This document shows positions 1 through 42,358 of a stretch of DNA of 42,358 nucleotides, in pieces. Location of the stretch: contig CALCGD010000026.1 of the NCBI GenBank assembly GCA_937900875.1, positions 1 through 42,358 of the forward strand, given 5' to 3'. This DNA comes from an uncultured Flavobacteriales bacterium. GTDB taxonomy: Bacteria; Bacteroidota; Bacteroidia; UBA10329. Positions within the stretch are counted from its first letter, which is position 1; every line of letters begins with the position of its first letter. Both the position numbers and the translations under genes were made by a program. Below the pieces are notes generated by a model that was given only the letters and a program-made list of their open reading frames with translations, was not told where the DNA came from and ran no database searches.

Positions 1-93
1 TGGAAAGATAAATCTGGATTGAGCCAAGATGACGCGGCTGATGCTTATGTTGCTCTTGTTGATGAGCTAATGGGCAAATACCAGCATTCTTAA
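1..93 (+). CDS. Acyl-CoA-binding protein, C-terminal fragment
   Basis: An open frame enters from the left edge and gives 30 residues before a TAA at 91-93. It starts WKDKSGLSQDDAADAYVALV and ends in KYQHS. The pattern W-x-x-K-x-G-x-S-x-x-D-A-x-x-x-Y-V-x-L-V is the last helix of the acyl-CoA-binding protein (ACBP) fold, a protein of about 85-90 residues that binds long-chain acyl-CoA esters in the cytosol. The N-terminal two thirds lie outside the window. An ACBP fits a lipid-handling neighbourhood with alkB nearby, but that link is inference. Confidence 0.75.
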   Translation, partial: WKDKSGLSQDDAADAYVALVDELMGKYQHS

Positions 94-116
94 ACACGAT
101 CACTAAACCATCTATC

Positions 117-554
117 ATGTCTGTAAAACCAATTCCTGAAGGATACCAACAAGCAATCGCATATCTCGTAGTTCCTGATGCGGCCGCTCAAATGGATTTC
201 ATGATGAAAGCATTTGACGCAGTTGAATTAGAACGAATGACCACGCCTGACGGTTCAGTTGTGCATGGCGAAGTGAAAATTGGCGATAGCGTTATTATGC
301 TTGGTCAGGCAAGAGAAGCATCTGAAGCTAGAAAAACCATGATCTATCTCTATATGGAGGATTGCGACAAATACTTTGAGCGTGCTAAAGATCTAGGTGC
401 TGAGGTTGTTTCTGAATTAACAGACCAGTTTTATGGCGACCGTCATGGTGCCGTCAGAGATTCAAATGGAAATGACTGGTACATAGCCACTCGTAAAGAG
501 GATGTGAGCTCAGAAGAGCTTCAAAGACGTACCGAAGAGATGATGAAAAGCTAA
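117..554 (+). CDS. VOC (glyoxalase/PhnB-like) family protein
   Basis: The 145-residue protein opens with PEGYQQAIAYLVVPDAAAQM, the typical start of PhnB-like vicinal-oxygen-chelate proteins, and closes with YGDRHGAVRDSNGNDWYIAT followed by a short charged tail. It has two beta-alpha-beta-beta-beta halves, with a conserved His near residue 50 (VVHGEV) and a Glu in the first half. The family includes glyoxalases, dioxygenases and resistance proteins, so the substrate cannot be read from sequence. It starts 24 bp after the ACBP stop and may be co-transcribed with it. It ends just before a large palindrome at 561-654 that may stop transcription. Confidence 0.8.
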   Translation: MSVKPIPEGYQQAIAYLVVPDAAAQMDFMMKAFDAVELERMTTPDGSVVHGEVKIGDSVIMLGQAREASEARKTMIYLYMEDCDKYFERAKDLGAEVVSELTDQFYGDRHGAVRDSNGNDWYIATRKEDVSSEELQRRTEEMMKS

Positions 555-560
555 GTCTTT

Positions 561-654
561 GTCAGTTCGAGTTTCCGAGGAACGAGGAAGTATCGAGAAC
601 AGCAACCACACTTCTCGATACAATTTCCCGAAAGAGGAAAATCACTCGAAGTGA
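561..654. repeat. Long imperfect palindrome (dispersed-repeat-like hairpin)
   Basis: The outer arms GTCAGTTCGAGT (561-572) and ACTCGAAGTGAC (643-654) are complementary with one mismatch. An inner pair GTATCGAGAA (590-599) and TTCTCGATAC (612-621) is perfect. The roughly 94-nt element fills the gap between two converging genes. Hairpins with this GTCAGTTCGAGT...GTATCGAGAAC...CTCGATAC layout recur in Bacteroidota genomes. Only one copy lies in this window, so calling it a dispersed repeat relies on that background. It could also act as a bidirectional terminator. Confidence 0.7.
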
Positions 655-661
655 CACTGCA

Positions 662-1747
662 TTAAGCCGCTTGAGAAAGTGGAATCCTCAAATCATCAGG
701 ATACTTTTCCTGTAAAGCTTTCACGCGTGGGTTCATAACCATGAACCAAAGTGGTGGAAACGTAGCCAAAATAATCATGCCTGGGTAGCCCGTTGGTAAT
801 TGCGGAGCATCATCAAAATGACGCAAAACCTGGTACTTTCTACTGGCCATGTAATGATGATCACTGTGCCGAGTTACCTCAAACAAAATCAGCCTTCCCA
901 TTGGATGATTGCTGTTCCAGCTGTGAATAGGCAGCACTCGCTTAAATCCCTTTTCTGATTTGTGGCGCACCAAACCATAATGCTCAACGTAATTGATGAT
1001 TTCCAAAAGGCTAAAACCAATTACTGATGCTCCAAGAGTGATTAACATAGTTGGTACGCTGAAGAACGCTGCGACTCCAACCAAAAGCCCTACCTGACAA
1101 AAGGTATAGAAGATCATTTCATTGCTCCAATGATACCACGGCAGTGCCTTACGCTTCAGTCGTTTCAATTCTAGTTTCCATGCTGATATGTAGCTCATAA
1201 CGACCGAACGAACCCAAAAAGCATAAAACATTTCGCCATAGCGTGCAGTTGCTGGATCGCCTTCGGTACTTACATTCTTATGATGACCGCGATTGTGCTC
1301 TATAAAGAAGTGCATGTATTGAGCGGTAAGCAAAAGTGCCTTACTCATCCATTGTTCGTACCATTTTTTACGATGGCCTAACTCATGAGCCACGTTTATA
1401 CCCAACACACCACATGCAATCCCCATACTAAAGATCAATCCTGCGTACTCATACATCTGTAAACCTCCCTCTTCCATGATAAACATGAATGCGATAAACA
1501 TGGCCCATTGCACAGGAACCATACTATAAATGATGTAATCGTAGAGTCTATCTTTCTTAGCCACTTCTTCCTCTACGTCATCCATATTTTTCTGAGTTCC
1601 CTTACTTAAAATCTCTACAAAAGGAACCAAACCATAAGCGTAGATAGGTACAGCCCACGTCCAAGGCCCGCGATAAACAAAGCCGAGAACAGCCAAAGCC
1701 GGGGCTGTGAAAATGAGAAGATACTTGATGATTCTTAGTCGATTCAT
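662..1747 (-). CDS. alkB: Alkane 1-monooxygenase (AlkB-type, non-haem di-iron)
   Basis: This integral-membrane hydroxylase converts n-alkanes to 1-alkanols using electrons from rubredoxin. From the chosen Met at 1747 the protein has 361 residues. All histidine motifs of the family are present: HELGH (121-125), HNRGHH (151-156), NYVEHYG (His256) and RHSDHH (294-298). Hydrophobic segments lie near residues 8-25, 32-48, 72-92, 101-118 and 215-250. The open frame extends to 1921, but that would run through the divergent TetR start and its operator, so the internal Met after the dyad is preferred. A TetR-type gene lies divergently and probably controls it. No rubredoxin or rubredoxin reductase gene is in the window. 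Confidence 0.93.
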   Translation of the reverse strand: MNRLRIIKYLLIFTAPALAVLGFVYRGPWTWAVPIYAYGLVPFVEILSKGTQKNMDDVEEEVAKKDRLYDYIIYSMVPVQWAMFIAFMFIMEEGGLQMYEYAGLIFSMGIACGVLGINVAHELGHRKKWYEQWMSKALLLTAQYMHFFIEHNRGHHKNVSTEGDPATARYGEMFYAFWVRSVVMSYISAWKLELKRLKRKALPWYHWSNEMIFYTFCQVGLLVGVAAFFSVPTMLITLGASVIGFSLLEIINYVEHYGLVRHKSEKGFKRVLPIHSWNSNHPMGRLILFEVTRHSDHHYMASRKYQVLRHFDDAPQLPTGYPGMIILATFPPLWFMVMNPRVKALQEKYPDDLRIPLSQAA

Positions 1748-1789
1748 TGCGCAATGGTTTTTGAACGGTACTAATGTAAAAAGAATATT

Positions 1790-1826
1790 TAAAAGTAAAC
1801 TATTTTCGTTTTTTAGTTTACTTTTA
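1790..1826. promoter_or_regulatory. Perfect dyad, candidate TetR operator between alkB and its regulator
   Basis: TAAAAGTAAACTA (1790-1802) and TAGTTTACTTTTA (1814-1826) are perfect 13-bp inverted repeats around an 11-bp AT-rich spacer. The dyad ends 5 bp before the TetR ATG (1832) and lies 43 bp upstream of the alkB ATG. A dimeric TetR protein bound here would cover the start region of its own gene and the upstream promoter region of alkB. The site is seen directly; the protein partner is inferred from position. Confidence 0.7.
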
Positions 1827-1831
1827 TACTC

Positions 1832-2434
1832 ATGGGAAGACAATCCATAGAGAAAGAACGCATCAAAGACCCCATAAAAAGGGAACGCTGGATTGATGAA
1901 CTCCTCCCCCATTTCATCCAACGTGGAATAAAAGACGTACCCATTGATGAAGTGATTTCCATTCTAGGAAAGTCGAAAGCCACTATCTATAAACACTTCG
2001 AATCACATCACGAGATTGTGTCTTTAGTAACGGCCAGAAAACTGAATGACCTAAAACATTTTGCGCCCATTCTATCTGACAACTCAAAGTCATACCAAGA
2101 CAGATACATGTTGGCTGTGGCCTACATATCAAAACATCTGGGAGATATCAGCAATGTATTTCTTTCTGATCTAAAAGAAGCGTATCCCGATTTATGGAAT
2201 CTTGTTAATTCGTTCAAATTGATGGCTTTAAGTGAGCTTAGAACCTTCTATGTTAATGGGATTCAAGAAGGGACTTTCGCGGATATTGACCCCGATTTAA
2301 TGGTGCTTTCTGATGAGCTCTTCTTTGATGTGCTTACCAATGCCGAATACCTCACATCTAAAGGATTGAACCTACAAGTAGCTTTCGAAAGTTACTTCAA
2401 GATGCGTTTTCACGGAATTCTAAAGCGGAACTAA
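1832..2434 (+). CDS. TetR/AcrR-family transcriptional regulator
   Basis: The 200-residue protein has an N-terminal helix-turn-helix around residues 18-60, with the recognition stretch ISILGKSKATIYKHFESHHE matching the TetR signature (x-G-x-S-K-x-T-I-Y-x-H-F). The C-terminal helical domain has no recognisable ligand signature. It is divergent from alkB, and a perfect dyad lies directly upstream, so autoregulation and control of alkB are the simplest reading. The inducer could be an alkane, a fatty acid or an acyl-CoA, but nothing in the sequence decides this. Confidence 0.88.
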   Translation: MGRQSIEKERIKDPIKRERWIDELLPHFIQRGIKDVPIDEVISILGKSKATIYKHFESHHEIVSLVTARKLNDLKHFAPILSDNSKSYQDRYMLAVAYISKHLGDISNVFLSDLKEAYPDLWNLVNSFKLMALSELRTFYVNGIQEGTFADIDPDLMVLSDELFFDVLTNAEYLTSKGLNLQVAFESYFKMRFHGILKRN

Positions 2435-2453
2435 TCAGCTACTTTCGCAATTG

Positions 2454-3665
2454 ATGAGAATTGCGGTAATAGGTGGCGGTGCAGCCGGTTTCTTCTCGGC
2501 TATTGCCGCGAAGGAAAACCGTCTAGATTCTCACGTCACGATTTTCGAGAAATCCCAGAAAGTCCTTTCCAAAGTGAAGGTCTCAGGTGGTGGAAGATGT
2601 AACGTTACCAACGGCACCACTTCTATTTCTGAGTTGGCCAAGGGTTACCCTCGCGGAGAAAAGCAATTAAAAAAGGCTTTTTCTGTGTTTAGCACAACTG
2701 ACACATGGAAATGGTTTGAATCACGTGGGGTTGAATTATACACGCAAGATGACAATCGAGTGTTCCCGAAGTCAGACAATTCTCAGTCAATTGTGGATTG
2801 CCTAATGGCAGAAACCAATCAACTTGGAATTGACCTACAGCTTGGTGCTGGAGTTAGCTCGATAAAATCAGCTTCGGATAAATTGGAATTGCAATTTCAG
2901 GGAGAAACGGAGTCAAGGACTTTTGATAAAGTGATTATTGCGACTGGCGGTAGTCCAAGTAAAAAAGGCTTTGATTGGTTAGAGCATCTCGGACACAAAA
3001 TAGAAGTGCCCGTCCCTTCTTTGTTCACGTTCAATATGCCCACCGAACCTATTAAGGAATTGATGGGCGTAGTAGTTGCAAATGCAATGGTCAACATTCA
3101 AGGAACTAAGCTTAAATCTCAAGGTCCTTTACTCATTACGCATTGGGGAATGAGCGGACCAGCTATTCTTAAACTCTCGGCATTTGGAGCTAGAATCCTG
3201 AGTGAACTTGGATACAAATTCAAGGCACAAGTAAACTGGGCTGGCGAGCCAAATAATGAACTTGTGTTAGAGAATGTTCGAGATATTATTGAACAGAATC
3301 CGAAGAAGCTACTTTCTAATGTAAGGCCATTCGGATTACCGGAACGAATGTGGTTATTTCTGCTTACCAGAAGTGAGATTTCGTCAACCAAAAAGTGGAG
3401 CGAACTCAGCAAGAAAGACCTCAACAAACTCGTTAATACACTAACAAATGACGAATACCAAGTAAGCGGAAAAACAACGTTTAAGGAGGAGTTTGTGACT
3501 TGTGGTGGAATCAGTTTAGAGAGCGTGAATTTTAAAACGATGGAAAGTAAAGCATGTCCAAATCTCTATTTTGCTGGAGAGATTTTAGACGTTGATGGAA
3601 TTACTGGCGGCTACAACTTTCAGGCTGCTTGGACAACCGGTTTTATTGCTGGAAAACTGAATTAA
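2454..3665 (+). CDS. BaiN/HI0933-type FAD-dependent oxidoreductase
   Basis: The protein (403 residues from the ATG at 2454; a TTG lies one codon upstream) begins with a Rossmann FAD motif, IAVIGGGAAGFFSA. It then has the family hallmark SGGGRCNVTN near residues 45-54 and ends with FAGEILDVDGITGGYNFQAA, the second dinucleotide-contact region. These are the marks of the HI0933/YhiN/BaiN flavoproteins, whose physiological substrate is mostly unknown. A motif TACTTTCG at 2440-2447 resembles the Bacteroidota -7 element and would give a very short leader. The next gene starts 1 bp after the stop, so the two are probably one transcript. Confidence 0.88.
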   Translation: MRIAVIGGGAAGFFSAIAAKENRLDSHVTIFEKSQKVLSKVKVSGGGRCNVTNGTTSISELAKGYPRGEKQLKKAFSVFSTTDTWKWFESRGVELYTQDDNRVFPKSDNSQSIVDCLMAETNQLGIDLQLGAGVSSIKSASDKLELQFQGETESRTFDKVIIATGGSPSKKGFDWLEHLGHKIEVPVPSLFTFNMPTEPIKELMGVVVANAMVNIQGTKLKSQGPLLITHWGMSGPAILKLSAFGARILSELGYKFKAQVNWAGEPNNELVLENVRDIIEQNPKKLLSNVRPFGLPERMWLFLLTRSEISSTKKWSELSKKDLNKLVNTLTNDEYQVSGKTTFKEEFVTCGGISLESVNFKTMESKACPNLYFAGEILDVDGITGGYNFQAAWTTGFIAGKLN

Positions 3666-3666
3666 T

Positions 3667-4122
3667 ATGGGATTGAATATTGTTCTTATTGAACCTGAAA
3701 TACCGAATAACACGGGCAATATTGGTCGTCTGAGTTTAGCTTCTGGTTCTACTCTTCATCTAGTTAAACCATTCGGTTTTGAGTTAAGCGATAAACGTGT
3801 AAAACGTGCTGGGTTAGATTATTGGCAACACGTTGATTTGAAAATTTACGAGAACGCTGAAGAGTTCTTTTCAACTCATTCTGACAAAAAAATGGCCTTT
3901 TTGTCCAGCCATGGAAGCAAGTCTGTTTACGATATTCCGTTTGAAGAAAACATGTTCTTAGTATTCGGCAAAGAATCGGTTGGACTTTCCGAAGAAATCA
4001 CTTCCGCAAATTCAGGTAAACTTTACCAAATCCCCATTCATAGCGAGCATATACGAAGCTTGAATTTGGCCAATGCTGTGAGTGTGGTGGTTTACGAAGG
4101 GCTGCGGCAATTAAAGGCATAA
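3667..4122 (+). CDS. trmL: tRNA (cytidine(34)-2'-O)-methyltransferase, TrmL/YibK type
   Basis: This 151-residue SPOUT methyltransferase would methylate the 2'-O of the wobble base in tRNA-Leu species, with S-adenosylmethionine as donor. Family motifs are present: EPEIPNNTGNIGR (residues 9-21), RAGLDYW, the knot glycines in LVFGKESVGL, and the SAM-binding C-terminal segment IRSLNLANAVSVVVYEGLRQ. Length and order match E. coli TrmL (about 157 residues). It follows the flavoprotein gene with a 1-bp gap. Confidence 0.9.
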   Translation: MGLNIVLIEPEIPNNTGNIGRLSLASGSTLHLVKPFGFELSDKRVKRAGLDYWQHVDLKIYENAEEFFSTHSDKKMAFLSSHGSKSVYDIPFEENMFLVFGKESVGLSEEITSANSGKLYQIPIHSEHIRSLNLANAVSVVVYEGLRQLKA

Positions 4123-4172
4123 AAAAAGGCCGACTCCCGAAGAAGCCGACCTACCCACATTATACCAACCAA

Positions 4173-4925
4173 TTATTCGATGGTAACGGATTGGGTCACT
4201 ACCTTCTCATTCACGAAATAGAAGGTTTTTCCTCCGTATTCAGCTGACTCCATTTTGTATGCAGCCGCCTGAACTACGCTTGGTCCAGTTCCAATGTTTG
4301 CCAAGTCTGCAGCAGAAAAAGTATGAGATGTAGAATTTCCTGGTTCTGTTACAATCACACCAGCAATCATATATAGAACCGAATCAGCGCCTGAAACGTT
4401 CGCAATAGAAAGCGTGTAGCCATTTGCCTTAGTTACTGTGGTAGAACTCGTAACAGCGCCAGCCGTTGGAAATCCAATATTGGTTGTATGAGAAAATGCT
4501 GGAACCACCCCATCGCCAGCAACTGTCCAATCTGGATTTCCAGAAAAATCAATGCCACTAGGTTCAGTTGAAGTTGGTGTAAACGTGTAAGAGTTGTTTT
4601 CGTTCAGCGTCATGTTAAGCGTCTCGCAGGTTACTCCACCGGCTGTTATAAAGCTGTTATAGTCAACTCCATCAAAAAATGCTGCTGCGGCCACTCCTAA
4701 ATCAATTTCAATTTGTCCAAAACCAGGAATATCCTGCGTGGTTATAGATTTAACAGCTGACAATGTTCCGTAGCCATCTGCAATTGTTGGAGTTGGAGGC
4801 GGTGTTGATGTTGGTGTTTCTGTAGTATCGTCAGGCAGTAGATTACATGCTGAAATAGACATGGTTACTATAGCAGCTAATGCCATGTATCTACTAACTC
4901 TGAATATGCTTGGGGATTTTCTCAT
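4173..4925 (-). CDS. Predicted lipoprotein of unknown function
   Basis: From the Met at 4925 the product has 250 residues. It has a lipoprotein signal: positively charged start MRKSPSIFRVSRY, a hydrophobic stretch, then the lipobox ISAC with the modified Cys at about residue 27. A Thr/Pro-rich linker (residues 35-48) follows and suggests a tether. The remainder is a beta-rich domain with no motif I recognise. The frame continues to 4991, but the extra 22 residues would precede the signal peptide and break it. The gene converges with trmL and is downstream of, and same strand as, the membrane protein at 5032-6630, separated by about 106 bp. Confidence 0.75.
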   Translation of the reverse strand: MRKSPSIFRVSRYMALAAIVTMSISACNLLPDDTTETPTSTPPPTPTIADGYGTLSAVKSITTQDIPGFGQIEIDLGVAAAAFFDGVDYNSFITAGGVTCETLNMTLNENNSYTFTPTSTEPSGIDFSGNPDWTVAGDGVVPAFSHTTNIGFPTAGAVTSSTTVTKANGYTLSIANVSGADSVLYMIAGVIVTEPGNSTSHTFSAADLANIGTGPSVVQAAAYKMESAEYGGKTFYFVNEKVVTQSVTIE

Positions 4926-5031
4926 GATTACGCGTTTAAGGGTTTGAATAATTGGTATGGTGCAAATGTGTGGCATTACCACTACCTGCACGTACGGAAT
5001 AAAGCGTAATCAACTACGTAGAAGTTCGTAG

Positions 5032-6630
5032 TTAGCTGGGGTCTACAGGCGAAAACTGAGTTAACGCCCAATTTCCTTCCAGATGGATGACTGGACCGAG
5101 ATCATCTGAAAATTGGCAGTTTTCTAAGTTATCAATGCGATAATCAATATGCTTTCGGGTTCCACGATAATTCCTAGTTTGAAAAAGGTCAACTGCATGT
5201 TTCCTAGCATCAATTCCTTCAAGATTTTCAATGGAAACTCCATAAATTTCTTTGTAATCTTCATACCAAGGCAGCATAAAGAATGGTTCATGAATAATGG
5301 CCTGAAAATGAATTGGCATCGAGCGTTTTGCTTGACATGGAAACGAGTTATTATCTGGAGAAACAAGCACGCTAATGTCTTTATCGGTGTTCGATTCTAT
5401 CCAGAAATGCATTTTCTCTAAATCAGAATAATTCCGATTTCCAACCATGTACTTTCCATCAAAAGAGTCTGGTAAATACTTTGAATTTGTAATACCAATA
5501 AGTAGGAGTAAACAAGCCAAAGTTGAAAACGGGAGAAGGTACTTTCTCACCGAAAACGGATTCCAAAAACCACTCAACATTTGACCGATTATTCCAGATA
5601 GAATGATTGAGCTAAGCATCGAAATCCAAACGGTGACTTTAAACCATTGCAGTTTGCCAATGGCGTCTATTCCAAGTAATTCAAGCCCAGAAGTGTAAAC
5701 CAAAATGCCAATATTTCCCCAAATGATAATGCCACGAATCCGCTCCTGATTGTTTGGTTTAAACAAGGAATAACCCAATAAACCAATCGCTGCCAGCGCA
5801 TAAAACTTCAAATAATGCGACTTTGGGAATAGGCTTGGCAGGTAATGATGATGGTTGCGAAATACGTAGAGAATGTGGTAGTACAAATCCTTGTCATACA
5901 TAGACTCTTCTCCAAACTGGCGTACGAAAACAGGAACAAGAATGAGGGCCGAAACTGGGATGTAGGCCATCCAAACCGCAGACACACTCTTCCAATTCCG
6001 TTTAATCAGAATCTCTACAACTGTTACAAGAAGGAACAATTGCAACCCAACCAAAGGCTGAATAAGCGTAGCCAAACCAAGCCAAACACCGGCTAGAAAA
6101 AACTTGTTCCTGAAATAATGTAATAGTCCAAATACTGCCAAAGCCTTAGCTCCCGTGCTCGAAATAAAGCTTGCATACATAATATGATTGCCGCCTGCGG
6201 TAAAATTGTAGAAAACAAACATTGCCAAAAGAGGCGCAAGAATAACCGCCCATTTATCTTCAAAAAAGACATCCGCCATCCGAGCAATAGAGTACGCCAT
6301 GAGGCTTATGCAAGAGAAGGTCAGAATGAACAAACCCCACTCCAACCCTATTGTTTTAGCCACCGCCAAAACCAGCTTTTCGTAAAAATATCGTACGGTA
6401 AAAATCGAATTGCTAGCGTTTACGAAATAATCGTTCGGATATAATTCCGAATCCAACATTTGATAAATCTGTGGAAGATGCTCTGCCTGATCGTTGGTAT
6501 TAAACTGATATCCATTTACCGACAAAAACAGGGCTGCAATGAAACACGCATACCCCAAAATGGGTAAAGAACCACCGAAAACTCCTTGTCTCATACTTCG
6601 GCTAAAAATAGGCTTAAATTTACCCTCCAT
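5032..6630 (-). CDS. Polytopic membrane protein, GT-C glycosyltransferase-like
   Basis: The 532-residue protein has about ten hydrophobic segments spread over residues 20-400 and a soluble C-terminal tail of about 125 residues. The first large extracytoplasmic loop carries NTNDQAEHLPQIYQMLDSEL followed by YPNDYFV. An acidic first loop and this topology recall GT-C lipid-linked-sugar glycosyltransferases and related DUF families, but no catalytic site can be proved. The ATG at 6630 lies only 9 bp from the divergent response-regulator start. A second in-frame ATG at 6594 would give 520 residues and leave room for promoters, and may be the true start. Confidence 0.65.
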   Translation of the reverse strand: MEGKFKPIFSRSMRQGVFGGSLPILGYACFIAALFLSVNGYQFNTNDQAEHLPQIYQMLDSELYPNDYFVNASNSIFTVRYFYEKLVLAVAKTIGLEWGLFILTFSCISLMAYSIARMADVFFEDKWAVILAPLLAMFVFYNFTAGGNHIMYASFISSTGAKALAVFGLLHYFRNKFFLAGVWLGLATLIQPLVGLQLFLLVTVVEILIKRNWKSVSAVWMAYIPVSALILVPVFVRQFGEESMYDKDLYYHILYVFRNHHHYLPSLFPKSHYLKFYALAAIGLLGYSLFKPNNQERIRGIIIWGNIGILVYTSGLELLGIDAIGKLQWFKVTVWISMLSSIILSGIIGQMLSGFWNPFSVRKYLLPFSTLACLLLLIGITNSKYLPDSFDGKYMVGNRNYSDLEKMHFWIESNTDKDISVLVSPDNNSFPCQAKRSMPIHFQAIIHEPFFMLPWYEDYKEIYGVSIENLEGIDARKHAVDLFQTRNYRGTRKHIDYRIDNLENCQFSDDLGPVIHLEGNWALTQFSPVDPS

Positions 6631-6639
6631 AAGGCGATA

Positions 6640-7329
6640 ATGGCGAAACGAATTCTATTAGTAGAAGATGAAGAAAGTCTTCAAGACATCATCAAACTCA
6701 ATCTTGAGTTAGAGGGCTATGAGGTTTCTGCTGTTAATAATGGTCGGATTGCACTAGAGGAATTTGCTGGCAAACGATTTGACCTTGTCATTCTAGACGT
6801 AATGCTGCCTGAGGTGGATGGTTTCACCATTTGCCAGACCATTAGGTTAGAAAACACCCGAATTCCAATTCTATTTCTTACGGCTAAAAGCTCTGTAGAA
6901 GACCGTGTTTTTGGGCTAAAAATTGGTGGAGATGACTATTTAACCAAGCCTTTTAATTTGGATGAGTTTCTCTTGCGAGTTCAGTCGCTTTTAAAACGTG
7001 GCGAAGTTCCGTTAGGTGAGTCAATAGGGAAGTTCGAATTTGGTAATTGCAGCATCAACTTCAACTCCTTTACGATTACCGATGTTGAAGGAAGGCAGCA
7101 TCAACTTTCTAAACGGGAAATGAAATTGCTACGCCTATTTGTTGAACGCAGAAATGAGGTTCTTTCTCGTGAAACGATTCTTGAAACCGTGTGGGGCTAC
7201 GATGTATTTCCATCTACCAGAACCATTGACAACTATATACTTGCCTTTCGAAAATACTTTGAAAACGACCCTAAAGACCCAAAGCATTTTCATTCGGTTC
7301 GCAGTGTTGGCTACCGATTTGTTGCGTAA
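6640..7329 (+). CDS. OmpR/PhoB-family response regulator (orphan)
   Basis: From the ATG at 6640 (MAKRILLVEDEE) the product is 229 residues. The receiver domain has acidic residues E9/D10, phospho-acceptor Asp53 (VILDVMLPE), Thr81 and Lys103 (TKPF). The C-terminal winged helix (about 130-229) includes SKREMKLLRLFVERRNEVLS and the wing sequence VRSVGYRF. The open frame begins further upstream at 6586, but that part overlaps the divergent gene and precedes the conserved fold. No histidine kinase gene is adjacent, so its partner is unknown. The acylase gene begins 45 bp downstream on the same strand. Confidence 0.9.
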   Translation: MAKRILLVEDEESLQDIIKLNLELEGYEVSAVNNGRIALEEFAGKRFDLVILDVMLPEVDGFTICQTIRLENTRIPILFLTAKSSVEDRVFGLKIGGDDYLTKPFNLDEFLLRVQSLLKRGEVPLGESIGKFEFGNCSINFNSFTITDVEGRQHQLSKREMKLLRLFVERRNEVLSRETILETVWGYDVFPSTRTIDNYILAFRKYFENDPKDPKHFHSVRSVGYRFVA

Positions 7330-7374
7330 CCCGGTTGAGTAGTATTTTCACAATCCATTTCAACCCCAGCCTTA

Positions 7375-9453
7375 ATGCTTTACCGATTTTTCTTTTGTCT
7401 CTCATTTTTGGGATGGCAGTGTGCTTCAGCGCAATCCATCGACCCAACCAATATCACCATCGTGAGAGATACATTTGGAGTGCCACATATTTTTGCTCCC
7501 ACAGACGCTGAGGTTGCGTATGGCCTGGCTTACGCACACGCTGAGGATGACTTTGGTGACATTCAGGAATCTTTGTTGGCTGGACGTGGTATTCTTGGCG
7601 AAGTACAAGGAATGGACGGGGTACTGTTCGATTTTGCAATGAAATTTTTAAAGATTGACTCGCTCGTTGATGCCCAATTTGAACGAGATCTTTCACCCGA
7701 ATATCGTAAGCTTTTGGATGGGTATATTCAGGGGATAAACGCTTTTGCAGAAGCGCACCCAAAGGAAATTGTACACAAGAAATTGTTTCCTGCAGGGCCC
7801 AAAGATCTAGTTAGAGGTTATACACTCACTTTATCGATTGAGGCCGGATTAGGCATGGCGCTTAAATCAGTAATTGAAAACCGAATTGCCGAGTTTTTCA
7901 CCGCAAACGATCAGATATCTGGTTCTAATGCATTTGCAGTTTCCGCAGATAAAATGGACGATGGGAAAAGCTACCTATTGGTGAATTCACATCAACCTAT
8001 TGAAGGACGGTTTGCTTGGTATGAAGCTCACGTTAATAGCGATGAAGGTTGGAATATGGCTGGAGGTCTTTTTGCTGGAGGAGTGACAATTTTCGTAGGG
8101 GCTAATGAAAATTTGGGATGGGCCCATACGGTCAATTATCATCAGTTTGGAGATATCTACCAGTTAGAAATAAACCCAAAGAACAAAAACCAATACATGT
8201 ACAATGGGAAATGGCGTGATTTCTATGTTAAAAAGGTAAAGTTGAAGGTGAAATTGGCTGGTATGCGAATTCCTGTGAAACGGAAAATTAGATGGAGCAC
8301 TCATGGGCCAACTTGGAAAACAAAACATGGAATTTTTGCCTTTCGCTTCCCTGGCGCTACAGACATTAGGGCTGGCGAGCAATGGTATAAAATGAACAAG
8401 GCTAAGAACCTTGAAGAGTTTACAGACATACTAAAAATGCAGGCCATTCCCCAATACAACACCGTTTACGCTGACGCTGACGGAAGCGTGTTGATGCATT
8501 CTATGGGAAAGATTGCAGATCGAAATCCAAAATTGGATTGGACTCAACCTATTTCATCCACCTCATCGGAATTCCTGTGGGACAAACTAGTTCCGTTCGA
8601 TAAATTGCCTTATGTGGCAAATCCTGAATGTGGTTATGTATTCAATGCAAACAATTCTCCTTTAAACTGCACAGGTACAACTTGTGAGGAAGGCGACTTT
8701 TTTGTTGGGATGCAAACTTTCACCTACAACCGTGGAGAACGTCTCAATCATTTGTTCTCAAAACACGATGGAAAATTCTCTGAAGACGATTTAAACCGTA
8801 TTAAGTTCGATACGAAATTTAATGATGAAGGAGAGTACCAAAATCACTTCAAAGTGATGTTTGAATTGGACGAAGCCAAGTACCCCGATATTGCCGATGC
8901 CATCCGCAAAATTAAAGCATGGGACAGAGGTGGCGAAACCGACAATCCACATGCCGCACTCATTATGGTGGTGCACGATGAGCTTCGGCATATGGTAAAC
9001 GGCCCCTTTGCCTTATTGATGATTCGCAAGCAGCCCATCACGGAAGAAATGGCGGTAGATGCCATTAGAAAAGCCAAGAAATTTTTCATAAAAAAACACG
9101 GAACCATGGACTTAAAACTTGGAGACGTACAGCAATTTATGAGAGGTGACAAACGTGTTGAAGCCCATGGTTTGCGGGAAGTATTGCGTGCTACAGACAC
9201 CCATTACAAAGACAAGAAGAACGGAATTTACAAAGCCGCTGGAGGCGATGGCTACATTCAAATTGCTCGCTTTTCAAAGGAAAAAGGCACCGAAATACGG
9301 AGCGTAAATGTGTATGGTGCGAGCGACAGACCCGACAGTCCGCATTATGACGACCAAATGGAAATGTTCCGGGATCATAAGTACAAGACAATTCCTTTGG
9401 ATAGGAAAGCTGTAGAAGCATCAGCCGAAAGAATTTACCATCCTGGTGAATGA
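7375..9453 (+). CDS. Penicillin acylase-family (Ntn hydrolase) secreted acylase
   Basis: The 692-residue precursor starts with a Sec signal (MLYRFFFCLSFLGWQCASAQ), so it acts in the periplasm or outside. Family members self-cleave into alpha and beta chains, exposing an N-terminal nucleophile. Here SGSNAFAVS places the catalytic Ser at residue 184 (codon 7924-7926), giving an alpha chain of about 164 residues and a beta chain of about 509. Other family signals are RDTFGVPHIFA, AYGLAYAHAEDDF, LLVNSHQPIEG and FVGANENLGWAHT. Substrates known in the family are beta-lactams, acyl-homoserine lactones and lipopeptides; this one is not determinable. The late-precursor layout is closer to the aculeacin/PvdQ group than to penicillin G acylase. 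Confidence 0.88.
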   Translation: MLYRFFFCLSFLGWQCASAQSIDPTNITIVRDTFGVPHIFAPTDAEVAYGLAYAHAEDDFGDIQESLLAGRGILGEVQGMDGVLFDFAMKFLKIDSLVDAQFERDLSPEYRKLLDGYIQGINAFAEAHPKEIVHKKLFPAGPKDLVRGYTLTLSIEAGLGMALKSVIENRIAEFFTANDQISGSNAFAVSADKMDDGKSYLLVNSHQPIEGRFAWYEAHVNSDEGWNMAGGLFAGGVTIFVGANENLGWAHTVNYHQFGDIYQLEINPKNKNQYMYNGKWRDFYVKKVKLKVKLAGMRIPVKRKIRWSTHGPTWKTKHGIFAFRFPGATDIRAGEQWYKMNKAKNLEEFTDILKMQAIPQYNTVYADADGSVLMHSMGKIADRNPKLDWTQPISSTSSEFLWDKLVPFDKLPYVANPECGYVFNANNSPLNCTGTTCEEGDFFVGMQTFTYNRGERLNHLFSKHDGKFSEDDLNRIKFDTKFNDEGEYQNHFKVMFELDEAKYPDIADAIRKIKAWDRGGETDNPHAALIMVVHDELRHMVNGPFALLMIRKQPITEEMAVDAIRKAKKFFIKKHGTMDLKLGDVQQFMRGDKRVEAHGLREVLRATDTHYKDKKNGIYKAAGGDGYIQIARFSKEKGTEIRSVNVYGASDRPDSPHYDDQMEMFRDHKYKTIPLDRKAVEASAERIYHPGE

Positions 9454-9509
9454 CATACATCAGAAACATTAATCGAATTTCATTCATCTTTGGCACTCTA
9501 ATTTATATT

Positions 9510-12011
9510 ATGAAAAATCTTACACCCTTATTTATTGTTGCTCTTCTATTCGGAATCAACCTTAGCTCTAGTGCTCAGCAGAGTTGCACCTATATGATTC
9601 ATGTAGATGGAATTGCAGGCACCGATAACGTTGATTGTGGAAATGAATTTTCGCCATGCGCATCCATCAATTATGGAATTGGTAGAGCGGAAATTGAAGA
9701 ATTTACAACTGTACGAATAAGTTCAAACACAAATTATCAAGAGGCAATTGAACTGATTGATGGAATAAGCCTTTGGGGCGGATTTGACGCTCAATGGGAA
9801 GCGACTGGTTTAACCCAAATTACCGGCTTAGAAGTAAACGGTGAGTTTTATGCAATAAATGGAGATGGAATTAATAGTTCAACTGTCTTGTCAGATTTAG
9901 AAGTTATGGCGCCAAATGCCACAATTCCTGGCAAAAGTTCATGCGGAATCCACCTCACAAATAGTGCTGGAGTTACTTTACAAAGAGTAACAGTGCAGGG
10001 CGCAAGCGGTGCTGATGGCGCCAATGGCATAAATGGAATAAATGCCACACAATCAGCTGCTGCATCTGGCGGAAATGGTGGTAACGCGGATGAATTTAAT
10101 ACTGCTTGTAATGATGATGACTCGGGAGCTGGGGGCGCTGGTGCTGGAACTAGTACTAGAGCTGGAGGAAATGGCGGTCGAGGTGGTTATATGGATGATG
10201 ATTGTAGCGGTTTCCCAGATCTAGATGCAACTGGTGGCGTAAATGGAGCAAATGCCGCGTCATTTGTCACAAATGGATATGGGTATCGTGGTGCGGGTGG
10301 TGGAACGTGTAATCCTGGCGGTAATGCTCAAAACGGCACAACCTTGTCTCATGGAGATGGTGGCGCGGGAGCAACAATTTCGGCAACCATTGGAGGCTTA
10401 TTTTGGATTTCAACCAACGGAGATGCTGGCACACTTGGGCAAGATGGAACCGGTGGAGGCGGTGGTGGAGGATCTGGCGGTTGCGATGATGGTACCGATT
10501 CATACGGAGCTGGTGGCGGAGGTGGTGGCGCTGGAGGCTTGAAAGCTTCTGCTTCAGGTACTGGAGGCCAATCTGGCGGAAACAGCGCGGCCGTTTTCTT
10601 ACTAGAATCAACCGTCAATTTTATCGATTGCACCTTTTTTCTGGGCACTGGAGGAAATGGCGGAATTGGTGGCGGTGCTGCTTTGGGTCAGCCAGGAGGT
10701 AGTGGAGGAAATGGTGGTGCCTCAGCTGGAGATTCTGACGCTGGTGGAAATGGTGGAAATGGCGGTGCTGGCGGCAATAGTGGTGGCGGTGGCGGTGGTT
10801 CTGCTGGTTCTGTTTATGGTGTTTTTGCTAGTAATTCAGCTTTGAATCATAGCGGAAGTAGTTTTAGCGGAGGAACCGAGGGAACTGCCGGTAACGGAGG
10901 CGCAGCAACTACACCACCTTCCACAGGTGGCTCTGGCGGAACAGTTGGTTCGGCAAACAACTTTGGTGGAAACGCAACAATTAGTACAAATGTTTTAGTC
11001 TCAATTGAAGACCAATGCATTGAGATTCTCACTACCGACTTGCAAGTGTTAACGTATTGCGCGGGAGAGTCGGTAACAGTCGATTTCAGTGCGGTTGGAA
11101 CCTTCAGCGGAGGAAATGTATTCACCGTGGAGTTATCCGACCCTGTTGGAGATTTCGCTTCACCAGTAGCAATTGGCTCTTTAACTTCGACAACTGCTGG
11201 ACCAATTACCGCTGAATTTCCTGTAAACAGTCTTTCAGGAACCGGTTATAGAATCAGAGTTACTTCGACTGTAACGCCAACGTTTGGGCAAGAAAACACA
11301 ACTGATATTGTAATCAATGCATTGCCAGTTGTTGTAGCAAACGCATCTACTACCAATATATGCGATGGTAGTTCATTAACACTCAATGGAAGTGGTGCCG
11401 ACATCTACACTTGGAATAATTCTGTGGATGACGGAGTTGCTTTTGTTCCCACACAAACTATGTATTACACAGTGATTGGAGCAGACGCAGTCACACTTTG
11501 CGCTAACATCGATTCAATACTTGTAACGTTGGTCGATTTGCCCGATGCTACGGTTGTACAAAACGGAAATCAGCTAGGCGCAGTGCTTGCTGGTGCTACT
11601 TATCAATGGATTGATTGCGATAATGCAAACGCTCCAATTTTAGGAGAAACAAACCAAACATATGTAGCCCTATCGTCAGGTAATTACGCCTGTGAAATAA
11701 CCTTTAATGGCTGTACGAACACTTCCGATTGCTTCAACATTATTACCGTTGGTTTGGATGAACAAGAACCTGAGGAAACCGTACTGATTCTTTACCCTAA
11801 TCCTAGCAATGGAGTATTTCAGCTGATTTGCAATAGTGTGGAATCCATGCAAATGGAGGTATTTAATACAATGGGGCAATTAGTTCACTCCAATTCAAAT
11901 ATTACTAGCAGCACAACAATTAACTTGAACCGAGTTAGAAATGGCCTCTACTCCATAAGATTTCACAATAAAGAGTTGAACATACTCCGAAATGTAATAA
12001 TCCAGAGGTAA
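9510..12011 (+). CDS. Large glycine-rich protein with T9SS type A sorting domain
   Basis: From the ATG at 9510 (MKNLTPLFIVALLFG) the protein has 833 residues. It starts with a Sec signal ending near SSSAQ. Residues about 25-160 form a beta-rich head of the kind found before beta-helix repeats. Residues about 164-490 are extremely glycine-rich (GGNGG, GGAGG, GGGGG) with few aromatics. Residues 500-750 hold two or three Ig/PKD-like modules. The C-terminus, LILYPNPSNGVFQL through LNILRNVIIQR, is a classic type A sorting domain recognised by the T9SS. It is therefore probably exported and anchored at the surface. Upstream codons from 9450 precede the signal peptide and were not used. Confidence 0.85.
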   Translation: MKNLTPLFIVALLFGINLSSSAQQSCTYMIHVDGIAGTDNVDCGNEFSPCASINYGIGRAEIEEFTTVRISSNTNYQEAIELIDGISLWGGFDAQWEATGLTQITGLEVNGEFYAINGDGINSSTVLSDLEVMAPNATIPGKSSCGIHLTNSAGVTLQRVTVQGASGADGANGINGINATQSAAASGGNGGNADEFNTACNDDDSGAGGAGAGTSTRAGGNGGRGGYMDDDCSGFPDLDATGGVNGANAASFVTNGYGYRGAGGGTCNPGGNAQNGTTLSHGDGGAGATISATIGGLFWISTNGDAGTLGQDGTGGGGGGGSGGCDDGTDSYGAGGGGGGAGGLKASASGTGGQSGGNSAAVFLLESTVNFIDCTFFLGTGGNGGIGGGAALGQPGGSGGNGGASAGDSDAGGNGGNGGAGGNSGGGGGGSAGSVYGVFASNSALNHSGSSFSGGTEGTAGNGGAATTPPSTGGSGGTVGSANNFGGNATISTNVLVSIEDQCIEILTTDLQVLTYCAGESVTVDFSAVGTFSGGNVFTVELSDPVGDFASPVAIGSLTSTTAGPITAEFPVNSLSGTGYRIRVTSTVTPTFGQENTTDIVINALPVVVANASTTNICDGSSLTLNGSGADIYTWNNSVDDGVAFVPTQTMYYTVIGADAVTLCANIDSILVTLVDLPDATVVQNGNQLGAVLAGATYQWIDCDNANAPILGETNQTYVALSSGNYACEITFNGCTNTSDCFNIITVGLDEQEPEETVLILYPNPSNGVFQLICNSVESMQMEVFNTMGQLVHSNSNITSSTTINLNRVRNGLYSIRFHNKELNILRNVIIQR

Positions 12012-12031
12012 GCCTAGAATAGAATTTTAAT

Positions 12032-12066
12032 AAAGCCCTGAAACCAGTTAGTTTCAGGGCTTTTTA
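12032..12066. terminator. Bidirectional intrinsic terminator
   Basis: AAAGCCCTGAAAC (12032-12044) pairs perfectly with GTTTCAGGGCTTT (12051-12063) over a 6-nt loop. A T-run follows on the plus strand and A residues precede on the left, so it can act on both strands. It sits between the converging glycine-rich protein and symporter genes. Confidence 0.88.
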
Positions 12067-12068
12067 GT

Positions 12069-13820
12069 TTAGAATTTCTTCCACAATCGGGCAAGGATGA
12101 CCAAGCATATGGCGGAAGCAGCTCCTAATAACAGACCTGCATTCGTATCTCCATAAATGAACGATCCCGTGGAAAAAAGTGCCGAGTAAACCACCACGCA
12201 GCCTAAGAACATTCCTAAAATTTGAAGTGGCAGGTTTCCAGTAGCTACAGAACCTTCTACTCTGTAGGCCTTCCATCCTACCGTTGGATTAACATGCTTA
12301 CAAAACCCTTCTAACGTTTCCTTCGACTCTGGTTGAGTAAGCAACGTTACCGTAAGCCAACCCACGGTTGTAATGGCCACACCTATTACCAAATTCCAGT
12401 GACCTGCAATCTCAATCAAACCCAACTTAGGATTAATCACCTGAAAGAAAATTGCAACTAAAAAAGAGATAATCATACCGCTAATCTCGGTCCAAGCATT
12501 AATACGCCACCAAAACCAACGTAGAATGAAAATTGCACCGGTACCTGCCCCAATTTGAAGTAAAATTTCGAATGCTTGCAGCGCATTTGTGAGTGCTAAT
12601 GCAAACAATGCAGCGAAAACCATTAAGGCAATTGTTGAAAGCCTTCCAACCATTACGAGTTCTTTTTCAGTGGCTTCAGGCTTTACAAAGCGTTGATAAA
12701 AATCGTTTACTACATATGAACTACCCCAGTTTAGATGAGTAGATATCGTGCTCATAAACGCAGCAATTAAAGAGGCTATTACTAACCCAAGCAATCCAGC
12801 AGGAAGAAATGTTAGCATGGCAGGATAAGCCAAGTCATCATTAATCATTTCCGAGCTTATGTGCGGAAATGCTGCTTGAATGCTTTCCAGATTTGGGAAT
12901 ACTACTACAGAGCATAATGCTATAATTATCCACGGCCAAGGTCTTAAGGCATAGTGCGAAATATTAAAAAGTAGCGTTGCTCCCATTGCATTCTGCTCAT
13001 CTTTAGCAGCCAACATTCGCTGTGCGATGTACCCTCCTCCACCAGGTTCGGCTCCCGGATACCATACGCTCCACCATTGCACTGCCAGTGGCAAAATCAA
13101 CAAAGGAATTAGGTTTTCGGTATCCGAAAAATCAGGAAGAAAGTTCGTTAACGAGGCCACTTCAGCATTTGCGAGCAGGGCGTCTAGTCCACCAACTTGC
13201 GGTAAATCCAGAATAACATTTGCAGCCCAAACTGTTCCAATCATGGCTAAGATGAACTGGAAGAAATCGGTAATCAACACCCCCCTTAACCCACCAATTG
13301 AACTGTAGGCTACGGTTACAATGCTGGTAATTAATAAGGTTTCGTAAGCCGACAAACCGAGCATTACTCCACCAATTTTTATAGCTGCTAAACAAACACC
13401 AGCCATCACCAATACGTTAAACACAACCCCCAAATAAATGGCTCTAAAACCACGAAGAAATGCAGCGTTTTTGCCTCCGTATCGTATTTCATAGAACTCA
13501 AGATCGGTGAGTACTCCAGATCTGCGCCAAAGCTTCGAATACACAAAAACTGTAAGCATTCCTGTTAGCAAAAAAGCCCACCAGACCCAGTTTCCTGAAA
13601 CGCCATTTTTTCGGACAATGTCTGTTACTAAATTGGGGGTGTCGGCAGAAAAAGTTGTTGCTACCATGGATATTCCCAGAAGCCACCAAGGCATGTTTCG
13701 CCCAGACAAAAAGAATTCGGTAGAGCTAGAACCAGCCTTACGAGAGACGATAATTCCGATGAGAAGCGAAACGATAAAGAAGGCCACTATAATGGACCAA
13801 TCGAGGGTAGATAGTTGCAT
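12069..13820 (-). CDS. Sodium:solute symporter (SSS family)
   Basis: This 583-residue inner-membrane transporter has about 13-14 hydrophobic segments. Family-typical parts are the first helix WSIIVAFFIVSLLIGI, the segment EFFLSGRNMPWWLLGISMVA, and the later helices around GLLGLVIASLIAAFMSTIST, which carry Na+-site Ser/Thr residues. SSS members import sugars, amino acids, vitamins or organic acids. The substrate cannot be assigned from sequence. The divergent neighbour is a nucleotidyltransferase, which weakly favours a sugar-like solute. The C-terminus extends beyond the core and ends in a final hydrophobic helix. Confidence 0.87.
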   Translation of the reverse strand: MQLSTLDWSIIVAFFIVSLLIGIIVSRKAGSSSTEFFLSGRNMPWWLLGISMVATTFSADTPNLVTDIVRKNGVSGNWVWWAFLLTGMLTVFVYSKLWRRSGVLTDLEFYEIRYGGKNAAFLRGFRAIYLGVVFNVLVMAGVCLAAIKIGGVMLGLSAYETLLITSIVTVAYSSIGGLRGVLITDFFQFILAMIGTVWAANVILDLPQVGGLDALLANAEVASLTNFLPDFSDTENLIPLLILPLAVQWWSVWYPGAEPGGGGYIAQRMLAAKDEQNAMGATLLFNISHYALRPWPWIIIALCSVVVFPNLESIQAAFPHISSEMINDDLAYPAMLTFLPAGLLGLVIASLIAAFMSTISTHLNWGSSYVVNDFYQRFVKPEATEKELVMVGRLSTIALMVFAALFALALTNALQAFEILLQIGAGTGAIFILRWFWWRINAWTEISGMIISFLVAIFFQVINPKLGLIEIAGHWNLVIGVAITTVGWLTVTLLTQPESKETLEGFCKHVNPTVGWKAYRVEGSVATGNLPLQILGMFLGCVVVYSALFSTGSFIYGDTNAGLLLGAASAICLVILARLWKKF

Positions 13821-13911
13821 GATGAAAAGTAACCCGATAATCGATATCTGAAATCAGGCGATAAAACGAAGTATTAACAACTCGTAGTTAAAGGTTCAGA
13901 TTTTCAACAAC

Positions 13912-13940
13912 TTGTACAAAATATTGGGTTTCTATATTCG
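13912..13940 (+). promoter_or_regulatory. Bacteroidota-type promoter for the nucleotidyltransferase gene
   Basis: TTG (13912-13914), an 18-nt spacer and TATATTCG (13933-13940) fit the Bacteroidota primary-sigma pattern TTG...TAnnTTTG with one mismatch. The ATG follows 19 bp later at 13960, implying a very short leader. Confidence 0.55.
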
Positions 13941-13959
13941 CGGCAAATAACCAACAAAC

Positions 13960-14856
13960 ATGAAACCGACACTACTGATACTTGCCGCAGGAATGGGCAG
14001 CCGATATGGCGGATTGAAGCAGATTGACCCGCTTGGACCAAACGGAGAAACAATTATTGAATATTCGATTTACGATGCAATTCAGGCAGGTTTTGGCAAG
14101 GTTGTGTTCATTATACGAGAGAGTTTTGCCGATGCCTTTAAAGAGCAATTCGCAGGTAAATTTGAAGACAAGATTGAAATAGCGTACGCTTATCAGGATG
14201 TAAACACACCTGTTGAGGGAATCAAAAACCTTCCGCAACGCGAAAAACCTTGGGGAACAATGCATGCTGTTCTGGTAGCGCATGAAGTGGTTAAAGAACC
14301 ATTTGCTGTTATTAATGCAGACGACTTTTACGGTGCAGATGGATTCCATCAGATTGCAGATTTCTTAAAGAACAAATGCACTGAAGATACTTACACAATG
14401 GTTGGGTATGTGCTTAGAAATACACTTAGTGAGCACGGACAGGTGAGTCGTGGAGTATGTGTGGCAGATGATAAAAACAACCTAGCAAAGGTGGATGAGC
14501 GTACCAAGATTCATTGGGAAGGCGATAAGGTAATTTACCACGAAGGGGATGCTTCACACGAGGTAAATCCGGACAGCGTTGTTTCGATGAACTTTTGGGG
14601 ATTTCATCCGAATATTTTCGAAACAAGTCGTCAGATGTTCATTGATTTTGTTCGAGAGAACCAAGACAATCCAAAAGCAGAGTTCTTTATTCCGCTTGTG
14701 GCAGATAACTTGATTAACGCTGGAAAGGCGGATTTTCCAATTTTGACTAGCAATGATAGATGGCATGGTGTAACATACATTGAAGATCGTCCTGTTGTGG
14801 TTGAAGCTTTCAAGAAATTGGTGGAAGAAGGAAAATACCCTAGTCCACTTTGGTGA
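13960..14856 (+). CDS. Sugar-phosphate nucleotidyltransferase family protein
   Basis: The 298-residue protein begins with the nucleotidyltransferase signature LILAAGMGSRYGGLKQIDPL followed by GPNGE, where the LAAGMGSR loop and Lys bind the nucleotide triphosphate. VINADDFYG provides the metal-binding Asp region, and NFWGFHPNIF lies in the acceptor half. Such enzymes transfer NMP to a sugar phosphate or similar acceptor. In related genomes a sugar/choline-kinase-like gene often neighbours it; none is present here. The acceptor is unknown. Confidence 0.85.
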   Translation: MKPTLLILAAGMGSRYGGLKQIDPLGPNGETIIEYSIYDAIQAGFGKVVFIIRESFADAFKEQFAGKFEDKIEIAYAYQDVNTPVEGIKNLPQREKPWGTMHAVLVAHEVVKEPFAVINADDFYGADGFHQIADFLKNKCTEDTYTMVGYVLRNTLSEHGQVSRGVCVADDKNNLAKVDERTKIHWEGDKVIYHEGDASHEVNPDSVVSMNFWGFHPNIFETSRQMFIDFVRENQDNPKAEFFIPLVADNLINAGKADFPILTSNDRWHGVTYIEDRPVVVEAFKKLVEEGKYPSPLW

Positions 14857-14874
14857 GATAAAACAGTTGAAAAG

Positions 14875-14898
14875 AAGCCGGTTATTCCGGCTTTTTTT
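14875..14898 (+). terminator. Intrinsic terminator after the nucleotidyltransferase gene
   Basis: AAGCCGG (14875-14881) pairs with CCGGCTT (14887-14893) over a 5-nt loop and is followed by a T-run to 14898. It lies 19 bp after the stop codon. Confidence 0.85.
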
Positions 14899-14925
14899 AT
14901 GCCTTATCGGAACTAACTTTACCTT

Positions 14926-15909
14926 ATGCCAGCAAATAAATACGCTTTATTGCGATACCGTATTATAGACGATTGTCTAACCAACAAAGCGCGTAAATTC
15001 CCTACAAAGGAAGACATGCAATATGCCTGTGAACAGGCTTTATATGGTAGCTCAGGTGAGCGCATTTCCATCTCTACTATAGAGAAGGATATGTGGGCGA
15101 TGAAGAATGAAGGTGAGCTAGGCTATTACGCTCCCATTGCTTATTCCAAATTGGAAAAAGGATATTACTACCAAGAGGCGGATTACACTATAAAAGAGAT
15201 AAGTCTGAGTGTTGAGGACAAAGAAGCTATTCGGTTTGCTGCCAACACGCTTTTCCAGTTTAAAGATCTTGCCATATTTGACCAGTTTGGCTCTGCTATT
15301 CAAAAAATCATGGACCGATTGAGTATTTCTCCAGAGATCCAAGATGATGCAATTGAACGTTTCGTTCAGTTTGAGAACACTCCAATGGCGAAGGGAACTG
15401 ATTTGCTACCACCCTTGCTGCAAGCCATTAAAGAAACTCGAGAAGTATGTTTTAGATACGTTTCGTTTTTAGACGAAAGCGAAAGTGAACGTACTCTTCA
15501 TCCCTATCTTCTTAAAGAATATCGCAATAGATGGTACGTAATAGGTAAAGACGTAGATGGGAGTAAAGTGAAGACCTTCGGGCTCGATCGAGTGAATGAC
15601 TTGTCACTTCGTGAGAACTATTTTTCGGTAGACAAAAACTTTGACCCAGAGGTGCTTTTCAAGTATAGTTTTGGCATTACGGCTGGTGGAAAACCTCAAA
15701 AAATTGTATTGAAATTTGCGCCACAGGAAGGTCGATATGTAAAGGCTCAACCTCTTCATCCTACCCAAAAAATCACTAAAGAAAACAAGGACGGATTAAC
15801 CGTAGAGTTGAAGGTAATTCCAAGCTATGAACTGAAAGCTGCAATAAAATCTTTTGGAGACAAAGTGGCGATTATATCTCCGACAAATCTCATGCAAATA
15901 ACATCGTAA
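14926..15909 (+). CDS. WYL-domain transcriptional regulator
   Basis: The 327-residue protein has an N-terminal winged-helix region (about 1-80; MPANKYALLRYRIIDDCL begins many Bacteroidota members) and a WYL ligand-binding domain near residues 165-240 with LHPYLLKEYRNRWYVIGKD. A C-terminal extension (WCX-like, 245-325) follows. WYL domains sense nucleic-acid-derived or other small ligands and often control DNA-damage, defence or metabolic genes. TAACTTTA lies just upstream and may be a near-leaderless -7 element. No target can be assigned; the genes downstream are a WG-repeat protein and a cold-shock-domain protein. Confidence 0.87.
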   Translation: MPANKYALLRYRIIDDCLTNKARKFPTKEDMQYACEQALYGSSGERISISTIEKDMWAMKNEGELGYYAPIAYSKLEKGYYYQEADYTIKEISLSVEDKEAIRFAANTLFQFKDLAIFDQFGSAIQKIMDRLSISPEIQDDAIERFVQFENTPMAKGTDLLPPLLQAIKETREVCFRYVSFLDESESERTLHPYLLKEYRNRWYVIGKDVDGSKVKTFGLDRVNDLSLRENYFSVDKNFDPEVLFKYSFGITAGGKPQKIVLKFAPQEGRYVKAQPLHPTQKITKENKDGLTVELKVIPSYELKAAIKSFGDKVAIISPTNLMQITS

Positions 15910-15940
15910 ACCTTACCTTCGTCATTCAAATTTACCAAAC

Positions 15941-16981
15941 ATGAAAGCAATCTTCATTTTTTCAATTAGCCTTCTTTTATCGTATCAATCTTATTCACAA
16001 ACAAATCTCGCGCAAGCAAAATCTGTTGGTTCTGATGATTGGGGATACGTTAACCCTAGCGGAGAATTCGTTATCAAACCACAGTTCGCTGTTTGCCACG
16101 CTTTCTCTAAAGATGGCTTTGCACCAATTTATGATAAGAAGGAAAAAACCTTCTTTTTTATTAGGCCTGATGGCTCGAGGTTGGTGACCGAGATAGATAA
16201 ATTCAAATTGCAAAACATCTTTGGTTTTGGAACTAAAGGCTTTGAAGACGGAATGGCAGCGGTTCAGGTTGGAAAACAATGGGGATACTTGAACTTAGAT
16301 GGCAAATTGGTGATTCAGGCTAAATATGATAAAGCGCTCGAGTTTAACGGAGGATTTGGGGTCGCAAAAAGTGGCAATTCCTTTTTCATCATCGATAAGA
16401 ATGGAAAAGAAACTAAAGTAGAGATAGCAGGATTGGAAGACGTAAGGTCTTTTTCTGAAGGTCTAGCTCCTTATCGCACTAACGGAATTTGGGGCTTTAT
16501 TGATACATCAGGAAAAGTAGCCATAGAAGCTGCTTATACAGGAATTGGCTACATGATAAACGGACTTGCATGGGCCAAAAATGAAGCTGGGCTGGTAGGG
16601 TTTATTAACTCTAAAGGTGAAATGAAAATTGAGGCAAATTACCAGGCAGCTAAAGATTTTTCGGACGGTGTAGCGAGGGTAAAAATGGACACATGGTCGT
16701 TTATAGACGCAAATGGCACTAAAATCAATCCTCCAATTGCAGATACGTACGGTAAATTTTCTGATGGATTAGCGTATGCCAAAACAGGTGGTAAGGTTGG
16801 CTTCATCAACAAGAAGGGGGAATGGGTTATTAAACCTATATACGACAAGGTGAGAGACTTCAATAATGGATATGCTGCTGTGCTTGTTGGAGACAAATGG
16901 GGCTTTGTTGACAAGACAGGTAAGTTTACTATAGAGCCGACATTTGAGGCTGTTAAAGACTTTGAGTCTACGAGCAAATAA
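15941..16981 (+). CDS. Exported WG-repeat (beta-repeat) protein
   Basis: The 346-residue protein has a signal peptide (MKAIFIFSISLLLSYQSYSQ) and then about nine copies of a roughly 35-residue unit of the form WG-F/Y-I/V-D/N-x-x-G-K-x-V-I-x-P-x-Y/F. Clear copies include DDWGYVNPSGEFVIKPQF, KQWGYLNLDGKLVIQAKY, GIWGFIDTSGKVAIEAAY and DKWGFVDKTGKFTIEPTF. These are WG (KWG) repeats, thought to form a beta-structure for binding. Enzymatic function is not expected. Some copies are degenerate, replacing WG with FF or VG. Confidence 0.88.
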   Translation: MKAIFIFSISLLLSYQSYSQTNLAQAKSVGSDDWGYVNPSGEFVIKPQFAVCHAFSKDGFAPIYDKKEKTFFFIRPDGSRLVTEIDKFKLQNIFGFGTKGFEDGMAAVQVGKQWGYLNLDGKLVIQAKYDKALEFNGGFGVAKSGNSFFIIDKNGKETKVEIAGLEDVRSFSEGLAPYRTNGIWGFIDTSGKVAIEAAYTGIGYMINGLAWAKNEAGLVGFINSKGEMKIEANYQAAKDFSDGVARVKMDTWSFIDANGTKINPPIADTYGKFSDGLAYAKTGGKVGFINKKGEWVIKPIYDKVRDFNNGYAAVLVGDKWGFVDKTGKFTIEPTFEAVKDFESTSK

Positions 16982-16998
16982 ACCACCAATTGGATTGC

Positions 16999-17006
16999 TA
17001 TCTTTG
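16999..17006 (+). promoter_or_regulatory. -7 promoter element before the cold-shock-domain gene
   Basis: TATCTTTG exactly matches the Bacteroidota -7 consensus TAnnTTTG and lies 30 bp before the ATG at 17036. No good -33 TTTG is found at the usual distance, so this is a partial match. Confidence 0.45.
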
Positions 17007-17035
17007 TACTGAACTTTAACAACTACAAGTAATCT

Positions 17036-17488
17036 ATGGGTAGATCGCAAGAAACATTCGGTAAAAAAGAAAGAGAAAAAAAGAAAGCAAAAAAGCGTAA
17101 GGAAAAGGAAGAAGCTAGACTTGCCAGAAAAGAAGAAGGCAAAAGCAGCTTTGACGATATGATTGCTTACGTTGATGAGAACGGAATGATTACCGACACT
17201 CCGCCTGACCCTACCGTGAAGAAAGTTGTTGTGAAGGCCGAAGACATTGTTTTAGGCATCCCGCAAAAAGATTCATCTGACTTTGATCCTGTAAGAAAGG
17301 GTGTCGTTTCTTTCTTTAATCATGATAAAGGCTACGGCTTTATCAAAGATTCTGATACACAAGACAGCATGTTTGTGCACATCAATAATGTGCTTGAAGA
17401 GATTAACGAGGGAAACAAGGTTACGTTTGAAGTTCAGCCTGGAATGAAAGGACCTGAGGCAACCAAGGTTCAAGTTGTAAGAGACTAG
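17036..17488 (+). CDS. Cold-shock-domain protein with basic N-terminal extension
   Basis: The 150-residue protein has a strongly basic, Lys/Glu-rich N-terminal tail (residues 4-35), a linker, and a C-terminal cold-shock domain from about residue 85. RNA-binding motifs are visible: KGYGFI (RNP1) and SMFVHI (RNP2). It probably binds single-stranded RNA or DNA. This arrangement with a charged extension differs from the 65-70-residue CspA type but is common in Bacteroidota. A strong terminator follows directly. Confidence 0.88.
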   Translation: MGRSQETFGKKEREKKKAKKRKEKEEARLARKEEGKSSFDDMIAYVDENGMITDTPPDPTVKKVVVKAEDIVLGIPQKDSSDFDPVRKGVVSFFNHDKGYGFIKDSDTQDSMFVHINNVLEEINEGNKVTFEVQPGMKGPEATKVQVVRD

Positions 17489-17506
17489 ACAATTAACTTT
17501 GATATT

Positions 17507-17543
17507 ACAAAAAAGGTCAGCTCACTGAGCTGACCTTTTTTGT
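17507..17543. terminator. Bidirectional intrinsic terminator
   Basis: GGTCAGCTC (17515-17523) pairs with GAGCTGACC (17527-17535). It is flanked by an A-run on the left and a T-run on the right, so it serves both the cold-shock-domain gene and the converging fadD gene. Confidence 0.9.
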
Positions 17544-17559
17544 TTCACTCCATCCGCTA

Positions 17560-19233
17560 TTAAGATGATGCGTTCTCTTCTTCTCGCAAAGCACGTCTGA
17601 GGATTTTACCTACGTTGGTTTTCGGCAAATCATCTCTAAAAGTAATGTGCTTCGGTTTTTTATAACCAGTCATATTGTCCTCACAGAAATCTCGCACTTC
17701 TTGCTCGGTCAAACTTGGGTCTTTCTTCACAATAAAAACCTTAACGGCTTCGGTAGATTTTGCATCAGGAACGCCAATAGCCGCCACTTCAAGAACTTTT
17801 GGATGAGAAGCAATTACATCTTCCACCTCGTTTGGATAAACGTTGAATCCAGATACTATAATCATATCCTTGATTCGGTCAACAATCGTGAAGAAACCGT
17901 CTTCAGCCATTACTGCAACATCTCCTGTTCTTAACCAGCCATCCTTCAGCACATTGGCTGTTTCATCTGGACGATTGTAATACCCTTGCATTACCTGTGG
18001 GCCTTTAATATTGATTTCTCCCCTCTCGCCTACCGCAACTTCTTTCCCATTCTCATCACACAACTTCATATTTGTTGATGCCACTGGAACTCCGATGCTG
18101 CCAATTCGAGCCCTTCCATCAATAGGGTTTGCAGATGCAACAGGCGAACTCTCTGTTAGTCCGTAGCCTTCAACCAACAGATTTCCAGTAACGTCTCTCC
18201 ATTTTTCGGCCACTACCTTTTGAATTGCCATCGCTCCACCAATAACAAGTTTAACTGAACTAAAATCCAATTTCTTGAAATCCTCATTATTCAGTAATCC
18301 ATTAAAAAGTGTGTTTACGCCTGTGAGAACCGTCCACTTATGCTTTTGTAATTCTTTTACGAAAGCAGGCATATCTCTAGGATTTGTAATAAGCACGTTC
18401 TTGCCTCCCATGCAGATAAATGCCAAGCAGTTTACCGTAAGTGAGAAGATGTGATACATAGGTAATGGAGTGATGATAATCTCTTCTCCTTCTACAATGA
18501 TGTCGCCCATCAATCCTCGCATTTGTTCCATATTGGCAATTACGTTTCTGTGGGTTAGAACCGCACCTTTAGAAACTCCCGTGGTGCCACCCGTATATTG
18601 CAAGAAGGCGGTATCGGTGTTCTTAATTTCGACTGGCTTTGGCTTGGTACCTCTATCCTTAACTACATCGCGGAAATCAATGGTATTCGGAATGTTGAAT
18701 TTCGGAACCATCTTTTTCACATGATTCAATACCAAATTGACAATGAATTGCTTTGGCTGAGGGAAAAGGTCTGGTATACGTGTAACAATAACGTGCTTCA
18801 ATCCTGTTTTAGAGAGGCATTCCTCTAACTCGTTACAGAAGTTAGCAACGATTACTACGGCTTTTGCTCCAGAATCGTTGAATTGGTGCTCCATTTCACG
18901 TGAAGTGTAAAGCGGATTGACATTCACCACAACCATTCCTGCCAACAATGACCCGTAAATACAGATAGGGTATTGTAAAAGGTTTGGCATTTGAATGGCA
19001 ATCTTATCTCCAGGAACTAAATCTGTATTGTTCTGAATCCAAGCTGCAAAATTTTCTGAACGTTGCTTTAATTCATTGAAAGTCATGGGAACTCCCATGT
19101 TTTCAAACGCAATTTTATCTCCATACTTAGTGCAACTTTCTTCGAAAGCAGCAACAATGGATGGATAGCTGTCTGGGTTAATCTCTTTAGGAACTCCTGG
19201 CCCGTAATGTTGGTGCCAAACGTAATCTGCCAT
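17560..19233 (-). CDS. fadD: Long-chain fatty acid-CoA ligase
   Basis: The 557-residue enzyme activates fatty acids to acyl-CoA through an acyl-adenylate. The P-loop-like AMP-binding motif YTGGTTGVSKGAVLTH, the motif VEGYGLTESSPV, and the FACS region DGWLRTGDVAVMAEDGFFTI followed by VDRIKDMIIVSG are intact. The catalytic Lys lies in KTNVGKILRRALR near the C-terminus. Length and the N-terminal segment (VWHQHYGPGVPKEINPDSYP) match FadD rather than shorter acyl-ligases. Together with ACBP and AlkB elsewhere in the window it would feed beta-oxidation, but the genes are far apart. Confidence 0.92.
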   Translation of the reverse strand: MADYVWHQHYGPGVPKEINPDSYPSIVAAFEESCTKYGDKIAFENMGVPMTFNELKQRSENFAAWIQNNTDLVPGDKIAIQMPNLLQYPICIYGSLLAGMVVVNVNPLYTSREMEHQFNDSGAKAVVIVANFCNELEECLSKTGLKHVIVTRIPDLFPQPKQFIVNLVLNHVKKMVPKFNIPNTIDFRDVVKDRGTKPKPVEIKNTDTAFLQYTGGTTGVSKGAVLTHRNVIANMEQMRGLMGDIIVEGEEIIITPLPMYHIFSLTVNCLAFICMGGKNVLITNPRDMPAFVKELQKHKWTVLTGVNTLFNGLLNNEDFKKLDFSSVKLVIGGAMAIQKVVAEKWRDVTGNLLVEGYGLTESSPVASANPIDGRARIGSIGVPVASTNMKLCDENGKEVAVGERGEINIKGPQVMQGYYNRPDETANVLKDGWLRTGDVAVMAEDGFFTIVDRIKDMIIVSGFNVYPNEVEDVIASHPKVLEVAAIGVPDAKSTEAVKVFIVKKDPSLTEQEVRDFCEDNMTGYKKPKHITFRDDLPKTNVGKILRRALREEENASS

Positions 19234-19263
19234 TATTTTGATTTAAGGGTTTGTGGTGTCTAA

Positions 19264-19271
19264 CAAAACTA
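19264..19271 (-). promoter_or_regulatory. -7 promoter element of fadD
   Basis: On the minus strand this reads TAGTTTTG, an exact TAnnTTTG match, ending 30 bp before the fadD ATG at 19233. The -33 region has only a weak TTTC/TTCG match. Confidence 0.45.
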
Positions 19272-19316
19272 AGGTTTGTTGCCAATGACGAAAGCGTAAA
19301 GGGTAGAAGCTCCATC

Positions 19317-19441
19317 CTTTTTGGCATTAAGCCAAAAAGATATAGCTGAAGCCCTAACCCTTTTGAAGGGCATTAGGGGAACGCTCATGTAGAAAATTCA
19401 TCTTTTCCAAAAGAAATTTTCAGTCCGTAAATAGTTTACGG
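19317..19441. other. Tandem hairpins in the fadD/unknown-gene divergent region
   Basis: Three good stem-loops follow one another in the 250-bp gap at 19234-19483. First, CTTTTTGGC/GCCAAAAAG (19317-19325 with 19331-19339). Second, a two-part stem CCCTAA+CCCTT/AAGGG+TTAGGG (19352-19378). Third, CCGTAAA/TTTACGG (19425-19441). A smaller TCTTT/AAAGA pair lies at 19401-19414. None has a clear T-run, so they do not look like simple terminators. A structured leader of the gene at 19484, a small RNA or a repeat remnant are possible. Confidence 0.5.
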
Positions 19442-19483
19442 TGTGGGGGTGTTGGTTTACCGATGTAATTAAAAACAACAGCC

Positions 19484-19954
19484 ATGAAAAACAACGCAGA
19501 CAATACAAAAGAACTTATTCTTGAAGTAGTAAAGGACGGATACCGAAGACTGATTTTTAGAACTGACATTGGTAACGGAACTAAGCTGTATTTAGAAGAA
19601 TCTGATTTAGCAGATTTTTCTAGACCGATAACAGAAAACAACGATTTCAATGTGTTTTTTACTATGCGTGCTTTTTGGAAATCGTTTGTAGATTTTACCA
19701 GTAACGAAGGTTTGCTAAAGCGCCAAGTATGGCACGAAACAAACAATGAATGGTTGAGTTTGAAACCTGTTTTTGTTCATGCCGATGTAAAACATTTGGT
19801 ACAAGAATCTTTGTCGGAAGCCACACGAGAAATTGCGAATGGGGATCTGGAGCAGGTTGAAGGGATTAGAACTTGGCTGCGCAAATTGGCCGAACCTACC
19901 ACCGAACTAGACAATGCTATTAACCCTTCTAAAAAATATCGTCATGCTGTATAA
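19484..19954 (+). CDS. Hypothetical protein, first gene of an overlapping pair
   Basis: The 156-residue soluble protein starts MKNNADNTKELILEVVKDGY and has no signal peptide or membrane segment. It is a mixed alpha/beta sequence with an aromatic-rich middle (FNVFFTMRAFWKSFVDF) and a helical C-terminus. I do not recognise the family. The next gene begins inside its last codons (overlap of 11 bp), which suggests translational coupling. Its upstream region holds a run of hairpins. Confidence 0.65.
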   Translation: MKNNADNTKELILEVVKDGYRRLIFRTDIGNGTKLYLEESDLADFSRPITENNDFNVFFTMRAFWKSFVDFTSNEGLLKRQVWHETNNEWLSLKPVFVHADVKHLVQESLSEATREIANGDLEQVEGIRTWLRKLAEPTTELDNAINPSKKYRHAV

Positions 19955-20327
19955 TCAAGAATCAGAAAATGACTGCTCGTTGGAGCGTGTACAATACGGA
20001 AACATTACTTCGCTTACTGGCTTTTTGGGAGGTATCGAGAAAAGCGATGTTCCGTTTGTTTACCATCATCTTAGAAAAGGGTGCATTCTAAAATTGAATG
20101 CAATTACTGGGTTTGACAATCGGCATTTGATGTTTGGAGTGAATTACGGTGCATACCGAATTGGGATTCTAAACAGTTCAATGGCGAGACGTATTCAAGA
20201 ATTGGAAATCAGAGGAAAAATATACCGGCTAACCATCTCCAATATTGTAAGAGAAAAATATCTACCACCAACGGCTATAATGGTAGAACTAGAGTGTGAG
20301 TCTGACATTTTAAATAAAGTTGCGTGA
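19944..20327 (+). CDS. Small protein with HIRAN-like pattern
   Basis: From the ATG at 19944, inside the previous gene's end, the product is 127 residues. The segment from about residue 40 (YHHLRKGCILKLNAITGFDN) followed by YGAYRIGILNSSMARRIQEL and a pattern glycine (ELEIRGKIYRLTISNI) resembles the HIRAN fold: a small beta-barrel in which a strand with L-x-L, a D-N turn, an IG-x-L strand and an A-x-x-I helix follow each other. HIRAN domains bind single-stranded DNA ends in helicase-like proteins, but stand-alone copies also occur. The match is by eye only; an unrelated small beta-barrel is an alternative. Confidence 0.45.
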   Translation: MLYNQESENDCSLERVQYGNITSLTGFLGGIEKSDVPFVYHHLRKGCILKLNAITGFDNRHLMFGVNYGAYRIGILNSSMARRIQELEIRGKIYRLTISNIVREKYLPPTAIMVELECESDILNKVA

Positions 20328-20458
20328 TTCTCGTAACAACAAACAGTCAAATTTGAAAATGAACATTAAATTGTTGAAAACAACCCCGGAAATTGAAATA
20401 GTGCTTGGCGTATTAGGATAGATTCGTGACTGAATAAAATCAAAAACAGAAAGATTAA

Positions 20459-20821
20459 ATGAGAAGGATTTTTGGGATATTAATGATTTTGGTTGCTGCA
20501 GTTGGAAGCCAAGCGCACAGCCTGAAAAGTGATGAGTTGGCACACGTTAAAACTGATTTTAGCGACCCTAATTCTAACAGCGGAATTGAAATTTACCCTA
20601 CAGTGGTAAACAATGAGCTAAACATTGATGTTGACGACAAACTTGCCAACGGAAAGGTGACAGTTTCCATCTTTAATTCTATTGGAGAAATTGTGATGGA
20701 AGAAACGCTTGGTTTAGGATTGAATAAGTTAAACATGGAAGATTTTGCTAAAGGTGATTATACCGCAGTTGTTCGCGAAAATGACGTTTATAAAAGCAAA
20801 TCAAATTTTGAAATAATCTGA
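20459..20821 (+). CDS. Stand-alone T9SS sorting-domain-like secreted protein
   Basis: The 120-residue protein has a signal peptide (MRRIFGILMILVAAVGSQAH), about 25 residues of linker, then a module running from IEIYPTVVNNELNIDV to the end with VSIFNSIGEIVMEE and LAKGDYTAVV-like spacing. This is the layout of the type A C-terminal sorting domain (about 75 residues), with YPT replacing the usual YPN and a C-terminus FEII lacking the usual terminal Lys/Arg. There is no passenger domain. It may be a decoy, a regulator or a periplasmic protein that reuses the fold. Confidence 0.65.
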   Translation: MRRIFGILMILVAAVGSQAHSLKSDELAHVKTDFSDPNSNSGIEIYPTVVNNELNIDVDDKLANGKVTVSIFNSIGEIVMEETLGLGLNKLNMEDFAKGDYTAVVRENDVYKSKSNFEII

Positions 20822-20834
20822 TTTAATTTACTGC

Positions 20835-20876
20835 AACAAAAAAAGCCCGACCAGAAATGGCCGGGCTTTTTTGTTG
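20835..20876. terminator. Bidirectional intrinsic terminator
   Basis: AACAAAAAAAGCCCG-A-CC pairs with GG-C-CGGGCTTTTTTGTT with one A/C mismatch over loop AGAAAT. It lies between the sorting-domain gene and the converging folE gene. Confidence 0.87.
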
Positions 20877-20890
20877 GTAAAATTCAACCT

Positions 20891-21586
20891 CTATTTTGCC
20901 CCGTAAACGTATTGTAAAAATTCCTTTTTAGTCTCTTCATTTTGAAATGCTCCTGTGTAGCTAGCGGTTACGGTACTACTCGAAACATCTTCTACACCAC
21001 GAAGCGAAACGCACATGTGTTTGGCGTCTATTAGCACTGCTACGTCATCCGTACCAAGCGCTTCTTTCAACTCATTAGCAATTTGAACCGTGAGCCGTTC
21101 TTGAACTTGAGGTCGCTTTGAGAAATAATCAACCACCCTGTTCAATTTAGAAAGGCCCACTACTTTTCCTTTGTTGATGTACGCAACGTGTGCTACTCCA
21201 ATAATTGGAACAAAATGGTGTTCGCAGAATGAGTGAACCTTAATGTCCTTCTCCACCAACATCTCCTTGTATTTGTATTTATTTTCAAACAGTTTAACCT
21301 CAGGCTTACTCTTCGGGTTCAATCCAGAAAATACTTCTTCTACGTACATTTTAGCTACACGCATTGGCGTGCCACTGAGGCTATCGTCAGATAAATCGAG
21401 ACCAAGTGTGTCCATTATGTATGCGAAATGCTCTGCAATCTTCTGCATCTTTTCCTCATCAGAAATGGCGTGAGCGTTTGGCTTCATCGGAGTCTCGAGC
21501 GATGTGCCCACGTGGTTATCACCCACTTCTTGGACTTCCTCGATACTATTATCCTTCAAATTCAACAAAATTCCGTTCTGTTTCAT
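20891..21586 (-). CDS. folE: GTP cyclohydrolase I
   Basis: The 231-residue enzyme converts GTP to 7,8-dihydroneopterin triphosphate, the entry to folate and other pterins. The zinc and catalytic motif SFCEHHFVP gives Cys121, His123 and His124, and the second zinc Cys is Cys192 (AKHMCVSLRG). GLSKLNRVVDYFSKRPQVQE is the conserved substrate region. The chosen ATG at 21586 overlaps the upstream pterin-synthase gene by 38 bp. A shorter form from 21487 is possible because the first 33 residues are not conserved. Confidence 0.94.
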   Translation of the reverse strand: MKQNGILLNLKDNSIEEVQEVGDNHVGTSLETPMKPNAHAISDEEKMQKIAEHFAYIMDTLGLDLSDDSLSGTPMRVAKMYVEEVFSGLNPKSKPEVKLFENKYKYKEMLVEKDIKVHSFCEHHFVPIIGVAHVAYINKGKVVGLSKLNRVVDYFSKRPQVQERLTVQIANELKEALGTDDVAVLIDAKHMCVSLRGVEDVSSSTVTASYTGAFQNEETKKEFLQYVYGAK

Positions 21587-21956
21587 GTAATTGCACTTTA
21601 AGCTCCAGGGATGGTTTTACATGTGGACGAAGCTTGTTCCAAATAACAACCGCAATATTTTCTGCTGTTGGATTTAACTTTTTAAACTCTTCGGTATCAA
21701 GGTTAAGATTGCGATGATCAAAGGCATCTTCCACATGCTCCTTAATCAAGGATTTCAAGTCCTTAATATCAATAACATAACCAGTTTCAGGGTCGATTGT
21801 TCCTTTTACAGACACCACAAGCTGATAATTATGACCGTGATAGTTGGGATTATTGCACTTACCGAAAACCTCGTCATTCTTCTCGAACGACCAGTCGGGA
21901 TTGTACAACCGATGGGCAGCATTGAATTGCGCCTTTCTGCTAACTATTACCTTCAT
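21549..21956 (-). CDS. 6-pyruvoyl/6-carboxy-tetrahydropterin synthase (PTPS/QueD family)
   Basis: The 135-residue enzyme uses the FolE product. Zinc ligands His15, His40 and His42 and catalytic Cys34 are present in FGKCNNPNYHGHNY, and the C-terminal Glu is in LHETERN. The segment FGKCNNPNxHGHNY matches animal PTPS, which makes tetrahydrobiopterin, more closely than short QueD enzymes of queuosine synthesis, so either activity is possible. The start codon overlaps the idi stop as TAATG, and the end overlaps folE by 38 bp. Confidence 0.88.
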   Translation of the reverse strand: MKVIVSRKAQFNAAHRLYNPDWSFEKNDEVFGKCNNPNYHGHNYQLVVSVKGTIDPETGYVIDIKDLKSLIKEHVEDAFDHRNLNLDTEEFKKLNPTAENIAVVIWNKLRPHVKPSLELKVQLHETERNFVEFEG

Positions 21957-22507
21957 TATACTCCCACCGCCTTTTGTAGCGTGTGTTCCATTCCTGATAG
22001 GTGTTCCTTAAACTTCTCTAGTATAATGCGGAACCAGATTGAAAATCGTTCTGGATGTTGATCCGCGTCTTTGGATACATTGCCTAACGACACAAAGGTA
22101 AAATCTTCTACCTCATTTAGGTTGGGGTTAATCTCAGCATTATAAACACCAAAAAACACATGATCAAACTCGTGCTCAACCAATCCGTTTTCGACTTCGC
22201 TTTTATAAATGAATGAAAAACTCTCCTTAAGTTCCGTATCAAATCCCATCTCCTCCTTCAATCTCCGGTGCGCACAGGCTTCATTGGTTTCTCCGTCTCT
22301 AGGATGTGTACAACATGTGTTGGTCCAAAGGCCAGCGCCATGATACTTGGAGGAAGCTCTTTTCTGAAGCAATAATTCGCCATTCTGATTAAAAATGAAC
22401 ACGGAAACCGCCCGATGCAAACCGCCTGTTTCGTGCGCCATTTGTTTGTCCATCAAGCCAACTTTCTCGTCCTGATTATTTACTAATACGACCTGTTCTT
22501 CCTTCAT
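21956..22507 (-). CDS. idi: Isopentenyl-diphosphate delta-isomerase, type 1
   Basis: This Nudix-fold enzyme interconverts IPP and DMAPP for isoprenoid synthesis. From the ATG at 22507 the product is 183 residues; a GTG two codons upstream is an alternative. The metal and catalytic motifs are visible: TNTCCTHPRDGE (catalytic Cys and His), the Nudix helix ACAHRRLKEEMGF, and EHEFDHVFFG with the catalytic Glu. It is immediately downstream of the ECF sigma gene (65 bp gap) and coupled to the pterin synthase by a TAATG overlap. A weak GATCTTTG element near 22520 suggests it may also have its own promoter. Confidence 0.93.
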   Translation of the reverse strand: MKEEQVVLVNNQDEKVGLMDKQMAHETGGLHRAVSVFIFNQNGELLLQKRASSKYHGAGLWTNTCCTHPRDGETNEACAHRRLKEEMGFDTELKESFSFIYKSEVENGLVEHEFDHVFFGVYNAEINPNLNEVEDFTFVSLGNVSKDADQHPERFSIWFRIILEKFKEHLSGMEHTLQKAVGV

Positions 22508-22572
22508 GTACACAAAACAAAGATCGTCAACTTTACGCTGACGACCTTCATATTTACCAATCCTATTTCTTA

Positions 22573-23079
22573 CTAGTTTCTGTAATCTTTCAAATCCTTC
22601 ATCAACGATTGCTTTGCGAAATAAATTCGACTCTTAACTGTTCCTATTGGAATATCTAGATGCGCTGCAATTTCCTTGTACTTAAATCCTTTAAGATGCA
22701 TGGTAAAAGGAACTCTAACGTTATCTTCTAAAGCATCGATAACTTTGTTTATTTCCTTGGTTGCGTGAACGCTTTCTGGCGTTGAATCAACGGTTGCAGG
22801 AACAAAATCCAGCACATCTACATTGTCTTTTGTAGTGATAACTGTGTTTGCACGTTTCATTTTTCTGTAACTGTTAATGAAGGTGTTCTTCATAATAGTG
22901 TGCAACCAAGCTTTCATGTTGGTATTAGGCGTGTACTTATCCTGATAAGTAATCGCTTTTACCATCGTTTCTTGAAGAAGATCTTGAGCATCTTCTCTAT
23001 TCTTGGTTAGGCTTAATGCGAAGTACTCCAACACATCGCTCAATTTTAGGAGTCGGTCGTTAAATGTTAATGCTGACAT
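22573..23079 (-). CDS. ECF-type RNA polymerase sigma factor
   Basis: The 168-residue protein has sigma region 2 (residues 10-80: REDAQDLLQETMVKAITYQD and MKAWLHTIMKNTFINSYRK) and region 4 (115-165: VPFTMHLKGFKYKEIAAHLD followed by IPIGTVKSRIYFAKQ). No anti-sigma gene is adjacent. It lies between a B12-binding MerR regulator and idi on the same strand, the arrangement seen next to carotenoid clusters in many Flavobacteriia. It has a consensus vegetative promoter of its own. Confidence 0.9.
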   Translation of the reverse strand: MSALTFNDRLLKLSDVLEYFALSLTKNREDAQDLLQETMVKAITYQDKYTPNTNMKAWLHTIMKNTFINSYRKMKRANTVITTKDNVDVLDFVPATVDSTPESVHATKEINKVIDALEDNVRVPFTMHLKGFKYKEIAAHLDIPIGTVKSRIYFAKQSLMKDLKDYRN

Positions 23080-23121
23080 GACTTGATATATTTTGTTTAA
23101 CTATCGTTTCTAAATCTTCAA

Positions 23122-23152
23122 CAAACATAATTCTTAATGTTGTAACATCAAA
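23122..23152 (-). promoter_or_regulatory. Consensus Bacteroidota primary-sigma promoter of the ECF sigma gene
   Basis: On the minus strand, TTTG (23152-23149), exactly 19 nt, then TATGTTTG (23129-23122) matches TTTG-N19-TAnnTTTG at every fixed position. The predicted leader is about 35-40 nt before the ATG at 23079. Confidence 0.8.
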
Positions 23153-23203
23153 ATATTTTGTTCATCTTTTTTAATCATCTATTAAACAGACTATGAAGTA
23201 ACG

Positions 23204-23239
23204 AACTCAATTCAATCCTATTGCCTAGGAAATTGAGTT
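23204..23239. promoter_or_regulatory. Inverted repeat between the MerR and sigma genes
   Basis: AACTCAATT (23204-23212) and AATTGAGTT (23231-23239) are perfect arms around 18 nt. Directly to the right lies a tandem GTTAAAC GTTAAAC, and AAATTGAG occurs again at 23255-23262. The dyad could be an operator for the MerR-type dimer or a weak end-of-transcript hairpin; the latter lacks a clear T-run. Confidence 0.45.
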
Positions 23240-23267
23240 AAACGTTAAACAATGATAAATTGAGGAA

Positions 23268-24149
23268 TCAGGCGGCTTCTATAAGCTCGATAAAATCGTG
23301 AGGTGTAGAAACGGTCTCAACATTTTTGGGAACAGGTCGCTCAAAATTACAAACCTGGTAACCTGAAACAATGATCTTTTTAGACTTGAAAGCCGTGGAA
23401 ATATCGTTCAAATAGGTCTGAAGATTATCGCAAGATATGGATGCCACAAACGCTGTGACAATATAATCGGGGTTGTGGGCCTCTACAATTTTGAGCAAAT
23501 CGGAATAAGGAACGCTCTGCCCCAAATAGATGGTTTCGTAACCCCGTCTTTTCATTAGATACCGATAGAACAAAAGTCCCATCTCATGCAATTCTCCTTC
23601 AGGAAGATAAAGCAATGCCTTTTTAGAGTCCTTCGTGGCAGGTTGATACGCTTGATCAATAGCCACATATAGTTTCTGAATAATAAGGCTGCTGATAAAA
23701 TGTTCCTGTGCTGGACTGCATGCATCGGTCTGCCACATCACCCCTACTTTTTGTAGAAATGGATAAAGCACTAGGATGCAGGTTTCCTCAAAACCCATTT
23801 TGAGTGTGCAATCCGCCAGAATCTTTTCAAACTTTTGTCTGTCAAGCTCAACCATGGCAACAACCAACTCGTCAACATGCGTGCTATTTTCCTTGTCTGC
23901 ATCGTTAAGCTTCTGAAGTTCACAACAGATGTCACTATGACACAACTTAGCAATCTTGGAAATCTTGTGTCCATGGTTATTCAGTATGGCCACATTCAAG
24001 AGTTTCTTCAGCTCCGTATCACAATACACTCGAATATTGGTGCAAGTACGTGTGGGCTTGATAACGCCATAGCGTTTTTCCCATATCCGAATGGTATGGG
24101 CTTTCACGCCAGAAAGCTTTTCAAGATCTTTTATACTGTAATGTCCCAT
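23268..24149 (-). CDS. MerR-family regulator with B12-binding domain (CarH/LitR-like)
   Basis: The 293-residue protein has an N-terminal MerR winged helix (1-70, YSIKDLEKLSGVKAHTIRIW), a four-helix B12-capping domain (about 95-170) and a Rossmann B12-binding domain (175-290). The photoreceptor motif W-x9-EH is intact: Trp139, Glu149, His150. The lower axial ligand motif E-x-H-x-x-G gives His188. The residue after Trp, a His in Thermus CarH that caps cobalt after light, is Gln140 here. CarH proteins repress carotenoid genes in the dark and release DNA on photolysis of adenosylcobalamin. The next gene on the same strand is an ECF sigma factor, with idi beyond it. Confidence 0.88.
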   Translation of the reverse strand: MGHYSIKDLEKLSGVKAHTIRIWEKRYGVIKPTRTCTNIRVYCDTELKKLLNVAILNNHGHKISKIAKLCHSDICCELQKLNDADKENSTHVDELVVAMVELDRQKFEKILADCTLKMGFEETCILVLYPFLQKVGVMWQTDACSPAQEHFISSLIIQKLYVAIDQAYQPATKDSKKALLYLPEGELHEMGLLFYRYLMKRRGYETIYLGQSVPYSDLLKIVEAHNPDYIVTAFVASISCDNLQTYLNDISTAFKSKKIIVSGYQVCNFERPVPKNVETVSTPHDFIELIEAA

Positions 24150-24309
24150 GGGTGGATTTCCACTTTCGTTAACGCTATAAAGCGGAAGTTGTTCTCACGT
24201 TTAGTTTTCTGAACTCAAAGATGGTGCTAAACCGATAGTTGACCGACAAGGCGGTTTGCAGATTTACCAACATCGGTTCGTGAATTGCTGAAACGAAACT
24301 TTTGGGTTT

Positions 24310-25215
24310 TTACTTTAGGAGGTTATCTAAGGCAGCGCTCAGCGTTGCGTAACGGAATTCAAATCCTGCATTCGCTAGTTTATCGGATGAAACCCTTGAG
24401 CCTTTCGTAATCATTTCGGCCATTTCTCCCATAACTGCTTTCATTATAAAGGCAGGAATTGGCGGGAAGAATGCTGGTTTGCCGATGGTTTTAGCAATCT
24501 GGTTAATTACCTGAGTTTGTGTTGCATGCTCCGCAACAGCAGCATTGAATGCTCCGAGCATCGAGTCGTCCTCAACGGCCTTCGTGTAAATTTCTATCAG
24601 GTCTTCTACATGAATAAAAGGCATCCATTGCTTTCCAGAACCGACAGCCGCGCCTAATCCTAATTTGGTTGGTTTGAGCAATTTCGGAAGTGCGCCATCT
24701 TCTTTCATCAACACAACTCCTGTTCTTATTCGCACTTCCCGTTCTGCTATTCCATGGAAAGATTTAACCGCAATTTCCCACTGTTTGCAGGTTTTACCAA
24801 GAAAATCGTTTGCTGACCCATCTGTTTCGGAGAAGATCTTATCAGATGTAATAGTACCGTAATACCCAATGGCAGACGATGAAATAATGGCCTCGATACG
24901 TTGGTTTCTGCGCTTTAGAAAATCACCTAATAGCTCAATTGACTTTACGCGGCTATCCACAATTTCTTGCTTGCGCGATGGTGTCCACCGTTTGTTGGCA
25001 ATTCCCGCACCTGCCAAATGGATGATATGAGTAATTTCTGACAGCGCTCGTTCATCGAGTGTGCCTTTATTTAAATCCCAAGTAAAACTTGGAACATCTA
25101 GATTTTCATGTTTTGTGCGGCCGATGACACAAACGGTATGTCCTTTAGCTTGAAGCTTGCAAATCAGTCTTCGACCAATAGCGCCCGAACCGCCCGTTAT
25201 GAGAATTTTAGTCAT
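24310..25215 (-). CDS. TIGR01777-family NAD(P)-dependent epimerase-like protein
   Basis: The 301-residue short-chain dehydrogenase-type protein begins with the Rossmann motif ILITGGSGAIGRRL. Later family features are AGAGIANKRWTPSRKQEI, SSSAIGYYG (Ser and Tyr positions), VRIRTGVVL and the C-terminal DUF1731-like segment from about residue 250. Members are widespread (E. coli YfcH) and their substrate is unknown. It is upstream of the MerR gene on the same strand with 160 bp between them. Confidence 0.88.
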   Translation of the reverse strand: MTKILITGGSGAIGRRLICKLQAKGHTVCVIGRTKHENLDVPSFTWDLNKGTLDERALSEITHIIHLAGAGIANKRWTPSRKQEIVDSRVKSIELLGDFLKRRNQRIEAIISSSAIGYYGTITSDKIFSETDGSANDFLGKTCKQWEIAVKSFHGIAEREVRIRTGVVLMKEDGALPKLLKPTKLGLGAAVGSGKQWMPFIHVEDLIEIYTKAVEDDSMLGAFNAAVAEHATQTQVINQIAKTIGKPAFFPPIPAFIMKAVMGEMAEMITKGSRVSSDKLANAGFEFRYATLSAALDNLLK

Positions 25216-25239
25216 CGTTGTAGTAACGCCTGACTATTC

Positions 25240-26793
25240 TTAGTTGTTCACCGCGAATTTATCAACCACACTTTCGCCATCAATAGCTGCGGATACAATT
25301 CCTCCCGCATAACCTCCACCTTCTCCGATAGGGAATAGCCCTTTAATCTGAGGGTGTTCTCCGTTTTCGTTCCTCGGAATGCGTACGGGAGAAGACGTTC
25401 GGCTTTCTACCGCTACAGCAACTGCTTCATTGGTCAAATAACCACGCATTTTCTTGCCAAATTCCTGAAATCCACCACGCAAGCGTTGATGAATGGCCTT
25501 CGGCAATACCTGCGAAAGCTGCATAGAAGCCGTTCCAGGTTTGTAGGAATTAACAGGAAGATCGGCACTAAGTTTCCCTTCTAGAAAATCAGATAAACGC
25601 TGCGCAGGAGCAGTTTGCGTTCCGCCCGCCATTTTGCAAACCGTTTGTTCTACATATTGCTGATAACGCAAACCAGCCAACGGTCCAGCAGAAGCAAACT
25701 GTCGGTAATCTTCTGGTTCAACAGGAACCACAATTCCAGAATTAGCGAATGGGTTGTTGCGTTTGCTTGGGCTCCAACCATTAGTCACAATTTCGCCTGG
25801 CGCTGTGGCGCAAGGTGCAATAATTCCGCCTGGACACATACAAAATGAATACACTCCTCGATCTTTTACTTGGCTCACCAAAGAATAGGCAGAAGGAGGC
25901 AATGTTTCGCAGTTGACACCGTGGTATTGAATTGAATTAATCAATTCTTGAGGATGCTCTACTCGAATACCCATGGCATACTGCTTGGCTTCTATTTCAA
26001 TGCCTTTTTTGTGCAGCAGTTCATAAATATCACGAGCCGAGTGACCTGTAGCAAGCACCAATTTCTTGGTTTCAAGTTTCTCTTCCTGATTGATGACCAC
26101 GCCAGCCATCTGATCTCCATCGAGAAGAATGTCCGTCAGTTTAGAGTTGAAGCGAACTTCACCTCCACAGGCAATAATCTGTTCTCGCATTGCCACAATA
26201 ATCTGTGGTAACTTGTTGGTTCCGATATGTGGATGGTTATTTACCAGAATATCGTCATCGGCACCAAACTGAATGAAGGTGCTGAGAATGCGGTTTACAT
26301 CTCCCCGTTTGGTAGAACGTGTATAAAGCTTTCCGTCCGAATATGTTCCTGCACCGCCCTCGCCAAAGCAGTAATTGCTTTCTGGATTTACGATGTGTTC
26401 TTTATTGATAGCCGCTAGGTCTCGTCTACGTTCGCGAACATCTTTGCCTCGTTCGAGGATGATTGGCTTAATGCCTTGCTCTATCAAGCGCAGCGCAGCA
26501 AATAGACCTGCTGGCCCTGCTCCTACTATTACAACATGTTCTTTTTTAGAAACATCTTGAAATTCTCGCTTTTCATATTTGGGGTGATGAGCCTCTGTCG
26601 TTTCTCCTTTTGCGTAAACGCGAACTCGAAGATTAAACTTGATGTTGCGATTTCGAGCATCAATGGAGCGTTTCAACTCCTGAAACCCTGCCATTTCGGA
26701 AATCGGGATTCCGGCAGCCTGAGAAACGGCTTGACGAACGAGTTCTTCGTTGCCATAATCTTCCGCAGAAACAATGAGATTGAGGTCTTGCAT
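25240..26793 (-). CDS. NAD(P)/FAD-dependent dehydrogenase (COG2509-type)
   Basis: From the ATG at 26793 the protein has 517 residues; a TTG six codons upstream would overlap porT. A small N-terminal domain (1-85) precedes the FAD Rossmann motif VVIVGAGPAGLFAALRLIEQ. Then come NYCFGEGGAGTYSDGKLYTR, the typical second signature, and YSFCMCPGG with two Cys. The C-terminus has PIGEGGGYAGGIVSAAIDG. The family is conserved in many bacteria without an established substrate. It is the last gene of a run that begins at ettA. Confidence 0.87.
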   Translation of the reverse strand: MQDLNLIVSAEDYGNEELVRQAVSQAAGIPISEMAGFQELKRSIDARNRNIKFNLRVRVYAKGETTEAHHPKYEKREFQDVSKKEHVVIVGAGPAGLFAALRLIEQGIKPIILERGKDVRERRRDLAAINKEHIVNPESNYCFGEGGAGTYSDGKLYTRSTKRGDVNRILSTFIQFGADDDILVNNHPHIGTNKLPQIIVAMREQIIACGGEVRFNSKLTDILLDGDQMAGVVINQEEKLETKKLVLATGHSARDIYELLHKKGIEIEAKQYAMGIRVEHPQELINSIQYHGVNCETLPPSAYSLVSQVKDRGVYSFCMCPGGIIAPCATAPGEIVTNGWSPSKRNNPFANSGIVVPVEPEDYRQFASAGPLAGLRYQQYVEQTVCKMAGGTQTAPAQRLSDFLEGKLSADLPVNSYKPGTASMQLSQVLPKAIHQRLRGGFQEFGKKMRGYLTNEAVAVAVESRTSSPVRIPRNENGEHPQIKGLFPIGEGGGYAGGIVSAAIDGESVVDKFAVNN

Positions 26794-26803
26794 TGCTACA
26801 AGG

Positions 26804-27544
26804 CTACTCAAAGTATATCGAAAACAAGAACGTTTTCGACTTGAGTGATTGAATAGAATTGGTAAATACCGTTTGATCCTCGACCAAGAGGTTATTCAGT
26901 CCGAAGGACATTTTCACCTCCGTAGAAAGCTTGAAGTATTCGAGATAGAAATCGACTCCTACACCTAAATCCCACGTGTAATCTTCCCGTTTCATTTTGA
27001 GAATAATCTCTTCAGATTCTACTTCTTCCTTTGTTGCCATATCATAAAGGAATTTCCCTCCTCCAATTACATACACGCGCCAATTGTTGATTCTCCTTGA
27101 ACGAAATTTGAAATACAACGGAACTTCTAAATACACTGAATTCACAATCTTATCGTACACTACGGGCACAGTATCTTGCTCATACAAGGTATAAACCATT
27201 GAGCGGCCCACGAACGATATTCCGGGGATGAAACGCAAATTGAAGTGTTCTCCGAGCCGCATGTCAGTTACAATTCCGAGGTTGAAACCAACTGCACCTT
27301 TCGGTTCAACCACATACACTGAATCGAGCGATTGGATATTCTCTTTCAGTTTAACCGAAATATCTGAGTAGTTCATTCCCAACGAAAAGCCGAAATGGAA
27401 CATCTTTCTATCGTACTTGGTAAGATTGAGCTGCTTCTTCTCTTTAAACTTGCGAGGAAATTGCGCATTCGAATTGAAAGAGGTGGTTATTACAACCACC
27501 ACCAACAAGACTATCCGAATGATATGTTTTGTGAATCCCTGCAA
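26804..27544 (-). CDS. porT: PorT-like outer-membrane beta-barrel protein (T9SS)
   Basis: The 246-residue protein starts with TTG at 27544, one base after the ubiE stop. No other start fits because a stop codon lies four codons upstream and the signal peptide (IIRIVLLVVVVITTSFNSNA) begins at once. The mature part is made of alternating amphipathic strands ending in aromatic FLFSIYFE, as expected for a small porin-like barrel. The ubiE-porT pairing and length match PorT, an assembly protein of the type IX secretion system. The two sorting-domain proteins in this window would depend on that system. Confidence 0.8.
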   Translation of the reverse strand: MQGFTKHIIRIVLLVVVVITTSFNSNAQFPRKFKEKKQLNLTKYDRKMFHFGFSLGMNYSDISVKLKENIQSLDSVYVVEPKGAVGFNLGIVTDMRLGEHFNLRFIPGISFVGRSMVYTLYEQDTVPVVYDKIVNSVYLEVPLYFKFRSRRINNWRVYVIGGGKFLYDMATKEEVESEEIILKMKREDYTWDLGVGVDFYLEYFKLSTEVKMSFGLNNLLVEDQTVFTNSIQSLKSKTFLFSIYFE

Positions 27545-27545
27545 A

Positions 27546-28295
27546 TCAGGCTTTTACGCCAGTATATAAGCTACAAATGCCAAACGTAAGCGACTTAGAA
27601 GTGTTGCGTTGAAAACCGGCTGCCGTCATTACTTTTTTAAAATCTTCTCCGTCTGGAAAGGCATTTACCGACATAGGTAAGTATGTGTAAGCCGAATCAT
27701 CTTTCGACAACATTTTTCCGAACAATGGCAAAATATTATTGAAGTAAAACCCGAACAACTGCTTTATTGGAAACTTCTTTGGTGTGCTTAGCTCCAGAAC
27801 AACCAATTTTCCGCCTGGCTTGAGGACGCGGTTTATGTCAGTCAATCCTTTCTGAAGGTTCTCAAAATTTCTCACCCCGAAGGCAACGGTAGCAGCATCG
27901 TAAGTATTGTCTTCGAATGGAAGATTCTCAGAATCTCCCACAACCATTTCAATCTTATCTGAAAGGTTTTTCTTAGCAATTTTCACTTTCCCAAGTTCGA
28001 GCATACCAACAGAAATGTCGACTCCAGTAATTTTATCCGGGTTCAGACTCATGGCTTCCAATGCGAAATCGCCAGTTCCTGTAGCAACATCCAAGATGGT
28101 TTTTGGCTGAAGCTCTTTGAGCTGAGCTATCGCCTTTTTACGCCAAATAATGTCAATGCCCATTGATAGCGAACGATTGAGAAAATCATAACGATGTGCG
28201 ATATTATCGAACATGGTCGCGATTTGCTTGGTCTTCGAACCTTCTTCGCTGTACGGCTTTACCGATTCTGCCTTATTCTCGATTGTTGAACTCAC
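27546..28295 (-). CDS. ubiE: Demethylmenaquinone methyltransferase (UbiE/MenG)
   Basis: The 249-residue class I SAM-dependent methyltransferase makes menaquinone from demethylmenaquinone. Motifs: MFDNIAHRYDFLNRSLSMGI, the SAM loop LDVATGTGDFA, VAFGVRNFENLQKGL and RVLKPGGKLVVLELS. The start is GTG at 28295; the first ATG downstream would remove conserved sequence. Bacteroidota generally use menaquinone, so MenG activity is the likely role. It sits between hisS and porT. Confidence 0.93.
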   Translation of the reverse strand: MSSTIENKAESVKPYSEEGSKTKQIATMFDNIAHRYDFLNRSLSMGIDIIWRKKAIAQLKELQPKTILDVATGTGDFALEAMSLNPDKITGVDISVGMLELGKVKIAKKNLSDKIEMVVGDSENLPFEDNTYDAATVAFGVRNFENLQKGLTDINRVLKPGGKLVVLELSTPKKFPIKQLFGFYFNNILPLFGKMLSKDDSAYTYLPMSVNAFPDGEDFKKVMTAAGFQRNTSKSLTFGICSLYTGVKA

Positions 28296-28313
28296 AGTTT
28301 ATTGTTTTGGCTA

Positions 28314-29690
28314 TTAACCGTTTACCACAGCGATTAGTTCGGCAATTGTAAGAGACGATTGTTCTCCTGTAGCCATATTTTTCACGCCAATTTTGCCAGT
28401 TTCCATCTCATCTGTTCCAACCATTGCCACAAACTGAATTCCATTGTTGTGAGCATAAGTCATCTGCTTTTTCATCTTGGCATTATCAGGATAAAGCTCT
28501 GTATTTATGCCTGCTTCGCGAAGTTGTTTTACCAAACCAAGGCAGTAATTTGCTTCCTTTTCTCCAAAATTTACAAAGAAAACTTGGGTGCTAACGGAGG
28601 TGAATTCTGGAAACAATTCAGCTTCTTCCAACACATCGTAAATGCGATCTGCTCCGAATGAAATTCCAACGCCCGAAACATCTGGCATTCCGAAGATTCC
28701 TGTGAGATCGTCATAACGTCCTCCGCCAGAAATACTGCTCGAAAGGCTTCCTATTAAATTAGAGCGTACCTCGAATATAGCGCCTGTGTAGTAGTTCAAC
28801 CCACGAGCAAGTGTCAGGTCAAGTTCGAGAGTGGTTTTGTCTGAAATGAGTTTTTGTGAAGTCTCTAAAACTTCTGCAACCTCCGCAATTCCTTTTTGTC
28901 CTGTTTCGTTTTCTCCGAGGTAGGTTTTGAGGAATTCAAGCTTTTCAGCGGTGTTTCCCTGAAAACGCATTAGCGGTAAAAGCTTTTCTATGGATGTATC
29001 AGAAATTCCTCTTTCTCTCAATTCGTTGCAAACCTTCTCTTCTCCGATTTTGTCGAGTTTATCTAGCGCAACCGTAATGTCTACAAAGGCATTTGGCGCA
29101 TCAATCACCTCTGCAATTGCGGCCAATAACTTTCGGTTATTGATTTTAACCGTTACAGGAATATTCAGCTTCGAGAAAACCTCATCGGTTACTTGTACCA
29201 TTTCCACTTCATTCAGTAGCGAATCGCTACCAATCACATCAATATCGCATTGATAAAACTCGCGGTAACGACCCTTCTGAGGACGATCAGCTCTCCAAAC
29301 TGGTTGAATCTGATAGCGCTTAAAAGGAAAAGTAATTTCATTTCTGTGTTGAACGACATAGCGGGCAAATGGAACGGTGAGGTCGTAGCGAAGGGCCTTT
29401 TCACTTACAATCTTTCCAAGTACATTCAAATCCTTAGACAACAATGACTCATCTGAAGCTCCTTTCAAGAAATCTCCAGAGTTCAAAATTTTGAAAATCA
29501 AGCGATCTCCTTCATCGCCATACTTACCCATCAGAGTTTCTGAATTCTCCATCGATGGCGTTTCGATAGGCTGGTAACCATACTTTTTGAAAACGCTTTT
29601 AATCGTATCAAAAATGTAGTTCCGCCTCACCATCTCGGCTGGAGAAAAATCGCGAGTTCCCTTTGGGGTATTTAATTTAATCTGAGCCAT
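28314..29690 (-). CDS. hisS: Histidyl-tRNA synthetase
   Basis: This 458-residue class II aminoacyl-tRNA synthetase charges tRNA-His. Motif 1 is around [12 protein letters not shown]...[11 protein letters not shown], motif 2 is [20 protein letters not shown], and the histidine-specific loop is [15 protein letters not shown]. The C-terminal anticodon-binding domain starts near residue 365. Length is within the bacterial range of 420-460 residues. The gene is 6 bp downstream of ettA. Confidence 0.95.
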
Positions 29691-29696
29691 AAAATC

Positions 29697-31376
29697 TTAG
29701 CCAACCAACTTGCGGTATCTAATTCGTTTTGGACCATTATCGCCCAATCGTTTCTTACGGTTTTCTTCGTAGTCAGAATAACCTCCTTCGAAGAAATAAA
29801 CAGTAGAATCGCCTTCAAAAGCAAGAATGTGTGTACAAATTCTGTCCAAGAACCAACGGTCGTGAGAGATAACTACCGCGCACCCCGCAAAGCTTTCCAA
29901 ACCTTCTTCCAACGCTCGAAGTGTGTTCACATCAATATCATTGGTCGGCTCATCGAGCAAGAGCACGTTGGCTTCTTGCTTTAAAGTCATAGCCAAATGC
30001 AGTCGATTTCTTTCACCACCAGAAAGCACCTCTACTTTCTTGCCCTGATCGCCACCACCAAAATTGAAGCGCGAAACGTAAGCACGTGAATTCAGTCGTC
30101 TTCCGCCTAATTCCATTTCTTCTAGTCCGTCAGAAATGGTTTCCCAAACAGTTTTGTTTGGGTCAATAGATTGATGCTGCTGATCTACGTAAGCAACCTT
30201 TACAGTCTCACCCACTTTAAACTCACCTTTATCAGGCGTTTCCAGCTCCATAATCATTCTAAAAAGTGTGGTTTTACCCGCTCCATTAGGTCCAATAATT
30301 CCAACTATTCCGTTAGGCGGAAGAGAAAAATTCAAACCTTCGTAAAGCAACTTGTCTCCAAATGCCTTCGACACGTCAATAGAGTCGATGACATTCGTTC
30401 CTAAACGCGGTCCGTTTGGAATGAAAATCTCCAACTTTTCTTCTTTCTGTTTCGAGTCTTCGCTAAGGAGTTTGTCGTAGGCACTTAAACGTGCTTTGCT
30501 CTTTGCCTGACGTGCTTTCGGGCTCATGCGCACCCATTCCAATTCGCGCTCTAATGTCTTTCTTCGCTTGCTTTCAGATTTCTCCTCTGCTTTTAGTTTC
30601 TTACTCTTTTGGTCCAACCAGCTACTGTAGTTTCCTTCCCACGGAATGCCTTCTCCTCTATCCAATTCAAGAATCCAACCAGCCACATTATCCAAGAAAT
30701 ATCTATCGTGGGTAATACCGATTACGGTTCCCTTGTATTCTTGTAAATGCTGCTCCAACCAATCTATACTCTCGGCATCTAAATGGTTGGTAGGCTCATC
30801 CAAAAGCAGGATGTCTGGTTCTTGCAAAAGCAGGCGACAAAGTGCTGTTCTACGTTTCTCTCCTCCAGAAAGTGTACTTACTAATTGGTCGTCTGGTGGG
30901 CAACGCAGAGCATCCATCGCTCTTTCAAGCTTATGGTCTAATTCCCATCCCCCAAGGTGTTCAATTTGTTCGGCTAGAACACCTTGACGGTCGATGAGCT
31001 TAGTCATTTCATCATCACTCATAGGTTCAGCAAACTTTGCATTCACCGCTTCATATTCTTTCATCACATCGGCCACTTCGGCCACGCCTTCCATCACAAT
31101 TTCCTTTACCGTTTTGTTCGGGTCTAGTTGTGGTTCTTGCTCTAAATAACCAACTGTGTACCCTGGAGAGAAAACGACATCGCCTTGATAGCTTTTATCC
31201 AGCCCAGCAATAATCTTGAGGAGCGTTGACTTACCTGATCCGTTAAGACCGATAATTCCAATCTTGGCCCCGTAGAAAAACGAGAGATAAATATTGTTTA
31301 GAACCTTCTTGTTGTTGGATTGAAATGTTTTACTCAATCCGACCATTGAAAAAATGACCTTTTTATCGTCTGACAT
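29697..31376 (-). CDS. ettA: Energy-dependent translational throttle protein EttA (ABC-F)
   Basis: The 559-residue soluble ABC-F ATPase has two nucleotide-binding domains: Walker A GLNGSGKST and GPNGAGKTT, signatures STLSGGEKRR and LSGGERNRLH, and Walker B LLLDEPTNHLD and LLLDEPTNDID. The linker between the domains is rich in charged helices. No membrane segments are present. EttA gates the ribosome in response to ATP/ADP levels. The 559-residue length and the arm insertion in the first domain match EttA rather than other ABC-F types. It leads the ettA-hisS-ubiE-porT-flavoprotein run. Confidence 0.94.
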   Translation of the reverse strand: MSDDKKVIFSMVGLSKTFQSNNKKVLNNIYLSFFYGAKIGIIGLNGSGKSTLLKIIAGLDKSYQGDVVFSPGYTVGYLEQEPQLDPNKTVKEIVMEGVAEVADVMKEYEAVNAKFAEPMSDDEMTKLIDRQGVLAEQIEHLGGWELDHKLERAMDALRCPPDDQLVSTLSGGEKRRTALCRLLLQEPDILLLDEPTNHLDAESIDWLEQHLQEYKGTVIGITHDRYFLDNVAGWILELDRGEGIPWEGNYSSWLDQKSKKLKAEEKSESKRRKTLERELEWVRMSPKARQAKSKARLSAYDKLLSEDSKQKEEKLEIFIPNGPRLGTNVIDSIDVSKAFGDKLLYEGLNFSLPPNGIVGIIGPNGAGKTTLFRMIMELETPDKGEFKVGETVKVAYVDQQHQSIDPNKTVWETISDGLEEMELGGRRLNSRAYVSRFNFGGGDQGKKVEVLSGGERNRLHLAMTLKQEANVLLLDEPTNDIDVNTLRALEEGLESFAGCAVVISHDRWFLDRICTHILAFEGDSTVYFFEGGYSDYEENRKKRLGDNGPKRIRYRKLVG

Positions 31377-31395
31377 GCTGCTTAATTTTGGGCTG

Positions 31396-31403
31396 CAAAG
31401 ATA
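31396..31403 (-). promoter_or_regulatory. -7 promoter element of ettA
   Basis: On the minus strand this reads TATCTTTG, an exact TAnnTTTG match, 19 bp before the ettA ATG at 31376. The -33 position holds TTCCG rather than TTTG. The rest of the 312-bp divergent gap (31377-31688) holds no gene I can see; a dyad is listed separately. Confidence 0.5.
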
Positions 31404-31609
31404 GCAAGCTTAATTTCGTTTTCGGAACCTAGTTCTTGCCGTTAAAGGCTTACGCCAATACACTGCATTTCAGTCTGTCTTTTTGCTTAATCTTTCAATA
31501 GCTAGTGCAAAAACGAAATTCCCATAAATCCGTGACACAGGTAGTTTATTACCTTGTGAAACCACCTAAGATTCAAAATTCCCTGCTTTTTCTCTTCTTT
31601 TTTGAAACA

Positions 31610-31653
31610 AATTATCTTAAGGTGCGATTAAAAGATAATTCAAAATATATTCG
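31610..31653 (+). promoter_or_regulatory. Dyad and -7-like element before the acidic-protein gene
   Basis: AATTATCTT (31610-31618) and AAGATAATT (31632-31640) are perfect 9-bp arms around 13 nt. Five bases later TATATTCG (31646-31653) resembles the Bacteroidota -7 element. The dyad covers the expected -33 region, so a dimeric regulator bound there could control the gene at 31689. Confidence 0.4.
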
Positions 31654-31688
31654 CCCCCGTCAAAAAGTTAAATAACGTCAAACAAGAA

Positions 31689-32018
31689 ATGAGCAGTAGC
31701 AAACCAAGAGTTGTAAAGGATTACGATAGTTTAGATACCAATATTCAAGAGCAGATTAAACTCGAATACCCGTACGGATTTGAGGACAATCTTGTCTCGT
31801 TTACCAATGCTGCAGGCCAACGTGTGTCTGCATTACCTTTTGAAACAGACGAAAAATATTATTTGGTTAGAATGACAATGGCCGAGGCACAAGCCATCAT
31901 TGAAGACGATGATGACTACGATGATGAAGGTAATTTGACTGACGAAGCCAAAGAAGATATTGAAGACAGACAAGACGGTGAAGGAGAAGGAGAAGGAGAA
32001 GAAATAGACGAGGATTAA
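31689..32018 (+). CDS. Small conserved acidic protein of unknown function
   Basis: The 109-residue soluble protein has a compact N-terminal part (1-75: KPRVVKDYDSLDTNIQEQIK, then LEYPYGFEDNL and YYLVRMTMAEAQ) and a very acidic tail (DDDDYDDEGN, then a Glu/Gly run EGEGEGEE). Such proteins are common in Bacteroidota and carry no assigned function. The acidic tail may bind basic partners or metal. The VOC gene starts 14 bp downstream, so they are likely co-transcribed. Confidence 0.7.
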   Translation: MSSSKPRVVKDYDSLDTNIQEQIKLEYPYGFEDNLVSFTNAAGQRVSALPFETDEKYYLVRMTMAEAQAIIEDDDDYDDEGNLTDEAKEDIEDRQDGEGEGEGEEIDED

Positions 32019-32032
32019 TATACTTTTTCAGC

Positions 32033-32449
32033 ATGATGGCCACGCCCTTCCATCTTTCGTTGCCCTGCGCAAATGTGCAGCTAACGAAAGCGTTTTACAC
32101 CGAAGAATTGGGTTTTAAAGCTGGGCGTTCTACCCACTCGTGGGTGGATATTAACGTAGCCGGCAATCAGATTACTTTTCTTGAAAGTAACTCAGCATCT
32201 ATCAATAATAGCAGATATAAGTTTGAAGGAAATGTCCTGCCCATATTTCATTTCGGCATAATTCTCAGCGAGCAAGAGTGGACCGGGCAGCTAAAAAATT
32301 GTAAAGACGCAGGAATCATTACTGAGGCGCCTCAAGAATTCCTTACCGACCAGGTTGGTGCTCATAAATCTTTTTTTGTAACCGACCCTAATGGATACTC
32401 TATAGAATTCAAGCAATTCATTACTCCATCGGACATATTCGAATCTTAG
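32033..32449 (+). CDS. VOC-family protein (glyoxalase/dioxygenase fold)
   Basis: The 138-residue protein opens with FHLSLPCANVQLTKAFYTEE and ends with HKSFFVTDPNGYSIEFKQF, the two metal-site strands of single-domain VOC proteins (His near residue 7, His in the HFGII strand, Glu in IEFK). The substrate is unknown. Two adjacent ATG codons (32033 and 32036) can start it. It is unrelated in detail to the VOC protein at 117-554, which is of the PhnB type. Confidence 0.82.
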   Translation: MMATPFHLSLPCANVQLTKAFYTEELGFKAGRSTHSWVDINVAGNQITFLESNSASINNSRYKFEGNVLPIFHFGIILSEQEWTGQLKNCKDAGIITEAPQEFLTDQVGAHKSFFVTDPNGYSIEFKQFITPSDIFES

Positions 32450-32468
32450 TCATTTAGTTAGGCAATAA

Positions 32469-32518
32469 AAAGCCCGACCAAGTGCATTCTCTCTCCTTTT
32501 CCTGTACAAGGTCGGGCC
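32469..32518. terminator. Possible bidirectional terminator with a long loop
   Basis: GCCCGACC (32472-32479) pairs perfectly with GGTCGGGC (32510-32517) over a 30-nt pyrimidine-rich loop. The stem is strong, but the loop is unusually long and no T-run follows on the plus strand; A residues precede it, which suits the minus strand. Confidence 0.45.
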
Positions 32519-32538
32519 ATCACCTAAACCACTTCAAA

Positions 32539-33843
32539 CTAACTACCTCCCATAGTCTGAAGATTTTGCAAATCGTTTTCTATTGATAGTATCAACAGAC
32601 AAGTAGCGGTGCAAAACACAGGACTTGTTATACAATGATGTCCGTTCCAACTACCATCTTGATTTTGAATTTTTACCATTTTCCCCGAAACATCATCGTA
32701 CCAAGTTCTCCAAGAATCGTCTTTGGCTATAACCAACCCTTCGCCAGTTTGTAAAAAACTCAAGAACTCTTCTCCCCCATTGTTTCCAAACCCAGAAACA
32801 ACATCAGATCTTTGAGCAGTTTGCTTGGCATTTTCGTAAACATTATATGCGGTAGCACCCTTAATTGCTTCGTCTTCTGCATACCCTATTGCCCGCAAAT
32901 CATCCACTGTAACTTGAGATCGGCCTCTAGAAGGCATTTGTCGTAAATCTCCAGCTTCCTCTAACGCTTCTTTTACCTTACGTGCTTCTTTGGCCGATGA
33001 CCGGGCTGAACCTGAAACAGCATAAAGCACCACGCCTGCTCCCTTATCTGTATTCACGTTTCCTGTTTCCGCGTCAAAATTGTCCTTCTGGTATTGGCGA
33101 GCCTGTTCTAGCTTTTTCACATCCACATCTGCACCAGCATATTCCGCAGCCTCTAATGCATTTGAAGCCAAAGAAGACTGTAAAACACCTGCCCAACCAG
33201 CACCTTTTGTGCTTCCATCTTGATGCTGACCTCTCTGAATTTTAGCAACGCAAACATTCAGTGCCTTACTAATTCTAGCCTTTTCATTGTAATTGGCGGG
33301 TAACTTTTCGAGCAAGTTGGTTAGAAATTGAGAAGCTAAAACAACATCAATATTTTGGCCCAATTTGGTTTGTATTTGAGTTCCAGTTATCTCAGTAATG
33401 TTAAGCGAATTAGGACTTGACTCCTCTACTTGCAGTAATATGTATTCTACCGCTTTTCCAAGTTGCACACGGAACGTTCCACTTTCTAGTGTGGTTCCAT
33501 TTCTCAACAAGGCCATTCCCACCATTGAAGTAGTAGCCGGATCGGGTTCTACCGCATGAGGGTCTATAACCCCTTGTCTTGCATGGCTTCCAGCTCCCCA
33601 GCCGCCATCTTTATGTTGTGCCATCGACATCCACGCAAGCGCTTCATCGATGGACTTAACCACCTTTTCAGGTGTTTTATGTTTAGCATATTCTTTTGAG
33701 TTTTCAATTCCCATTGTTGTATTAAAAACACATCCCTTTTCAGGTTCTGAATTTTGAATACCCACACGATGAGTACCTACCGAAAAAAAGGTTAAAAAAA
33801 GGACTGTTGATACTGAAGTGATGACTACTGCTAACGTTTTCAT
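32539..33843 (-). CDS. Exported prenyltransferase/squalene-cyclase-like repeat protein
   Basis: The 434-residue protein starts with a signal peptide or anchor (MKTLAVVITSVSTVLFLTFF). It has terpene-cyclase-type QW motifs near both ends: MAQHKDGGWGAG (about residue 75) and IQNQDGSWNGHHCITSPVFC (about residue 395), with weaker helical repeats between. These features predict an alpha/alpha toroid related to squalene cyclases and prenyltransferases. The DXDD acid motif of cyclases is not seen, so catalysis is doubtful. It ends near a weak terminator shared with the VOC gene. The 170 bp before its start (33844-34013) contain no gene that I can see. Confidence 0.72.
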   Translation of the reverse strand: MKTLAVVITSVSTVLFLTFFSVGTHRVGIQNSEPEKGCVFNTTMGIENSKEYAKHKTPEKVVKSIDEALAWMSMAQHKDGGWGAGSHARQGVIDPHAVEPDPATTSMVGMALLRNGTTLESGTFRVQLGKAVEYILLQVEESSPNSLNITEITGTQIQTKLGQNIDVVLASQFLTNLLEKLPANYNEKARISKALNVCVAKIQRGQHQDGSTKGAGWAGVLQSSLASNALEAAEYAGADVDVKKLEQARQYQKDNFDAETGNVNTDKGAGVVLYAVSGSARSSAKEARKVKEALEEAGDLRQMPSRGRSQVTVDDLRAIGYAEDEAIKGATAYNVYENAKQTAQRSDVVSGFGNNGGEEFLSFLQTGEGLVIAKDDSWRTWYDDVSGKMVKIQNQDGSWNGHHCITSPVFCTATCLLILSIENDLQNLQTMGGS

Positions 33844-34013
33844 GTTTTAGATTTTTAGGATTCAACTTGTCCTTTGGATGCAAGGATTTTGGTAATTCCA
33901 TAAATCAATGCTTATTGACTCTGAAACATGAAAAGCCTGCTCGTATTATATCGAGACGACACAACAAGCGTTAAGAAAAGTTAAACAGAAAACGTGGTGA
34001 GGAGTTTTTAGAA

Positions 34014-34658
34014 CTAAACAATTGAAATAGACAGAAATACTCCAAACTCCTTCGGAAAATGCACACTCACGCGCCCGTGCACAGCCCCTTGTTCATCATA
34101 GAATTTTGCGCTAGAAGTTAGCGGCACAATGGCTTCGTGCCACACGTTTGGATGGATGTATAATCCTTTACCATTTTCAACCAAAAACGCTTTGAAATCC
34201 TGCGGTTTCACATTATCTCCTGGCAAGGCCAATGCAGTAATAAATGCCCCTCCATCCAATGGAAAGAAAAGCTGCCCTCCATCTGGATGGTAGTTGGCGT
34301 GCCACAGCAGTACGCGTTCAGGTTTTTCATTTGAAGTTTCAGAAGCATCTTTCGGGTTCTTACTCCACCCAAATACATACTCTGAATTCACTGCTTCGTT
34401 TCTTCCTTTGAAAACGCCTCCATCCCAGTAGAATGTAAAATCGCCCGAAACCGTTCCCGCTTCATTTCCCGTTCCTTCATCAATCGGTCTACCTTCTGGC
34501 TTTGGCCAACGGACAATTTCCATTGGGTAATTCCTGTATTCGTCAGGTTCAACCAACTTGCCATAACCTTCCAAATTTGCAGAGGTAGCTTTCACGATTT
34601 CTACTTCATGCCAAGGCAATTCTGGCGGAACGTCTGGATTTAGATAGTCAAACTTCAT
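34014..34658 (-). CDS. Ureidoglycolate lyase-like cupin protein
   Basis: The 214-residue protein carries the cupin core YHPDGGQLFFPLDGGAFITA, followed by LALPGD and the second motif LYIHPNVWHEAIVPL. This order matches ureidoglycolate lyase (AllA-type), which splits ureidoglycolate into glyoxylate and urea. No other purine-degradation gene is visible in the window, so another substrate is possible. The gene is divergent from egtB across 111 bp and could share regulation with it. Confidence 0.65.
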   Translation of the reverse strand: MKFDYLNPDVPPELPWHEVEIVKATSANLEGYGKLVEPDEYRNYPMEIVRWPKPEGRPIDEGTGNEAGTVSGDFTFYWDGGVFKGRNEAVNSEYVFGWSKNPKDASETSNEKPERVLLWHANYHPDGGQLFFPLDGGAFITALALPGDNVKPQDFKAFLVENGKGLYIHPNVWHEAIVPLTSSAKFYDEQGAVHGRVSVHFPKEFGVFLSISIV

Positions 34659-34769
34659 GCTTCAAATGTAAGTTGGGAACGCCTACTATGTATGAACTGT
34701 CCGACAAAGCGACTCTAAATCGTCAGCCCGACATATTGGTCGAAAAATAGTTTCCTAATTTGAGCAAAG

Positions 34770-35909
34770 ATGATTGACCACTATCTCAACGTTAGAAAAC
34801 GTTCCGAGGAAATTTGTGCCCCACTAAAGCACGAAGACTACAACGCTCAAGTGGCTTTGCATGCCAGTCCAGCAACCTGGCAATTAGGTCATACAACATG
34901 GTTTTTCGAAGAGTTTATCCTGAGCAAATACCATGATGATTACCAACAATATAGAAATGATTGTTCCTTCATTTTCAACAGCTACTACAACAATGTTGGA
35001 GATAGAACCAAAAGAGACGAGAGAAACGAAATTGACTTCTCAATTGAAGAGGTTTATCACTATCGAAAATACGTAGACAAGCATATTGAACTCTTGCTAA
35101 AATTCGATTGCTCAGAAGAAGCCTTACATCTAATAGAGATTGGACTTAACCACGAGCAACAACATCAAGAACTTTTACTGACGGACTTAAAATTCATGCT
35201 CAGTCAGTTGAAACCAGATGGTTGCTACAAGGATGGTGGCAGCCTTGTGCTTTCAATAAATAAAGAAGATGGTTGGATTTCAATAAACGAAGGTGTTTAC
35301 GAAATCGGATTTAATGATGAAGGGTTTTGCTACGATAATGAATTGAGAAGGCACAAAGTTTACCTACACAATTTCGAAATCAGCAAAGCCTTAGTTACAA
35401 ACGGAGAGTTCATCCAATTCATAGAAGCTGGCGGTTATGAAGATTTCAATCTATGGTTAGATGAAGGTTGGACCTGGGTACAGCGTGAAAAAATTAGCTC
35501 ACCACTTTACTGGCAGAAAATTGATCGAGAATGGCATAATTACACTCTTGGCGGATTGAAGAAAATCAACTCAGATGAAATTCTCTGCCACGTTTCGTTT
35601 TACGAAGCTGCGGCTTTTGCAGAATGGAAAACAATGCGATTACCAACTGAATTTGAATGGGAAATTGCCTCTGAACAATTGAATTGGGGCCAACGTTGGG
35701 AATGGACAAATAGCGCCTATCTCCCCTACCCAAATTTCAAAAAAGCACCAGGTGCTTTGGGCGAATACAATGGCAAATTTATGATCAACCAAATGGTATT
35801 GAGAGGCGCTTCTGGTGCCACTTCACCCAATCACAGTAGAAATACTTATCGCAATTTCTTTCACCCACATTTTCAGTGGCAGTTCAGCGGTATACGATTA
35901 GCACGATAG
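34770..35909 (+). CDS. egtB: EgtB-type iron-dependent sulfoxide synthase
   Basis: The 379-residue enzyme joins hercynine to a sulfur donor through an oxygen-dependent C-S bond. The N-terminal DinB-like domain (1-145) holds the iron ligands His41 (QLGHTTWF), His128 and His132 (LNHEQQHQEL). The C-terminal formylglycine-generating/C-type-lectin domain (about 165-379) includes EISKALVTNGEFIQFIEAGG, MRLPTEFEWEIA, RWEWTNSAY and a final FQWQFSGIRLAR. It is shorter than many EgtB proteins (about 420-440 residues). No EgtA or EgtC gene is adjacent, so cysteine may be the donor. egtD starts 1 bp after its stop codon. Confidence 0.9.
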   Translation: MIDHYLNVRKRSEEICAPLKHEDYNAQVALHASPATWQLGHTTWFFEEFILSKYHDDYQQYRNDCSFIFNSYYNNVGDRTKRDERNEIDFSIEEVYHYRKYVDKHIELLLKFDCSEEALHLIEIGLNHEQQHQELLLTDLKFMLSQLKPDGCYKDGGSLVLSINKEDGWISINEGVYEIGFNDEGFCYDNELRRHKVYLHNFEISKALVTNGEFIQFIEAGGYEDFNLWLDEGWTWVQREKISSPLYWQKIDREWHNYTLGGLKKINSDEILCHVSFYEAAAFAEWKTMRLPTEFEWEIASEQLNWGQRWEWTNSAYLPYPNFKKAPGALGEYNGKFMINQMVLRGASGATSPNHSRNTYRNFFHPHFQWQFSGIRLAR

Positions 35910-36854
35910 ATGGAAAAGACATTTGCACAAGAAGTTGAAGAAGGATTATCGGCCAGTCCAAAATTCCTTTCATCCAAGTACCATTATGATGATGAAGGAA
36001 GCCGAATTTTTCAGGAGATTATGGCGATGCCAGAATACTATCTGACAAACTGTGAGTTGGATATTATGAAGAACCGAGCACTGGAAATTTATGGGGCAAC
36101 CGGGTTCAATACGCATTTCAACATTATTGAATTAGGCGCTGGAGACGGAGCTAAAACCAAGGAGTTTTTACAAAATCTTTTAGTCGAAAACATCGACTTT
36201 ACCTATGTTCCGATTGATATATCTAAAGAAGCCATCGACATTCTGGTTAAAACCATGAACCAATCGTTACCCAACCTAAAAATGAATCCACAGGTGGGCG
36301 ATTATTTCGAGGTAATGGGAAAGATTGAAGCAAAAGAAAACTGCCCAAACCTTGTGCTCTTCTTAGGTTCTAACATTGGTAATTTTAAATCCGAGTGGGC
36401 GGTTGATCTTCTTCAACACATGAATGAACACATGCAATCTGCTGACAAGCTTTTGGTGGGTTTCGATTTGATGAAAAACCCTAATCTTATTCGAAATGCT
36501 TACAACGATTCGCAAGGAATCACCGCTAGGTTTAACATGAATGTTCTTACTAGAATAAATCGAGAATTATCTGGTGATTTCAATCTTGACACCTTTGATT
36601 TTTATAGTTTTTACAATCCCGAAAATGGCGATGTAAAAAGCTATATATACAGTTTGATTGAGCAAGACATATCTATTAAAGAAACAGAAAAGTCATTTCA
36701 TTTTGAAAAAGATGAATGCATTTGGATGGAGCTATCGAAGAAATATTCGCTTGATGGAATTGAGAAATTGGGTGCTGATGCTGGTTTCCAGTTCAAAGAG
36801 CATTTCTTGGATAGCAAAGGATATTTCTCCGACAGTCTGTTTACGAAAGGGTAA
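35910..36854 (+). CDS. egtD: L-histidine N-alpha-methyltransferase (EgtD)
   Basis: The 314-residue SAM-dependent enzyme trimethylates histidine to hercynine. Conserved parts: KYHYDDEGSRIFQEIMAMPE followed by YYLTNCE, the SAM loop NIIELGAGDGAKT, VLFLGSNIGNF and GFDLMKNP. The late segment IWMELSKKYSL keeps the Glu-x-Ser pair used to bind the histidine amine. The usual YYLTRTE is YYLTNCE here. It directly follows egtB with no gap and is followed 9 bp later by an ECF sigma gene. No EgtE lyase is in the window; it may be encoded elsewhere, or the product may differ from ergothioneine. Confidence 0.92.
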   Translation: MEKTFAQEVEEGLSASPKFLSSKYHYDDEGSRIFQEIMAMPEYYLTNCELDIMKNRALEIYGATGFNTHFNIIELGAGDGAKTKEFLQNLLVENIDFTYVPIDISKEAIDILVKTMNQSLPNLKMNPQVGDYFEVMGKIEAKENCPNLVLFLGSNIGNFKSEWAVDLLQHMNEHMQSADKLLVGFDLMKNPNLIRNAYNDSQGITARFNMNVLTRINRELSGDFNLDTFDFYSFYNPENGDVKSYIYSLIEQDISIKETEKSFHFEKDECIWMELSKKYSLDGIEKLGADAGFQFKEHFLDSKGYFSDSLFTKG

Positions 36855-36863
36855 TTTGCTCGA

Positions 36864-37412
36864 ATGGAAACCGCAACAGACATCATAACCGAACTTGTGC
36901 AAGAGCACACTTCTGAGTTGGTGGCTTTTGCGGCTAGCGGAGTAAAAGACCGTCAGGAAGCGGACGACCTGGTACAAGACACTTTTATTGCGGCTTTCAA
37001 AGGATTGGAGAACTACAAAGGCGATAGTTCTCATAGAACCTGGCTGTTCTCCATCCTTCGGAATAAAATCACTGACCACTATCGCAAATTCTATAGAGGA
37101 AAAGACCAAGAAATTAGTGGTGATGACTATTTCGATAAAAATGGTTCTTGGATAACTGATAAGCAGCCAACTTCTTTGGGTGACGAAGAACATTTGCTTG
37201 ACAATCCTGAATTCAATACAACCTTATTGAATTGCCGAGAGCATTTGCCACAAAAACAGTTTGCTGTCTTACAGATGAAATACTACGACCAACTAGAAGC
37301 TGAAACCATTTGTAAGGAACTCCAAATTTCATCGACTTACTATTGGCAACTCATCCATCGTGCAAAACTTCAATTACGAGATTGCCTGCAGAAAAACTGG
37401 CTCAATGAATAA
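36864..37412 (+). CDS. ECF sigma factor of the egt operon
   Basis: The 182-residue protein has region 2 (KDRQEADDLVQDTFIAAFKG and HRTWLFSILRNKITDHYRK) and region 4 (LPQKQFAVLQMKYYDQLEAE through YYWQLIHRAKLQLRDCL). It starts 9 bp after egtD and overlaps the anti-sigma gene by 8 bp. This arrangement makes it part of the same transcript as the thiol-histidine genes. A TGTAAGGAA-N13-CGAC site lies inside its 3' end (37311-37336). The same string occurs before yceI and before the gene at 40678, so these are its candidate targets. Confidence 0.92.
   Translation: METATDIITELVQEHTSELVAFAASGVKDRQEADDLVQDTFIAAFKGLENYKGDSSHRTWLFSILRNKITDHYRKFYRGKDQEISGDDYFDKNGSWITDKQPTSLGDEEHLLDNPEFNTTLLNCREHLPQKQFAVLQMKYYDQLEAETICKELQISSTYYWQLIHRAKLQLRDCLQKNWLNE
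37311..37336 (+). promoter_or_regulatory. Internal TGTAAGGAA-N13-CGAC site (candidate ECF promoter)
   Basis: TGTAAGGAA (37311-37319), 13 nt and CGAC (37333-37336) match two intergenic sites exactly in fixed bases and spacing. It lies in the sigma gene, 68 bp before the anti-sigma ATG. It may drive extra anti-sigma, or may be a coincidence of codons. Confidence 0.45.
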
Positions 37413-37674
37413 GCTTAAGAACATACTTATGTTGTCCTGCAAAAGAGCAGCAGAATTAATCGAGAAAAAGCTTGAAGCTCCGTTGAGTACCACAGAATCT
37501 GTGCAGTTATCAATGCACACAAAAATGTGCAAGGCTTGCGGCAACTACCAATCTCAGCAAAGTCTGATTGACCGTGCACTTAGAGAAGATTGTAAATCGT
37601 CTTCCAACGAAGCAGAATGCGAAGACTTGAAGGCATCTATCCTCAAGCAACTGAAATCTGAAGACGAAAAATAA
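37405..37674 (+). CDS. Zinc-binding anti-sigma factor (ZAS type)
   Basis: From the ATG at 37405 the product has 89 residues. It carries the ZAS motif H-x3-C-x2-C as His38, Cys42 and Cys45 (SMHTKMCKACGNYQ), with a further Cys12. Such small cytosolic anti-sigmas bind the sigma factor and release it when the Zn-thiol centre is oxidised. There is no membrane segment, which supports a cytoplasmic redox sensor. It overlaps the sigma stop by 8 bp, typical of coupled sigma/anti-sigma pairs. The frame opens earlier at 37360, but those codons lie inside the sigma gene and precede the conserved fold. Confidence 0.82.
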   Translation: MNKLKNILMLSCKRAAELIEKKLEAPLSTTESVQLSMHTKMCKACGNYQSQQSLIDRALREDCKSSSNEAECEDLKASILKQLKSEDEK

Positions 37675-37727
37675 TCGCCTGATTTAAGTTCAAATCACAT
37701 CCTTTTCAATTTTATTTTCAAGTCGAG

Positions 37728-37753
37728 TGTAAGGAACTTCAAAAGCTACCGAC
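37728..37753 (+). promoter_or_regulatory. Candidate ECF promoter of yceI
   Basis: TGTAAGGAA (37728-37736), 13 nt and CGAC (37750-37753) end 33 bp before the yceI ATG. Read as TGTAAG-N16-CGAC, the spacing is normal for ECF promoters. The spacer shares the pattern YTYSAAAW with the other two sites. Confidence 0.7.
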
Positions 37754-37786
37754 CATCATGGTGTAATTCACAAAAACACAAACATC

Positions 37787-38383
37787 ATGAAAACATTTGC
37801 AAGTTTATTAATGGCCGCAGTCCTTATACCTGCACTCAGCGCATTCAGACCAATGGATGCTCCATCTTGGAAGATGGACGCCAGTCACAGTTCAGTATCA
37901 TTTTCAGTTAACCATTTCTTGGTCCCGGTTGATGGTCGCTTCAATAATTTTGAGGGAGAGGTAAAACTTGCCAAAGACAATTTACTAAACAGTTCTGCCA
38001 GCTTTACAATTGATGTGGCAAGCGTTGACACACGAGATGAAAAGCGAAACAAACACCTCCAGAGTGGAGACTTTTTCGATGCTAAGAAATTCCCGAAAAT
38101 GACTTTTGTTTCAAACAAATTTGAAGACAAAGGAAATGGAGAGTTGGTGGTGCACGGAAAACTAACCATTAAAGATGTGACTAAGGATGTGACAATTCCA
38201 TTCAAGATATTGGGCGAAATGCAACATCCCATGAAAAAGAACATGTTAGTTTCTGGAATTCAACTAAAAACCACCATTAACAGAAACGACTACGGTGTTG
38301 GTTCTGGAAGTTGGGCGGCAAGTGCTGTAGTTGGAGACGAAGTTGAAATTAAGGTAACACTGGAGCTAACAAGAAACTCGTAA
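37787..38383 (+). CDS. YceI-family periplasmic lipid-binding protein
   Basis: The 198-residue protein has a signal peptide (MKTFASLLMAAVLIPALSAF) and a lipocalin-like YceI barrel. Motifs include WKMDASHSSVSFSVNHFLVP, SASFTIDVASVDTRDEKRNK, HLQSGDFFDAKKFPKMTF and IKTTINRNDYGVG-like LKTTINRNDYGVG. Family members bind polyisoprenoids such as ubiquinone precursors and are often under ECF or stress control. A candidate ECF promoter lies upstream, and the anti-sigma gene lies before it (112 bp gap). Confidence 0.9.
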   Translation: MKTFASLLMAAVLIPALSAFRPMDAPSWKMDASHSSVSFSVNHFLVPVDGRFNNFEGEVKLAKDNLLNSSASFTIDVASVDTRDEKRNKHLQSGDFFDAKKFPKMTFVSNKFEDKGNGELVVHGKLTIKDVTKDVTIPFKILGEMQHPMKKNMLVSGIQLKTTINRNDYGVGSGSWAASAVVGDEVEIKVTLELTRNS

Positions 38384-38402
38384 TCCCATTGGTTGATGGT
38401 AG

Positions 38403-38440
38403 GAAGGTTGCTGTGCCCAAACGGTACAGCAACCTTCATT
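38403..38440 (+). terminator. Strong hairpin after yceI
   Basis: GAAGGTTGCTGT (38403-38414) pairs perfectly with ACAGCAACCTTC (38426-38437); the stem can extend by three more pairs (including one G-T) to a 5-nt loop CAAAC. The T-run after it is short (ATTTCC), but stem strength and position 19 bp after the stop codon support termination. Confidence 0.7.
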
Positions 38441-38514
38441 TCCAATTCAAACCGCGAAGTTCTCTGCATCATTTCAAATCACAATTCCACTGGTATTAAC
38501 GAGAATACAAAGAC

Positions 38515-39051
38515 ATGACTCGACTTAATAAAAACAACATGGCTCCCGATTTCCGCACGGTAGATTTCCTCGGGAATTCAGTGTCGCTGTCATCTCATTC
38601 GGGCAAACAAACATTGCTATGCTTTTTTAGAGGAGCTGCATGTCCGTTTTGCAATATGCGACTTCACGAATTGATAGAAGCATATCCTGAATTGAGCAAG
38701 AATGGACTGAATATCATCACCGTTTTCTCATCAACAGCCACAGAAATTGCTGAGTTTTCTGGTCGACAAGAGCCTCCTTTCCCTATCATTCCAGACCCCG
38801 CACTAGACTTATATAGAAAGTACGGAGTTGAGCAATCTAGCATGGGACTGATTAAAACAATGATGCGACCAAAACGAATGTGGCAAATGATGACGAGTGA
38901 GTTTTTCGATACGAAGGCCATGAACGACAGACCAATTATTCCAGCCGACTTTCTGATTGATTCAGAACTACAGATTAGCCGCGTCTACTACGGTCAGAAC
39001 TTTTCAGATCATATACCTATTTCGGAGGTTAAAAATTGGCTTAAGAAATGA
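38515..39051 (+). CDS. Peroxiredoxin-like protein (AhpC/TSA, CxxC)
   Basis: The 178-residue thioredoxin-fold protein starts APDFRTVDFLGNSVSLSSHS and has the active site FFRGAACPFCNMRLHEL with Cys43 and Cys46. The CxxC pair is in the peroxidatic position, as in Prx-like/thiol-reductase hybrids. It likely reduces peroxides or disulfides in the cytosol. It overlaps the SpoIIE-type phosphatase start as ATGA. Its nearness to the ZAS sigma system fits an oxidative-stress context, but no TGTAAGGAA site precedes it. Confidence 0.83.
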   Translation: MTRLNKNNMAPDFRTVDFLGNSVSLSSHSGKQTLLCFFRGAACPFCNMRLHELIEAYPELSKNGLNIITVFSSTATEIAEFSGRQEPPFPIIPDPALDLYRKYGVEQSSMGLIKTMMRPKRMWQMMTSEFFDTKAMNDRPIIPADFLIDSELQISRVYYGQNFSDHIPISEVKNWLKK

Positions 39052-40520
39052 GAAAACTACGGTTCCAACTTTTTGCAATCGTGTACGCGGGCATGCTATT
39101 GCTAGCGTGTGTTCTTATCTATGGACAATACCAACGTAGCCTACAACTATCTGAAAGATTGGTGCTGGAAAGATTGCAATCTGTGGCTTCAACATTAGCT
39201 CCTCGAATTAATGCCGATGAGCTTAATCACCTACACTTGCGCTTTCCGCTAACAGAAGGACTAACGAATCTTCCCGCTGCCGATAGCTCTTTCATTCGAC
39301 TTACGGAAGTTCTGCATGAAGCATTTACATCCAATAATCTTAAAACTCCCATTTATACAATTACCACTGATGAGACTGGAACCGTATTACGGCTCGGAAT
39401 TTCCAGTCACGGTGCGAGCACCTACGGACTACCGTACGAAACACACTTACAAGAACATATTGCTATTTATGAGTCTGGCGGAACCATTCGACCCTATGAA
39501 GATGAGTGGGGGGTTTGGCTTACAGCAATGGTTCCTCTTGTTGCTTCCAACGGAAAACAGATTGCGGCTTTAGAGGTCGATTTCCCGTTTGGCGATTTCA
39601 TCATGTATGCCAAAGACGACCTTCTACATAACTTGGCAACGGCAGCACTCATCTTTCTTATAATTGGAATTCTCCTCTATCTATTCATGCGAATCGCGCT
39701 CAATAAAGACGAAGAGAGACAAACTCAACTCCGTACTGCAAATGAGGAAGTACGAGAAAAGAAAGAAGCGTTAGAAAGCAGCATTAGATACGCTGCTCGT
39801 ATGCAGGCTATTCTACAACCTGCGGAGGCCGTCTTTGCTGATTTTTTCACAGGTCACTTGCTTCTAGATTTACCAAGAGATACGGTGAGTGGAGATTTTA
39901 TTTGGTTCCGAAAAATTGATAACGAAAGAGCTTTATTGGTTGTTGCTGATTGTACAGGACATGGCGTGCCTGGTGCTTTCATGTCAATCATGGGACACGA
40001 TTTGTTGAATGACGCAGCGGCCATTGAAAACCTAACTGCGCCTGATGAAATACTACGATACGTAGATAAACGAGTTTGTGCAGCATTTGGATGTGGCGGA
40101 TCGACAACGACTGATGGAATGGACATGGCCGTTTGTCTTATTGATAAAAAAACCAGCACTCTCACATTCGCGGGCGCTCGAAGGCCGATGACAATCATCA
40201 ATTCAGATGGTGAGAAATTGATAAACGGAACTAGAAGAAGCATTGGAGATCAAACATTAGATGGTGGAATTCCGTTTGAAACCCATACAGTTGAGTTAGA
40301 ACCTGAAAGTCGGTTCTTCCTTTATTCGGATGGCATGCAAGATCAATTTGGAGGAGAAAAAGAGAAAAAATTGGGGCACGCGCGTCTACGAAATTGGTTT
40401 GCAGAGTTACCAGCAATTTTTGGTGCTTCTTCTAAAGTAAAACTCACCCAATTGCTGCATGAATGGAAAGGAAGAAACGAGCAGGTTGACGATATAATGG
40501 TTTTCGGATTTAGCGTTTAA
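39048..40520 (+). CDS. Membrane-bound SpoIIE-type PP2C phosphatase
   Basis: The 490-residue protein has a transmembrane helix at residues 8-27, an extracytoplasmic sensor region (28-205), a second helix (about 206-228), a coiled coil (230-262) and a SpoIIE/PP2C phosphatase domain (about 270-490). Metal-site motifs are DTVSGDFIW, VVADCTGHGVPGAFMSIMG, GMDMAVCLID, YSDGMQDQFGG and QVDDIMVFGF. In the family such enzymes act on anti-sigma antagonist or related phosphoproteins in partner-switch signalling. No STAS or HPK-type gene is nearby, so its target is unknown. Its ATG overlaps the peroxiredoxin stop. Confidence 0.9.
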   Translation: MRKLRFQLFAIVYAGMLLLACVLIYGQYQRSLQLSERLVLERLQSVASTLAPRINADELNHLHLRFPLTEGLTNLPAADSSFIRLTEVLHEAFTSNNLKTPIYTITTDETGTVLRLGISSHGASTYGLPYETHLQEHIAIYESGGTIRPYEDEWGVWLTAMVPLVASNGKQIAALEVDFPFGDFIMYAKDDLLHNLATAALIFLIIGILLYLFMRIALNKDEERQTQLRTANEEVREKKEALESSIRYAARMQAILQPAEAVFADFFTGHLLLDLPRDTVSGDFIWFRKIDNERALLVVADCTGHGVPGAFMSIMGHDLLNDAAAIENLTAPDEILRYVDKRVCAAFGCGGSTTTDGMDMAVCLIDKKTSTLTFAGARRPMTIINSDGEKLINGTRRSIGDQTLDGGIPFETHTVELEPESRFFLYSDGMQDQFGGEKEKKLGHARLRNWFAELPAIFGASSKVKLTQLLHEWKGRNEQVDDIMVFGFSV

Positions 40521-40576
40521 CAGCCCAAAACCAGAGCATCCCAAGACAAGCCCTATCTTACATTTTCTCGTTTCGT

Positions 40577-40602
40577 TGTAAGGAATTTGAAATTCGTGCG
40601 AC
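40577..40602 (+). promoter_or_regulatory. Candidate ECF promoter of the 40678 operon
   Basis: TGTAAGGAA (40577-40585), 13 nt, CGAC (40599-40602) match the site before yceI in every fixed base. The ATG follows 75 bp later. An imperfect dyad lies in the leader between them. Confidence 0.68.
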
Positions 40603-40620
40603 TCACTGTTTGGGCGTTGG

Positions 40621-40651
40621 TATTGGTCATTAGACCGACCTAAGACCAATA
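40621..40651 (+). promoter_or_regulatory. Dyad in the 40678 leader
   Basis: TATTGGTC (40621-40628) and GACCAATA (40644-40651) are perfect arms; a further GACC (40633-40636) lets the left GGTC form an alternative short hairpin. It lies downstream of the candidate ECF promoter, so it could form in the mRNA leader or bind a regulator. Confidence 0.4.
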
Positions 40652-40677
40652 AACTAGGAGATCAACCGCATAGAATT

Positions 40678-41508
40678 ATGAATTCACCACCTGAACAAAC
40701 AACTTACACCATGAAAGATTACCTAATAGCAGAAGCGCAAATCCATGTTGCTTCGCAGATGATTTCCCTGACGGGTAAAAATTTAGTCTACAAACAATCT
40801 GATGATAGCCACACCACAGCTCGATGGAATTCTGAGAAACAACTAATCAACGGTCGTGAATTCATTCTAAAAGGAAACATCTACACCATTTTCATTGACC
40901 CAATTGATTTTGCATTTGGCATGATGAAAAACGGCTCAGAAACTAACCGTGTTTCTCTTAACGGACTGACTTACATGCAAACCGTTGAACCTTGGAAGAA
41001 ATGGCTTGCTGAAGCTGGGTTTACAGGAGATTTAGACCTCAAATTGCATTACGAATTACCCAGGAACGAATTGTACAAATTCGGTGCTTTCAGCAAACCG
41101 AATGAGGCCGTATTGAAGCTGTGGGCAAAAAACAGAACGATAGCAAACGGTGCACTTCAGGCATTAACGGAAGCTGTTAATTCCAAATCTGACATTAACA
41201 TTTGGCCGCACCATTTCGATAGTGGAACTTACTACGAATTGCATAAAACCGATGGCGCAACCGACCGTTCCATTGGTGCTGGGTTCAATCCAGCAGATGA
41301 CATGGTTACTGAACCTTATTACTATATCTACGGTTGGTACAAAGACAACGAGATTGATTATTTAGACAAACCGCAACTGGAAAACGGAAAATGGCTTGTT
41401 GATGATTGGAAAGGTGCTGTTTTACCGATTACCGAGGTTAAAGACCAATCAACAGTCGATAACTTCTTTAAAAGCACTTCAACTTACCTGAAAAGCAAAC
41501 TGAAATGA
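40678..41508 (+). CDS. DUF5996-like protein of unknown function
   Basis: The 276-residue soluble protein has a pattern resembling DUF5996: INIWPHHFDSGTYYEL, then SIGAGFNPADDMVTEPYYYI followed by YGWY. These His/Asp residues suggest metal or small-molecule binding, but no reaction is known. A second start at 40711 (MKDYLIAEAQIHV) is possible. The gene overlaps the DUF427 gene by ATGA. It follows a candidate ECF promoter and a dyad. Confidence 0.55.
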   Translation: MNSPPEQTTYTMKDYLIAEAQIHVASQMISLTGKNLVYKQSDDSHTTARWNSEKQLINGREFILKGNIYTIFIDPIDFAFGMMKNGSETNRVSLNGLTYMQTVEPWKKWLAEAGFTGDLDLKLHYELPRNELYKFGAFSKPNEAVLKLWAKNRTIANGALQALTEAVNSKSDINIWPHHFDSGTYYELHKTDGATDRSIGAGFNPADDMVTEPYYYIYGWYKDNEIDYLDKPQLENGKWLVDDWKGAVLPITEVKDQSTVDNFFKSTSTYLKSKLK

Positions 41509-41786
41509 AAGCAATTTGGAATGGCCAAATTCTGGCCGAAAGCGACAAAACAGTTGTAATTGAAAACAACCACTACTTTCCTGCCGACAGCGTGAATATG
41601 GAGTTTTTCAAAACCTCCGATTACCACACGGTTTGTCCATGGAAAGGAACCGCTTCTTATCATTCGATTGAAATGAATGGAGAAACAAACAAGGATGCTA
41701 TGTGGCATTACCCACAAACTAAAGACTCGGCCAAGGTTATTGAAGGAATGTTTGCCTTTTGGAAAGGCGTAGAAATCACTAATTAA
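41505..41786 (+). CDS. DUF427 family protein
   Basis: The 93-residue protein starts MKAIWNGQILAESDKTVVIE and carries the family pattern ENNHYFPADSVNMEFF, TVCPWKGTASYHSI and DAMWHYPQTKDSAKVIEGMF. DUF427 (PF04248) is a small beta-rich domain with no established function and a conserved Cys-Pro-Trp-Lys-Gly. Its start overlaps the previous stop (ATGA), and the Rieske/glutamate-synthase-like gene follows directly. Confidence 0.88.
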   Translation: MKAIWNGQILAESDKTVVIENNHYFPADSVNMEFFKTSDYHTVCPWKGTASYHSIEMNGETNKDAMWHYPQTKDSAKVIEGMFAFWKGVEITN

Positions 41787-42358
41787 ATGAAAGAACCAAA
41801 AGCGATTGCCAAATTCTCAGAATTGGAGAACAGAAAACCAGCTCATGCCCAAGTTGAGAATATTGATCTGGTCATAATTAGGTACGAAGAAAATGTGAGT
41901 GTACTGTATGGAAGATGCTTGCATCGCGGAGCACTAATGTCTGACGGAAGCGTGCAAGGAGACAATCTAATCTGCGGGTTACATGGCTGGGATTACCGTA
42001 TTGACACCGGTGTTTCTGAATACAATAATGCCGAAGTGTTGAACAAGTTTTCATCTGAAATTAGCGGAGATGATGTCGTGATTGATGTGGCCGAAATTCG
42101 TTCATTCGGAGTACAACACCCGCAGCCGTTCAATCGTGATAGCTATTTGGGCAATTATGCAGATACGCATCCCGAACCTTCAGAACCTTATACGGGCTAC
42201 ATCAAAGAACTGGCTCAAAATGGCTTGAAGAATTGGGGGCATCACGGCCCAACAGCAGCAATGGGCGTTGATCGCACAACCCTACCAAAATGGGAAGACA
42301 TACAGTTTTTGCCCGCACAATTGGCTAGGCGGCCTTTGTTGGATAATGAAAATGTAAT
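41787..42358 (+). CDS. Rieske-glutamate-synthase-like fusion (N-terminal part)
   Basis: The gene starts with ATG at 41787, directly after the DUF427 stop, and runs off the right edge after about 190 codons. Residues 15-105 form a Rieske [2Fe-2S] domain with Cys44/His46 (GRCLHRGA) and Cys63/His66 (LICGLHGWDY). From about residue 155 the sequence NWGHHGPTAAMGVDRTTLP, then WEDIQFLPAQLARRPLLD, matches the start of the FMN-binding glutamate-synthase domain (GltB C-terminal type). The complete protein would combine a Rieske cluster and a flavin domain, so it is probably an oxidoreductase. The substrate is unknown. Confidence 0.82.
   Translation, partial: MKEPKAIAKFSELENRKPAHAQVENIDLVIIRYEENVSVLYGRCLHRGALMSDGSVQGDNLICGLHGWDYRIDTGVSEYNNAEVLNKFSSEISGDDVVIDVAEIRSFGVQHPQPFNRDSYLGNYADTHPEPSEPYTGYIKELAQNGLKNWGHHGPTAAMGVDRTTLPKWEDIQFLPAQLARRPLLDNENV

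Follow-up and report, generated by a model that had tools for sequence, protein, structure and literature searches.

A predicted sigma-dependent promoter embedded in the helix-turn-helix codons of a Bacteroidota ECF sigma factor gene

The window analysed here is a 42,358-nt stretch of DNA from an uncultured Flavobacteriales bacterium, and the question that it raises is why three exact copies of the gapped string TGTAAGGAA-N13-CGAC, all on the plus strand, lie close together around the gene for an ECF sigma factor, one of them inside that gene (Table 1). An earlier note on this DNA had pointed out the three copies, had placed two of them between genes and the third in the sigma gene, and had judged their number far above chance. 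All of this holds: by base composition about 0.0012 copies would be expected in the window, and in the whole 3.6 Mb genome, which the note had proposed to scan, the string is rare, with 4 copies against an expectation of 0.11 and 0 for a reversed control. Three of the four copies fall inside 3.3 kb and three of the four stand before genes, namely the two intergenic copies (one 33 nt ahead of yceI, the other 75 nt ahead of the reading frame at 40678) and the fourth, at G000:C172:4314-4339 (L066), which ends 29 nt short of the start codon, an ATG, of a gene for a secreted protein. In another family (L087/G054) a homolog of this last gene (E 1e-28) comes immediately after the anti-sigma gene. Allowing two mismatches gave 52 matches in the genome versus 86 in the reversed control; since there was no excess, looser motif searches are useless, and the counts below come from strict patterns, which undercount variants of the motif.

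Table 1. Genes and predicted promoter elements of the locus (window positions)
Feature	Positions	Strand	Basis
egtB, ergothioneine biosynthesis	34770..35909	+	TIGR03440 E 1.5e-147, above cut-off; gene spacing
egtD-like histidine methyltransferase	35910..36854	+	PF10017 E 4e-96; TIGR03438 290.4 bits, cut-off 290.9
ECF sigma factor, nearest family TIGR02943 (Sig70_famx1), below cut-off	36864..37412	+	TIGR02943, PF04542, PF08281
Intragenic promoter site (predicted)	37311..37336	+	-35 TGTAAGG 37311-37317; -10 CGAC 37333-37336
Zinc-type anti-sigma factor, HTKMCKAC (HxxxCxxC)	37405..37674	+	NF052368 52.5 bits, cut-off 50
Intergenic promoter (predicted) of yceI	37728..37753	+	exact match; same place in G001, G005, G006
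YceI-family secreted protein, predicted target	37787..38383	+	PF04264 E 2e-47
SelL-related AhpC/TSA redoxin	38515..39051	+	PF00578, NF040769; no site of its own
SiaA-like PP2C/SpoIIE-type phosphatase, N-terminal sensor region	39048..40520	+	NF038263 E 3e-47, below cut-off
Intergenic promoter (predicted) of 40678 operon	40577..40602	+	exact match
Protein of no known family, predicted target	40678..41508	+	no Pfam or NCBIfam match
DUF427 protein, same predicted operon as 40678	41505..41786	+	PF04248 E 4e-31
Rieske domain protein, same predicted operon, cut by window end	41787..42356	+	PF00355; full-length relative L062:3121-4734

The sigma factor matches TIGR02943 better than any other family but, at 142.2 bits, does not reach the curated cut-off of 162.2, and we therefore name it TIGR02943-like only. 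Its regions 2 and 4 both score above cut-off, and orthologs are present in 4 congeners and widespread in the phylum. The small reading frame directly downstream carries HxxxCxxC and exceeds the NF052368 cut-off, which places it among the zinc-type anti-sigma factors; its start overlaps the sigma stop codon by 8 nt and lies 68 nt after the internal site. On the other side, the ergothioneine genes egtB and egtD probably share one operon with the sigma/anti-sigma pair (34770-37674), and this arrangement suggests a redox link. Upstream of egtB in the window we found no clear match to the motif, and none at the right spacing, so an autopromoter at that position was rejected. Downstream of yceI, the SelL-related redoxin gene is possibly read through from the predicted yceI promoter. 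The product of 40678 had been labelled DUF5996-like, a label we drop as there is no Pfam match at E 0.1; it has a single partial relative within the genus. In this relative (L062:5013-5779, in G001) the match begins only at residue 53, and its gene lies directly beside yceI: the redoxin and phosphatase genes that stand between the two in the window are absent, through either a deletion or mis-assembly.

What would read these sites? The data support their interpretation as TGT(A/C)AGG-N15-CG(A/T)C promoters of the neighbouring TIGR02943-like sigma factor. The earlier note had likewise taken them for ECF promoters and had proposed the adjacent pair as the candidate, and both points survive in a corrected form of the motif: the spacer pattern YTYSAAAW fits the three window sites and is lost in the sites of relatives, and was rejected as a part of the motif. 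Our reasoning is that -35 and -10 elements at a fixed spacing recur upstream of putative targets where the sigma is present. Within the genus, where 5 of 9 genomes carry a sigma ortholog, strict sites are found 32-34 nt before yceI in G001, G005 and G006; G005 and G006 have a further strict site, on the other strand, in the region upstream of the sigma gene, and the one in G005 precedes a DUF6789-like reading frame. In G004 the internal site is the only strict one, and the four congeners that lack the sigma have 0 sites. The class was covered with 295 genomes: the 57 that carry the sigma have 61 matches to TGTAAGGNW-N13-CGAC, and the 238 others have 47. With the pattern TGTAAGGWW-N13-CGWC there are 0.20 matches per sigma-negative genome and 52 non-internal sites, about 1.7 each, in the 31 sigma-positive genomes of the Lys type (defined below). 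The further idea of a local regulon stands in part: the sites do cluster near the sigma gene, but they are not restricted to the locus, further ones being found elsewhere in the genome and in relatives. The genome also holds at least seven other ECF-type matches, and one of these factors might conceivably read the sites instead; however, the clustering around the adjacent sigma, the lack of excess in sigma-less genomes and a variable -35 base that tracks the type of the adjacent sigma (see below) make this highly improbable.

The genes adjoining sites in sigma-carrying relatives encode YceI, DUF6789, DUF1223, YHS, cytochrome P460-like, DsrE, rhodanese-thioredoxin, MsrA/MsrB and AhpD-like proteins as well as HvfA-like metallophore precursors, with a median distance of 38 nt from the -10 element to the ATG; the targets predicted in this way are redox, thiol and metal genes. 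The HvfA-like precursors, which carry KCGExKCG, are frequent predicted targets of the sigma in Bacteroidota, and in L075, L146, L164, L215, L216 and L221 such a gene stands behind a site after the anti-sigma gene. A clade of family f5 (L076, L077, L078, L102 and L114) has kept TGTAAGGAA with a -10 of CTTC in place of CG(A/T)C, possibly an altered -10 specificity, and some f5 loci have an HvfA-like gene directly after the anti-sigma gene.

Of the three copies, the one in the sigma gene matters most and is no incidental one. It lies over the codons for ICKELQISST, and the corresponding bases in orthologs, within the region 4 helix-turn-helix, encode C-K-E-L-x-I-S-[S/P/A/T]-[S/T]. One could argue that only the intergenic sites are promoters and that conservation of the protein sequence (CKEL..ST) yields the match in the sigma gene as a by-product: the residues are conserved, the Cys almost invariant, and Halomonas also has TGTAAGGAA at that place, without a -10. 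However, it is the choice of codons that is conserved as well. Across 161 distinct orthologs from Bacteroidota and Ignavibacteriota, with expectations taken from the codon usage of the same genes, the codons for I-C-[K/Q]-E..-[S/P/A/T]-[S/T] are kept as TGT-(A/C)AG-GAA..NCG-WC, in that: (i) the wobble base of the NCG codon is G in 106 of 143 cases versus 26 expected (p 7e-48), through changes of the amino acid between S, P, A and T; (ii) Lys is encoded by AAG in 69/72 (17 expected); (iii) Gln is encoded by CAG in 51/54 (23 expected) and (iv) Cys is encoded by TGT in 141/153 (76 expected). In other columns of the first 70 orthologs, AAG reached at most 43% of Lys codons and G at most 38% of NCN codons, and 74 named genomes that were fetched with peptides excluding the site region showed the same bias (43/65 and 26/26). 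To lessen the effect of relatedness we compared reciprocal nearest pairs: where the residue differed the wobble G was kept in 7 of 9 pairs (6/158 elsewhere), and where it was the same the codon was identical in 19 of 21 (37% elsewhere). The intragenic site thus looks like a conserved promoter under selection at the DNA level rather than a coincidence.

The by-product reading is further challenged by covariation of the internal site with sites in trans. At its fourth position the internal -35 has either A, in the AAG codon for Lys, or C, in the CAG codon for Gln. External sites near the locus follow this base, with 14 A : 2 C at loci of the A type and 1 A : 14 C at loci of the C type (p 7e-6). 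Genome-wide, with internal sites excluded by a hand count and G512 left out, the ratio was 52 A : 3 C in 31 Lys-type genomes versus 7 A : 15 C in 16 Gln-type genomes (p 3e-8, a value that ignores relatedness). G512, which has an internal site of the A type and C-type sites near the locus, is a counter-example, and G004 is a partial one. For the -10 base (CGAC or CGTC), covariation between internal and external sites was not significant (p 0.48). We also considered the Lys/Gln residue as the determinant of specificity and rejected it: genomes with Ala, Ser, Thr or Asp there still use TGTAAGG (six autopromoter-type genomes of family f40 have 22 A-type versus 4 C-type matches), so the residue does not set specificity and it is the internal site that follows specificity.

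A third line of evidence comes from loci in which a copy of the motif immediately precedes the sigma gene. Among the 159 loci with enough upstream sequence, such an autopromoter was present in 0 of 89 with an intact internal site versus 17 of 70 without one (p 2.6e-7), an exclusion that amounts to about two independent switches, chiefly one event, as 16 of the 17 form one clade in a quick tree (its named members all Sphingobacteriaceae) and the remaining one is L105. In the autopromoter genomes the Lys/Gln residue has mostly turned into Ala, Ser, Thr, Asp, Leu or Val. A plausible scenario is that the acquisition of an autopromoter by the operon lets the embedded promoter decay and relieves the protein residue of its constraint, and such a release is the pattern expected if regulation, and not protein function, had held the residue in place. 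Most likely, then, the internal promoter was swapped for autoregulation in Sphingobacteriaceae. That residue and codon both relax once the autopromoter appears is difficult to reconcile with a by-product of protein sequence, a reading we now regard as quite improbable. The strict patterns find no intact internal site and no autopromoter in 53 of the 161 orthologs (33%), many of which differ only at the -10 (NCT-AC, CTTC). At autopromoter-type loci, mostly of Sphingobacteriaceae, the motif is followed by genes for small secreted proteins that are rich in Met and Lys and belong to no known family (L093, L096, L103, L179, L189, L196, L199, L200, L203 and L211); several of these loci also have a DUF1223 gene in divergent orientation.

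We hold it to be likely that TGT(A/C)AGG-N15-CG(A/T)C is the promoter of this sigma factor and that the internal copy would drive the anti-sigma gene alone, as negative feedback. The cognate promoter sequence lies inside the sigma gene and reads into the anti-sigma gene; the same anti-sigma gene adjoins the sigma in 156 of 161 orthologs, and in 89 of the 91 intact loci its reading frame is downstream, at a median of 80 nt from the site. From the sites and their spacing, the tie to the sigma, the DNA-level selection, the A/C covariation and the autopromoter exclusion, all supported by the sequences, we infer how transcription would run, in which direction the feedback would work and what the signal may be. 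Housekeeping polymerase would probably start upstream of egtB and transcribe the sigma and anti-sigma genes jointly, and the zinc-type anti-sigma factor, to judge from its family, would hold the sigma until an oxidant or metal frees it. Free sigma would then transcribe yceI, the 40678-DUF427-Rieske operon and the distant secreted-protein gene and, from the site in its own helix-turn-helix codons, the anti-sigma gene alone, with a transcript start near 37343. Shut-off could in this way be regained without more sigma being made. The targets and the type of anti-sigma factor point to thiol or methionine oxidation, or copper, as the inducing signal. Alternatively, the internal site might bind the sigma holoenzyme as a decoy, pause or roadblock, which would yield the same constraints on the sequence. 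We think this unlikely, as the orientation, the full -35/-10 and the spacing are those of the external promoters, the distance from the site to the anti-sigma start is about 80 nt at almost every locus, and the fact that an upstream promoter of like type can take the site's place speaks for a role in transcription.

Taking the anti-sigma promoter as the preferred reading, we consider it probable, on the comparative evidence, that we are dealing with a phylum-wide dual-coded element, in which the DNA for a helix-turn-helix is also a promoter read by that same helix-turn-helix and can be swapped for an upstream autopromoter. The Cys and Lys/Gln codons and residues would then be fixed by regulation, the site would follow the A/C specificity and the swap would exchange feedback for autoregulation. 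If this is true, it provides a clear bacterial case in which a promoter function within a coding sequence has dictated, over the time depth of a phylum, which codons and amino acids are used, a natural experiment in the rewiring of a circuit between negative feedback and autoregulation, and a defined, testable redox/metal ECF regulon and promoter motif for little-studied Bacteroidota.

There is precedent for this type of circuit, and for the deeply conserved overlap with the helix-turn-helix code we found no earlier description in the open literature, where a search for such an overlap and for this sigma family returned nothing relevant. Plasmid-borne Pseudomonadota relatives of the sigma adjoin DUF692, DoxX, 'putative DNA-binding' and zf-HC2 genes, and the RpoQ-RsqA/bufferin-hvf-gig ECF loci of that phylum, in which the copper-induced gigPABT adjoins rpoQ-rsqA (PMC10304878), resemble ours in neighbour genes and in HvfA-like targets; unlike the Bacteroidota, however, 0 of 7 Pseudomonadota relatives have a complete embedded site. 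The ECF motif SM6 of Flavobacterium psychrophilum (PMC9723704) resembles ours in being an ECF promoter of Bacteroidota whose -10 box reads CGT and which precedes a sigma/anti-sigma pair. It is tied, however, to type IX secretion genes, and the main-text passages covered here describe no intragenic site. The closest parallel is sigH-rshA of Corynebacterium glutamicum, also an ECF sigma/anti-sigma pair, where in addition to housekeeping promoters a sigma-dependent promoter inside the sigma gene serves the anti-sigma gene only, as supported by Northern blot and reporter (PMC3489674). An intragenic site for the anti-sigma gene, in our case a predicted promoter, is common to both systems. The C. 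glutamicum case concerns one species and a CGTT-like -10 in another phylum and another sigma family, whereas the site described here persists across a phylum, lies over codons of the helix-turn-helix and appears to shape the choice of codon and residue.
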